This document shows positions 1 through 43,073 of a stretch of DNA of 43,073 bases, piece after piece (the stretch's first letter is position 1; each line of letters starts with the position of its first letter). This DNA comes from a virus, in IMG/VR virus record IMGVR_UViG_3300025781_000480, positions 1 through 43,073 of that record, one strand, 5' to 3'. The notes under the pieces are model-generated. The model did not search any database. It was given only the letters and a program-made list of their open reading frames with translations, and was not told the origin of the DNA. The translations under genes were made by a program, and so were the position numbers.

Positions 1-2243
1 CCATCTTCTCCTACTTTCGCTGTTAGTTTTTGCAATACTTCAAACGCAATCTCTCCGTTTTCTAATACTACATTAATGTTTGCGTTTTTGATTCGTTCAA
101 ATAGAATCTTCTTACTCAGTGGCACACGAACCAATTCATCAATTTTTCGTGCTAGTGGTCGAGCACCCATCTTCTTGTCATAGCCCTTCTCAGCTAGATA
201 TTCAACTGCTGGCTCAGTCAAATTCAATGTGATATTGTATTTTTCTACCAATTGCTTTTTCAAGTCATCAGTGAACTTAATAACAATTTTCTTAATAGCA
301 AGGCTATCGAGTTTACCGAACTTACAGATCAAGTCCAAGCGATTTCTAAATTCAGGCTTGAAGAATTCTTTCACTGCTTTGTCGTCTTCACCAGTCTTTT
401 CAGTAGATCCAAAACCAATGTTATTGCGTTCACTATCACTGCTACCCAAGTTACTGGTCAGTATAATGATAGCATTCTTACATGACACCTTCTTGCCGTT
501 GCTACCAGTGATAGTTCCTTCATCAAGCATTTGCAAGAAGATGTTGAAAATGTCAGGGTGTGCTTTTTCAACCTCATCAAACAACATGACAGCATGTGGG
601 TTTTTACTCAAGTCATTAATTAATCTGCCACCACCTACTTGACTGTCACCGAAGCCAACATAACCAGGGGGAGGTCCGATCAAACTAGAAACACTGTGCT
701 TCTCACTGTATTCGCTCATGTCATACTTGAGCAATGGCATGTCAAGATTCTTACTCAGTAATTTAGCAAGTTCAGTTTTACCTGTACCTGTAGGACCTAA
801 GAACAAGAAACTTGCTTGTGGTTTAGTGTCATTGCCGATACCTGCATATGAAACATAAACACGCTCTAATACCTGTTGTACTGTTTCATCTTGACCATAT
901 AGTTTACCTTTGATGTTGCTTTCAAGGTTCTGAATCAGATCCAAGTTGTCACCTTTGAGTTTGTCTGCTGGGACACCAGTAAACTTCTCAACCTGATCAT
1001 ATACAAGTTCTTTAGTAATGACAGCATCTTTGTTTTCAGCAACACGCTGTTTAGCACAAGCGGCGTCAAGTAAATCAATACTCTTGTCAGGATTCTTGCG
1101 ATCATGGATATATCTTCCTGACATCTCTACTGCTGCCTTAATTGCATCATCAGTGATGTTAACATTATGGAAGTCATTCAAACGACCTGCAAGCCCTGAC
1201 AATATACGAATAGTTGATTCATTACTAGGTTCATCAACACTTACACGATAGAACCTGCGCATCAATGCACGATCTTTTTCAAAACTCTCGTAGTATTCTT
1301 CCCATGTTGTACTTGCAATAACTTTCAGTGTGCCTTTAGTAATAGCAGGCTTGATCATATTAGCAAAATCAACACTACCATTGTTGGCCCCACCTGCGCC
1401 CTGCATTGTATGTGCTTCGTCAATAAAAAGAATAGTCTTTTTCTTAGTAGTTAATGCTTCTATTACTGCTTTGACTTTTTCTTCAAAGTCACCTCGATAT
1501 TTACTACCTGCTAGCAAGCTACCAATCTCTAAACTATACAATGTGTGATCCTGCAAGAACTCTGGTACTTGCTTATCATACATCATTTGTGCTAATCCTT
1601 CAGCGATAGCAGTTTTGCCAACGCCTGGATCACCGACCATCAATACATTACTCTTAAATCGTTTTGCTAGTACATTAATAATGTCATCAAGTTCTTTGCT
1701 ACGACCAATCAATGGTTCTAATTTACCATTCGCTGCCAATTCGGATAGATTGATAGTATATTCCTCAAGAATCTCATCAGCCTGTGAAAGTGTAAGATTA
1801 CCGGTTTCGTTATTCTTGTAGTTTTTCTGCCAATGTGTTACAAATTCATTCTTATTGATACCATATTTCAATAAGAAATAATGTGCGTGGCTGTTACCTT
1901 CACTAATCATGCTCAAATATAAGTCAACTGTAGTTACCTGTTTACGACCGGTAAATAATACTTGTGTGACTGAACGGTTCATCACCCGCTCTAAACTGTT
2001 AGTTCTTCGTGGTTCAATATCATCATCTTTGCTTACGATAGCATGTAAGCTATCCAAATATGCAGTGACATCATTATTCATTGATTCAAAATCAATACCA
2101 AAGTTTATTAGACAATTTTTAAATGGAGTGTAGTTAATTAATGATAGTAGCAAATGTTCTAATGTAACATATTGGTGCTTACGCTGTTTAGCATGTTCAA
2201 TAGCCCGTTCAATAATATTTTCAATTTCGGGTGAGTGATTCAT
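1..2243 (-). CDS. clpA: ClpA-type AAA+ unfoldase (3' end cut by window edge)
   Basis: The frame is open from the ATG at 2243 to the window edge, about 747 residues; E. coli ClpA has 758, so only the tail is missing. An N-terminal Clp-N-like region comes first. AAA+ module 1 has Walker A GDPGVGKT near residue 204 and Walker B ILFIDEAH near 270. Module 2 has Walker A GPTGTGKT near 481 and VMLFDEVEKAH near 551. There is no long ClpB-type middle coiled coil. IGFG at residues 609-612 sits where ClpA carries its ClpP-docking loop. By family knowledge such proteins unfold substrates and feed them to ClpP; no ClpP gene is in the window, so use of host ClpP is inferred. The gene follows dnaJ by 12 bases with an AAAGGA ribosome site, so the two are probably co-transcribed. 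Confidence 0.93.
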   Translation of the reverse strand, partial: MNHSPEIENIIERAIEHAKQRKHQYVTLEHLLLSLINYTPFKNCLINFGIDFESMNNDVTAYLDSLHAIVSKDDDIEPRRTNSLERVMNRSVTQVLFTGRKQVTTVDLYLSMISEGNSHAHYFLLKYGINKNEFVTHWQKNYKNNETGNLTLSQADEILEEYTINLSELAANGKLEPLIGRSKELDDIINVLAKRFKSNVLMVGDPGVGKTAIAEGLAQMMYDKQVPEFLQDHTLYSLEIGSLLAGSKYRGDFEEKVKAVIEALTTKKKTILFIDEAHTMQGAGGANNGSVDFANMIKPAITKGTLKVIASTTWEEYYESFEKDRALMRRFYRVSVDEPSNESTIRILSGLAGRLNDFHNVNITDDAIKAAVEMSGRYIHDRKNPDKSIDLLDAACAKQRVAENKDAVITKELVYDQVEKFTGVPADKLKGDNLDLIQNLESNIKGKLYGQDETVQQVLERVYVSYAGIGNDTKPQASFLFLGPTGTGKTELAKLLSKNLDMPLLKYDMSEYSEKHSVSSLIGPPPGYVGFGDSQVGGGRLINDLSKNPHAVMLFDEVEKAHPDIFNIFLQMLDEGTITGSNGKKVSCKNAIIILTSNLGSSDSERNNIGFGSTEKTGEDDKAVKEFFKPEFRNRLDLICKFGKLDSLAIKKIVIKFTDDLKKQLVEKYNITLNLTEPAVEYLAEKGYDKKMGARPLARKIDELVRVPLSKKILFERIKNANINVVLENGEIAFEVLQKLTAKVGED

Positions 2244-2255
2244 TTAAATGATCCT

Positions 2256-3056
2256 TTATTTAGTTGTTTGTAAAATGCTATCAATTATGCGTTGATCTAT
2301 TGTATCAGGGATAAATGGTTTTAACAATATTATTTGGTCTCCATAGATATTTGAATTTAATACTGGCATGCCTTGACCTGCTAATTTAAGTTGCATGAAG
2401 GGCTGTGTCTTGGGTTTAACAGTAACTTCTAGTTTTTTACCAGAGATAGTCATGAATTCAAAAGAAGATCCTGTAATTAAATCTAAAACTGATATCGGGT
2501 AATTACTATATAGGTCATTTCCGTTTCTATCGTATTTAAGATGACTTTGTACTCTAAATTCTACTATTAGGCTAGCATTGTCTATTACATTATCAATTCT
2601 TACTTGACTTCCGCTGTCTATACCTTTAGGCACATTTATTTTTACAACCTGAACACCAGTTGGTGTTTGTAGTCTAACATGTTGTTCATCGCCATTATAC
2701 GCTTGTTCAAGCGTGACATTTAATATTGTCCTGAAAACTTGCTGTTGCGGTTGATGACGGGCGAAAGGATGTCCACCAAACATTTGGCTAAATATGTTTT
2801 CAAAGCCCGGTGGCATTCCATTGAAACCTGCAGTAAAGCCTCCACCAAAAGTATTAAATTGCGGTTGTGGATTATCATACTGTGCCCTTTTATTCGGGTC
2901 ACTTAATGTTTCATATGCCTCTTGAACTTTTTGAAATTGCGCGGTATCACCACCCTTATCAGGATGATGAATGCCTGCCATTCGTCTGTATGCTTTTTTA
3001 ATGTCTTCAGGGGTAGCATGTTTGTCTACCCCCAGGGTTTGATAATAGTCGCTCAT
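2256..3056 (-). CDS. dnaJ: DnaJ/CbpA-like J-domain co-chaperone
   Basis: 266 residues. The J domain occupies residues 1-65 with the HPD triad at 31-33, which in this family stimulates the DnaK ATPase. A Gly/Phe-rich linker follows (about 65-105), then a DnaJ-type C-terminal substrate-binding region (about 110-266). The CxxCxGxG zinc-finger repeats of classical DnaJ are absent, so it is closer to CbpA-type J proteins. No DnaK is encoded here, so host DnaK is the presumed partner. It lies just upstream of the ClpA gene and is preceded by a good sigma70-like promoter whose predicted start falls on the ATG. No Shine-Dalgarno is visible, which suggests a leaderless message. Confidence 0.93.
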   Translation of the reverse strand: MSDYYQTLGVDKHATPEDIKKAYRRMAGIHHPDKGGDTAQFQKVQEAYETLSDPNKRAQYDNPQPQFNTFGGGFTAGFNGMPPGFENIFSQMFGGHPFARHQPQQQVFRTILNVTLEQAYNGDEQHVRLQTPTGVQVVKINVPKGIDSGSQVRIDNVIDNASLIVEFRVQSHLKYDRNGNDLYSNYPISVLDLITGSSFEFMTISGKKLEVTVKPKTQPFMQLKLAGQGMPVLNSNIYGDQIILLKPFIPDTIDQRIIDSILQTTK

Positions 3057-3062
3057 ATACTG

Positions 3063-3091
3063 ATGTTAACACATTATTGTGTTTTTGTCAA
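3063..3091 (-). promoter_or_regulatory. Sigma70-like promoter for dnaJ-clpA
   Basis: On the minus strand, -35 TTGACA (3086-3091), a 17-base spacer and -10 TAACAT (3063-3068). The -10 box ends 6 bases before the dnaJ ATG, so transcription should start at or next to the start codon. Architecture and spacing are nearly identical to the promoter at 8827-8855. Confidence 0.65.
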
Positions 3092-3097
3092 TATTTA

Positions 3098-3799
3098 TTA
3101 AGCTGCTCCGGCAACCTTTTCTTTAGTTCGTCCGTATGCAGCAATACCAAGAACAGCACCCATTGCAACATGGAATAATCCAGCACCTTGCAAGGTTACT
3201 GGTTGCCATTGACTTGTAACTTGTCCATGACTTAATGCTTGTAGTACTGACCATAGTATTGGGAACAGTGTGAAGTCACATACGCAAACAACCATGTACA
3301 TCCATCCCATAACTGGACGCCACTTTTTGTTGATCCAGTCACTATTATCATTGGCTACTAATACATCAGCATCCTGTGCAGCATTTGCGCCAGCTCCAGT
3401 AAGTACGGGTTGATTGCCCATACTCATATTCATGTTGCTTGTGCCGACTGATCCCATATTTGATGTTCCACCGAACCCACCCGTTGACGCTCCAAAGCCT
3501 GAACCGCCACCAAAGCCGCCTGCTGTTGATGAACCAAAACTGCCGGAGCTACCGAATCCTCCTGCTGACGGAGAGCCAAATGCTGAACTCCCGCTTGATG
3601 ATGAACCGAATCCGCCATTACTAGTCCCTCCAAAACTACTAGATGCCGCCGGTGCGGCTACTGGTGCAACTGAACCAAATGTACTACCTTGAGGTACTGT
3701 TGTAACAGTTGGGTCGTTTGCTAATGCATCATGATGATCGTCACTCTTAGTGATCACATTATCTGCTGTACCTGATTTTTGTGCTAATATTGTTGCCAT
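3098..3799 (-). CDS. Putative 3TM-type holin with FG/GS-rich N-terminal region
   Basis: 233 residues in two parts. Residues about 40-130 are low-complexity Gly/Ser/Phe/Ala with many FG dipeptides. The C-terminal part has a charged NKKWRP entry, a long hydrophobic segment (about 161-190), then LQGAGLFHVAMGAVLGIAAY (about 203-222) and a basic tail RTKEK. This resembles the 3-TM holins of gene-transfer agents and T4-like marine phages, which make the inner-membrane hole that releases endolysin. The GH19 endolysin at 13253-13873 would be the partner. The holin call rests on family resemblance of the C-terminus; the FG-rich extension is unusual. An alternative is another small inner-membrane protein. 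Confidence 0.6.
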   Translation of the reverse strand: MATILAQKSGTADNVITKSDDHHDALANDPTVTTVPQGSTFGSVAPVAAPAASSSFGGTSNGGFGSSSSGSSAFGSPSAGGFGSSGSFGSSTAGGFGGGSGFGASTGGFGGTSNMGSVGTSNMNMSMGNQPVLTGAGANAAQDADVLVANDNSDWINKKWRPVMGWMYMVVCVCDFTLFPILWSVLQALSHGQVTSQWQPVTLQGAGLFHVAMGAVLGIAAYGRTKEKVAGAA

Positions 3800-3821
3800 G
3801 ATAATTCTTCTATATTATTTG

Positions 3822-4370
3822 TTATAGTCCTGCTAATGCAATATATGCTTTTATATCTCTATCTGGTTCACCATATAGTTTTATAGTTTCTAGCCCTGCT
3901 CTTTTACGCATTTCATTCAATTCACCCTCGTTTTCAACTTCAGTGCGATATTCATGTGGTGAAATAGCTATTACTTTCTTTAATATATTTTCGTCGGGGG
4001 CGTATTCTTTGTCATCAACTATTACTTTCCAATCTTCTACTGTTAAGCCAGTTAATGTTTCTAAATCTGAAACTAATTTTACTATACGCTCAGGTGCTGT
4101 TGTTCTGCGTTTTATTTCTGTAAATACCAAATATTTGCCAGGTGTTAGTTCTCCCTCACTAACACTAGCATCAAGAATCCAATCATACCCACGCTCAAAC
4201 CAATTTACTAAATCGTTACCAGCACTTTCGCAATGAACAATGAATGCGAGTGTGATTACATCACTATCTTTACCGGAACGGGCAACATACTCATCAACAG
4301 ATACTGTAGGCTCAATTTGACCCTTCATATCTAAGTAATCCAATCCCTCATTAATAACTTGCTTATTCAT
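3822..4370 (-). CDS. Conserved hypothetical protein, 182 aa
   Basis: Not recognised. It is a soluble, acidic, mixed alpha/beta protein without signal peptide, membrane segment or clear catalytic motif. It follows the 206-residue gene by 8 bases (stop at 4379, ATG at 4370) with an AAGG ribosome site, so the two are likely one unit running towards the holin and dnaJ. Codon use looks like its neighbours. The clean start, full-length frame and tight packing support a real gene; no function is proposed. Confidence 0.75.
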   Translation of the reverse strand: MNKQVINEGLDYLDMKGQIEPTVSVDEYVARSGKDSDVITLAFIVHCESAGNDLVNWFERGYDWILDASVSEGELTPGKYLVFTEIKRRTTAPERIVKLVSDLETLTGLTVEDWKVIVDDKEYAPDENILKKVIAISPHEYRTEVENEGELNEMRKRAGLETIKLYGEPDRDIKAYIALAGL

Positions 4371-4378
4371 ATATTACC

Positions 4379-4999
4379 TTAAGTTCCTGGAATTGCTGCT
4401 GCCGCTGGATTCTGAGGTTGTTGATTTGCCATTGGTTGATTTCCTAACTGCAAATCTTGATTTTCTTCTGGACTATCAGTGCCGTCTTTGTCCAAATCTT
4501 CGTCATAGCTATTATCTAATTCGTCTAAGTCAATTGATTTTCCTGCTAAGTCAATTGAACCTTCTTTAATATCATCCATCAATTGATTAGGAATTTCAAT
4601 ATAGACAAGCCATACTGTTCTGTCCTTCATTTTTGGATATCGTGTACCAGGAACATAATCTTCATAATCTTTAATTTCCATAGGAACACTGATTTTTGTC
4701 TTTTTGAATTTTACATCGCACCCAATGTTTGTTAAGCGCAATGAACCTTTTGGATTAGGCATTAAGGAATATGGGTACATAAAAATACAACTTACACTGT
4801 ATCTTTTTACTGTAGGACCTTGAACTAGTTCTCCCAATTCCCAATTTTGAAATGCGTATAGGTCTGAATCGTCCAACACTCTTTCAAAATCCAAAAGGGT
4901 GTTCATAGAACCATCACTGGTAAAAATACCTTTTACCGTGTCAACTATGCTTACATAATCAACATTATCAAAGAAATTGTCTGCTGTTTCGTGCTTCAT
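4379..4999 (-). CDS. Conserved hypothetical protein, 206 aa
   Basis: Not recognised. Residues 1-150 look like a folded beta-rich domain with many aromatics. The last 50 residues are acidic, then Gln/Asn/Pro/Ala-rich and probably disordered. It begins with MKHET, as does the GroES-like protein at 7481-7894. The ATG has no Shine-Dalgarno, but a GATAAATA box lies 5 bases upstream (5005-5012), so the transcript may be leaderless. It is divergent from phoH across a 173-base gap. Confidence 0.75.
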   Translation of the reverse strand: MKHETADNFFDNVDYVSIVDTVKGIFTSDGSMNTLLDFERVLDDSDLYAFQNWELGELVQGPTVKRYSVSCIFMYPYSLMPNPKGSLRLTNIGCDVKFKKTKISVPMEIKDYEDYVPGTRYPKMKDRTVWLVYIEIPNQLMDDIKEGSIDLAGKSIDLDELDNSYDEDLDKDGTDSPEENQDLQLGNQPMANQQPQNPAAAAIPGT

Positions 5000-5004
5000 G
5001 AATA

Positions 5005-5012
5005 TATTTATC
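5005..5012 (-). promoter_or_regulatory. Late-promoter-like box GATAAATA, 5 nt before ATG
   Basis: The minus strand reads GATAAATA, 7 of 8 matches to the T4 late consensus TATAAATA. Only 5 bases separate it from the ATG at 4999 and no Shine-Dalgarno fits between, so a late transcript would start at about the start codon. Confidence 0.5.
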
Positions 5013-5045
5013 TTTTTTTAAATATAAACACTATTTCAATAATAT

Positions 5046-5058
5046 GCTATGACATAGC
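5046..5058. other. Small perfect inverted repeat in divergent intergenic region
   Basis: GCTATG-A-CATAGC, a 6-bp inverted repeat in the 173-base gap (5000-5172) between the 206-residue gene (minus) and phoH (plus). It could be an operator or a weak hairpin. The rest of the gap is AT-rich; I could not pick a convincing -35/-10 pair for phoH. Confidence 0.3.
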
Positions 5059-5172
5059 CTAGTATTTAGTCTAAATTTTTGTGTTAAAAGTGCTATATAT
5101 CCAAACTTTAAAAGATTTTAAATACATCTGAGTGTTATGAGAACTCACCCGCTCTAAAAAAGGAGAATTAAC

Positions 5173-5952
5173 TTGAGCAAAAGAAAAACAAGCGCATTGC
5201 GCACAACGGATACTCGTTTTTCACACAATAAAAATGAACAGACATTTTACATGAAGGAATCAAAAACTATAGATTTTTCAAAAGCACAACGGACTATGCG
5301 AGTCAATACGAGACCCGTTCAACTAGTCCCCAAGACACTAAACCAAGAAAAATACATCCTAGCATTGTTAGACAAAGAGATAGATATTGTTGTAGTCGGT
5401 GGACCAGCCGGAACAGGCAAAACTTATCTAGCAATGCAAGCTGCAATTAAAGCAATGCGAGCCGGTGAATGTGATAGGATCATACTTACTCGTCCTGCAG
5501 TGGGCGTAGATGATGAGAAGCATGGATTCTTGCCAGGAGACCTAAATCAAAAAATGGAGCCTTGGACAAGACCTTTATTAGATGTACTCAGAGAATATTA
5601 CACAGCAGCGGAAATCACACATATGTTAGAGGAACAAATCATAGAAATTGCACCACTAGCATTTTGTCGTGGACGAAACTTTAAAAATAGTTGGATTGTT
5701 CTCGATGAGGCACAGAATGCAACTCCTAGTCAAATGAAAATGATTATGACTAGAATCGGTACCGGTAGTAAAATGATAATCGGTGGTGATGTAGAACAAA
5801 CCGACAGAAAAACAGCCGACAACGGGCTAATGGATCTACAAAATCGATTGGGGAAGGGGGTGATTCCAGGTCTTCAGTTCTGCAACTTTGATATCAAAGA
5901 TGTACAAAGACATAGAATCATTCAGCATGTACTTAACTTGTACGGTCAATAA
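5173..5952 (+). CDS. phoH: PhoH-like P-loop ATPase
   Basis: 259 residues. The start is a TTG (5173-5175) preceded by a strong AAGGAG Shine-Dalgarno 7 bases upstream, and no ATG is better placed. Walker A is GPAGTGKT (77-84) and Walker B is IVLDEAQN (175-182), both typical of PhoH. GFLPGDLNQKMEPW between them is also a family signature. PhoH-like proteins are very common in marine phages; an ATPase or RNA-related role is suspected, but the function in infection is unsettled. The N-terminal 50 residues are basic and probably flexible. It is the only plus-strand gene in the first 29 kb and ends at a strong terminator. Confidence 0.95.
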   Translation: MSKRKTSALRTTDTRFSHNKNEQTFYMKESKTIDFSKAQRTMRVNTRPVQLVPKTLNQEKYILALLDKEIDIVVVGGPAGTGKTYLAMQAAIKAMRAGECDRIILTRPAVGVDDEKHGFLPGDLNQKMEPWTRPLLDVLREYYTAAEITHMLEEQIIEIAPLAFCRGRNFKNSWIVLDEAQNATPSQMKMIMTRIGTGSKMIIGGDVEQTDRKTADNGLMDLQNRLGKGVIPGLQFCNFDIKDVQRHRIIQHVLNLYGQ

Positions 5953-5976
5953 AAAAGAGGGCATTAGCCCTCTTTT
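5953..5976. terminator. Bidirectional intrinsic terminator
   Basis: A perfect 10-bp stem, AAAAGAGGGC (5953-5962) and GCCCTCTTTT (5967-5976), with loop ATTA. A-tracts and T-tracts flank both sides. It sits between convergent phoH and the 87-residue gene and overlaps the latter's stop codon. Confidence 0.9.
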
Positions 5977-6238
5977 ATTTTTTCTTTTCTTCCGAATTAT
6001 TCTTTTCTAATTGGTCAATCAATGTTGGATAAATTCTTTTATAATAATCATTCATCCTATCCCAATCAGTATCAACTACTTTACCTTCAATAACACATTT
6101 CTCAATTTTCTTCTTCGCATAATCTAAAATTACATTACAAGTTTGCAGGTCAGCAGTCTTAACTCGTTTATTGACAGATACCATTTCGTCAATTTGACCG
6201 TTAGCCTTTCTTAAAAAAGTAATTAGTAAATATCTCAT
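5975..6238 (-). CDS. Hypothetical protein downstream of clamp loader, 87 aa
   Basis: Not recognised. Small, charged and predicted helical; the basic, Glu-rich C-terminus ends in EEKKK. Its ATG overlaps the gp44 stop in an ATGA junction, so translation is likely coupled to gp44. In T4 the position after gene 44 is taken by gene 62 (small clamp-loader subunit, 187 residues). This protein is less than half that length and I see no gp62 signature, so position is only a weak hint. Last gene of the operon before the terminator. Confidence 0.75.
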   Translation of the reverse strand: MRYLLITFLRKANGQIDEMVSVNKRVKTADLQTCNVILDYAKKKIEKCVIEGKVVDTDWDRMNDYYKRIYPTLIDQLEKNNSEEKKK

Positions 6239-7161
6239 GATGTCAATTCCACAAGTGATGCCGCGATAGCTATTTCAGGTATTCCAACTAGAGGTAATGT
6301 TGCTAATCCATTACGAATAATAATGATACTTGCATCACGCTTTTCTTGCGTATTACCCCACAAGTCTAAATTAGAATATGCCCATGTGTAGATTTCTTCA
6401 GTGCGTGTTGGATATAAAGCAATATATTGCATCAACTGCTGACGACCTTCAAGTATTTTTCCTGACTTGAATAATGTTGTAGCTTCTACTAACAATTCAT
6501 GCTCACTGTTACCCTCTGCTTGCGGGGGCAATAGTTTTCCAGTACTACTATTCACTTGTAGCTGATTCAAACATTTGCGCAAGTCTGGATATGCTACACG
6601 CACATAACTATCCAATGTATCTAAATCAAAATCAACTTTCTCAGATACAAGAACAGTGGCTGCTCTTGCTGTAAATTCTGTACGATCAGGTTTAGCAATA
6701 TGAAACTTGTGGCAACGACTTTCACGCAATGCTGGAATAATCTTATGTTCATAATTACAAGTAAGAATAAATCTTACTGTATCAGCATATGCTTCCATAT
6801 CATTGCGTAATGCTGCCTGAAACTCTGGACTAGTATAATCCGCTTCATCAAGTAAAATTACTTTGAACTTGCCGAAAGGCATTGTTTGTGCAAACCCATT
6901 GATCTTATCACGCACAATGGCTACACCATTTTCCCGTGACGCATTAATTTCTAGTACATCCCATTGTTCTACCCCTAGCTCATGTATAAGAACTTTTGCT
7001 AGTGTAGTTTTACCTGTGCCAGGATCGCCGCTTAACAATAGATGAGGGATAGACTGATTTTTAATCCAACCTTCTACTTGTTGCTTTTGTCGTTCGTCTA
7101 CAAAAACATAATCACTAACTGATTTAGGACGGTATGATTCCACCCAGAGTTGATTCTTCAT
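6235..7161 (-). CDS. 44: Sliding-clamp loader ATPase subunit (T4 gp44 / RFC-small type)
   Basis: 308 residues, close to T4 gp44 (319). It starts MKNQLWVESYRPKSVSDYV, the family's LWVE..RP opening. Walker A GDPGTGKT is at 45-52, Walker B VILLDEAD at 101-108, sensor-1 LTCN at 133-136 and the arginine-finger SRC motif at 148-150. The complex loads the DNA polymerase clamp (gp45 type) at primer ends using ATP. It overlaps its upstream neighbour by ATGA (7158-7161) and its downstream neighbour the same way. No gp45 or recognisable gp62 gene is in this window. Confidence 0.95.
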   Translation of the reverse strand: MKNQLWVESYRPKSVSDYVFVDERQKQQVEGWIKNQSIPHLLLSGDPGTGKTTLAKVLIHELGVEQWDVLEINASRENGVAIVRDKINGFAQTMPFGKFKVILLDEADYTSPEFQAALRNDMEAYADTVRFILTCNYEHKIIPALRESRCHKFHIAKPDRTEFTARAATVLVSEKVDFDLDTLDSYVRVAYPDLRKCLNQLQVNSSTGKLLPPQAEGNSEHELLVEATTLFKSGKILEGRQQLMQYIALYPTRTEEIYTWAYSNLDLWGNTQEKRDASIIIIRNGLATLPLVGIPEIAIAASLVELTS

Positions 7162-7481
7162 CGCTTTAATGCTTCCATAGTAATGATTTGTGAAATATGC
7201 TTACCAAGTTCTTGTTCATCATTGACAACATACAAACTTGTATCTACTGTATCACGCTTGCGGTCATATTGTCTAAATTCAATAGCCCAACCACCGCTTG
7301 CTTTATACATCTTGAATTGAACCGGCTCTGATGCCAAATCATCACCTTCACGCAATCTTGACGGTCTGATCATAGCCTGTTTACCACTAATCGTATTATA
7401 TGCTGTGGGTTCAGCCTCATTTTCAGCGTATCGGGAATTCTGAAGTTTATTATCTAACCATCTGTAAAACCATTTTATCAT
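7158..7481 (-). CDS. Hypothetical protein, 107 aa
   Basis: Not recognised. The N-terminus is basic and aromatic (MIKWFYRWLDNKLQ); a polar domain with many Arg and Tyr follows. There is no membrane segment or catalytic motif. The ATG overlaps the GroES-like gene's stop by one base (TAATG), and its own stop overlaps the gp44 start. It is therefore translationally coupled inside a replication/chaperone operon. Confidence 0.75.
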   Translation of the reverse strand: MIKWFYRWLDNKLQNSRYAENEAEPTAYNTISGKQAMIRPSRLREGDDLASEPVQFKMYKASGGWAIEFRQYDRKRDTVDTSLYVVNDEQELGKHISQIITMEALKR

Positions 7482-7894
7482 TAGTATACCTTATCACTCA
7501 TTGTAGAATCTTGGACTTGTTCGTCCGACATCATTAGTATATCATTAGGATCAATTCTACGCAAAGTCTTTTTACCCGTTTCATCTTCAATGTCAATACC
7601 ACGAGTCCAGCGACCATGACTAACACAAACCCATTTGCCTTCAACAATTTGTGGATCTTTATTTTCTGATCCTACAGCATATATCTTTGCCCATCTTGGT
7701 CTGATACCTGAACTTTTCATATCATCATTGGGTAACACAATACCACCATGAGTGATGCGTTGGTCAAAACTCATATCACTTACAATGATGTGAGCGCCTA
7801 TTGGTTTAAATTGGCTTTTATTGAACTTATGTGGTTCAAAAGCTAATTTCTTTTCTTCCGTTTTGTGTACTGGTTTCTCTGTTTCGTGTTTCAT
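7481..7894 (-). CDS. GroES-like co-chaperonin (T4 gp31 analogue)
   Basis: 137 residues. A 28-residue charged N-terminal extension precedes a GroES-type domain. FKPIGAHIIV matches the first GroES strand. ITHGGIVLP (residues 47-55) matches the GroES mobile loop that docks on GroEL. AKIYAVG and GKWVCVSHGRW match the barrel strands, and DPNDILMM matches the C-terminal strand. T4 gp31 replaces GroES so that host GroEL can fold the major capsid protein; the same role is inferred here. The gene lies directly upstream of the clamp-loader genes and has an unusual basic insert where the GroES roof loop would be. Confidence 0.85.
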   Translation of the reverse strand: MKHETEKPVHKTEEKKLAFEPHKFNKSQFKPIGAHIIVSDMSFDQRITHGGIVLPNDDMKSSGIRPRWAKIYAVGSENKDPQIVEGKWVCVSHGRWTRGIDIEDETGKKTLRRIDPNDILMMSDEQVQDSTMSDKVY

Positions 7895-7895
7895 G

Positions 7896-8270
7896 TTATT
7901 TCTTTTTGTTTTTAATTTCTGTAGATTTAATTTCTTCTGCTTTAATCTTCTCGACTTCTAAATCATCATCAAATGATGCTTCTAATTCCTTTTCAGCCAT
8001 AGTCAATTGTTCTTGAGGAATGACTACTCTGTCAGGTTGAATACTAGTCACTGGCCTTTTTGACGCATGAGAAGAACGATTACCTACAGTTCTACCATAT
8101 GTATTATTTGTCTTCTCTGTTACTGGTACGATGATCTTACCATTAACATCAATCGTGTCTCCTCTTGCGTTGAGGTTTTTTACATTCCCAACTGCACGAA
8201 CACGCTCATTTTTTGCTGCCAATGCTGACATGTCAATAGCTTTACCCATTGCTGTTCTGTATACGCCCAT
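7896..8270 (-). CDS. Hypothetical protein, 124 aa, with charged C-terminal tail
   Basis: Not recognised. The N-terminus MGVYRTAMGKAIDMSALAAK is followed by a short beta-like region and a Lys/Glu-rich tail from about residue 85, probably coiled or disordered. A strong GGAG Shine-Dalgarno precedes the ATG. It is the first gene of the operon through the GroES-like gene, gp44 and the 87-residue gene, and a promoter-like element lies upstream. Confidence 0.75.
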   Translation of the reverse strand: MGVYRTAMGKAIDMSALAAKNERVRAVGNVKNLNARGDTIDVNGKIIVPVTEKTNNTYGRTVGNRSSHASKRPVTSIQPDRVVIPQEQLTMAEKELEASFDDDLEVEKIKAEEIKSTEIKNKKK

Positions 8271-8283
8271 AATAATCTCCTTT

Positions 8284-8310
8284 ATGTTAAGATATTTAAT
8301 CTTTTTTCAA
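8284..8310 (-). promoter_or_regulatory. Possible promoter for the GroES-gp44 operon
   Basis: The minus strand reads TTGAAA (8305-8310), a 15-base spacer and TAACAT (8284-8289), the same -10 hexamer as at 3063 and 8827. The spacer is short for sigma70, so this is weaker than the other two. The gap to the ATG is 13 bases and holds the ribosome site. Confidence 0.35.
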
Positions 8311-8820
8311 TCATTTTAAAAATTCATCAATAGACAAATCATAATACAATGAATTGATACGGTGTATCCCTATCAAAAATAATACAAAACTCGCAACACT
8401 ACTACCACGACCAACACCCCATACTATATTATTTCTACGCATAGTATCAACTAGGTATTTCAAATACTGAAGTAAAGGGAACATATTACGGTCATGGAAT
8501 TGTAATAGTTCATCACCTGCTCGTTGCAATTCTTCTTCGTTCTTGCATTGGTCTAATACAAACTTAGCGATATCTAACTCTTGATATTCTATAGGCATTT
8601 GCCACTCAGATTGATTTTTGTTGTCAAACTCTTCCAATGACAATTTTGTATCAACATACTCAACTAACTGAGGTAGATTTTCACTTGATAAAAAGATGTC
8701 ATCAAGTTTTATTTGTTTATCAATCAAACAGCTTTTAATTGTGCGTGTAGGGTCACGCAGATATAAATCACACAGATCATTTTCTGTAAGAATTATTTGC
8801 CCATACATGTCAGTTTTCAT
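8311..8820 (-). CDS. Small protein carrying the DNA Pol III alpha (DnaE) GRGS palm segment
   Basis: 169 residues. The last 35 (VWGVGRGSSVASFVLFLIGI onward, to YDLSIDEFLK) closely match the bacterial Pol III alpha palm segment (GPGRGSxAGSLVxYxLxIT...PLxxxLLFERFLN). GRGSS is at 137-141. In DnaE the catalytic aspartates lie about 30-40 residues further on; this protein stops before them. The N-terminal 110 residues resemble nothing I recognise, and no PHP domain is seen. It cannot be a complete polymerase. A nucleotide- or DNA-binding accessory role, or a domesticated fragment, are both possible. Similar stand-alone proteins occur in T4-like marine phages as far as I recall. The promoter lies 6 bases before the ATG and no Shine-Dalgarno is visible. 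Confidence 0.75.
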   Translation of the reverse strand: MKTDMYGQIILTENDLCDLYLRDPTRTIKSCLIDKQIKLDDIFLSSENLPQLVEYVDTKLSLEEFDNKNQSEWQMPIEYQELDIAKFVLDQCKNEEELQRAGDELLQFHDRNMFPLLQYLKYLVDTMRRNNIVWGVGRGSSVASFVLFLIGIHRINSLYYDLSIDEFLK

Positions 8821-8826
8821 GCATGT

Positions 8827-8855
8827 ATGTTAACATATTTGTTGTTGTATTTCAA
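8827..8855 (-). promoter_or_regulatory. Sigma70-like promoter for the DnaE-like gene
   Basis: The minus strand has -35 TTGAAA (8850-8855), a 17-base spacer and -10 TAACAT (8827-8832), then 6 bases to the ATG at 8820. The predicted transcript begins at the start codon. It has the same geometry as the dnaJ promoter. Confidence 0.6.
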
Positions 8856-8864
8856 CAACTATGG

Positions 8865-9455
8865 TTATTTTTCAATGATGTTATTGAAAATAATTTCGCT
8901 ACGCTTTTTAGGCTTGTCATCCCAATCTAATCCAATTGTTGCCCAATCAGAAGATTTTATCAATTTAACAACCTTATCTTTCTTTCTGTGTTTTACTGTA
9001 TTGGAAATGACTAAGTTTGATTCTGTCCACCAACCCTTGCCAAACGGATGATTGCTAGCTGTTTCTATATCATACAAGAATTTAACTTGGTTGCTTAGTT
9101 CAGATACCAATACAATATCTGTAAGCAATAGTTTATCTTCTACAATTGAATTTAATTTTAATAACACTAATAAGGTTATTATTTGATCATATGGATGTTC
9201 AGGTAAGGTACAAACTTTAATATTGGCTTGGTAATATTTTTCAATTGCTTCAAGTTCTGCTTGATGAATGAAAACGCTATTGGATAAACATTCACCTAAG
9301 AAATACATTATCCTATCCATTGCGATATTTTGTTCTTTTATTGAGTCTGTTAGCACTTCCATTGATATGCTAACATCGTACAGATTCATAACAAAATTAC
9401 CTTCAAAGTGAACAGCAGCTTGGAAAGTAAATTCACGCTCTATTCTTGTTCCCAA
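8865..9455 (-). CDS. Conserved hypothetical protein, about 196 aa
   Basis: Not functionally assigned. The first ATG (9515) would force an 83-base same-strand overlap and lacks a ribosome site. A TTG at 9453-9455 has AGAGGA about 5-6 bases upstream and leaves a 23-base overlap with the upstream gene, so I place the start there (protein beginning GTRIEREFTF after Met). It has a long helical middle (QNIAMDRIMYFLGECLSN) and a C-terminal KHRKKDKVVKL...DWATIGLDW segment. It reads as soluble and well folded, and as I recall it is conserved in T4-like marine phages. Confidence 0.7.
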   Translation of the reverse strand: MGTRIEREFTFQAAVHFEGNFVMNLYDVSISMEVLTDSIKEQNIAMDRIMYFLGECLSNSVFIHQAELEAIEKYYQANIKVCTLPEHPYDQIITLLVLLKLNSIVEDKLLLTDIVLVSELSNQVKFLYDIETASNHPFGKGWWTESNLVISNTVKHRKKDKVVKLIKSSDWATIGLDWDDKPKKRSEIIFNNIIEK

Positions 9456-9696
9456 TTTGTTCCTCTTTTTGTATATTAACACTGGTCTGAATGTTTTGCT
9501 TTTTAAGCAATTCATCCATTTTTTTACTAGACTGGTTTCTATAACTCTCTATAACCATTCTTAATTGCTCAACTAATGGTTGATTACCCGTACGGTATGC
9601 AAAACTTAATTTATTGTTAAGATCAGTTAAAGCAGATTGCAAATCTTCTAATGACTTATCTGCTAGACTTTGAGAGCTAAGAAAGGGGTGTTCCAT
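9433..9696 (-). CDS. Small helical protein, 87 aa
   Basis: Not recognised. Predicted almost entirely helical (LEDLQSALTDLNNKLSFAY, then QPLVEQLRMVIESYR), possibly a dimeric coiled coil, with a polar C-terminal tail. It overlaps the downstream gene's inferred TTG start by 23 bases. No Shine-Dalgarno precedes the ATG; an AATAAATA box is 5 bases upstream, consistent with a leaderless late message. Confidence 0.75.
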   Translation of the reverse strand: MEHPFLSSQSLADKSLEDLQSALTDLNNKLSFAYRTGNQPLVEQLRMVIESYRNQSSKKMDELLKKQNIQTSVNIQKEEQIGNKNRA

Positions 9697-9701
9697 TCAA
9701 A

Positions 9702-9709
9702 TATTTATT
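9702..9709 (-). promoter_or_regulatory. Late-promoter-like box AATAAATA, 5 nt before ATG
   Basis: The minus-strand AATAAATA overlaps the stop codon of the upstream structural gene and lies 5 bases before the ATG at 9696, with no ribosome site in between. Confidence 0.4.
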
Positions 9710-10745
9710 ACCATGTGGATAGACTAATTCTTTTCCAAATGTTACTACCACTATATGATATACTACTGAACGCATTAGTAGTTGTGGTCAGTGGAACATT
9801 AGCTCCTGCTGTTCCACTAGTTCTAGTACTACTAACTGATATTGTTCCATTAACTCCAGATGTAACAATACTTTTAACATAATAAACTTCACCCTGAACT
9901 AAGTTTGCTTGTGTAACATTAGCACCTGTAAAAACGATAGGATCGTTTAAGTTTAGTAGATTAGTATTTGAAACAGTTAATATATTTCCAGTAGCATTAG
10001 AATTAGCTACCGCTATTGTATTTGCTGTCGCTGAGTATGAGGCTGTACATACATATATATAATTTGCATCTACTGCAACATCACCAGCAACATCTCCTTG
10101 AAATCCTGTAGGTGCAGGAGTTCGTTGTTGTATTGCTGTTGAAATTCTAGGTCTGTTATAAGGTTCAATTGTTAAAGTATTACCGCAATCAACAGTACTG
10201 ATACGATAATCTAATTGAGTTACACCATATGGAACAGAAATGGTTACATTACCATTAATATCAGAATAATTTTCTAGTGTAGTGGCGCCACTATCACCAT
10301 CTATCATCAATGAGCTAGGGAATGTAATAAATGCTTCGGCATTAGAAACGGATAGTGATAATTGTACATTGCTTTGTGTACCAGTAGGTGCCCAATTACC
10401 AAATTGTAATATTGTATTTCCAGTGACTGTTCCATACTGAACATCACCCAATGATGCATTAACTCTAACTGTCCCTGATATATTATTACCTAAATTATAA
10501 GTTGTTGCTCTGAAACTTCTAGTACTTGCATTACTAATCAATGTATTAGCCATATCATTATTGATTGTTGTTCCCAATAATGCTTGTTTCACAACTACTT
10601 TTGCCTGAAGGTCACTAATCTCAGTACCAGCGCTGTTAAGATTGGTTACTATACTAGCAAAATTATCTCTGAACCCTTGGCTGTTATTGTTAACTCCGGG
10701 TACAGGATAATTTACATTTATTCCGTTTGTGTTGATGTTACTCAT
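9708..10745 (-). CDS. Virion structural protein, probable fibre or tail-associated
   Basis: 345 residues, rich in Asn/Thr/Ser/Val. The N-terminus (NYPVPGVNNNSQGFRDNFAS, then a short helix ISDLQAKVVVKQAL) looks like a virion-attachment module I associate with marine T4-like structural proteins. The rest is repetitive beta structure. The segment DPIVFTGANVTQ...GEVYYVKSIV, about residues 265-300, recalls similar segments in the proteins at 10777-13251 and 38019-39314. It is first in a late-type cluster with the Ig-like protein and endolysin upstream. An ACTAAATA box sits 19 bases before the ATG with GGAAT as a weak ribosome site. The exact location in the virion is unknown. Confidence 0.7.
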   Translation of the reverse strand: MSNINTNGINVNYPVPGVNNNSQGFRDNFASIVTNLNSAGTEISDLQAKVVVKQALLGTTINNDMANTLISNASTRSFRATTYNLGNNISGTVRVNASLGDVQYGTVTGNTILQFGNWAPTGTQSNVQLSLSVSNAEAFITFPSSLMIDGDSGATTLENYSDINGNVTISVPYGVTQLDYRISTVDCGNTLTIEPYNRPRISTAIQQRTPAPTGFQGDVAGDVAVDANYIYVCTASYSATANTIAVANSNATGNILTVSNTNLLNLNDPIVFTGANVTQANLVQGEVYYVKSIVTSGVNGTISVSSTRTSGTAGANVPLTTTTNAFSSISYSGSNIWKRISLSTW

Positions 10746-10764
10746 GTTTTTATTCCGTTATACA

Positions 10765-10772
10765 TATTTAGT
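10765..10772 (-). promoter_or_regulatory. Late-promoter-like box ACTAAATA, 19 nt before ATG
   Basis: Minus-strand ACTAAATA with the standard 19-base distance to the ATG at 10745. It is a variant of the GATAAATA consensus seen before other structural genes. Confidence 0.5.
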
Positions 10773-10776
10773 GTCA

Positions 10777-13251
10777 TTACTCGTTAGGTAAAATAGTTTC
10801 CCTAGGGAACAATACATAAAAATCTTGACTGTTCAATGGATCGGGCGTTGGATCTGCACTTGGCAATCCTGTCCAAGCGGGTGGAACTAAATTATTATCA
10901 AAATTATATGTCTTGCTCTTATCTACGCTAAATCTATCTATATTAAAATTAATTTGGTTCAATGTGTAAGGCCAGTTGGTTTCGATGTTTGTTTTAATAC
11001 CACTAGATAATCCAGGTTTCGTATAACAAATTACCCAAGCTTGCGTATATCCTAAAGTGCTACCATTCTCTTGTTGACTAGTCATCCATAATGGTAATAG
11101 ATTACTGTTAGCATCTAATCCTAAAACACTACCTACTCGTTTACGCATATCAAACAAACTGTTTGGATGTAATTCTCTTACTGTTCCAGGTGACAAACTA
11201 GTATAGTATGCTTGACCTAATATTTCTTCCCAACTTGTAAATATAGCAGGATTACTTGTATACCATGGTCCTAAATTTAAATTAATATTGCGTGGCCAAA
11301 CAATTGTACTAGGTATGCTAACACCTTGTGGGTTAACTAAATTGTCTATTACTTCGCTATATACAACTTCGTAAATTACTTCATTGGTTGTATCATCTCT
11401 GGCTACAGCAGTTTGTAGTTCACCTAATGTAATGTTTCTCCAATAGTGATTTTGTGTCACTGCTGCGATATATTCCTGTATACTGCTAGCGTCTATGCCA
11501 TACGCATGTTCATATATTACACTAGTTGCTTTACCAAAATTAATATCATCTGCTCTATACAATGAACTAGGAGGTATTAATGAATCGTTGTTCAATAGAG
11601 TTTCTAATATCTGTCTGTCCTGTATACTAGGAGCTGCTTGAATGTATAAAATATCCGTTGGATATGCAAACTCTTGTGATACAGTAACAGTGAATGTTTT
11701 ATTTGATGTAACTAATGAAATAGTAGGATTATATGCATTAATAGTAAATGTAAAATCAGTAGTTGCACCTTGGTTAAGTAAAACACTAGTAGGTTGATCA
11801 GCTACTACACCTGTTATTTCGCCATTGCTTAATAATTGCAAGTTTGGAGGTAATGTTCCCGAAACAAGTCTATATTCAAGTGGTACATCTGATGTTGCAC
11901 TAACTGATAATGTGCTAACTGAAGAATTATAGACTGTACCCAAGAATGCTGGTGTAATCCATTCTATTATTCCATTTACATCTAAACTTAGATTAAATCC
12001 ATAATTAAAATTTACTGATGAGATAGTAGGGGAATTTGCTTTAGAAACACTAACAGTGAAGTTATAATTACTAATGCCAGGTGATGCCAAATATGGATTA
12101 CCTGTTATCCAGCCTGTCACTGGGTCTCCGGATAACCATGATGGCATGTTTGAATATAGATATTCTAAATTATTACCATCAAAATCATATCCTAAAATAT
12201 TAAATGCAAAAAAGTTACCACTGTTAATAGTTCCTATTTGTGCATTCGTTGAGGGGCTAACCGGTGGTAATACATAATAGCCATAGTTTGGATCAGTATC
12301 AGAAATTTCTATTGTTAATGGTCTAGTATTAAGTATAGTTGGAATTCTAGTGTTAGGAGGATTTCCTGGACCACCTTGACTAACAGGAGTATTTTGATTG
12401 ATAACTGTTATAGTATATGATGCAGTATTGCCTCCCAATAAACTCAGTAATCTTAATGTAAATGAATATGTTCTAATAGTTGGTTCACCTTGAGTAGTTT
12501 GTGAAAAGAAAATATTCATAGAACCGGAATCATTTAACAATGGTAGTGTGCTACCATATTGTGTAGTAGATATTGAAAAAGCAGACAACCCTATATCAAC
12601 ATAACTTACATAATAGGTAACATTAGCTGAAAGTCCACCTATAGGATTAGTAAATGTTACTGGTCTACCTAAGACAACACCAATGATATTATCACAGTAA
12701 ATATAATTGTTAGTAGCTGAAGTTGAAATACTAATTGTTGTTAATGCAGGTAAGGTAGCTTCTACAACAGGTGGTTCAGCATATCCTTGTATTAAACCAG
12801 ATTGTGCTAATTCTAATCCAGGAGGCAATGTTCCATTTAGTAATTCAACTACGACAACATTATCAGCATCAGGATTAGAATAATTTACATATATTTGTGT
12901 CCATGTACTATCTTGTACACTTATCAAAGAACCTTGTGGTGTAGTGAAACTTGGAACTGCTGAACCAGTAATAGTCATAGTGAATGTTCTATCACTTATA
13001 CTACCTAAATTATCAGTTGCTCTAACTGTAAATGTCCTACTAGTATCTTCTATGATTAATTCAGGAGTACCACTTAACAAGCCTGTAGTAGAATTTAAAG
13101 ATATGTTGTTAGGAAGTGTGCCTGCTAATAATGTATATGTTACACTAGTTGCTGGTGTTACAGCGGATGCAGACAATGTAAACGCCATTATATATCCATA
13201 TGGATATGATCCTATAGATCCAGCAGGGGTGTTCCAATTTGGTTGTGCCAT
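10777..13251 (-). CDS. Large Ig-like (He_PIG-type) domain tail/adhesin protein
   Basis: 824 residues. It has several putative-Ig (He_PIG/cadherin-like) repeats, each with the signature GxLPxxLxLxxxxGLIxGxP. Examples are GTLPNNISLNSTTGLLSGTP (about 44-63), GTLPPGLELAQSGLIQGYAE (about 140-160) and GTLPPNLQLLSNGEITGVVA (about 480). The N-terminus WNTPAGSIGSYPYG opens directly into the first repeat. The C-terminal 280 residues are a distinct, more globular region (YHWRNITLGELQTAV and similar). Such proteins decorate phage tails or capsids and bind surface sugars. It ends 2 bases before the endolysin gene's reading frame, so the two are packed in one late unit. Confidence 0.85.
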   Translation of the reverse strand: MAQPNWNTPAGSIGSYPYGYIMAFTLSASAVTPATSVTYTLLAGTLPNNISLNSTTGLLSGTPELIIEDTSRTFTVRATDNLGSISDRTFTMTITGSAVPSFTTPQGSLISVQDSTWTQIYVNYSNPDADNVVVVELLNGTLPPGLELAQSGLIQGYAEPPVVEATLPALTTISISTSATNNYIYCDNIIGVVLGRPVTFTNPIGGLSANVTYYVSYVDIGLSAFSISTTQYGSTLPLLNDSGSMNIFFSQTTQGEPTIRTYSFTLRLLSLLGGNTASYTITVINQNTPVSQGGPGNPPNTRIPTILNTRPLTIEISDTDPNYGYYVLPPVSPSTNAQIGTINSGNFFAFNILGYDFDGNNLEYLYSNMPSWLSGDPVTGWITGNPYLASPGISNYNFTVSVSKANSPTISSVNFNYGFNLSLDVNGIIEWITPAFLGTVYNSSVSTLSVSATSDVPLEYRLVSGTLPPNLQLLSNGEITGVVADQPTSVLLNQGATTDFTFTINAYNPTISLVTSNKTFTVTVSQEFAYPTDILYIQAAPSIQDRQILETLLNNDSLIPPSSLYRADDINFGKATSVIYEHAYGIDASSIQEYIAAVTQNHYWRNITLGELQTAVARDDTTNEVIYEVVYSEVIDNLVNPQGVSIPSTIVWPRNINLNLGPWYTSNPAIFTSWEEILGQAYYTSLSPGTVRELHPNSLFDMRKRVGSVLGLDANSNLLPLWMTSQQENGSTLGYTQAWVICYTKPGLSSGIKTNIETNWPYTLNQINFNIDRFSVDKSKTYNFDNNLVPPAWTGLPSADPTPDPLNSQDFYVLFPRETILPNE

Positions 13252-13252
13252 A

Positions 13253-13873
13253 TTAACTATTTAAGAAATGCATTGCTAAATCAAATTTTGCTTTTCTATC
13301 GTCTATGCCAATAGTTCCGCCATTGATGCGCTTTGTCAACATGACAAAATCTCCACTGTCACAATATTGATTTAAATTGTTGTTGTCCCAAAACCAACCA
13401 GCACTTGCTACAGCACCATTGGATGTTTCTAAATATGCAACCGTATCTTCCAAACTGAGACCTAAATCACCGGCTAATTTAGTATAGTTAGAACGACCAG
13501 TCAATTGAATCAATCCACGACCGCAGAACATGTAACCATCACCACTTTCTTCTGGTCCATTGCCCATACGATTTGCATAAACACGGTTAGCAATCTTTTC
13601 GGGCTGTCGTGCATATTGCTGTGCTATAGATGCGTCTGGGAAATATTTGTGAAATATTTTTTGTAACCCATCTGCACTATAATTTAGATTTTCTTTGATA
13701 GCAGTAAATCCACCGCTTTCATGTGCGCATTGTGCCACAAATCCTGCCAATCGTGCTGGATTATCATTCATTTCATAATATTCTGCAACTGTGTTTAATG
13801 GTTCAATAAAGCTTTCAAGAATATTTGACTTTGTGTGTGGACACATATGTGTTAATAAATCTATTGTTATCAT
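13253..13873 (-). CDS. GH19 (chitinase-like) endolysin
   Basis: 206 residues, a single GH19 domain. AHESGGF (50-56) carries the first catalytic Glu (E52), ENLNY supplies the second (E61), and GRGLIQLTGR (118-127) is the substrate-cleft signature. GH19 endolysins cut the glycan strands of peptidoglycan at the end of infection. There is no signal peptide, so release needs a holin such as the product of 3098-3799. Unusually for a lysis gene it sits among the fibre genes, so a virion-associated role (local wall digestion during entry) is an alternative. Confidence 0.93.
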   Translation of the reverse strand: MITIDLLTHMCPHTKSNILESFIEPLNTVAEYYEMNDNPARLAGFVAQCAHESGGFTAIKENLNYSADGLQKIFHKYFPDASIAQQYARQPEKIANRVYANRMGNGPEESGDGYMFCGRGLIQLTGRSNYTKLAGDLGLSLEDTVAYLETSNGAVASAGWFWDNNNLNQYCDSGDFVMLTKRINGGTIGIDDRKAKFDLAMHFLNS

Positions 13874-13894
13874 TTTGTTTCCTATTAAATTAAT

Positions 13895-16800
13895 TTAATT
13901 TGCTACTGAGCTAACAAGATACCAAGTGTTTGACCCAATACCAGCAAATTGTGCAGAAGTATGAGAACCTAATGTATAATCTACACTACCATTAACAGTT
14001 CCAGTTCCGCCAGGTGTTGCTACATATATGCTATTCGCAGTAACATTCATTACTGTTATAAGTGGACCGAATGGAGCTACTGAAGAACTAGTTGAAGGAG
14101 GTAATAAAATAACACCATTGTTTACTGCACTATTTACTAAACACATTTCTGTGGTTATTTGTGTTCCACCTGAAATTGTAAGACTTGATACTGTATATGC
14201 TGAAAGTGATCTATTTGTGAAACCATTAACAAGTACATTTCCATAGACTTGTGCATAAGTAGAATTTACCGATAGTGTTCCATTGCCACCAGAATAAATA
14301 TACACCGCATCATTTACTAGTGGAATACTTATGTTACTTGTACCATTCGCAATTCCGCTTGATGTGACACCTGTTAATTGACTACCATTACCAATAAAGT
14401 ACCCTGCAGTAATATTACCACTAGTACCTAAGTTACCAACATTGGCATTACCAGTGATGTTAGCGGTACCTGCAATGTTTGCACCAGTACCAGTGACTAC
14501 TAAGGTTGTGTTACCAACAGCTACTAAATTAACATTACCATTAACTGATGGAATACTTACATTACTTGTTCCGTTAGCAACTGTTGCAGTAACACCTGTT
14601 AATTGACTACCATTACCAATAAAGTATCCTGCAGTAATATTACCACTAGTACCTAAGTTACCAACATTGGCATTACCACTGATATTTACAGTACCAGTAA
14701 CACTTAATGTATGAGCAGGATTTATATTAGCAACACCTACATTACCATTGCTGTTGATATATATCCTAGCTGTGTTTGTAGTTCCTAATGTCATGTTGTT
14801 AGTATTGTCTACTACAATATAACCTGTTTGTGAAGAACTTGCATAATTAGTCCACTGAATGTATGCTCCGGATGTGTCACTAGAGTTCTGACGCAATACT
14901 ATTGCCCCGGTACTTCCACTAGCCGTAGCTAAGAATCTAGCATTACCTAATACATCCACTTTAGCACTAGTATTTGCAGTACCAACGCCTACATTACCAC
15001 CGGATGGGTTTAGTGCTAATACTGCTGCTGCCCCAGCACTTTGACTTTGTATAGCAGAAGTGTATCCAAATGTTGGGTCATTAATATATGCTAAACGCAT
15101 TTGATAGTTAGCGTTTGCTGTCTGCTCTCCAATTGTAAATTGCGGTGATGTTACTACTGTAGGTGTTGTTTTAGGTACAACATTTAAATAACCATTTACT
15201 ACTGCGCTAGTGCCGGTCACTACTACTATGTTTGCATTACCCGCACTGCTTATATTAACATTGCCGTTAACTGCAGGGATACTGACATTACTTGTACCAT
15301 TTGCAAATGTTCCGCCTATAGTACCTGATAAATTTCCTACAAATGTAGTGGCAATCAATGCACCATTGGATAAGTTAGCTGATATAGTTGCTTGAGTAGC
15401 AAGCGCATAATTACCTGTAGTAGATCCATTAATAAATGTAGGATAATATGTACCTGTAGATTGTGTAGTTACATTTGAGTAATCTGAGACATTAGCATGA
15501 CCTACTGTCAAGTTAGCAACTGGAGTTGTACTTGTAACAATAAACGGGGCAGTACCAGTTGCTATATTACTTATAATTTGCGGTGCAGTAATATTAGATG
15601 TAGCTAAAACTCGTGCTGTACCTAAATTACCCACATTAGCATTACCAGTTACACTTAATAATGTAGTAGATAAGCTACCAGTATCTACACTGTATGACAA
15701 ACTGGAATTACTTGCTGGTTGGAAATTAGCACTTGAAATATCATTAACAAATATTGGATAAAATGTTCCAGATGAGGCTGCTGCTACATTTACATAATCT
15801 GATACATTCGCATAATCAACATTTAAGTTGGAAACACGAGCAGAACTTGAAACTGTAAATGGGGGAGCAGTACCTGTTCCGATAGTAGATACAATTTGTC
15901 CTGCTGTATTTAGATTACCAACATTAGCATTACCTGTGACAGATAACGCAGTCGTTACTCCTAAGTTACCAACATTAGCATTACCTGTGATGTTTGCAAC
16001 ACCTGTAACTTTTACACCACTACCAGTTACTGTAAATATATTTGCATTACCTGCACTACTTATATTGACATTACCATTAATTGCAGGGATATTAATGTTA
16101 CTAGTACCATTTGCTATGGTACCGCCAGTTAAATTTCCTTGAAATGTAGTAGCTGAAATAACATTAATACCAGAAATATTACCACCGCCTGTAATGTTTA
16201 AGTTATTAGCACTTATATTACCAGAAGCAGTTATATTAGAAGAAACATTAACATAATTTGCAGTTATCAAATTACCAAGGTTAGCATTAGCTGTTATTAA
16301 GTTACCTGTAATATTTGCAGTACCTGTAATGTTAGCGCCTGTTGATGTAACTTTAAAAGTAGTAGTACCAGCAGATGCGATACTAACATTACCGCTTGGT
16401 GATATAGTGACATTGCTAGTACCATTTTGAATTAAACCACTGTTGACAGTAGTAATATTACCAGTTGTAACAGTAGCTGTAGTTGTACTTAAATTACCTG
16501 TAGTTGCATTACCCGTAACATTCAAATTGCCTGCAACATTTGATGCAGTTGCAGTAACTGAGAATTGTGCAGTTGTGTTGCCACCGATAAAGGTAGAAAC
16601 ATTACCACCCGCAGCAATAGTGACATTGCTAGTACCATTTTGAATTAAACCACTGTTGACAGTAGTAATATTACCAGTTGTAATGGTAGCTGTAGTTGTA
16701 CTTAAATTACCTGTAGTTGCATTGCCTGTTGCATTTAAAGTGCCTGCAATGTTAGCACCAGTGCCAGTTACAACAACTACATTGGCATTTCCTGCACTAC

Positions 16801-18538
16801 TTATATTGACATTACTACTAAAAACAGGAATACTTATGTTACTTGTTCCATTTGCAAATGTACCTGTTATATTACCAAACACATTACCTACCAATGTAGT
16901 AGCAAGCATTGTTCCGTTCGCTAAGTTGGCTGATATTAATGAGTTAGAAGCAAGAGTATAATTACCTGTAGTAGATCCATTTACAAATGCAGGATAATAT
17001 ATACCTGTTGTTTGTTGATTAACTAAACCATAATCGCTTACATTTGCATGTGCCACATTTAAGTTAGGTACTAATGTGTTACTTGATACGGTGAATGGAG
17101 CAGTACCAGTAGCAATAGTAGATATAATCTGTCCAGCAGTACCCAAGTTACCTACATTAGCATTACCACTTACTGTTAAACTAGTTAATGTGCCAACACT
17201 TGTAATATTTGGTTGAGCATTAGTATATACTGTACCTGTAACTAAACTGTTACCTACTTGACCACTTACATTTGCGCCAGCTACACTATTTGCAACTGCG
17301 GCATAATTAACTTGACCACTTACATTAGCACCTGCTACTGCATTCGCAGTTGTTGCATATGTTGCAAGACTAGCAGTAGCTACACTCAAGTTAGGAACAG
17401 TTGTATTAGAGTACACAACAAATGGTGCAGTACCAGTAGCAATAGTAGATATAATCTGTCCAGCAGTACCCAAGTTACCTACATTAGCATTGCCAATAAT
17501 ATTCGCGGATCCTGTAATGTTTGCAGTACCAGCTACATTTACACCTGTGCCAGTAACTACTAAACTAGTATTTCCTGCTGATACTACATTGACATTACCA
17601 TTAACCGCAGGGATACTTACATTACTTGTTCCATTAGCTATGCTACCTGAAGTAGCAACATTCATATTTGCTATTCGTGTAGTGCTATTAACAACTAATG
17701 GTGCAGTACCAGTAGCAATAGTAGAAATTAATTGTCCGGTCACATTCGCATTAGAGGCATACACTGAATCAGTGAACACCCCAGTAACAGCACCTAAGTT
17801 ACCTACATTGGCATTTCCAGTAGCATTTAATGTACCTGATACATTCAACCCAGTGCTAGTAGCAACTACTACATTTGCATTACCACCTACACTTAAATTG
17901 ATATTACCATTAGTTGTTGGTATGGTTACATTACTTGTTCCATTTGCAATATAAGTTGCAGTACCCCAATACAAATTACCTGAGCCATTTGTTTGCAAAG
18001 CTTGACCAGCAGAGCCACCTGGAATATGAAAACTATTAATATCACTAATATAAGTATTTGATCCTTCAAGTATTGCAGCACCAGAAACGGTCAATGAAGT
18101 TAATGTACCTACACTAGTTATGTTAGGCTGTGCATTAGAACTGCTAGTTAATGTTCCGTTGAATAATGCCATACCATTTGTAGAGTTGGCAAAATAGTCA
18201 GATAAAACTTGTGCAGGATTAATATCTATGTTTAATTTTTGTGCAGAGCTAGTAATTGTTACAAAACTTTGAGTGTTATCTGTTCCCCTGCCTACTTTTA
18301 ATGAAGAAGTAGCTACTTGTAAGCAAGCGATGTTTGCGGATAATACAACATCACCAGTTGGTTGATTAACTGTTATACCTGCACCAGGGGTACGATTAAC
18401 TGAGGTTACAATGCCGGATGCAGTACTAGTATTGAATAATTGATCAAAGTTATTCTGTACTTTTTGAAATGCTGTCCGTATCGCATCGGCTGAAGGATCA
18501 TCGGGGAATGTTCCAAAGTCTATATTTTGCTGGCTCAT
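13895..18538 (-). CDS. Giant repeat tail fibre protein, 1547 aa
   Basis: It opens with an attachment-like module (DPSADAIRTAFQKVQNNFDQ) followed by about 1300 residues of degenerate repeats. The recurring unit is of the type ANGTSNVSIPAVNGNVNISS, GNANIVVVTGTGANIAGTAN, ITGNANVGNLGT. A different C-terminal domain (about 1440-1547: SLTISGGTQITTE...NTWYLVSSVAN) is probably the receptor-facing tip. There are three near-perfect internal DNA duplications (separate entries) and a 58-base identity with the partial fibre gene at the right edge. A GATAAATA box lies 23 bases before the ATG, with a possible AGGTAA ribosome site. Long or side tail fibre is the best guess. Confidence 0.85.
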   Translation of the reverse strand: MSQQNIDFGTFPDDPSADAIRTAFQKVQNNFDQLFNTSTASGIVTSVNRTPGAGITVNQPTGDVVLSANIACLQVATSSLKVGRGTDNTQSFVTITSSAQKLNIDINPAQVLSDYFANSTNGMALFNGTLTSSSNAQPNITSVGTLTSLTVSGAAILEGSNTYISDINSFHIPGGSAGQALQTNGSGNLYWGTATYIANGTSNVTIPTTNGNINLSVGGNANVVVATSTGLNVSGTLNATGNANVGNLGAVTGVFTDSVYASNANVTGQLISTIATGTAPLVVNSTTRIANMNVATSGSIANGTSNVSIPAVNGNVNVVSAGNTSLVVTGTGVNVAGTANITGSANIIGNANVGNLGTAGQIISTIATGTAPFVVYSNTTVPNLSVATASLATYATTANAVAGANVSGQVNYAAVANSVAGANVSGQVGNSLVTGTVYTNAQPNITSVGTLTSLTVSGNANVGNLGTAGQIISTIATGTAPFTVSSNTLVPNLNVAHANVSDYGLVNQQTTGIYYPAFVNGSTTGNYTLASNSLISANLANGTMLATTLVGNVFGNITGTFANGTSNISIPVFSSNVNISSAGNANVVVVTGTGANIAGTLNATGNATTGNLSTTTATITTGNITTVNSGLIQNGTSNVTIAAGGNVSTFIGGNTTAQFSVTATASNVAGNLNVTGNATTGNLSTTTATVTTGNITTVNSGLIQNGTSNVTISPSGNVSIASAGTTTFKVTSTGANITGTANITGNLITANANLGNLITANYVNVSSNITASGNISANNLNITGGGNISGINVISATTFQGNLTGGTIANGTSNINIPAINGNVNISSAGNANIFTVTGSGVKVTGVANITGNANVGNLGVTTALSVTGNANVGNLNTAGQIVSTIGTGTAPPFTVSSSARVSNLNVDYANVSDYVNVAAASSGTFYPIFVNDISSANFQPASNSSLSYSVDTGSLSTTLLSVTGNANVGNLGTARVLATSNITAPQIISNIATGTAPFIVTSTTPVANLTVGHANVSDYSNVTTQSTGTYYPTFINGSTTGNYALATQATISANLSNGALIATTFVGNLSGTIGGTFANGTSNVSIPAVNGNVNISSAGNANIVVVTGTSAVVNGYLNVVPKTTPTVVTSPQFTIGEQTANANYQMRLAYINDPTFGYTSAIQSQSAGAAAVLALNPSGGNVGVGTANTSAKVDVLGNARFLATASGSTGAIVLRQNSSDTSGAYIQWTNYASSSQTGYIVVDNTNNMTLGTTNTARIYINSNGNVGVANINPAHTLSVTGTVNISGNANVGNLGTSGNITAGYFIGNGSQLTGVTATVANGTSNVSIPSVNGNVNLVAVGNTTLVVTGTGANIAGTANITGNANVGNLGTSGNITAGYFIGNGSQLTGVTSSGIANGTSNISIPLVNDAVYIYSGGNGTLSVNSTYAQVYGNVLVNGFTNRSLSAYTVSSLTISGGTQITTEMCLVNSAVNNGVILLPPSTSSSVAPFGPLITVMNVTANSIYVATPGGTGTVNGSVDYTLGSHTSAQFAGIGSNTWYLVSSVAN
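14367..14678. repeat. 87-base direct repeat pair inside fibre gene
   Basis: 14367-14453 and 14592-14678 agree at 86 of 87 bases (C at 14402 versus T at 14627). The offset is 225 bases, exactly 75 codons, so a deletion or duplication between copies keeps frame. Confidence 0.9.
16404..16723. repeat. 107-base direct repeat pair inside fibre gene
   Basis: 16404-16510 and 16617-16723 agree except for two adjacent bases. The offset is 213 bases (71 codons), in frame. Confidence 0.9.
17100..17491. repeat. 65-base direct repeat pair inside fibre gene
   Basis: 17100-17164 and 17427-17491 are identical. The offset is 327 bases (109 codons), in frame. Confidence 0.9.
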
Positions 18539-18561
18539 ATTTGGGTTACCTGTTTATAATG

Positions 18562-18569
18562 TATTTATC
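18562..18569 (-). promoter_or_regulatory. Late-promoter-like box GATAAATA, 23 nt before ATG
   Basis: Minus-strand GATAAATA just downstream of the terminator at 18592-18619 and 23 bases before the fibre ATG, so the fibre gene is probably its own late unit. Confidence 0.6.
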
Positions 18570-18591
18570 GTTTTTTATAAAACGGATACCC

Positions 18592-18619
18592 AAAAAAATA
18601 CCCGGATAAACCGGGTATT
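18592..18619 (-). terminator. Intrinsic terminator after the acidic 824-aa gene
   Basis: The minus strand has stem AATACCCGG/CCGGGTATT (18597-18605 with 18611-18619), a 5-base loop and a run of seven T (18592-18598). It lies between the stop at 18638 and the fibre promoter. Confidence 0.9.
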
Positions 18620-18637
18620 ATAAGTGTGATTTTAATA

Positions 18638-21112
18638 TCACTTAATTCCAGCTAACTTTTTCCAATCATCTACTGATTCGTTAAGTTGCTTTGATTCACT
18701 TACGCCTGTACGCTTACCTTGACCTGCAATGACAGGAACTGTTGTTTGACCAGTAGATTTCTCTTTGTTTAATCCACTAGAGATAACTTTAGTCATATAT
18801 GCAATGTCAGCTTCAAAAGTATCATCAGCACCATTGGCATATGATTCTTCTAAATCTTCTTCGTCATCTTCTTCGTCATCCTCTTCACCATCTTCAGCTA
18901 CATTTACTTGTTTAGTATCAGCATTTTCTTCTGCATCAGCAGTTGCTAATGCTTGGTTTGCTGCGGCATTACCTTGCTCATCATTAGTTGTATTTGCTGA
19001 ACCGTTATCAGGTGGATTTTGTTCTCCTTCTTCTGCAACTTTGTATGCCATCTGATCTTCTGATTCCACTTCATCAACTTGTTCTTGACCTTCTTCACCA
19101 GAATCACACTCGCATTCCATCATACCGCATTCATTGCATGTTGACTCATCTGTGTGCTCATGGTCATGTCCCTCATCAGAACCTTCTTCATCAGCATAGT
19201 CTTCACCACCTTGACCAGATAATTTCTTCATTAATGCCATCATACCATCATGGTCATCAACTACTTCAATTCCACCTGGAGCAGCAGTAGAGCCTTGTGG
19301 TGCGCCATATCCATTTTGTTCTTCACCACCAAACAAGCCTAAACCAGATTGTTTGATGATAGACAATAACTGATCTGCTTCACCGTCTTGTGCTGAAACA
19401 CTTACTGAATCAGGGGCACCTTGTTGACCTTTACTGATAGATACAGTCATACCTTCAGCAACATCTTCTTTGCTTTCTAGTAATGCGTTTAATTGATTAT
19501 CTAATGCTTCAAAAGCAAACTCGTCTAATACATCGTTATCATGCATTGTCTGTCCAAATGCCTTAAATGTATTGCCTGGAGTTTTGATTGCTTTTTGCTT
19601 CATATAAGCAGTCTTATCCATTTCATCTAATTCAGGAGTATGTGCGCCATAACTAGCCATATCACCTACTTCTGAACCAGCACCCATTTCACCAACTGCT
19701 GTACGGCCTAATATTGGCATTTGACCATAACACTCATCTAGACCTTCTTTGAAGCCTTCGTGATAGTGTCTTGCTTCTTCCATGTCATCATGTGTGCAGT
19801 TATATGGCATTTTTCTTAAAGCGTGACTCTTACCTTCAAGTCTTGCCGCTTGTAAATTATGTTCCATACCTTCTTTTACTTTCTTTTTCTTGTCTTTTTT
19901 CTCATCATACTCAATATCTTTAGTAACTTTTTTGCCAGCCTTTTCAGCTTTAGCATCATCTTTACCTTTATGACCCATATCGTATTCTAAGTCTTTAGTA
20001 ACTTTCTTACCTGCTTTTTCAGCTTTGTTGTCAGCTTTAGTACGGCCTTCTAAGAAGGTATCACTACGGTTGTTGCTGCTGATTGGACTTGATTGTGCAA
20101 AATATTCTGGAGATTGTGCTTCTGACATTTCTTTATTTGACATAGCCATTGGCTTCTTGCCAGTCTGTGGCATGCCGGCGCGTTTTTGCATGTCGCGGAT
20201 CAAGTCTTCATCACTACCATGGCCTAATTTATTCAATACAGCACCGCCAACTTTCTTAGCTACTCCGCCAACTTTCTTAACAACATCACCTAAGCCTTCT
20301 TCCATCTCATCTTCATGGTGCATTTTGCTTAGTGTTTGTGCTAAACGAGCTTGCTTACCTAGTGTGCCAGGAGCATGTGCCTTTTCTTTAGCATATTGTG
20401 CTGTTGTCTCACCGGCACGCTTTGCTTTAGCACTGAAACTACCTGGATGCTTGATAGCACCTTTGATCCATTTTTCACCACCTTCTTCCATTGGAGCAAC
20501 TTGTGAACCTGCACCTGTTGCTGGTGTTGCGCCTGATGAAGATGCAGCTCCTGGTTTTTGCATTGACAAAGTACCAGTTTGTGCAGCCTTAACAACTGCT
20601 GGATCACTAGTAGTAATTGCAGAAGATGTTGGGTTTGAGGTATCCTTGATCAAATAACTTTGTTGTTGTTTTTGTCCAGGAATAGGTTGAACTGATAAAC
20701 CTGCTTCAGTCAATGCACGGTCTAATTGATCAAAATATTCTTTTAGACCTCTTTTCTTTGACTTAGATTCTTCAACATCTGTACCGTCATCATCTTTATT
20801 AGATGCGTGACTTTGTGCCTTGCCTTTAACAACTGTGCCCTTCTTAGTAGATTTAGGAGCTTTGCCGCCACCAAATACACTAGCTAGACCTTTAGTGTCG
20901 TACTTCTTTTCTTCACCAGATGCATCAGTATCTTTCTTAGGACGACCGCGGCCTTTTTTAACGATGTCAGCTTTTACTTTTTTGCCTTCGTCATTTTCAT
21001 CATCTTTACGACCATACCCACCTGGCTCAGCAGTGTGAATCTTACCTTTACCAGTATCCTTGACAGCTTCGCTCAATTGAGCAAGTTTGTTCATAATGTC
21101 TAACATGTTCAT
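18638..21112 (-). CDS. Acidic low-complexity protein, 824 aa, probably prohead or virion associated
   Basis: Not firmly recognised. The N-terminus (MNMLDIMNKLAQLSEAVKD) is helical; the next 400 residues are Lys/Gly-rich and disordered. The segment KAEKAGKKVTKD(L/I)EYD occurs twice (about residues 360-410). The C-terminal half is strongly acidic. A Cys/His cluster (HDHEHTDESTCNECGMMECE) near residue 650 could bind metal. The end SVDDWKKLAGIK is a discrete helix. Scaffold or prohead-core proteins of T4-like phages are acidic and helical, so that role is possible, but this is inference. It lies upstream of the fibre gene and downstream of the 207-residue gene, in the terminase/tail cluster. Confidence 0.75.
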   Translation of the reverse strand: MNMLDIMNKLAQLSEAVKDTGKGKIHTAEPGGYGRKDDENDEGKKVKADIVKKGRGRPKKDTDASGEEKKYDTKGLASVFGGGKAPKSTKKGTVVKGKAQSHASNKDDDGTDVEESKSKKRGLKEYFDQLDRALTEAGLSVQPIPGQKQQQSYLIKDTSNPTSSAITTSDPAVVKAAQTGTLSMQKPGAASSSGATPATGAGSQVAPMEEGGEKWIKGAIKHPGSFSAKAKRAGETTAQYAKEKAHAPGTLGKQARLAQTLSKMHHEDEMEEGLGDVVKKVGGVAKKVGGAVLNKLGHGSDEDLIRDMQKRAGMPQTGKKPMAMSNKEMSEAQSPEYFAQSSPISSNNRSDTFLEGRTKADNKAEKAGKKVTKDLEYDMGHKGKDDAKAEKAGKKVTKDIEYDEKKDKKKKVKEGMEHNLQAARLEGKSHALRKMPYNCTHDDMEEARHYHEGFKEGLDECYGQMPILGRTAVGEMGAGSEVGDMASYGAHTPELDEMDKTAYMKQKAIKTPGNTFKAFGQTMHDNDVLDEFAFEALDNQLNALLESKEDVAEGMTVSISKGQQGAPDSVSVSAQDGEADQLLSIIKQSGLGLFGGEEQNGYGAPQGSTAAPGGIEVVDDHDGMMALMKKLSGQGGEDYADEEGSDEGHDHEHTDESTCNECGMMECECDSGEEGQEQVDEVESEDQMAYKVAEEGEQNPPDNGSANTTNDEQGNAAANQALATADAEENADTKQVNVAEDGEEDDEEDDEEDLEESYANGADDTFEADIAYMTKVISSGLNKEKSTGQTTVPVIAGQGKRTGVSESKQLNESVDDWKKLAGIK

Positions 21113-21129
21113 TTTACTATTCCTTTGAA

Positions 21130-21753
21130 TTATTTACTTGCGCCAGTTTGTGGCTTTGGTGGCATCTTGATAGTAGACATTGGACTCTTGTCTCCAAGCT
21201 TCTTATCATCCAAATATGGCTTGAACGGATCAAACGCATCTTGTGTTCTTGTTCCTGCATAAGGGATATCAATCTTAGAATCTTTAACTTGATCTTTGAT
21301 TGACTGTAGGTATGAGTCTGCATAAGCCTTACTTGCTTCTTTAGCATCAGGTTGTTCACCCATTTGTTCTTTATTAAGCAATGGGGTATCTTTCATTTCA
21401 TTCTGATATCCCATCATCTCACTATCAATGCTATCATCAAACTTTGTACCAATTACACGAACCATGTTTACATTATATCCTAACAACTGAGCAATTTGTT
21501 GAATCATTGGCTCTGTTGCTGGGTATCTAAATTCAGCTTTGATAATTGTCACACTCTCGTTTTCTAAATTAGGAAAACCGTATGGTGATTTTTGAATAGG
21601 AGTACTGGTTGGATTGCTGATGTTCACTGGGTCAAACTTGTTTAGATTGTACTTAAACATATCTAAAAAGTTTTTGTCAATGGTGCCGGCAATTTTGATC
21701 GTGTAATTATAAGTCTTTACACTTTCCATAATATGTTGTTTAAGGCTTCGCAT
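21130..21753 (-). CDS. Conserved virion-cluster protein, 207 aa
   Basis: Function unknown. The N-terminal domain (about 1-110) is alpha/beta: ESVKTYNYTIKIAGTIDKNF, then PIQKSPYGFPNLENESV, then AEFRYPATEPMIQQIAQLLG. This pattern seems familiar from T4-like marine phages, where it is annotated as structural or hypothetical. The C-terminal 90 residues are polar and Pro/Lys-rich, probably extended. It has a late box 19 bases before the ATG and an AGGAAT ribosome site, and is followed after 17 bases by the acidic 824-residue gene. Confidence 0.75.
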   Translation of the reverse strand: MRSLKQHIMESVKTYNYTIKIAGTIDKNFLDMFKYNLNKFDPVNISNPTSTPIQKSPYGFPNLENESVTIIKAEFRYPATEPMIQQIAQLLGYNVNMVRVIGTKFDDSIDSEMMGYQNEMKDTPLLNKEQMGEQPDAKEASKAYADSYLQSIKDQVKDSKIDIPYAGTRTQDAFDPFKPYLDDKKLGDKSPMSTIKMPPKPQTGASK

Positions 21754-21772
21754 GTTTTATTCCTGTATATAT

Positions 21773-21780
21773 TATTTATC
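21773..21780 (-). promoter_or_regulatory. Late-promoter-like box GATAAATA, 19 nt before ATG
   Basis: Minus-strand GATAAATA 19 bases before the ATG at 21753. It overlaps the last codons of the GIY-YIG gene, so structural expression restarts after that inserted gene. Confidence 0.6.
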
Positions 21781-22555
21781 ATTTATTATCTATTTTCCAT
21801 TCGGATACCGATTTCCTATCTCCCCTACACATAGAGCCTAGATTACCCTGTGATAGATTATATTTTTTCCGTAGTTCTAGCTGAGTGCATTTTTCCATAC
21901 CAAATACAGGATGAACAAACGTGTATAGGTTTGTATTTCTAGGTTTTCCTTCCCTACCGGTTCCTTTACCTACTGCAAATCTGTTTTTCCAACCAACTGA
22001 CATATTCTTTTTGTGAATATCATTCCTTATTTTACCTGTATTGGACTTTATTCTATTCTGTGCTCCTATTTTTGCTTGAGCAGCTTTTTTATCTTGGGCT
22101 ATCTTTTTCTTTTCTAAGTAGACAACTTGTTTTTGTTCCAGTTGTTGTTGCTTATTCAGTAAAATATTTCTTTTTCTGTCGGCATTATTTATTTTTACTG
22201 TGTTTTTTTGTTTTTCAATTGATTCTTTGCTGGGTATGAACCCTTTTGGTTTACCAGGTCCACGGTGTCCTCCTGGAGCAATATTCCACCCGATTGCTTT
22301 CTTTGGGCGCAGGTGTTCTTCCATTTCATAACAATATGACTCTTCACCAAATAGCCAAATATCCTTTACTAAACTGTCCCATCCGTATTTGTTTACTGCG
22401 TTTACTAAATGTAGATTTGTGTGTTTACCTTTTATTATATCAACCAAGTGTCCCTTCATTCTCCTACCAACATCTTTAGCTACACCAATATATCCTTCTG
22501 TTGTTGGGTCAGTATGTTCTGATAAATGTATCCAATAAATAACTGCGTTGAACAT
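21779..22555 (-). CDS. Free-standing GIY-YIG homing endonuclease
   Basis: 258 residues. The nuclease domain is N-terminal: YWIHL (7-11) for GIY, GYIGV (21-25) for YIG, Arg at 31/32, acidic EMEEHLRP (76-83) with the likely metal-binding Glu, and GWNIAPGG (88-95). A Lys/Gln-rich linker with NUMOD3-like elements follows (about 100-190). A C-terminal DNA-binding element (FVHPVFGMEKCTQLELRKKY, then NLSQGNLGSMCRG) resembles NUMOD/helix-turn-helix modules. T4 Seg proteins are relatives. It sits between gp16 and the 207-residue gene and probably spreads by cutting phages that lack it. Host-like housekeeping functions are unlikely. Confidence 0.9.
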   Translation of the reverse strand: MFNAVIYWIHLSEHTDPTTEGYIGVAKDVGRRMKGHLVDIIKGKHTNLHLVNAVNKYGWDSLVKDIWLFGEESYCYEMEEHLRPKKAIGWNIAPGGHRGPGKPKGFIPSKESIEKQKNTVKINNADRKRNILLNKQQQLEQKQVVYLEKKKIAQDKKAAQAKIGAQNRIKSNTGKIRNDIHKKNMSVGWKNRFAVGKGTGREGKPRNTNLYTFVHPVFGMEKCTQLELRKKYNLSQGNLGSMCRGDRKSVSEWKIDNK

Positions 22556-22558
22556 AGA

Positions 22559-23041
22559 TTAATCCTTATTCTCTTTCTGTGCCAACATTTTAAGTAGCTC
22601 ATTGCGATCCAGTACTTGACCTGCACCTAATGGTGTAGCCTCAATTTCTTTTTCTCTACTTGATTCTTTTTGATCCAACTGAGCCTTTTTCAACTGCAAG
22701 TCAATCATCTTTAACTTCTTATTTAGTTTGGCAGTTTTTGCTGTAATAGCATGACCAAGCATAGTACCAGCAACATTAAATATTTCACTAGCATATCTAC
22801 TGTCAACTTGCATACCTAGATCCATCAAGTCTTTGTAACTATCTTGTGCCAATGAAGCAAGACTATCCATCTCCTCATCAGCAGCATCTAATCCACGAAC
22901 TTGCGGCAATGCTTGTTCTATTTTAGATAAACTATCTAAAGCAGTAGTAGTTATTAACTCTGCATTTTCAGGAGTAGGTGTAGCCAAGTTCTCAATTTCG
23001 TCTTGGGGAAGTTCAAAAAGTTCTTCTAGTTTTCGTGTCAT
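22559..23041 (-). CDS. 16: Terminase small subunit (T4 gp16-like)
   Basis: 160 residues (T4 gp16 has 164). It starts MTRKLEELFELP. A central coiled-coil region contains DLGMQVDSRYASEIFNVAGT and MLGHAITAKTAKLNKKLKMI, the conserved oligomerisation core of gp16. It recognises or regulates concatemer DNA for packaging with large terminase gp17, which is not in this window. There is no Shine-Dalgarno; an AATAAATA box lies 4 bases before the ATG. The homing endonuclease follows 3 bases after its stop. Confidence 0.85.
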   Translation of the reverse strand: MTRKLEELFELPQDEIENLATPTPENAELITTTALDSLSKIEQALPQVRGLDAADEEMDSLASLAQDSYKDLMDLGMQVDSRYASEIFNVAGTMLGHAITAKTAKLNKKLKMIDLQLKKAQLDQKESSREKEIEATPLGAGQVLDRNELLKMLAQKENKD

Positions 23042-23045
23042 AAAG

Positions 23046-23053
23046 TATTTATT
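23046..23053 (-). promoter_or_regulatory. Late-promoter-like box AATAAATA, 4 nt before ATG
   Basis: Minus-strand AATAAATA overlaps the gp4 stop codon and lies 4 bases before the gp16 ATG, which lacks a ribosome site. Confidence 0.4.
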
Positions 23054-23490
23054 TACTTTCGTGACCCATTTCTAAAAAGATCATATTCAGTAATTACGCG
23101 GAAGGTAAATCCTTGTGCTTTACAATATGCAGCGGCTGCTTGCCACTTAGCGTGATTGACTGCAACTATTGCTCTATCTTTGGCGCTAGCTGTACGACTT
23201 TCAATAAGACTTTGTTTTTTTGGTTTAATTTCAACTACTTCAGCCAATTGCTTACCATACTTATTCTGATAGACTACAAAAAAGTCTGGAATATATTGAT
23301 GTACTTTACCGTCTAGTGGGCTACGATAAGGTATAGACATTGATTCGCTTGCCCAATGTGTTACATTTTTGTGCGTGTCACAAAATGTCATAAATGTCAA
23401 TTCCCAGCCTGATCTATACTTTGGTTTGTGTTTACCTACATATTTTTCTGGATTTTTGACTTCGTAAACACCTTGTGCCCAATTAGCCAT
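23053..23490 (-). CDS. 4: Head completion protein (T4 gp4-like nuclease fold)
   Basis: 145 residues, close to T4 gp4 (150). A PD-(D/E)xK-type arrangement is visible: WELTF with E30, YIPDF with D69, and E87-I-K89 within VVEIKPKK. In T4, gp4 (also called 50) is needed to finish DNA-filled heads before tail joining, and its nuclease-like fold is thought to trim or seal packaged DNA. It lies upstream of gp16 and downstream of the 119-residue gene in one compact minus-strand run. Confidence 0.9.
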   Translation of the reverse strand: MANWAQGVYEVKNPEKYVGKHKPKYRSGWELTFMTFCDTHKNVTHWASESMSIPYRSPLDGKVHQYIPDFFVVYQNKYGKQLAEVVEIKPKKQSLIESRTASAKDRAIVAVNHAKWQAAAAYCKAQGFTFRVITEYDLFRNGSRK

Positions 23491-23492
23491 GA

Positions 23493-23852
23493 TTATTGTA
23501 CGATGTTGCGTGCTACAGGGGTATTTGGTCTAGGTACTGTAGCAATACCATAGAGCGATGTTTTGCTTTTAAAACTATTAAGATAATATGCAAGTATTTG
23601 ATTCATCTCTATAGTTTTAGTTCCTTTGATTTGATTTAATAAATCAAGTACAGGAATACCAGTATCTTGTGAAATTCTAAATAACACCGCAGTAAAATTA
23701 TCTGCGATATTTGTAGAAGCACAAATTGATACGAAATATGAACGGACGATATCATACTCATTGCCATTAACAACGAGATTAAATGCATAAAAAGAATCAA
23801 AAATTCTAACTGTTTGATCCAGTGAAGTGCGAGTATCTAAAATTTGTGCCAT
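23493..23852 (-). CDS. Conserved tail-cluster protein, 119 aa
   Basis: Function not recognised. Mixed helical: TRTSLDQTVRIFDSFYAFNL, VNGNEYDIVRSYFVSICAST, then a conserved-looking GIPVLDLLNQIKGTKTIEMN and YYLNSFKSKTSLYG. It lies between the tail-tube-like gene (5 bases away) and gp4 (2 bases away). I recall similar small proteins at this place in marine T4-like phages, usually unnamed. A tail or baseplate role is inferred from position only. Confidence 0.75.
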   Translation of the reverse strand: MAQILDTRTSLDQTVRIFDSFYAFNLVVNGNEYDIVRSYFVSICASTNIADNFTAVLFRISQDTGIPVLDLLNQIKGTKTIEMNQILAYYLNSFKSKTSLYGIATVPRPNTPVARNIVQ

Positions 23853-23857
23853 GATAA

Positions 23858-25114
23858 TTAATTAGTAGGTGGTTGGGGTACTGGACCATTTTGTGATCCT
23901 GCAGTGCGTACTCCAACATTTATAGGGGCAGATGACAATGCTGACGCAATTTGTCGTAATCCATTTCCTGTAGCATCAAATACAGGAGTAGCTATGTTAG
24001 TATTTCTATTTGGTGTCTGATTTACAGCATTTATTACGCCGTTAACCACATCCGATTTTACAATGGATGATAGATTTTGATTTTTAAATGTGTTGTATGT
24101 TGACCCAGCTAGCTGAATAGCCCGTAATGGGTTGATATTACCATTTGCGTCAGGAGTTAGTGCGCTCATGAATCCATTGGCTGCATCAATTAAACCACCT
24201 TGTCCTAATACTGTTGCATTTGATCCAGGTCTTGCAATTGGACTTAATGTTCTATCATAGTTAGCGTCCAATCCAAATCCACTAACAATACTACTAGGTG
24301 AGTTTCCTGATAATGAACCTTCATTATATACTACAGTTTCGTACTCTAATGTCATTTGATTTTCCATTGTACCTTGACCTTGAGAATAATCATAGGTGTC
24401 GTGTGAAAAACTAGTGATCAGTGGATTAATAAGTGTATATGCTGTATAATTATGCTGACTCAATCCAAATATAGTTATGTTTTTAAAGAATGGAATCTTT
24501 TGTCCACCGGCATCTGTTGGTACATTAGTATCACCTATATATCCCCAGGTGCTGTTTCCTGTTATTGAATCGTCATATTGATTTCTGGTGTTATATTGTG
24601 CCCCGGTAGCTGTATTTGCTGTGCCACCTGGACCACCTGCAGTTCCATTTGGTGTGTTTCCTCTCACCCCATTAAATATTACCTGTGGATTTCTACCATC
24701 AGCATAATAATAATTATAATATGCTTTCCATAAACTTCTTATTATACCACCTGCGGTTGGAGTACCAGTAGCTGTTCCATGATCATCATGGAATGTAATA
24801 TTGATAGGATCGTATTTTACTTTTGTTTGAATCAATCTTTTTCTATTATATTGATTCATAGTCTCTACTTGAAAATTAAAGCTAGGCAATTTTACAGTTT
24901 TAACTGCTAGTCCATAATTAGAATTAGGAAGACTTTGTGCATAAGCTAATGGGTTGATGTCAAAATACACATGAAATAAGAATTTAAGCTTAGGAGCATA
25001 TTGATATGAGTTTGTCCTAAATGTCTTACTTGCATGTGTATAGTCACGAAGGTAGTCATTGCCGAAGAATCCTTCGGCAGTTCCTTGTAATAAATCTTGA
25101 AAAAATCCAGACAT
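23858..25114 (-). CDS. Tail-tube-family (gp19-like) structural protein, 418 aa
   Basis: The N-terminal half has tail-tube-like strands: KLKFLFHVYFDI, YGLAVKTVKLPSFNFQVETM, YDPINITFHDDHG, and SLWKAYYNYYYAD. They resemble the gp19/gp54 tube and tube-initiator fold. A Gly/Asn/Thr-rich insert follows (about 155-200), then FFKNITIFGLSQHNYTAYTL and MENQMTLEYETVVYNEG, which complete the domain. The last 130 residues are Asn/Pro-rich. It is directly downstream of gp19. It may be the tube initiator or baseplate-proximal ring (gp54 or gp48 role); which one cannot be decided from sequence by eye. Confidence 0.75.
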   Translation of the reverse strand: MSGFFQDLLQGTAEGFFGNDYLRDYTHASKTFRTNSYQYAPKLKFLFHVYFDINPLAYAQSLPNSNYGLAVKTVKLPSFNFQVETMNQYNRKRLIQTKVKYDPINITFHDDHGTATGTPTAGGIIRSLWKAYYNYYYADGRNPQVIFNGVRGNTPNGTAGGPGGTANTATGAQYNTRNQYDDSITGNSTWGYIGDTNVPTDAGGQKIPFFKNITIFGLSQHNYTAYTLINPLITSFSHDTYDYSQGQGTMENQMTLEYETVVYNEGSLSGNSPSSIVSGFGLDANYDRTLSPIARPGSNATVLGQGGLIDAANGFMSALTPDANGNINPLRAIQLAGSTYNTFKNQNLSSIVKSDVVNGVINAVNQTPNRNTNIATPVFDATGNGLRQIASALSSAPINVGVRTAGSQNGPVPQPPTN

Positions 25115-25136
25115 GTGCTAGACTTTTCTTTATATA

Positions 25137-25775
25137 TTATGCTTGACCAGCGCCAATACCTGTCGCAGATGCGCCACTCAATACACGACCGATTGATGAA
25201 CCAACACCAGAACCGATTGGGCTTTGAATTGCATTATCAAATACGATTGTCATAGCGATTGTTACAGCTTCGCTAGTTCCATAGTTAAGAGTATTATAGT
25301 TAGCTGTTTGCAAGAAACAACCATATAATTCCCAAGTTTCTAGTACTACTGGTGCTGATGTACCATTACCACCGTCTAAGATTTCAATGTTTGTTTGAAA
25401 CTTGTAATCTTGACCTGTAGCAGCACTAGCTTGTTCAACAAAGTCTAATTGCTTCTGTAATTGCTGTCCAACTAACTTTGAAACTGATCCTGATGCATCA
25501 TCACGAACATTACAAGTCATATTAGCCCATGTATGCTTACCTGCTAACTTAATAGTAGAGTTGTAAACTTGCAAAGGAATTTCAGCAAAACTTAGATTAG
25601 GCCTGCTACAATCTATAACTTGCTTAGTAAGCTCAATTGCACTTGCACTTGTTCCAAAGTTTAAAAAGTTAACTCTGAATCTAAATTGTAGTTTAGGCAT
25701 TAGTAGACCCTGATTGCCACCGGCATTATCAGAGGCTACTGTCATGTTAAACAATGATTGTGAGGCTGTTGCCAT
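25137..25775 (-). CDS. 19: Tail tube protein (T4 gp19-like)
   Basis: 212 residues, somewhat longer than T4 gp19 (163). MPKLQFRFRVNFLNFG, then VIDCSRPNLSFAEIPLQVYN, STIKLAGKHTWANMTCNVRD and LETWELYGCFLQTANYNTLN form the tube beta-sandwich pattern. The C-terminal 30 residues are Gly/Ala/Ser-rich. The protein polymerises into the inner tube inside the sheath. It follows the sheath gene by 37 bases with its own late box 22 bases before the ATG and a strong AGGAGA ribosome site, as expected for a highly made structural protein. Confidence 0.92.
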   Translation of the reverse strand: MATASQSLFNMTVASDNAGGNQGLLMPKLQFRFRVNFLNFGTSASAIELTKQVIDCSRPNLSFAEIPLQVYNSTIKLAGKHTWANMTCNVRDDASGSVSKLVGQQLQKQLDFVEQASAATGQDYKFQTNIEILDGGNGTSAPVVLETWELYGCFLQTANYNTLNYGTSEAVTIAMTIVFDNAIQSPIGSGVGSSIGRVLSGASATGIGAGQA

Positions 25776-25797
25776 ATTATATTTCTCCTATTAATAT

Positions 25798-25805
25798 TAT
25801 TTATC
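25798..25805 (-). promoter_or_regulatory. Late-promoter-like box GATAAATA, 22 nt before ATG
   Basis: Minus-strand GATAAATA between sheath and tube genes, followed by AGGAGA and the ATG at 25775. Confidence 0.65.
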
Positions 25806-25812
25806 TTTAGCT

Positions 25813-28800
25813 TTAACCATTGCTTAAAGCTGCTATACCGCCAGTATTCAAAATACGAACAGGGATGTAAATAAATTCTGCCGCTTTTACTGGCTCGATT
25901 GCAACATCTACCCATAATTCATTTCTATCAATTCTTGCAGGTGTATTGTTACTTTCATCACATATTACTAGGTAGTCATATATACCGCGTTTTGCAACCA
26001 AGTCAACCATCAATGATTGAACCACACCAGCGATTGAACTACGAGTCAATGCATCGTTAGGTTCAAATACGAATGGTCTGCCTGCAATCGTTAACTGTCT
26101 CTTGATATATGCAACTAAACGAGCAACATTGGTTCTATCTAATGCACTTGATGAGTCATAACTTGTCTTGTTACCATAGTTCAATAAACCCACACCAGTA
26201 AAGAATACTAATGGGTTGATGAAGTTGATATACAATACATCACGCAAACCTAGATTTGTTTTGATTGTAATAAACTCATTAGTTTGTGCATCTAAATAAC
26301 CAATATTTGTAGCATTGATAATATTACCACGGCGTGTACCTGCTGCTGCTAACCAAGGATAGCTGACAGTATCATTACGCAAGAAAGTACGCAACATCAT
26401 GTGGCTTGGTGGAACTGCAACAATATTACCTGACAAGTCAGATGTTAATCCACTTGGATAGAATAAGCCCAAGTATGTGTTACGAGTAACACAACCTGCT
26501 TCTCCTGTGCTTTCTGCACCTGCTGCATTAGTTGCCCAAGCTTGAATTGCAGTAGCATCTGCTGGTAATCTCATTGGTGTATCACCGATGATATATCCTG
26601 TCTCACCGCGATCAGTATTCAACACTACCATATCAGGTTGTAACTCTGGGTAATTTGGTGTCGCCATCAAATTAAAGAAGTTATCTTCATCACGGATATC
26701 AGTATTAGTTTCTACTACTGAACGCAATGATTTAACAACCATATTACGCTGTGCTTGACGACCCATGTATGGTGCGCCATTTGATTGTAGACCACTTTCA
26801 GATATCCATGTATAGCTGTATTCAGGTAAATTCGCATCATTAGTTGGATCTTCTGGATCATATGCGCCTGCGTTTGGATAATTAGCTTGTGTGAATACAT
26901 TAGTCGCAAACCTCTTCACATTATAACCACTACGGCGTGTGTTAAACAATAACATGCCTGTTGGATATAGTGATGGATCTGGAGCATCTAGGTCAACATA
27001 ATCACTAGTTAACAAACTTTGAATTGTTGGAATAGGATCTTCTACTGGGCTGATTGATCCATCACTGCCCCAACGAGCATCAAGGAATGTTACACCTTTG
27101 CTACTAGTTTGGTCAGAATTATCTAATGTTACCCATTGATCTAATCCATTAACCATTTCCCAACGATTAATTACTGGATATAATTCTAGATCGCTAGTGT
27201 CAATCCAAATATCACCGTATGATAAGTCAGAACCAGTACTTTGTGTAGTAGGAGCTGTTGCTGCAATGATAGGACCGTTTGGATCAGTTGTATTAGAACC
27301 TGATGCTGCAGGGAAACCCATGCTATCATAGTTTACATTTCGGTAACCGTTCCACATACCATTTGCTTGTACCAAAATATCAACATTATCAACACTGCTA
27401 TAGAACCAATTAGTTCCATTGACAGGTAATGTTGTAGGTGCAATTAATCCTGGAGTATATGTAAGTGCTTGCCAGTTACTTAATTGTGCTGTGTAATTAG
27501 TAGTAGCATTACCTGATACAAGAGTTAGTGAAGTTATAGAACCGCCGCTGCCCACGCTCATTACTCTACATACTAAATCATTTGCTGGTGAAGCACCTGC
27601 TAAATGAGTTCCTGCCACAGTAACTGTGTTACCAACTGCATAACCACCACCGCCACTAGTGCCTACACCTGAATCAATAATAGTATAGTATCCTGCTGAA
27701 GGTTGTACATTAACATATGCACCTGATCCAGAACCGTTTGTAGAAGTTACTTCTACATTAAAGATGGGTGTTGATTCTGGGCCATATTTTACACCGTATA
27801 CGCTTGATGGACTAAACCCAGCAGTTGCAATAAGTCCAGAACTAGTACCATATGTCAACCCAGCAGCAGTAATATAATCATTTAGAATGATTTCACCACC
27901 TTCGGTGTGAACCAACTGTATTGCACCTGTACTAGAAACTGTTGCATATGTGTAAGGAATATTAGCAGCTTGCCATGCAGTAACAAAGTTGGTTGCAGTG
28001 TTACCAGATGCAATTGAAACGCTATAAACGCTACTCAATTCACTTTGATTTGGGATACTTACTGTAACATATAATGTTCCTGCAGTACTAAATGTAGGGC
28101 TAGTATTTGTACCTGTTACAACTGTAGGTCCAGTTGCTACTCTTGACCATAAAAATACATCAGACAATACATTCTGTCCGTCATAGTTATATTGACCATA
28201 TATAGTACCTGCAGGGATTGCTTGACCACCTGTAGGATCTATATTGTAAGTTACTCCCCAATCAGATTCTTCTAAATTAACAGTTTTGTTAATCCAAGAA
28301 GCACTGGTAGTGCTATATCGTGCTACGCTTGGAGTTAAACCAACACCACTAGCTCCAATTTTAATCCATACAGAACCAGTTGGGTGAGGTTCTGACTGAC
28401 TGCTTGTCCACAATGGCATTTCAGCACTAGTTCCATAGACTGCTTGTGGTTGATAGTATACACCTGGTGCAATACCTAAATCATCAAGTACACCTGTAGC
28501 AGTAGTTAGTTCAATAGCATAACTATCACTACCTGCAGTAGCTTCAACTGAGTAGATGTTCAATTTACCTGAAATTGCGGCTGCATTTATATAAGAAACT
28601 CCATCACTGCCATTATAAGTACCACCGCTATTAATAGCGTTAACTAAACCCGCTAAATTGTTATTAGGGCTATTTGGTACAGTTACAGTGAATGAGAACT
28701 GTCCGTTACTATTAATTGTAAATGTATCACCTGCAGTTAAAGTTGGGTTTGTTACTGTACCTTGAACTGTTGGCCATTGATTTAACCATGGTCTAGAACC

Positions 28801-29454
28801 AACTCTAACCCATGCGTTATTATTAGCTTTGAAATAATATGTACCTGTGTTAGTTGTATAATTACCAAAAGAGATAGTTGGCTCAACTGCAACTATCGCA
28901 TAATCACCAATATTACCGATACTACTTAATGGAATACCACCTGACAAAGATGTAGCATCACTGATTACGATTGGAGTCTTTAAAGTAAATGTTCCTGTTG
29001 TGGCATTAAATTGATAGATACCCCAATTACTTAATGTAGTATTTAACCAATATGTACCATCAGTAACTGGACTTGTAGGACGAGATGTGCTGCCTACTAA
29101 ACTAGCCAAATCAATATCGGCGCGTAAAACATAGCAACGATTTGTAGCACCTAATAATGAGTATGCTGCTAACAAACCATATTCATTTAATTCATAACCC
29201 TGAATAGGAGTTCCATTGGATGTTGTATAGAAGAAAGGTACTCCATATAAATCAACTAAATCTTTTTGACTTGTAACTTGGAATAATTTACCTGCATTCG
29301 CTGCGGTAGTACCTGGAGCTACTGCTGTTCCTGATGGGTCTGCTTTATTTTGTGCAGTAGCTAAAATAACTAGTGGAACTGAATTGGTTGGGGCTGGAAG
29401 ATACTGACTCTGGTCAATAATGTCAACTTCTACGCCTGGTGATGATAATGCCAT
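25813..29454 (-). CDS. 18: Contractile tail sheath protein (T4 gp18-like), enlarged
   Basis: 1213 residues, about twice T4 gp18 (659). The N-terminus ALSSPGVEVDIIDQSQYLPA and LVDLYGVPF...YELNEYGLLAAYSLLGA are classic sheath. So is the C-terminal third: DPTNDANLPEYSYTWISESG, RNMVVKSLRSVVETNTDIRD, and an end segment with RTNVARLVAYIKRQL and RPFVFEPND. Between about residues 125 and 760 lies a large Gly/Thr/Ser-rich insertion, probably domains on the outer sheath surface. Two of them look related (one ending TGVLDDLGIAPG, the other ending SSGLIATAGF). On DNA injection the sheath contracts around the gp19 tube. Confidence 0.93.
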   Translation of the reverse strand: MALSSPGVEVDIIDQSQYLPAPTNSVPLVILATAQNKADPSGTAVAPGTTAANAGKLFQVTSQKDLVDLYGVPFFYTTSNGTPIQGYELNEYGLLAAYSLLGATNRCYVLRADIDLASLVGSTSRPTSPVTDGTYWLNTTLSNWGIYQFNATTGTFTLKTPIVISDATSLSGGIPLSSIGNIGDYAIVAVEPTISFGNYTTNTGTYYFKANNNAWVRVGSRPWLNQWPTVQGTVTNPTLTAGDTFTINSNGQFSFTVTVPNSPNNNLAGLVNAINSGGTYNGSDGVSYINAAAISGKLNIYSVEATAGSDSYAIELTTATGVLDDLGIAPGVYYQPQAVYGTSAEMPLWTSSQSEPHPTGSVWIKIGASGVGLTPSVARYSTTSASWINKTVNLEESDWGVTYNIDPTGGQAIPAGTIYGQYNYDGQNVLSDVFLWSRVATGPTVVTGTNTSPTFSTAGTLYVTVSIPNQSELSSVYSVSIASGNTATNFVTAWQAANIPYTYATVSSTGAIQLVHTEGGEIILNDYITAAGLTYGTSSGLIATAGFSPSSVYGVKYGPESTPIFNVEVTSTNGSGSGAYVNVQPSAGYYTIIDSGVGTSGGGGYAVGNTVTVAGTHLAGASPANDLVCRVMSVGSGGSITSLTLVSGNATTNYTAQLSNWQALTYTPGLIAPTTLPVNGTNWFYSSVDNVDILVQANGMWNGYRNVNYDSMGFPAASGSNTTDPNGPIIAATAPTTQSTGSDLSYGDIWIDTSDLELYPVINRWEMVNGLDQWVTLDNSDQTSSKGVTFLDARWGSDGSISPVEDPIPTIQSLLTSDYVDLDAPDPSLYPTGMLLFNTRRSGYNVKRFATNVFTQANYPNAGAYDPEDPTNDANLPEYSYTWISESGLQSNGAPYMGRQAQRNMVVKSLRSVVETNTDIRDEDNFFNLMATPNYPELQPDMVVLNTDRGETGYIIGDTPMRLPADATAIQAWATNAAGAESTGEAGCVTRNTYLGLFYPSGLTSDLSGNIVAVPPSHMMLRTFLRNDTVSYPWLAAAGTRRGNIINATNIGYLDAQTNEFITIKTNLGLRDVLYINFINPLVFFTGVGLLNYGNKTSYDSSSALDRTNVARLVAYIKRQLTIAGRPFVFEPNDALTRSSIAGVVQSLMVDLVAKRGIYDYLVICDESNNTPARIDRNELWVDVAIEPVKAAEFIYIPVRILNTGGIAALSNG

Positions 29455-29506
29455 TTTATTTTCCTTTATGTAAAATTATGAGGTTTACAACCTGATTGCA
29501 TACTAT

Positions 29507-29514
29507 TATTTAGC
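29507..29514 (-). promoter_or_regulatory. Late-promoter-like box GCTAAATA upstream of sheath gene
   Basis: Minus-strand GCTAAATA 52 bases before the sheath ATG at 29454; AAAGGA before the ATG is the ribosome site. It is roughly back-to-back with the plus-strand box at 29562-29569. Confidence 0.4.
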
Positions 29515-29561
29515 TATAAACCAAAAAAAGGATAGGTTAGTGAACCTTTAAAGGTTTATAG

Positions 29562-29569
29562 ACTAAATA
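29562..29569 (+). promoter_or_regulatory. Late-promoter-like box ACTAAATA, 4 nt before ATG
   Basis: Plus-strand ACTAAATA lies 4 bases before the ATG at 29574; no Shine-Dalgarno is present. A 14-base palindrome (29543-29556) lies just upstream. Confidence 0.4.
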
Positions 29570-29573
29570 CCTT

Positions 29574-29927
29574 ATGCTCATACATAGACCATTCTGTAAA
29601 ACATGCAATAGGAATTATGCCGCAGTAAATTATATCCGCAATGAAAAAACATACTACCGTAGTATATGTGACGAGTGCGGAAAAAAGAAAAATAAATTAA
29701 AACCACTCAAGCCCAGTTGGACTAAAAGTGGTTATAAGAAAAAATCCACATGCGATTTATGTGGATTTAAAAGTCTATTCAGTACACAAATAACTGTGTT
29801 TCATATTGATGGTAACTTAGAGAATAGCGCCCCATTAAATTTACGCAGTATATGCTTAAACTGTGTTGAAGTAGTAAAAAAGAAAGATGTTAATTGGCGT
29901 CGGGGTGATTTGCAGATTGACTATTAA
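29574..29927 (+). CDS. Zinc-ribbon/HNH-like protein, 117 aa
   Basis: Four Cys pairs are visible: CKTC (8-11), CDEC (33-36), CDLC (60-63) and CLNC (94-97). FHIDGNLENSAPLNLRSICL matches the HNH pattern HxDGNxxNxxxxNLxxxC. The final HNH histidine after the last CxxC is missing (CLNCVEVV), so nuclease activity is doubtful. Similar proteins are familiar from T4-like phages, sometimes annotated as HNH endonucleases. It is an isolated plus-strand gene between minus-strand gp18 and gp1, and its last 38 bases overlap the gp1 gene tail-to-tail. Confidence 0.8.
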   Translation: MLIHRPFCKTCNRNYAAVNYIRNEKTYYRSICDECGKKKNKLKPLKPSWTKSGYKKKSTCDLCGFKSLFSTQITVFHIDGNLENSAPLNLRSICLNCVEVVKKKDVNWRRGDLQIDY

Positions 29928-30552
29928 CAATTTCAGATATACTTTTGTGTAAATCATCAATCGTACTATTATTGTCAATATAATAATCATAGTCTAATCC
30001 TACACTTGAGTATTCGCTAGCATGAACTTTACTCTTATCTAGCATTAATTTGCTAAGTGCCCATTCAGGATTTCCGTTAGGTCCTTTATTATATGCTATG
30101 GCAGCATCATACCATTTTGGATTTGGTCCACGCTGTACTCTAATTGCTATGCCACCTGCGTTTTTGATAGCCTGTACCTCATTAGTAAATCTACAGTCAG
30201 TAATTACAATATCGTCAGGTGAGTTCAATAATTTATGTTCTACGCTTGCAATCCAAATATCATTGTGAAAATGATTGCGGCATACATCAGTGCCCCAATA
30301 TTGTAATATCCATCTTGGTGTAAGATGTGGCATGTTTAGTCGTTCCGCCCACCATGGATCAACTTTTTCTCTCCATGCTCTACTAGCCTTTGTACTACCT
30401 TCAAGTAATTCTCTGTCCCAACCAAAAACATTTGATACTGCATCTTTAAGGCTAGCAGCAAAACTCATTCTTTTAAAGCCCATATGTGTTGTAAGATAAT
30501 CGGCAATAGTATCCTTGCCCGACGAAATTAAACCAGTGATGCCTATGATCAT
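29890..30552 (-). CDS. 1: Deoxynucleoside monophosphate kinase (T4 gp1-like)
   Basis: 220 residues (T4 gp1 has 241). Walker A is GLISSGKDT (7-15). FKRMSFAASLKDAVSNVFGW and TPRWILQYWGTDVCR are typical of phage dNMP kinases, and IVITDCRFTNEVQAI is the conserved DxRF region. It phosphorylates dNMPs to dNDPs for phage DNA synthesis. The AGGAGT ribosome site lies inside the 3' arm of an intrinsic-terminator-like hairpin (30555-30591). The 3' end overlaps the zinc-ribbon gene on the other strand. Confidence 0.92.
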   Translation of the reverse strand: MIIGITGLISSGKDTIADYLTTHMGFKRMSFAASLKDAVSNVFGWDRELLEGSTKASRAWREKVDPWWAERLNMPHLTPRWILQYWGTDVCRNHFHNDIWIASVEHKLLNSPDDIVITDCRFTNEVQAIKNAGGIAIRVQRGPNPKWYDAAIAYNKGPNGNPEWALSKLMLDKSKVHASEYSSVGLDYDYYIDNNSTIDDLHKSISEIVNSQSANHPDAN

Positions 30553-30554
30553 GT

Positions 30555-30591
30555 AAAAACTCCTATCAAGTACTTAGTATATGACAGGAGT
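30555..30591 (-). terminator. Terminator-like hairpin that includes the gp1 ribosome site
   Basis: The minus strand has a 10-bp stem (30582-30591 with 30559-30568, one G-T pair), a 13-base loop and then TTTT. The gp1 Shine-Dalgarno AGGAGT is in the downstream arm, so folding could stop transcription and hide the ribosome site. Confidence 0.6.
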
Positions 30592-30613
30592 ATGAAAAAG
30601 AAAAATGTTTAGG

Positions 30614-30985
30614 TTAATTAAATCTAGTCTGTAAAAAGTGCCTGATATCCTCTTTAGAATATCCTAAAAGTAATCCCATTTTAGCATGTGATGTTTTTGT
30701 TTCAGGGCTTCCTACGGGAAATTGTTTTTGCTTCATGAATTGATTCTCTATTTGCTTACCTCGCCAAGTTTCATTCGGAAGAGTTACAACATATACAGTA
30801 GCACCGCCACCTCCCTTGAATTTAGCAGCCAAAGAAAGAGTTTTATCTTTTATGTAAGGTTTAAAACTACCGATGCTCTCAGAACCAATTAATGCTGCTG
30901 GTTTTGTTCCACTGAGCATTAATTCTAGATCATTATCCTCATGAGGGCCTATCTTGCCCTCAATAAGAATTTCCGCAATCTTCAT
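30614..30985 (-). CDS. Hypothetical protein, 123 aa
   Basis: Not recognised. The N-terminus MKIAEILIEGKIG is followed by a basic middle with a Gly run (KFKGGGGATVYVVTLP) and a helical end (AKMGLLLGYSKEDIRHFLQT). It has no membrane segment. It starts one base after the gp13 stop region with AAGG as ribosome site, so it is co-transcribed with gp13. Confidence 0.75.
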   Translation of the reverse strand: MKIAEILIEGKIGPHEDNDLELMLSGTKPAALIGSESIGSFKPYIKDKTLSLAAKFKGGGGATVYVVTLPNETWRGKQIENQFMKQKQFPVGSPETKTSHAKMGLLLGYSKEDIRHFLQTRFN

Positions 30986-30986
30986 T

Positions 30987-31784
30987 TTAACCTTGGATCC
31001 AAGTTAGTGGTTGACTGTAATCTACATAACGCTTGAGTTCGTCAATTAAGAATTCCATTCCAGCTTTGCCTTCAGCTTTCATAGCAGTACCATTCAATGT
31101 AGTGCCACCACCTGGACCTGCAATAGTACCGAACTTTTCACGGGCTTCACCGATAATAACTTTAAGGTTTGCTAGGATAAAGTCACCTATCCATACACCT
31201 GCACCAGGATCTTGTAGTAAAACTTCTTCTGGCTTTTGCACATCAGCCCATATTAAAACTCGTTCACCTGAACCTTTAGGGTCACGAACAATTCTAAGTA
31301 CCTTGGTTACTGGGTTAAATGTGTAAGTTACATAACCACCGAACATACGAGCAGCCAATTCAACATAGCCTGCATAGAAGTCGTATGTTGCCATACCGCC
31401 AGCATAATTATAGTTAAGTAAGTAAGTATTTAAAATAGCACTACTGAACGGGTCAAAACTAGTACTTGATGGACCAGTCTCTAAACCAATTGTGCGTCTA
31501 TATAAACAACGGACATTGATAAATTCCTGTGGTAGGGTATAAGTATCAACATTTTTCTCAACGGTCATTAATGTATATGATTCCTCAGTGGCAGCTTGGG
31601 CTTTCTGACGATATACCTTAATCGCATAATTATATGCTGCCTCATAATGTTGAGGGTCTAATTCTAAATCAATGATACCTTGGCCTAAACGATAGGATAT
31701 ATTGTTGAATAATGCCTCTTTTAACTCATCTAGGGTTAAACCGGTTGGTGTTGAAAGTACATTAGCTGTTGGGTATGTTGACAT
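30987..31784 (-). CDS. 13: Neck protein (T4 gp13-like)
   Basis: 265 residues (T4 gp13 has 309). The N-terminal helical region TLDELKEALFNNISYRLGQG leads into YNYAIKVYRQKA. The middle has MTVEKNVDTYTLPQEFINVR and the C-terminal half has VWIGDFILANLKVIIGEARE followed by KFGTIAGPGGGTTLNG. That last pattern (GPGGG...LNG) is the family hallmark. gp13 joins the portal to the tail in the neck. Its partner gp14 is on the opposite strand 2.4 kb away, unlike the adjacent 13-14 order of T4. A late box lies 19 bases before the ATG. Confidence 0.85.
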   Translation of the reverse strand: MSTYPTANVLSTPTGLTLDELKEALFNNISYRLGQGIIDLELDPQHYEAAYNYAIKVYRQKAQAATEESYTLMTVEKNVDTYTLPQEFINVRCLYRRTIGLETGPSSTSFDPFSSAILNTYLLNYNYAGGMATYDFYAGYVELAARMFGGYVTYTFNPVTKVLRIVRDPKGSGERVLIWADVQKPEEVLLQDPGAGVWIGDFILANLKVIIGEAREKFGTIAGPGGGTTLNGTAMKAEGKAGMEFLIDELKRYVDYSQPLTWIQG

Positions 31785-31803
31785 ATGTGTTACCTAATAA
31801 TAC

Positions 31804-31811
31804 TATTTATC
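31804..31811 (-). promoter_or_regulatory. Late-promoter-like box GATAAATA, 19 nt before ATG
   Basis: Minus-strand GATAAATA 19 bases before the gp13 ATG with TTAGGTAA between them as a possible ribosome site. It gives gp13 its own late start and leaves the hairpin-rich region upstream of it. Confidence 0.6.
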
Positions 31812-31978
31812 TGGTATATGTGTTTAGATATTCTTAGGCAATGGCGAGTAGATATGATCTACTCAAACCAAAAAACATTCTTGAGGCGTTCAGGCGATGA
31901 TGAATTAAAAGATTAAGGTGGAGGATTGTCTATGTCTCACCGACCCCGTGAAGGGACTTTTCCGTATTCGCTGTTATA

Positions 31979-32195
31979 GTGTAGGTATATTCATCAGGAT
32001 TCTACACACAGCCCAAAAGTATCTATCGCAATTACTATCTTTTGGCATACATTCAACTATTAAGATATGGGAAACGTTGCTACACAGAGGGTAGACGTTT
32101 AAGCATCAAATGGTAGTCCCATAAATTTGCGTTGGTCACGCTTCTACCGTCACACCACGATGAGGACGGAGTTTCGCCACAGTTTGAGGTCGTGG
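31979..32195. ncRNA. Candidate structured RNA in the 427-base non-coding gap
   Basis: The gap 31785-32211 has no convincing protein gene on either strand. Five hairpins sit almost end to end. Stem 1: 31979-31984 with 32002-32007 (GTGTAG/CTACAC). Stem 2: 32013-32019 with 32039-32045 (CCAAAAG/CTTTTGG). Stem 3: 32072-32077 with 32095-32100, nested 32080-32083 with 32091-32094, a nearly perfect 10-bp helix. Stem 4: 32112-32116 with 32144-32148, nesting 32129-32132 with 32138-32141. Stem 5: 32155-32160 with 32190-32195 (CCACGA/TCGTGG). A further 8-bp hairpin is at 31846-31864. Flanking genes are minus strand, so a minus transcript is more likely, but the strand is open. It matches no RNA family I can name. 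Confidence 0.55.
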
Positions 32196-32211
32196 ATTAC
32201 CTGTAGACCAA

Positions 32212-32433
32212 TTAATCAGTCAACACATCAAAGACTGTGCCGTATTCATATCTAGCCCAATCTTCCATGTCAACATATGTGTTGATTTTGCGTCGGTATA
32301 TTGTCTTTAGCCACACTCTTTTATTGTGTATTTTGACAGGATACCACGCAAACCATTTCTGCCAAGAAGAATATGTTATCTTCCTAGCAATGAAATTGTT
32401 CCATATCTCATCAGAGACAGGACTGAGACTCAA
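32212..32433 (-). CDS. Hypothetical protein, 73 aa
   Basis: Not recognised. The start is a TTG at 32431-32433 whose TTGA overlaps the MazG stop; AAGGTG just upstream is the ribosome site, so it is coupled to MazG. Rich in Trp, Tyr, Lys and Arg (SSWQKWFAWYPVKIHNKRVW, then WARYEYGTVFDVLTD), possibly nucleic-acid binding. It ends right before the hairpin-rich gap. Confidence 0.65.
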   Translation of the reverse strand: MSLSPVSDEIWNNFIARKITYSSWQKWFAWYPVKIHNKRVWLKTIYRRKINTYVDMEDWARYEYGTVFDVLTD

Positions 32434-32858
32434 AGATCACCTTCTTTTCTGTTCTCACTGTAGAATGCGTCAAAGTGTCCGCCCGGATATCGTGCTTCAA
32501 GTTTACCTACATTTTCAGCAATAACATCATTAGGGTCATATCCAAGTGCCCTACAAGCATTGGTCCAATACCAAATGATATCACCTAGTTCACGCTTCAG
32601 GTGAAAGCGATTTTCTTCATTGAATGGCTTACCTTGAAAGACCATCTTTTTGACAATCTCACTGAATTCGCCACCTTCACTTGCTAGACCAATGCTTGCA
32701 GTTAGTAACAGTGGAATGTTCAACTGTATACCATCTATTGCCGCTTTCTTTTCAAGTTCTTGCAGGCATTCAATGAATGCATCAAGTCCGTTAGATTGTT
32801 TGCTTGTAACCGCGGCTACAAAGTCTTTGTATTTGTTTAAATCAATTTGTTGTGTCAT
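32430..32858 (-). CDS. mazG: MazG-like nucleotide pyrophosphohydrolase
   Basis: 142 residues, a single MazG-type helical domain. The metal-binding ExxE is E61-x-x-E64 (ASEGGEFSEIVKK) and ExxD is E90-x-x-D93 (RELGDIIWYW). MazG proteins hydrolyse (d)NTPs to NMP and pyrophosphate. In marine phages they are proposed to change nucleotide or alarmone pools, though substrate is uncertain. The ATG overlaps the end of the 394-residue gene by one base, and the 73-residue gene overlaps its stop. Confidence 0.88.
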   Translation of the reverse strand: MTQQIDLNKYKDFVAAVTSKQSNGLDAFIECLQELEKKAAIDGIQLNIPLLLTASIGLASEGGEFSEIVKKMVFQGKPFNEENRFHLKRELGDIIWYWTNACRALGYDPNDVIAENVGKLEARYPGGHFDAFYSENRKEGDL

Positions 32859-34042
32859 TAAAATGCTTTCAAAATAATCATCGATTCGTTGAACCTACCG
32901 TTAGGTGCAGTTGCAACAGCCTTAATGTCATTAAAGAACTTACGAGCCGCGGGCTTGCTTCCCATAATTTCTTTAATCTGCTCATTGGGTTTACGCAGTG
33001 TTTTAATTTCACTCTTTGCAGTGTCAAAACCCAACAATGTATTACCCTTCACAGTAAATGCCTTTGAATACTCATCGGCAATATAGTGATGTAGTTTGCG
33101 CTTTGCTGTATCATAGACCCACGCTTCACTTGATCCGTGTAATTTTACAGGACTGATGGATACTAAGTCAAGTTTACTGGCAACATCTTTGAATGTTTTC
33201 AGATACTTGAGTTTAGCTACAATCTTTTCAACGGGCACTGCCTTGCGTTGACGAGGAGCCTTGCTTGCTTTCTTAACGCTAATGTATGCGTTCAGGTCAG
33301 TTAGAACCTGTTCAATGAATTTGACAATGTTCCTTACTTGAATCTTACTCAAGTAACCATAACCTTCAACCAATTGCTTGTCACTACCTTCTTGTAGGTC
33401 AGCAAATTCTTGTTGCTTCTTTTTCCATACTTCGGTGATCAGGCTGATATGTTGAGGCATAACATTGAATTTAGCAACAACATCCATTGTTTTTGTTTTA
33501 GTCTTACCCTCAATGACAAATTCGTCAAACACACCCTCTAGTTCGCCTGCGGCGTCTTTTGCTTTATCACGCAAAATTTCTTGAATATTGGGTCGTGATA
33601 TTTCAATCACTTCAACTTTTGTTGCACCACCTGTGGCACTAACTTCTTTGATTTCAGGTGCGGTAACTGTTTTCAGTAACCTAGTGATCTCATTTTCAAG
33701 TTTAGCTTCCTCATGCTCTGTAGTCTCAAGACCACGCAACTTCATACGGGCTAGCCAACCATATGTATTGACAAATTCATTGTCTGCTACTTTTCGCATT
33801 GTTTTGGCTTCTTGGACACGCTTTGAAAAATCTAGATACTGACACATTAGTTCCTTAGCGTCTTTTTTGCCGTAGAACCAATTATACCATGAGAATCCAC
33901 TAGCTAATGCTGAAGTTCTACTTTCACTAAGTGGCTGAATGACATACAGTGGTTCTTCACCCATGTATTTTGTATCTGGATTTTTGGGGTTTAGTGCTTT
34001 AACTTGACTGTGGTCCTCAGTATTGCGCTTTCGGGTAGCCAT
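32858..34042 (-). CDS. Conserved hypothetical protein, 394 aa
   Basis: Not assigned, though SGFSWYNWFYGKKDAKELMC and FVNTYGWLARMKLRGLETTE are segments I associate with a conserved protein of T4-like marine phages. Largely helical with coiled-coil potential (about 85-140 and 205-260) and a basic patch KKASKAPRQRKA near residue 280. The C-terminal region (VYDTAKRKLHHYIADEY) is beta-like. A DNA- or RNA-handling role is possible but not shown. It has the best sigma70 promoter in the window and a GGAG ribosome site, so it is probably expressed early with mazG. Confidence 0.8.
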   Translation of the reverse strand: MATRKRNTEDHSQVKALNPKNPDTKYMGEEPLYVIQPLSESRTSALASGFSWYNWFYGKKDAKELMCQYLDFSKRVQEAKTMRKVADNEFVNTYGWLARMKLRGLETTEHEEAKLENEITRLLKTVTAPEIKEVSATGGATKVEVIEISRPNIQEILRDKAKDAAGELEGVFDEFVIEGKTKTKTMDVVAKFNVMPQHISLITEVWKKKQQEFADLQEGSDKQLVEGYGYLSKIQVRNIVKFIEQVLTDLNAYISVKKASKAPRQRKAVPVEKIVAKLKYLKTFKDVASKLDLVSISPVKLHGSSEAWVYDTAKRKLHHYIADEYSKAFTVKGNTLLGFDTAKSEIKTLRKPNEQIKEIMGSKPAARKFFNDIKAVATAPNGRFNESMIILKAF

Positions 34043-34070
34043 TAGTTACTCCTTTTACATTGATTTAGCT

Positions 34071-34099
34071 AGTATAGCACATACCCGAATTATTGTCAA
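34071..34099 (-). promoter_or_regulatory. Strong sigma70-like promoter for the 394-aa gene and mazG
   Basis: The minus strand has -35 TTGACA (34094-34099), a 17-base spacer and -10 TATACT (34071-34076). A leader of about 20 bases holds AAGGAG before the ATG at 34042. Confidence 0.75.
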
Positions 34100-34122
34100 C
34101 TTTTAGGGATGAATACTTTAGC

Positions 34123-34130
34123 GATAAATA
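34123..34130 (+). promoter_or_regulatory. Late-promoter-like box GATAAATA, 20 nt before ATG
   Basis: Plus-strand GATAAATA 20 bases before the gp14 ATG with AAGGTG as ribosome site. It is the plus-strand counterpart of the minus-strand late boxes and serves gp14-gp15. Confidence 0.65.
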
Positions 34131-34150
34131 AGTAATAAGGTGAATTAAAT

Positions 34151-35860
34151 ATGCCACGACTTAGCCTTTGGCGCCCCAATAAAACGAACGATTACAACTT
34201 TTTTGATAAGATAATATCAGAGCAGTTTACTGCCGGGGCCACTGATTTGTATGTGCATAAGTATCTAGGGCCCACTGATCAAGGTCCATCAATTGATTAT
34301 ACTCAACCTCAGTATGATGCGCTAGCTCCTACAAATATACAAGATTTGCTATTCTTGGAAAACAGAGATAGGACATATGATCCTAGCGTTTATAGATTGC
34401 GTGGACATTACAATGTACAAAACTTGGACTTTGATTTGAGTCAGTTTGGCTTGTTCTTAAACAATGACATTATTTTTATCACTGTTCATTACAACGATAT
34501 GATTGATATTGTAGGTCGTAAATTAATGGTTGGTGATGTAATTGAATTACCGCATTTGCTTGACTATAATCCACTTAAAGAAACTATACCAGTTGCATTA
34601 AAAAGATTCATGCAGGTTACTGATGCTAATTATGCTAGTGAAGGTTTTAGTCAAACTTGGTTCCCCCATTTATGGCGTATAAAATGCGAACCAATGGTTG
34701 ATAGTGAAGAATTTAGTCAGATACTAAATGCTCCACTGAATGAGGATACCTATCTTGGTATATGGGATGCTACTAAAACATACCCAACAGGATACACTAT
34801 CACATATGGTGATAAAAATTATCTAGCAATACAGGATGTTCCTGCTGGGACAAATCCACCTGATCCAAATTATTGGCAACTAGATACAAGCTCTAACTTG
34901 AAAGATATCTTGGCAACTTATAACACTAATATTGCAATTAATGATGCTGCTTTAAGAGAAGCCGAAAGATTGCTTCCTAAATCAGGATATGATACTTCTA
35001 ATTTGTATGTAGTTCCTACATACGGTGAATACGAAACAAACACTCAACTATCATATAAGTATAATCAACCTGCACCACCTGTCAACGGTGTTATAGATTC
35101 TGCTGGTGCACCAGGCACAACTACTGGTACTGTTATGATGATGCGTAGTCCAAACTACAAAAATCCTAGTCCAGTTATAAAGATTTCAAAAGCAGCTATC
35201 AAGAGCATTTGGGATATGACTGCTGACATGGGATATGATAAATTAGATGCATTGAATACCGTTAATATAGAAAAAATCACAGTAGCACCAGAACGAACAA
35301 GTACTAACTCAGGCGCAGTCAGTGGTGAAAAAATGTTATCCTTATTCTCAATGGGCACAGTTACTGGACCATACGGTACTGCTGACAACACTTATGCTAC
35401 CGCTGATGCTAACCCAGAACTTCCTGGATTCACAGGTACAGTTAGTACACAAATGGATTGGCGTGCTGATTGTGATCCACGATTCCAATATATTGCTCGT
35501 AGTAGCCCACGAACATTCGGATATCTCACTGGTTATTTAACAGGTGATGGTCAGGCACCAAATGGTTATCCAACAGGTGCAGGTATTGCTTTCCCACAAA
35601 ATCCGCAAGTTGGTGATTATTTCTTACGAATAGATTATTTCCCACAACTATTATTTCGCTGGAATGGCAAGGTGTGGATAAGAATATCAACTAATGTCAG
35701 AACACCAACTGGATTTGATTCTACTGATCAATCACAACTATCCGGATTTATCAACAATACAGAACAAACACAGCTTACAGATGGTTCATATATACCACAA
35801 AGACAAGCACTGTCTACTATTTTGACATTAGCACCTGATTCTATTCCACCTCAAGTTTAA
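34151..35860 (+). CDS. 14: Neck protein (T4 gp14-like) with sugar-binding-like insert
   Basis: 569 residues, about twice T4 gp14 (256). The N-terminal 190 residues are the neck domain: LYVHKYLGP, IQDLLFLENRDRTYDPSVYR, LRGHYNVQNLDFDLSQFGLF, VGDVIELPHLLDYNP, WFPHLWRIKC. An insert (about 203-250) reads YLGIWDATKTYPTGYTITYG and then NYLAIQDVPAGTNPPDPNYW. This resembles the CBM5/12 chitin-binding module (W..xxxYxxGDxVxYxGxxYxA....P....W). Later parts are Gly/Thr/Pro-rich, ending with FPQLLFRWNGKVWIRIS. gp14 closes the head-tail neck with gp13. gp15 follows by 9 bases. Confidence 0.87.
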   Translation: MPRLSLWRPNKTNDYNFFDKIISEQFTAGATDLYVHKYLGPTDQGPSIDYTQPQYDALAPTNIQDLLFLENRDRTYDPSVYRLRGHYNVQNLDFDLSQFGLFLNNDIIFITVHYNDMIDIVGRKLMVGDVIELPHLLDYNPLKETIPVALKRFMQVTDANYASEGFSQTWFPHLWRIKCEPMVDSEEFSQILNAPLNEDTYLGIWDATKTYPTGYTITYGDKNYLAIQDVPAGTNPPDPNYWQLDTSSNLKDILATYNTNIAINDAALREAERLLPKSGYDTSNLYVVPTYGEYETNTQLSYKYNQPAPPVNGVIDSAGAPGTTTGTVMMMRSPNYKNPSPVIKISKAAIKSIWDMTADMGYDKLDALNTVNIEKITVAPERTSTNSGAVSGEKMLSLFSMGTVTGPYGTADNTYATADANPELPGFTGTVSTQMDWRADCDPRFQYIARSSPRTFGYLTGYLTGDGQAPNGYPTGAGIAFPQNPQVGDYFLRIDYFPQLLFRWNGKVWIRISTNVRTPTGFDSTDQSQLSGFINNTEQTQLTDGSYIPQRQALSTILTLAPDSIPPQV

Positions 35861-35869
35861 AAGGTACAT

Positions 35870-37240
35870 ATGGCACAATATTTTTATGATTCGCAGATAC
35901 GCAGATTCTTAATTCAATTCGCAAAAATCTTTAGTAACTGGTCTGTTACTAAAGGTAATGACCCGGCAGGAAATCCTATCATAGTTAGAGTCCCTATCAT
36001 GTATGGTGATAGCAGTCGTCAGGCAGCAACTATTATTGCTAATAACAGTGCTAGTAACTTGCCTAGTGCGCCATTGATTACATATTATATTAGTGGATTA
36101 GAATACAATCAAAAATGGACACAAGATCCAACATACATTGAAAAATTAAATGTTCGTCAGCGTGCCTATAATAGTGACACACAACAATATGAAACCGTAC
36201 AAGGACAAGCATTTACTGTTGAACGCTTAATGCCAGTACCCTATACATTAAGAATCACTGTTGATTTTTGGACTACTAATTATAATCAAAAATTAGAGTT
36301 AATAGAACAATTAGGCACATTGTTCAACCCAGCATTAGAAATTCAAAGTACTGATAACTTTATTGATTGGACCAGTCTTAGCGCAGTATTCCAAGATGGA
36401 TTAACATTCAGTAACCGTTCTATACCAGTAGGCACAGGTAATCCAATCGATGTTATGACTTGGAAATTCTACATGCCAATATGGATCACTACAGCAGCCA
36501 AGATTAGAAAACTAGGTGTTATTGAAAAAATCATTGCAAGTATATTCCAAGGTAAAGCACTTGAAGACATGCAGAATGATGATCTGTTGTTAGGTACTAG
36601 ACAAAAAATTACTCCATATGGATATAAATTATTGTTATTGGGTAATACATTACAGATATTGCCAGCTAATGCAGCATTTGATCCATCTAATTTAAACCTA
36701 ACATTACCTTCTAATCCAGACACAGACATTTATTGGTCTAGCGTATTGAATGTATATGGTACAATTAAACCTGGAATAAGTCAGATATGGTTGCAAAATC
36801 CATTCATGGATACTGACATTGTAGGTACTATTGTACCCAATCCAACTGACGATAGATTGTTAATTTATAATATTGATACAGACACATTGCCGCAAAATAC
36901 ATTAAGTCCAGTGAATGGTGTTATAAATCCTCAAGTCACTGGACCTAACGCAGGTTTACCCGGACCAGTGAATGGGGTAAGATATCTGCTAGTTGATAAT
37001 ATTGGATCACCAGATGATACTACTGTTTCATGGGGAGCATTAGTTGCCTCCGCTAACGATATTGTTGAGTTTAACGCAAACACTATGTCATGGTTTGTCA
37101 GTTTTAATAGTCAAACTGCAACTACTATGGAATATGTAACTAATTTAACTACCAATGTTCAGTATCGTTTTATAGACAATATGTGGTCAAAATCATATGA
37201 AGGTTGGTATGATCAGGGAGATTATTCTATTGTGATTTAA
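35870..37240 (+). CDS. 15: Tail completion / sheath stabiliser (T4 gp15-like)
   Basis: 456 residues (T4 gp15 has 272). The N-terminal 230 residues match the family: QYFYDSQIRRFLIQFAKIFS, NPIIVRVPIMYGDSSRQAAT, PLITYYISGLEYNQKW, then a long segment with MPVPYTLRITVDFWTTNYNQ and KLELIEQLGTLFNPALEIQS. gp15 caps the tail tube/sheath and joins it to the neck. The C-terminal 200 residues are extra, with Asn/Pro-rich loops and aromatic ends (WSKSYEGWYDQGDYSIVI), so gp13/14/15/18 here are all expanded except gp13. It is co-transcribed with gp14. Confidence 0.87.
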   Translation: MAQYFYDSQIRRFLIQFAKIFSNWSVTKGNDPAGNPIIVRVPIMYGDSSRQAATIIANNSASNLPSAPLITYYISGLEYNQKWTQDPTYIEKLNVRQRAYNSDTQQYETVQGQAFTVERLMPVPYTLRITVDFWTTNYNQKLELIEQLGTLFNPALEIQSTDNFIDWTSLSAVFQDGLTFSNRSIPVGTGNPIDVMTWKFYMPIWITTAAKIRKLGVIEKIIASIFQGKALEDMQNDDLLLGTRQKITPYGYKLLLLGNTLQILPANAAFDPSNLNLTLPSNPDTDIYWSSVLNVYGTIKPGISQIWLQNPFMDTDIVGTIVPNPTDDRLLIYNIDTDTLPQNTLSPVNGVINPQVTGPNAGLPGPVNGVRYLLVDNIGSPDDTTVSWGALVASANDIVEFNANTMSWFVSFNSQTATTMEYVTNLTTNVQYRFIDNMWSKSYEGWYDQGDYSIVI

Positions 37241-37244
37241 TTAA

Positions 37245-37252
37245 GATAAATC
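37245..37252 (+). promoter_or_regulatory. Late-promoter-like box GATAAATC, 5 nt before ATG
   Basis: Plus-strand GATAAATC lies 5 bases before the Nudix ATG at 37258; no ribosome site is visible. One mismatch to the local consensus. Confidence 0.35.
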
Positions 37253-37257
37253 ATAAT

Positions 37258-37689
37258 ATGACGAGTATTACATATAACAATAATGCTGCGGGTGTTTTCT
37301 TTTATGCAACTAATACCAAAAGATTTTTATATCTGTTGCGCAATGATTCTAAGAATCCAGGAAACTGGGGCATACCGGGTGGCAAGATAGAAGAAGATGA
37401 AACACTTATGGAAGGTGTTGATCGTGAATGCATGGAAGAAATTGGATACTTCCCAAATAAAGCAAAATTAGTCCCAATACAAAAATTCGTAAATCATAAT
37501 TTTGTTTACCATACATTCTTTTGTGAAGTTGATACTGAGTTCACCCCTATATTAAATGAAGAACATTGTGGTTATGCGTGGGTAGGAGATTATCAATATC
37601 CCAAGCCATTGCATCCAGGATTATTCAGTACAGTAAACTTTGATGTAGTACAACAAAAATTAGAGGCACTAACAAAAAGAGAGACCTAA
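37258..37689 (+). CDS. Nudix hydrolase
   Basis: 143 residues. A perfect Nudix box GX5EX7REUXEEXGU covers residues 42-64 (GKIEEDETLMEGVDRECMEE then IGY); E57, E60 and E61 are the metal ligands. NWGIPGG just before it is also typical. Nudix enzymes cleave nucleoside diphosphates linked to another group; T4 NudE (Ap4A, ADP-ribose) is a phage example, but the substrate here is not readable. The start has no Shine-Dalgarno. The stop codon lies in the loop of the terminator at 37674-37701. Confidence 0.93.
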   Translation: MTSITYNNNAAGVFFYATNTKRFLYLLRNDSKNPGNWGIPGGKIEEDETLMEGVDRECMEEIGYFPNKAKLVPIQKFVNHNFVYHTFFCEVDTEFTPILNEEHCGYAWVGDYQYPKPLHPGLFSTVNFDVVQQKLEALTKRET

Positions 37690-37701
37690 GTCTCTCTTTT
37701 T
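37674..37701. terminator. Bidirectional intrinsic terminator
   Basis: A perfect 12-bp stem (37674-37685 with 37690-37701), loop CTAA, A-tract on one side and T-tract on the other. It separates the convergent Nudix and 103-residue genes. Confidence 0.9.
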
Positions 37702-37704
37702 TAT

Positions 37705-38016
37705 TTAGATTCCTAAAATTGAACCTAGTGTTTTAAATCCCAGTGCTCCTAAAGCAACCCCTGCCCCCATCATCATCCAACGCCATTTTTCAATATTATT
37801 GATTTTATCTGACATTGATTTGTGAGCAGTTGTACTTGCTTCTTGCATTTCTTTAAGAAGCTCGTGTGTTGCATCATTACTTTTAGCGATAGTGGCATTT
37901 AAACATTTGATATCAGATTTGATTTCACTGATATCACTTGTTATATTCTCAACCTGAACTTGAAGTACTGCTATCTCAGTTTCAGGTTGTGATTTTATTG
38001 CTCTTGCAGCCGACAT
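37705..38016 (-). CDS. Coiled-coil protein with C-terminal membrane anchor, 103 aa
   Basis: Residues about 10-75 form a heptad-like coiled coil (VENITSDISEIKSDIKCLNA and similar). WRWMMMGAGVALGALGFKTL (about 79-98) is a hydrophobic segment ending three residues before the C-terminus. This layout resembles XhlA-type hemolysin/holin-accessory proteins and some phage superinfection or lysis proteins. It begins 2 bases after the upstream structural gene and lacks a clear ribosome site. A role in lysis is inferred from the layout only. Confidence 0.7.
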   Translation of the reverse strand: MSAARAIKSQPETEIAVLQVQVENITSDISEIKSDIKCLNATIAKSNDATHELLKEMQEASTTAHKSMSDKINNIEKWRWMMMGAGVALGALGFKTLGSILGI

Positions 38017-38018
38017 TT

Positions 38019-39314
38019 TTATGCACTAGCGATTGTAACCAATGGGTAAGGTTGAGCGTTAGCTACATTAGCATCTGCTTCACTATTGAATGTTGCAAAT
38101 ACAGGTGCTGCGTTAATGTAACCTAAATTACCAGTTGGTTGACCAGGAGATACGATATTACCGGTAGCTACTGGACCAGAACTAGAAGTAAACAACCAAC
38201 CAGTGTGATCACTCAAGCTTTGTACTGCTTGTGTAGTAGTATTAGCATATGTAGCGATAACTGTCATTGTATTTGGTGTCAATGCAGTGTTTGCAACATT
38301 GGCCATATAGCACTGACCAGTTAAACCAGTAACTGTACCTGTTACTAGGTACTTTTGTTTACCCTTTTGACGAACAATGTATCCTGCTTCTGGTAGTGCT
38401 TGTGCAAAACCATCACCATAACCATTGACACCAGTTGCGTTATTTGCTGATACTGCACTCAATACAACTTGTTGTTGAAGTGCGTTAGCTGTTACGCTAC
38501 TATTTGCACTCAATGTTTGTACCGCGCCACCTGGAGCAGTTGCAACATTGAAGGCTGCTGCATTAGCAATAGCGTGTACAAAGTAAGTTGTACCTGCAGT
38601 TAAACCACCAAATGATGTGTCAAATGTAACTGGTCCACCAGTTACAAGAGTTTGAGCATTGCCTGAAGTACCAATAATACCGTTAGCAGCACAGTTTGCA
38701 ATTGCAACTGATGTGTTACCACCTGCACCGCTAGTTGTACCTAACAATTGTGCTACTTGTACATTACCGCCCCATTGAGCATATAAGTGAGAACCTGTTG
38801 CAACATTAGCAAAGTCAGTACCTAAACCAACAACAATGTTACTACTTGTACTTGCGAACACATTGCCTACACCTTGTTGACCGATAGCAATATTAGCCAA
38901 TACTTGCTTACCGATGATTGCTGTGTTACCACCGACTACAGAGTATGTGTTAGCATTAGTAGCAGGGAAACCAGCTCCGCCGAATGGATTGTTAAAGTAT
39001 GCATCAACTACTGCAACAGATGCTTTAACTGATTGAGCTGAAGTATTAGTTAATGTAGGTCTAGTTTGAGGTTGAACACTTAATTGTGTTGAAGAAACAG
39101 TAAATGTATGATTACCTGTGATAGCAAGAATATAATATGTTGTATTAGCAACCAAACCACCTACAGTAGATGCTACTACGAATGGCATTCCTGCGAGTAC
39201 ACCAACTGTTGGTGCTGTTGTTAAATTATCTGTTACGGTAACTACACCAGTAGTTGCTGTTCCAGTGATTGTTAAGACTGCTTGAGCCTTTGCGATTTTT
39301 AGAGGGCGTCCCAT
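38019..39314 (-). CDS. Virion structural protein, 431 aa
   Basis: It begins MGRPLKIAKAQAVLTITGTA, an opening I associate with a conserved structural protein in marine T4-like phages. Rich in Ala/Thr/Val/Asn/Gly. Two related segments (GMPFVVASTVGGLVANTTYY, then GPVTFDTSFGGLTAGTTYFV) look like repeated beta domains. A basic element YIVRQKGKQKYLVTGTVTGL at about 310-330 breaks the pattern. It may be a head or tail decoration protein; location is not known. The 5' leader contains two small hairpins and a late box 84 bases before the ATG. Confidence 0.8.
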   Translation of the reverse strand: MGRPLKIAKAQAVLTITGTATTGVVTVTDNLTTAPTVGVLAGMPFVVASTVGGLVANTTYYILAITGNHTFTVSSTQLSVQPQTRPTLTNTSAQSVKASVAVVDAYFNNPFGGAGFPATNANTYSVVGGNTAIIGKQVLANIAIGQQGVGNVFASTSSNIVVGLGTDFANVATGSHLYAQWGGNVQVAQLLGTTSGAGGNTSVAIANCAANGIIGTSGNAQTLVTGGPVTFDTSFGGLTAGTTYFVHAIANAAAFNVATAPGGAVQTLSANSSVTANALQQQVVLSAVSANNATGVNGYGDGFAQALPEAGYIVRQKGKQKYLVTGTVTGLTGQCYMANVANTALTPNTMTVIATYANTTTQAVQSLSDHTGWLFTSSSGPVATGNIVSPGQPTGNLGYINAAPVFATFNSEADANVANAQPYPLVTIASA

Positions 39315-39335
39315 TTGATTTTCCTTTGTAAAATT

Positions 39336-39369
39336 AGCGGGTTCTAGCCGCTACGCAGTGGGGTACTGC
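39336..39369 (-). other. Two tandem hairpins in the leader of the 431-aa gene
   Basis: AGCGG/CCGCT (39336-39340 with 39348-39352) and GCAGT/ACTGC (39355-39359 with 39365-39369), in the predicted transcript leader between the late box and the ribosome site AAAGGA. They may stabilise the mRNA or act in translation control. Confidence 0.4.
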
Positions 39370-39398
39370 ATAAACCTGCCGAATGCAAGTGTATGATA

Positions 39399-39406
39399 TA
39401 TTTATC
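39399..39406 (-). promoter_or_regulatory. Late-promoter-like box GATAAATA, 84 nt before ATG
   Basis: Minus-strand GATAAATA right after the terminator 39416-39438; it would give an mRNA leader of about 78 bases with two hairpins. Confidence 0.5.
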
Positions 39407-39415
39407 ATTTTGGTT

Positions 39416-39438
39416 AAAAAAGCGACCGAAGTCGCTTT
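39416..39438 (-). terminator. Intrinsic terminator with UUCG loop
   Basis: The minus strand has AAAGCGAC-TTCG-GTCGCTTT followed by further T residues: an 8-bp stem (39431-39438 with 39419-39426) closed by the very stable C(UUCG)G tetraloop, just after the stop at 39444. Confidence 0.9.
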
Positions 39439-39443
39439 ATAAC

Positions 39444-41549
39444 TTATACTCCAAAGAATCCACCAAATTCTACTGTACGATAGCGATAATAAGCTGATGT
39501 TGATGTAGAATCTGTTGTAGCGTATACTTGCAGCAATCCACCGCCGCTAACATTAGCTGTATATGTAGCATGTGGAATGGTACCACTTGTAGAAGACACT
39601 GTACCTACCGCAACATTGGCTGTACCAGCTTGATTTTTTGTAATGTACAGTGAAGCAATTTCTGTATCAGTATCGCTAGTACTTCCATATTGAAAGTTGA
39701 TTCGTAACTCAAGAGCAATAATAGTTGAGTCGCTTACAGTGTAAACCAAAGTTGGTGTGTTAGGAGCAATAGTAGCATCTACACTTTTTCCTGGTATAAT
39801 GTCAGCAACACCAGCAGTACCATTGCGCACAATTGTCCTTGCAATGTAAATATTTCCAGTATCACCTGGTGATCCTAAACTAAAACTAACTGATGTATCA
39901 ACAGTGGTAACTCCTGGAATAGGCAAATCATTTGGTTGGTCACTTAATTGAAGTCTACCCGCAAACAGATTTTTGTCAGCGTTAATATTTCCACCAGTTG
40001 CATATAAGTTATCAAAAACAGCAGATATTGAACCATCTACTATTAATTCTTTAGTAAAATCCCCACCTGAACCAATGATGACATTGCTAGGAATTGTCAA
40101 ATTACCATCTGTACCAAATGTCCAAGTATTTCCGTTAGAAAGAATTGTTACATTACCTGTGCTCGTAAATGTGTTTGCTTCAATAACATTGGCACCTGTG
40201 ATGTTACCTGACGAACCACTAGTAAGTATATTACCCGGTGTTGTTAAGTTACCTGTATTGTCAAAAGCCCAAGTATATGTTTCTCCTGCTGTGTTGACAT
40301 AGAAATTTCCATTATCAATTAAGTTAATTTCAGTATACTGTGAACCGCTACCACCTGTGTAGATGTCAATTTGAGAGCCTGGTGGAGATTGTATAATAGA
40401 ATAACTTCCACTATCTGCTAGTGTTAATACACCTGATGTGTCAAATATCCATTGTTGATCTGTACCACCATTTGCGTTGACATAAACATTCCCGTTTTGT
40501 GTTGGTATAGACACATTACTATTACCATTGATAACCTCAGATGCACTTACTGAATACCAACCTAAGTTACCAGTACCGTCTGTTTGTAATACTTGCCCTG
40601 AACTTCCGCCGTATAAATGAACATTAGAGGCATTACCCAATTGTACATTTGCTGAATTAGTGTTGAAATCTACTACACCTGTTCCTGCTGTGAAGTTTGT
40701 TGCAGTAACTAAGTTACCCAAACTGGCTGTTCCATTACCGTACAAGAAATAATCTTGACCATTTGTTATGAGTTCTATGTTACCGTTAACCGACTCCATG
40801 TACAAATCATTGGATGAATCAAATCCCATATAACCAACATATGTATTTGTTGGCAATCCACCATTACTATAATTTTGATACCAATATTGATTTAGGTAAC
40901 CATCCATGTTAATAACACTAGTCCAAGTGTTACCGCTGCCTTCTACATTTGATGAAGTCCAATTGCCTGAGAAATTAGTTGATGTTACATTACCAGGAAT
41001 ACTTAAATTACCATTTGACGAAAATGTATATTGTGCAGTATTGCCGGTTCCGTTATTTGCGTTTAACACAATATCGCCGGTATTTGCTAATTTAACATAC
41101 AAATCATCATTACCCAAGAACAACTCAGTATCATATAGATTACCTGAGGTTAAATGCAAGTGATTATAGTCACCGGCAATTGTTGGATAAATTAACAATT
41201 GTTGATTAGCATATAAACCACCTGATGGAGTCAATGAAATTGTATTGCCAGATAAACTACCAAAAGGTATGTTTGTCTCGCTAATGCTGCCGCCTCGAGG
41301 TAATGTTAAATTACCGGCTGCATTAAATGTCCAATTGTCTGATGACCCAGTTGATAATACAATGTTGCTGTTAATGGATGATATATTATCACCACTCATT
41401 CTGATGTTGCCGGTAATCGCATTACCTATGTTTCCTATACTAGCTTGATAGGTAGTTGGTGTACCCGTAAAATCGCTGCTTACTGGAAATACAGTAGAAC
41501 TATCAACTGTATTCAGTGCGGGTAAATTATATATTGTTGTATTTGCCAT
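39444..41549 (-). CDS. Repeat tail fibre / structural protein, 701 aa
   Basis: The N-terminus ANTTIYNLPALNTVDSSTVF PVSSDF is a short attachment-like module. About 500 residues follow with the recurring unit W(T/A)F(N/D)xxGNLTLPG... (for example WTFNAAGNLTLPRG, WAFDNTGNLTTPGN, WTFGTDGNLTIPSN), typical of marine phage fibres. GGSSGQVLQTDGTGNLGWYS near residue 320 is another common fibre motif, and a similar one (GGSAGQALQTNGSGNLYWGT) occurs in the 1547-residue fibre. The C-terminal 170 residues are a different beta domain (YTVSDSTIIALELRINFQYG). It is followed by a UUCG terminator. Confidence 0.82.
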   Translation of the reverse strand: MANTTIYNLPALNTVDSSTVFPVSSDFTGTPTTYQASIGNIGNAITGNIRMSGDNISSINSNIVLSTGSSDNWTFNAAGNLTLPRGGSISETNIPFGSLSGNTISLTPSGGLYANQQLLIYPTIAGDYNHLHLTSGNLYDTELFLGNDDLYVKLANTGDIVLNANNGTGNTAQYTFSSNGNLSIPGNVTSTNFSGNWTSSNVEGSGNTWTSVINMDGYLNQYWYQNYSNGGLPTNTYVGYMGFDSSNDLYMESVNGNIELITNGQDYFLYGNGTASLGNLVTATNFTAGTGVVDFNTNSANVQLGNASNVHLYGGSSGQVLQTDGTGNLGWYSVSASEVINGNSNVSIPTQNGNVYVNANGGTDQQWIFDTSGVLTLADSGSYSIIQSPPGSQIDIYTGGSGSQYTEINLIDNGNFYVNTAGETYTWAFDNTGNLTTPGNILTSGSSGNITGANVIEANTFTSTGNVTILSNGNTWTFGTDGNLTIPSNVIIGSGGDFTKELIVDGSISAVFDNLYATGGNINADKNLFAGRLQLSDQPNDLPIPGVTTVDTSVSFSLGSPGDTGNIYIARTIVRNGTAGVADIIPGKSVDATIAPNTPTLVYTVSDSTIIALELRINFQYGSTSDTDTEIASLYITKNQAGTANVAVGTVSSTSGTIPHATYTANVSGGGLLQVYATTDSTSTSAYYRYRTVEFGGFFGV

Positions 41550-41564
41550 TTTATTATATTATCC

Positions 41565-41765
41565 TCAATAATTCGGGTCAGGTGCAGTTACGCTAATAGT
41601 CTCAAGGTCTTCAGTTAGAATAAATCCATCTTCAACACCAACATCATTTGTTAACACTAAATCGCCAACAACTATTGCTGGAGGTGGTGGTTTTCCAGAT
41701 TTTACTGAAAATAATCCGCCTCCTAATCGTCCTAGACCTTTTGATGATAACTTGCCTATTGGCAT
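41565..41765 (-). CDS. Small structural-cluster protein, 66 aa
   Basis: Not recognised. A Gly-rich, basic N-terminus (MPIGKLSSKGLGRLGGGLFS), a Pro run (GKPPPPAI), then an acidic beta-like tail. It has a strong GGAGG ribosome site and sits 4 bases after the 126-residue gene. Size, position and clear ribosome site support a real gene. Confidence 0.65.
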   Translation of the reverse strand: MPIGKLSSKGLGRLGGGLFSVKSGKPPPPAIVVGDLVLTNDVGVEDGFILTEDLETISVTAPDPNY

Positions 41766-41769
41766 TATT

Positions 41770-42150
41770 TTAACCTCCAGTTTGTGCTGGGAATCCAGAC
41801 AATTCTGTAATACTAACTAAACCAGCAATTGTTACTTGTAATACAGAGACACATGCTAAGTACTGCACACCAGGGGCAGGAGTTGAATTTGGTGGTGAAG
41901 CTGGTGCCGGTGGAGGACTAGGAACAGTAATAAACTCAGTTGCACCTCCTAAAATTATCATACTAGAAGTAGTAGCTGGTGCCAATGTATTGCTATTTGT
42001 TATTTGAACATATGTATCATGTTGGCAAGTAATTCTTATAATTGAAGTTGTTGCTCCAACAGGGCTACTTGTTTGTGAACTACCTGTTGTTAATATATTT
42101 TGCGTCACACCTGGGTAAAATGCACCTTTATTTACAGTTAATGCTGCCAT
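41770..42150 (-). CDS. Structural-cluster protein, 126 aa
   Basis: Function unknown. A single beta-rich domain (TTSIIRITCQHDTYVQITNS, then SSMIILGGATEFITVPSPPP) with a Pro/Ala-rich loop, ending VSVLQVTIAGLVSITELSG. It looks like a small decoration or fibre-accessory protein; that is inference from context. A late box lies 21 bases before the ATG with AAGGAA as ribosome site. Confidence 0.72.
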   Translation of the reverse strand: MAALTVNKGAFYPGVTQNILTTGSSQTSSPVGATTSIIRITCQHDTYVQITNSNTLAPATTSSMIILGGATEFITVPSPPPAPASPPNSTPAPGVQYLACVSVLQVTIAGLVSITELSGFPAQTGG

Positions 42151-42171
42151 GTTAAATTCCTTTTAATCTAG

Positions 42172-42179
42172 TATTTATT
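42172..42179 (-). promoter_or_regulatory. Late-promoter-like box AATAAATA, 21 nt before ATG
   Basis: Minus-strand AATAAATA overlaps the stop codon of the partial fibre gene and lies 21 bases before the ATG at 42150. Confidence 0.5.
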
Positions 42180-43073
42180 ATAATCTTCCAACAGCGACTT
42201 CAATGACGCCTTCAATACCGTCAAAGTTTTCTAATGCCTTGCCGATAACTGTTCCCATTACTGGTGAAATTGATGGTCTTGCATAACCATCACCACCACT
42301 AATCATCATATCACCCTTGTGTACTTTTCCTCGCACCTTAGTTGGTACTCGTCCTTGTAATGCTATTGCTACTGCTATTCCAGCACAAGCTGAATTCATT
42401 ACATATGCAGGATTTGTAGACACCACACCTGCCACTCTTGTTGTTCCATCATTTGCTAATGTAACTTCTTTATCGCCGCCAAACTCAAGCACTGTGCCTG
42501 GTTCGTATTCACTATCTGCCTCATAGTATTCTGCCAAGTCAGCGTATGTAGCAGTTAATCTAGATCCAGATGTAAGCTGCCAATTACCAGTCAAGTTACC
42601 TACAGTAGTGTTAGCTGATGTATTAATCTCAGTGGTGTATAATGTTTTTCCACCTAGCACACTTAGTCCGGTTGTATCGATTGTTGTAATTGTTCCATTA
42701 TTAACTTTACTAACTATAGAACCAGTTGTGTTCAAATCTAAAACAGATCCATCATTCTTGATGATTATTGAATAGTTAGTGCTATTAGGGGTGACACCTG
42801 TACCAAACATACCAAAATACCCAGATGCATAGCCAGGTATAAATTGTAATCCAGCTGATGTGGTTGTACCAGAACCTACAGTTACATTACCAGAACTAGT
42901 TAAACTTGTTAATGTTCCAGTACTTGTAATATTTGGCTGTGCGTTTGTAGTGACTGTGCCTGCTGTAGTTGCATATGTTGCGTTAGCAACCGCACCACTG
43001 ACATTAGCACCTGCAACACTATTTGCAACTGCGGCATAATTAACTTGACCACTTACATTAGCACCTGCTACTG
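42178..43073 (-). CDS. Tail fibre protein, C-terminal part (5' end beyond window)
   Basis: The frame stays open to the right edge, so the Met at 42810 is internal. The upstream part reads GANVSGQVNYAAVANSVAGA, then NAQPNITSTGTLTSLTSSGN, the same repeats as in the 1547-residue fibre. The C-terminal 140 residues (ADLAEYYEADSEYEPGTVLE, then RVAGVVSTNPAYVMN and KVHKGDMMISGGDGYA) resemble the self-cleaving peptidase-G2/intramolecular-chaperone type domains at phage fibre ends; that call is tentative. 58 bases at the edge are identical to 17283-17340. Confidence 0.85.
   Translation of the reverse strand, partial: VAGANVSGQVNYAAVANSVAGANVSGAVANATYATTAGTVTTNAQPNITSTGTLTSLTSSGNVTVGSGTTTSAGLQFIPGYASGYFGMFGTGVTPNSTNYSIIIKNDGSVLDLNTTGSIVSKVNNGTITTIDTTGLSVLGGKTLYTTEINTSANTTVGNLTGNWQLTSGSRLTATYADLAEYYEADSEYEPGTVLEFGGDKEVTLANDGTTRVAGVVSTNPAYVMNSACAGIAVAIALQGRVPTKVRGKVHKGDMMISGGDGYARPSISPVMGTVIGKALENFDGIEGVIEVAVGRL
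43016..43073. repeat. 58-base identity with 17283-17340 (two different fibre genes)
   Basis: 43016-43073 is identical base for base to 17283-17340, same strand and same reading frame, and reaches the window edge, so the repeat may be longer. The copies are about 25.7 kb apart. Confidence 0.92.

Follow-up and report, generated by a model that had tools for sequence, protein, structure and literature searches.

What occupies the 427 bases upstream of gp13 in a viral genome known from environmental DNA? The window that we analyzed is a 43,073-nucleotide stretch (IMG/VR record IMGVR_UViG_3300025781_000480, positions 1 to 43,073), and the gap extends from 31785 to 32211. A preliminary description had found no credible protein gene in this gap and had proposed an undescribed structured RNA. 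The longest open reading frames (ORFs) of the gap encode 43, 58, and 42 amino acids, which bears out the first claim. The gap is flanked by a 73-aa ORF and by gp13, all on the minus strand (Table 1). The placement beside gp13 was correct, but the gene directly upstream is the 73-aa ORF, not mazG itself. This ORF has a conserved C-terminal motif (WYPV..WLKT.YRR.INTYVDMEDW..YEYGT.FD), occurs on 24 contigs with and without the RNA, and is a frequent but not constant neighbor of the RNA. ARAGORN detected neither tRNA nor tmRNA in the window. Intrinsic terminators (GC-rich hairpin followed by a T run) are absent from the minus strand between 31700 and 32900, in agreement with the earlier statement that the stems of the gap are not simple terminators. 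The single-sequence folding energy was not unusual by comparison with dinucleotide shuffles, with z-scores of -0.88 (plus) and -0.09 (minus). Since the gap is ordinary on both strands by this measure, the case for an RNA rests on its relatives.

A search with gp13 returned 80 contigs, and the gap sequence was present at 82-100% identity in three. Between the window and locus L075 whole stems are swapped for different, still complementary ones (for example CCAAAAG/CUUUUGG for CCGGGUC/GGCCCGG). A 17-base core (GACATAGACAATCCTCC) matched 80 viral contigs, of which 73 proved to be true family members by profile. Further members were gained with three other sequence patterns, and some of these show GATATAGTCAATCC or GACATAGGCAATCC in place of the 17-mer, which in members first found through it is shared by construction. 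The family comprised 122 loci on about 105 contigs including the window (repeated loci of one contig removed by hand), hence about 104 contigs of IMG/VR besides the window. With a covariance model built on 153 positions (P9-P13), the window is detected at an E-value of 3e-37 and the most distant or truncated members at 2e-16 or better, and RNA-less relatives and bacterial contigs gave nothing below 0.014. In 20 whole records without the RNA beside gp13 or the 73-aa ORF, we found no second RNA site except for one match at E 0.015; these records may be fragments, and the absence therefore counts within records and is not proof for the whole phage. Each carrier record contains one copy, with the exception of a single 277-kb record that contains two. 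These two copies (L233 and L234), from a jumbo phage, have diverged from each other. Among bacterial GTDB contigs the 17-mer core matched 31 times, roughly as often as chance predicts, and none of these sites was a family member by profile or covariance model. Named phage records gave only short chance matches to the five members tried, so that no cultured carrier is known here. The RNA is missing on contigs of close relatives with the same gp13. Distances between RNAs correlate with those between gp13 genes (Mantel r 0.37, a value reached in 0 of 2000 permutations), so that descent has been partly vertical.

Helices were identified from mutual information among 46 sequences combined with a helix scan. 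In a MAFFT alignment of 42 sequences, standard pairs make up 95.8% of 3,299 cells. Of the 79 base pairs, 50 show changes on both sides, and the cells in which both partners differ number 396. When the partners were slid by 1-3 columns as a control, these values dropped to 36-42%, 12-16 pairs, and 42-63 cells. Because the structure was derived from the 42-sequence set, the real test is provided by ten distant members that were found later and held out. In these sequences 86.7% of cells are paired as opposed to 37-42% after sliding, and 222 cells changed on both sides as opposed to 19-46. The preliminary description had named two outcomes that would speak against an RNA, namely stems that are not kept by compensatory changes and a conserved protein frame across the gap. 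The stems are kept, and across 49 family members no conserved frame exists; in these members the median length of the longest open stretch is 43 aa for the RNA strand and 59 aa for the opposite one. G-U cells outnumber A-C cells by 115 to 56 over all helices, and by 74 to 1 in the nine best-aligned helices (P2, P4, P6-P9, PK2, P12, P13). This excess of G-U over A-C identifies minus as the RNA strand, which is also the direction of mazG and gp13. The gap thus encodes a member of a new family of large, pseudoknotted phage RNAs, with lengths of 379-492 nt in the 49 members.

The 5' end of the RNA is near 32211 (UUGGUC) and its conserved 3' end near 31825 (CCUAAGAAUAUCU). The preliminary description had taken the gap as a whole; the RNA fills most of it, and the last ~40 bases (31785-31824) are the gp13 late promoter and leader, outside the RNA family. 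The fold contains three long-range or loop pseudoknots (PK1-PK3) and one H-type pseudoknot. Five of the six pairs of PK1 changed on both sides, PK2 is 99.5% paired with UA replaced by AU in 16 of 41, and 73 of 79 PK3 cells are still paired in the held-out members despite different sequences, although covariation reads alike for pairing within one molecule and between two copies, PK1-PK3 included. For example, the PK3 loop UGAUGAA is changed to CAAUGUUUC or CAUAACU, and the distant partner changes along. Among the local helices P6, P7, and P9 are paired in 100% of cells. Changes on both sides are present in P6 and P7, and affect six of seven pairs in P9 and all seven in P11. The last two bases of P14 compete with PK2. 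The stems first noted between 31979 and 32195 are real and correspond to P11 (31979-32007), P9, P6 with P7 and P8 nested inside, P4, and P3, and the 8-bp hairpin noted beside them is P14.

Table 1. Window coordinates of the structured RNA, its helices, and the features around it
Feature	Position	Strand	Basis
gp13 neck / head-tail adaptor protein, downstream gene	30987-31784	-	phrog_211, E 9.5e-23
Leader hairpin of gp13, weakened: Shine-Dalgarno 3' arm intact, 5' arm degraded relative to RNA-less relatives	31791-31817	-	
Late-promoter-like GATAAATA between RNA and gp13, 26 nt from ATG	31804-31811	-	sequence
Structured RNA, ~387 nt (~390)	31825-32211	-	nhmmer and CM family, covariation
PK1, UUGGUC with loop GACCAA of the P5 hairpin (32129-32141)	32206-32211 x 32132-32137	-	
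H-type pseudoknot, P2 (32199-32202 x 32187-32190) interleaved with P3 (32192-32195 x 32177-32180)	32177-32202	-	covariation
P4 hairpin, CCGUC/GACGG	32147-32169	-	covariation
P6 (UAUGGG/CCCAUA) around P7 and P8	32066-32123	-	covariation
P9 stem, CCAAAAG/CUUUUGG in window, CCGGGUC/GGCCCGG elsewhere; loop GCGA	32013-32045	-	covariation
PK2, P9 loop 32026-32030 with 31842-31847 near 3' end	31842-32030	-	covariation
P10 (GCUG/CAGC) and P11 (variable 7-bp stem)	31970-32012	-	covariation
PK3, P11 loop 31989-31996 (UGAUGAAU) with 31898-31905 (AUUCAUCA)	31898-31996	-	covariation
P12	31958-31961 x 31907-31910	-	covariation
P13a	31953-31955 x 31944-31946	-	covariation
P13, near-invariant cap loop GACAUAGACAAUCCUC	31938-31941 x 31917-31920	-	covariation
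P14 3' hairpin, GAGUAGAU/AUCUACUC	31846-31864	-	sequence; conserved in family
73-aa ORF, TTG start, directly upstream of RNA	32212-32433	-	24 relatives; phrog_14828 weak
mazG-like pyrophosphohydrolase	32430-32858	-	PF03819 above cut-off, phrog_229
Starts with GATAAATA/AATAAATA upstream	13895-18538, 21130-21753, 25137-25775, 34151-35860, 41770-42150		

A fold of this size and complexity that is backed by covariation has so far been seen in ribozymes, riboswitches, and RNAs of the GOLLD/ROOL kind. The preliminary description could not match the gap to tmRNA, RNase P RNA, the group I intron core, hammerhead, or a riboswitch, and it had recommended an Infernal search against Rfam. With Rfam 15 the gap matched no family at the gathering threshold and only snoRNA and sRNA models at chance level with E up to 10; 14 other members gave no match at E up to 1. 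This result, together with ARAGORN in the case of tmRNA, confirms the earlier comparison and covers known ribozymes in general, and in combination with the covariation it upholds the proposal of an undescribed structured RNA. A literature search, with subscription papers and most preprints outside its coverage, found no description of this RNA.

Phages and prophages encode GOLLD and ROOL, non-coding RNAs of unknown function whose large, ornate, pseudoknotted folds are known from covariation (PMC12286853). The new RNA is likewise large, ornate, pseudoknotted, and supported by covariation, but with 379-492 nt it falls short of the more than about 600-800 nt typical of GOLLD and ROOL and reaches about half their size or less. 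Rfam models of GOLLD and ROOL match neither the window (gathering threshold) nor 14 other sources (E up to 1), and the new RNA adjoins mazG/gp13 or precedes terminase instead of neighboring tRNAs. GOLLD and ROOL are also marked by homo-oligomers of RNA chains, and the covariation of PK1-PK3 in the new RNA would suit pairs within one chain as well as between chains. The resemblance is one of type only, with no relative in the searched library. The lytic phage ICP1 produces an abundant non-coding RNA of ~800 nt from an ORF-less gap beside its late (lysis) gene cluster (PMC7567579). That transcript is also an unexplained large RNA from an ORF-less gap next to late genes; it differs in size, and no named phage record matched the members of the new family that were tried. 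The pRNA of phage phi29 is 174 nt long, has a simpler fold, and is encoded near packaging genes. The new RNA also lies near packaging genes in some phages, but it is missing in close relatives.

Several short motifs were considered and rejected. A GACUA/UAGUC complementarity that recalls P7 of group I introns involves an invariant GACUA, and the remaining layout does not fit. In a candidate 11-nt tetraloop receptor (UAUGG/CCUAAG), UAUGG is part of the covariation-supported P6. The complement of the conserved loop reads like a ribosome-binding site (GGAGG-N7-ATG) and could have marked a small gene or an antisense target, but the loop varies (GATATAGTC, GACATAGGC), the ATG is not kept, no frame follows it, and no contig contains a second 17-mer match on either strand. 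The window encodes a second structured RNA of the same phage: freshwater-2 RNA (RF02980, 67 bits) at 39312-39390, minus strand, just ahead of the ORF at 38019-39314. This RNA is an unrelated cis element of 84 nt.

Carriers of the RNA are about a hundred environmental phage contigs from at least two phage groups. At all 39 loci that include gp13, gene and RNA share one strand, and the 3' end of the RNA is 28-192 nt upstream of gp13. This arrangement is that of T4-like phages; in a second group (L130, L124, L237, L238, L239, L249, and in part L244 and L163), the RNA is upstream of TerS/TerL, ahead of TerS, TerL, and portal-region genes. More distant arrangements exist as well. Other genes lie between the RNA and a downstream gp13 in the L118 record and in jumbo copy 2, and likewise in L241 and L236, where the distance is 0.5-2.5 kb. 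Jumbo copy 1 is located among small ORFs without an adjoining structural gene. The RNA is preceded by mazG, alone or with small ORFs, and in several members an intrinsic terminator lies immediately ahead of the RNA. Both RNA ends are flanked by AU-rich stretches, and in relatives the slot of the RNA is also occupied by other accessory genes. An HNH-endonuclease-like ORF (window 29574-29927, plus strand) lies opposite in strand to the late cluster and at the same place in most relatives.

After placing the RNA upstream of late genes, we turned to the gp13 leader. In the window, GATAAATA or AATAAATA occurs 26-30 nt upstream of several late-gene start codons, and these elements are likely late promoters. 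Their core ATAAATA is present in the gp13 leaders of 48 of 50 loci with the RNA and 57 of 57 without. In RNA-less relatives, the gp13 late promoter sits inside a strong hairpin that pairs with the gp13 Shine-Dalgarno sequence. Such hairpins were called by folding energy with a cut at -10 kcal/mol (a perfect-repeat test was dropped as too strict), and they are found at 65 of 66 RNA-less gp13 loci versus 1 of 57 RNA-bearing loci. The mean leader energy is -16.7 kcal/mol in RNA-less relatives versus -5.1 kcal/mol in carriers (shuffled: -4.0 and -3.3). The arms of RNA-less leaders, such as L003 3770-3818 and L012 3950-4000, show compensatory changes (GTTACCT/AGGTAAC, GTTTCCT/AGGAAAC). Hence, presence of the RNA is tied to the design of the gp13 leader. 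The window itself looks like a recent case of this exchange, as judged from the intact 3' arm and the damaged 5' arm. On the gp13 tree, RNA presence changes four times, and the hairpin is inverse in all three supported independent pairs; with three to four independent switches, a sign test gives p 0.25 at best. A single recombination event at the promoter could change both traits together. In four RNA-less relatives (L003, L049, L058, L066) a protein gene occupies the slot of the RNA and the hairpin is kept, which argues against a purely mechanical effect.

Gene e of T4 is preceded by a promoter-bearing hairpin that hides the Shine-Dalgarno sequence and represses the gene 100-fold. Hairpins of this kind silence gene e on early read-through transcripts, and a late promoter located beside the ribosome-binding site allows them to be bypassed (PMC3014915). 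The RNA-less relatives have the arrangement of the T4 gene e, soc, and 49 leaders at gp13, a neck gene. At RNA-bearing loci this type of hairpin is missing with one exception in 57, the window retaining a weakened version, and the RNA apparently takes the place of the hairpin. Unlike the hairpin, the RNA is 390 nt long, pseudoknotted, and leaves the gp13 start uncovered. Of the three roles raised in the preliminary description (stand-alone RNA, 3' UTR, or gp13 leader), a plain gp13 leader is unlikely because the late promoter GATAAATA is located between RNA and gp13, although transcripts that read through from upstream would contain both.

Our best guess, with a probability of about 0.45, is that the RNA is a cis-acting gate at the boundary of early and late genes; a trans-acting RNA is nearly as likely. 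Polymerase that leaves the early/middle mazG operon and continues into the late region would produce the RNA, and such read-through RNA from upstream would include both the RNA and the gp13 leader. The RNA would fold during its synthesis and act in cis, keeping the read-through RNA from gp13 production through an arrest of transcription or through cleavage that separates the structured RNA from the gp13 message. In RNA-less relatives the same job would be done by the hairpin that buries the gp13 Shine-Dalgarno sequence, with the late promoter inside the hairpin providing a bypass. Late transcripts would begin at GATAAATA downstream of the RNA, not contain it, and be freely translated. The fold and strand of the RNA, its position, and the RNA-or-hairpin exclusivity at gp13 loci are observations, and the simplest account of the last two is that the RNA blocks gp13 synthesis from early read-through as the hairpin does elsewhere. 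Because RNA-less phages hide the gp13 ribosome-binding site in a hairpin, the RNA probably helps to keep early RNA from late-protein synthesis. This inverse link provides a directly testable idea of its role.

Several observations count against the gate. The independent switches are few and joint recombination may explain them, the distance to gp13 is 0.5-2.5 kb in a few phages, and jumbo copy 1 has no structural neighbor. A fold of 390 nt that combines several pseudoknots with near-invariant loops exceeds the needs of an insulator; its size and conservation suggest that the RNA works through specific binding or through catalysis, or that it has an additional role in trans. The intrinsic terminator before the RNA in some members can be read both ways, as an addition to the gate or as a device that already stops read-through ahead of the RNA. 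A broader proposal, which we regard as rather unlikely, would make the family a new class of large phage RNAs that act as gates of the early-to-late switch. Located before late virion genes in two or more phage groups, these multiply pseudoknotted RNAs would be exchangeable with a Shine-Dalgarno-hiding hairpin, and they might sense a host or infection-stage signal or assemble an RNA complex through their covarying loops.

The strongest competitor of the cis-acting gate is a stable, stand-alone RNA of ~390 nt that would bind a host or phage protein, the ribosome, or its own copies, with the boundary merely a landing site for accessory genes. The large ornate fold with its several pseudoknots fits this possibility, and so do the accessory distribution of the RNA, a slot shared with other accessory genes, and the presence of one copy per record, or two in the 277-kb phage, where one copy lies apart from structural genes. 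GOLLD, ROOL (PMC12286853), and the ICP1 RNA (PMC7567579) are precedents. If the RNA does act in trans or form a complex, it would represent a new class among the few large phage RNAs. However, its strict same-strand position upstream of late virion genes in two phage groups and the inverse link with the gp13 hairpin speak against such a function, and a promoter of its own is not evident.

An improbable alternative is a ribozyme or processing element that would part the mazG and gp13 messages, either by self-cleavage or through cleavage at its ends by other factors. This would agree with the compact multi-pseudoknot fold, the conserved single-stranded cores (P9 and P13 loops), and the AU-rich flanks, but no Rfam ribozyme family matches. 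A packaging or head-completion RNA akin to phi29 pRNA would agree with the neighboring genes, which are gp13 in one group and TerS, TerL, and portal genes in the other; it is very unlikely given that contigs of close relatives with the same gp13 lack the RNA, which is thus probably dispensable for that machine. Hardly to be expected is an element acting as DNA, such as a single-stranded fold or a recombination or replication signal; the location at a boundary of cassette exchange would suit it, but the strand-specific wobble pattern and the multiple interlocking pseudoknots kept over large distances would not. Chance hairpins in a decayed gene, for which the ordinary folding energy might speak, are refuted by covariation in the sample and the held-out members and by the missing conserved frame.

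Two observations concern the sequence downstream of the RNA. In L250 and L251 the RNA is followed by a short frame that resembles the start of gp13 (MATGLTLKGVI*), and two SGNH-hydrolase-like genes separate this frame from gp13, as if a cassette had been inserted into the gp13 start next to the RNA. Downstream of the RNA, members of the terminase group (L163, L124, L130, L239, L244) share a block of hairpins, for example CACGAATAAAAACG...CGTGTCGTGAGCCAGCGAACGACAC.
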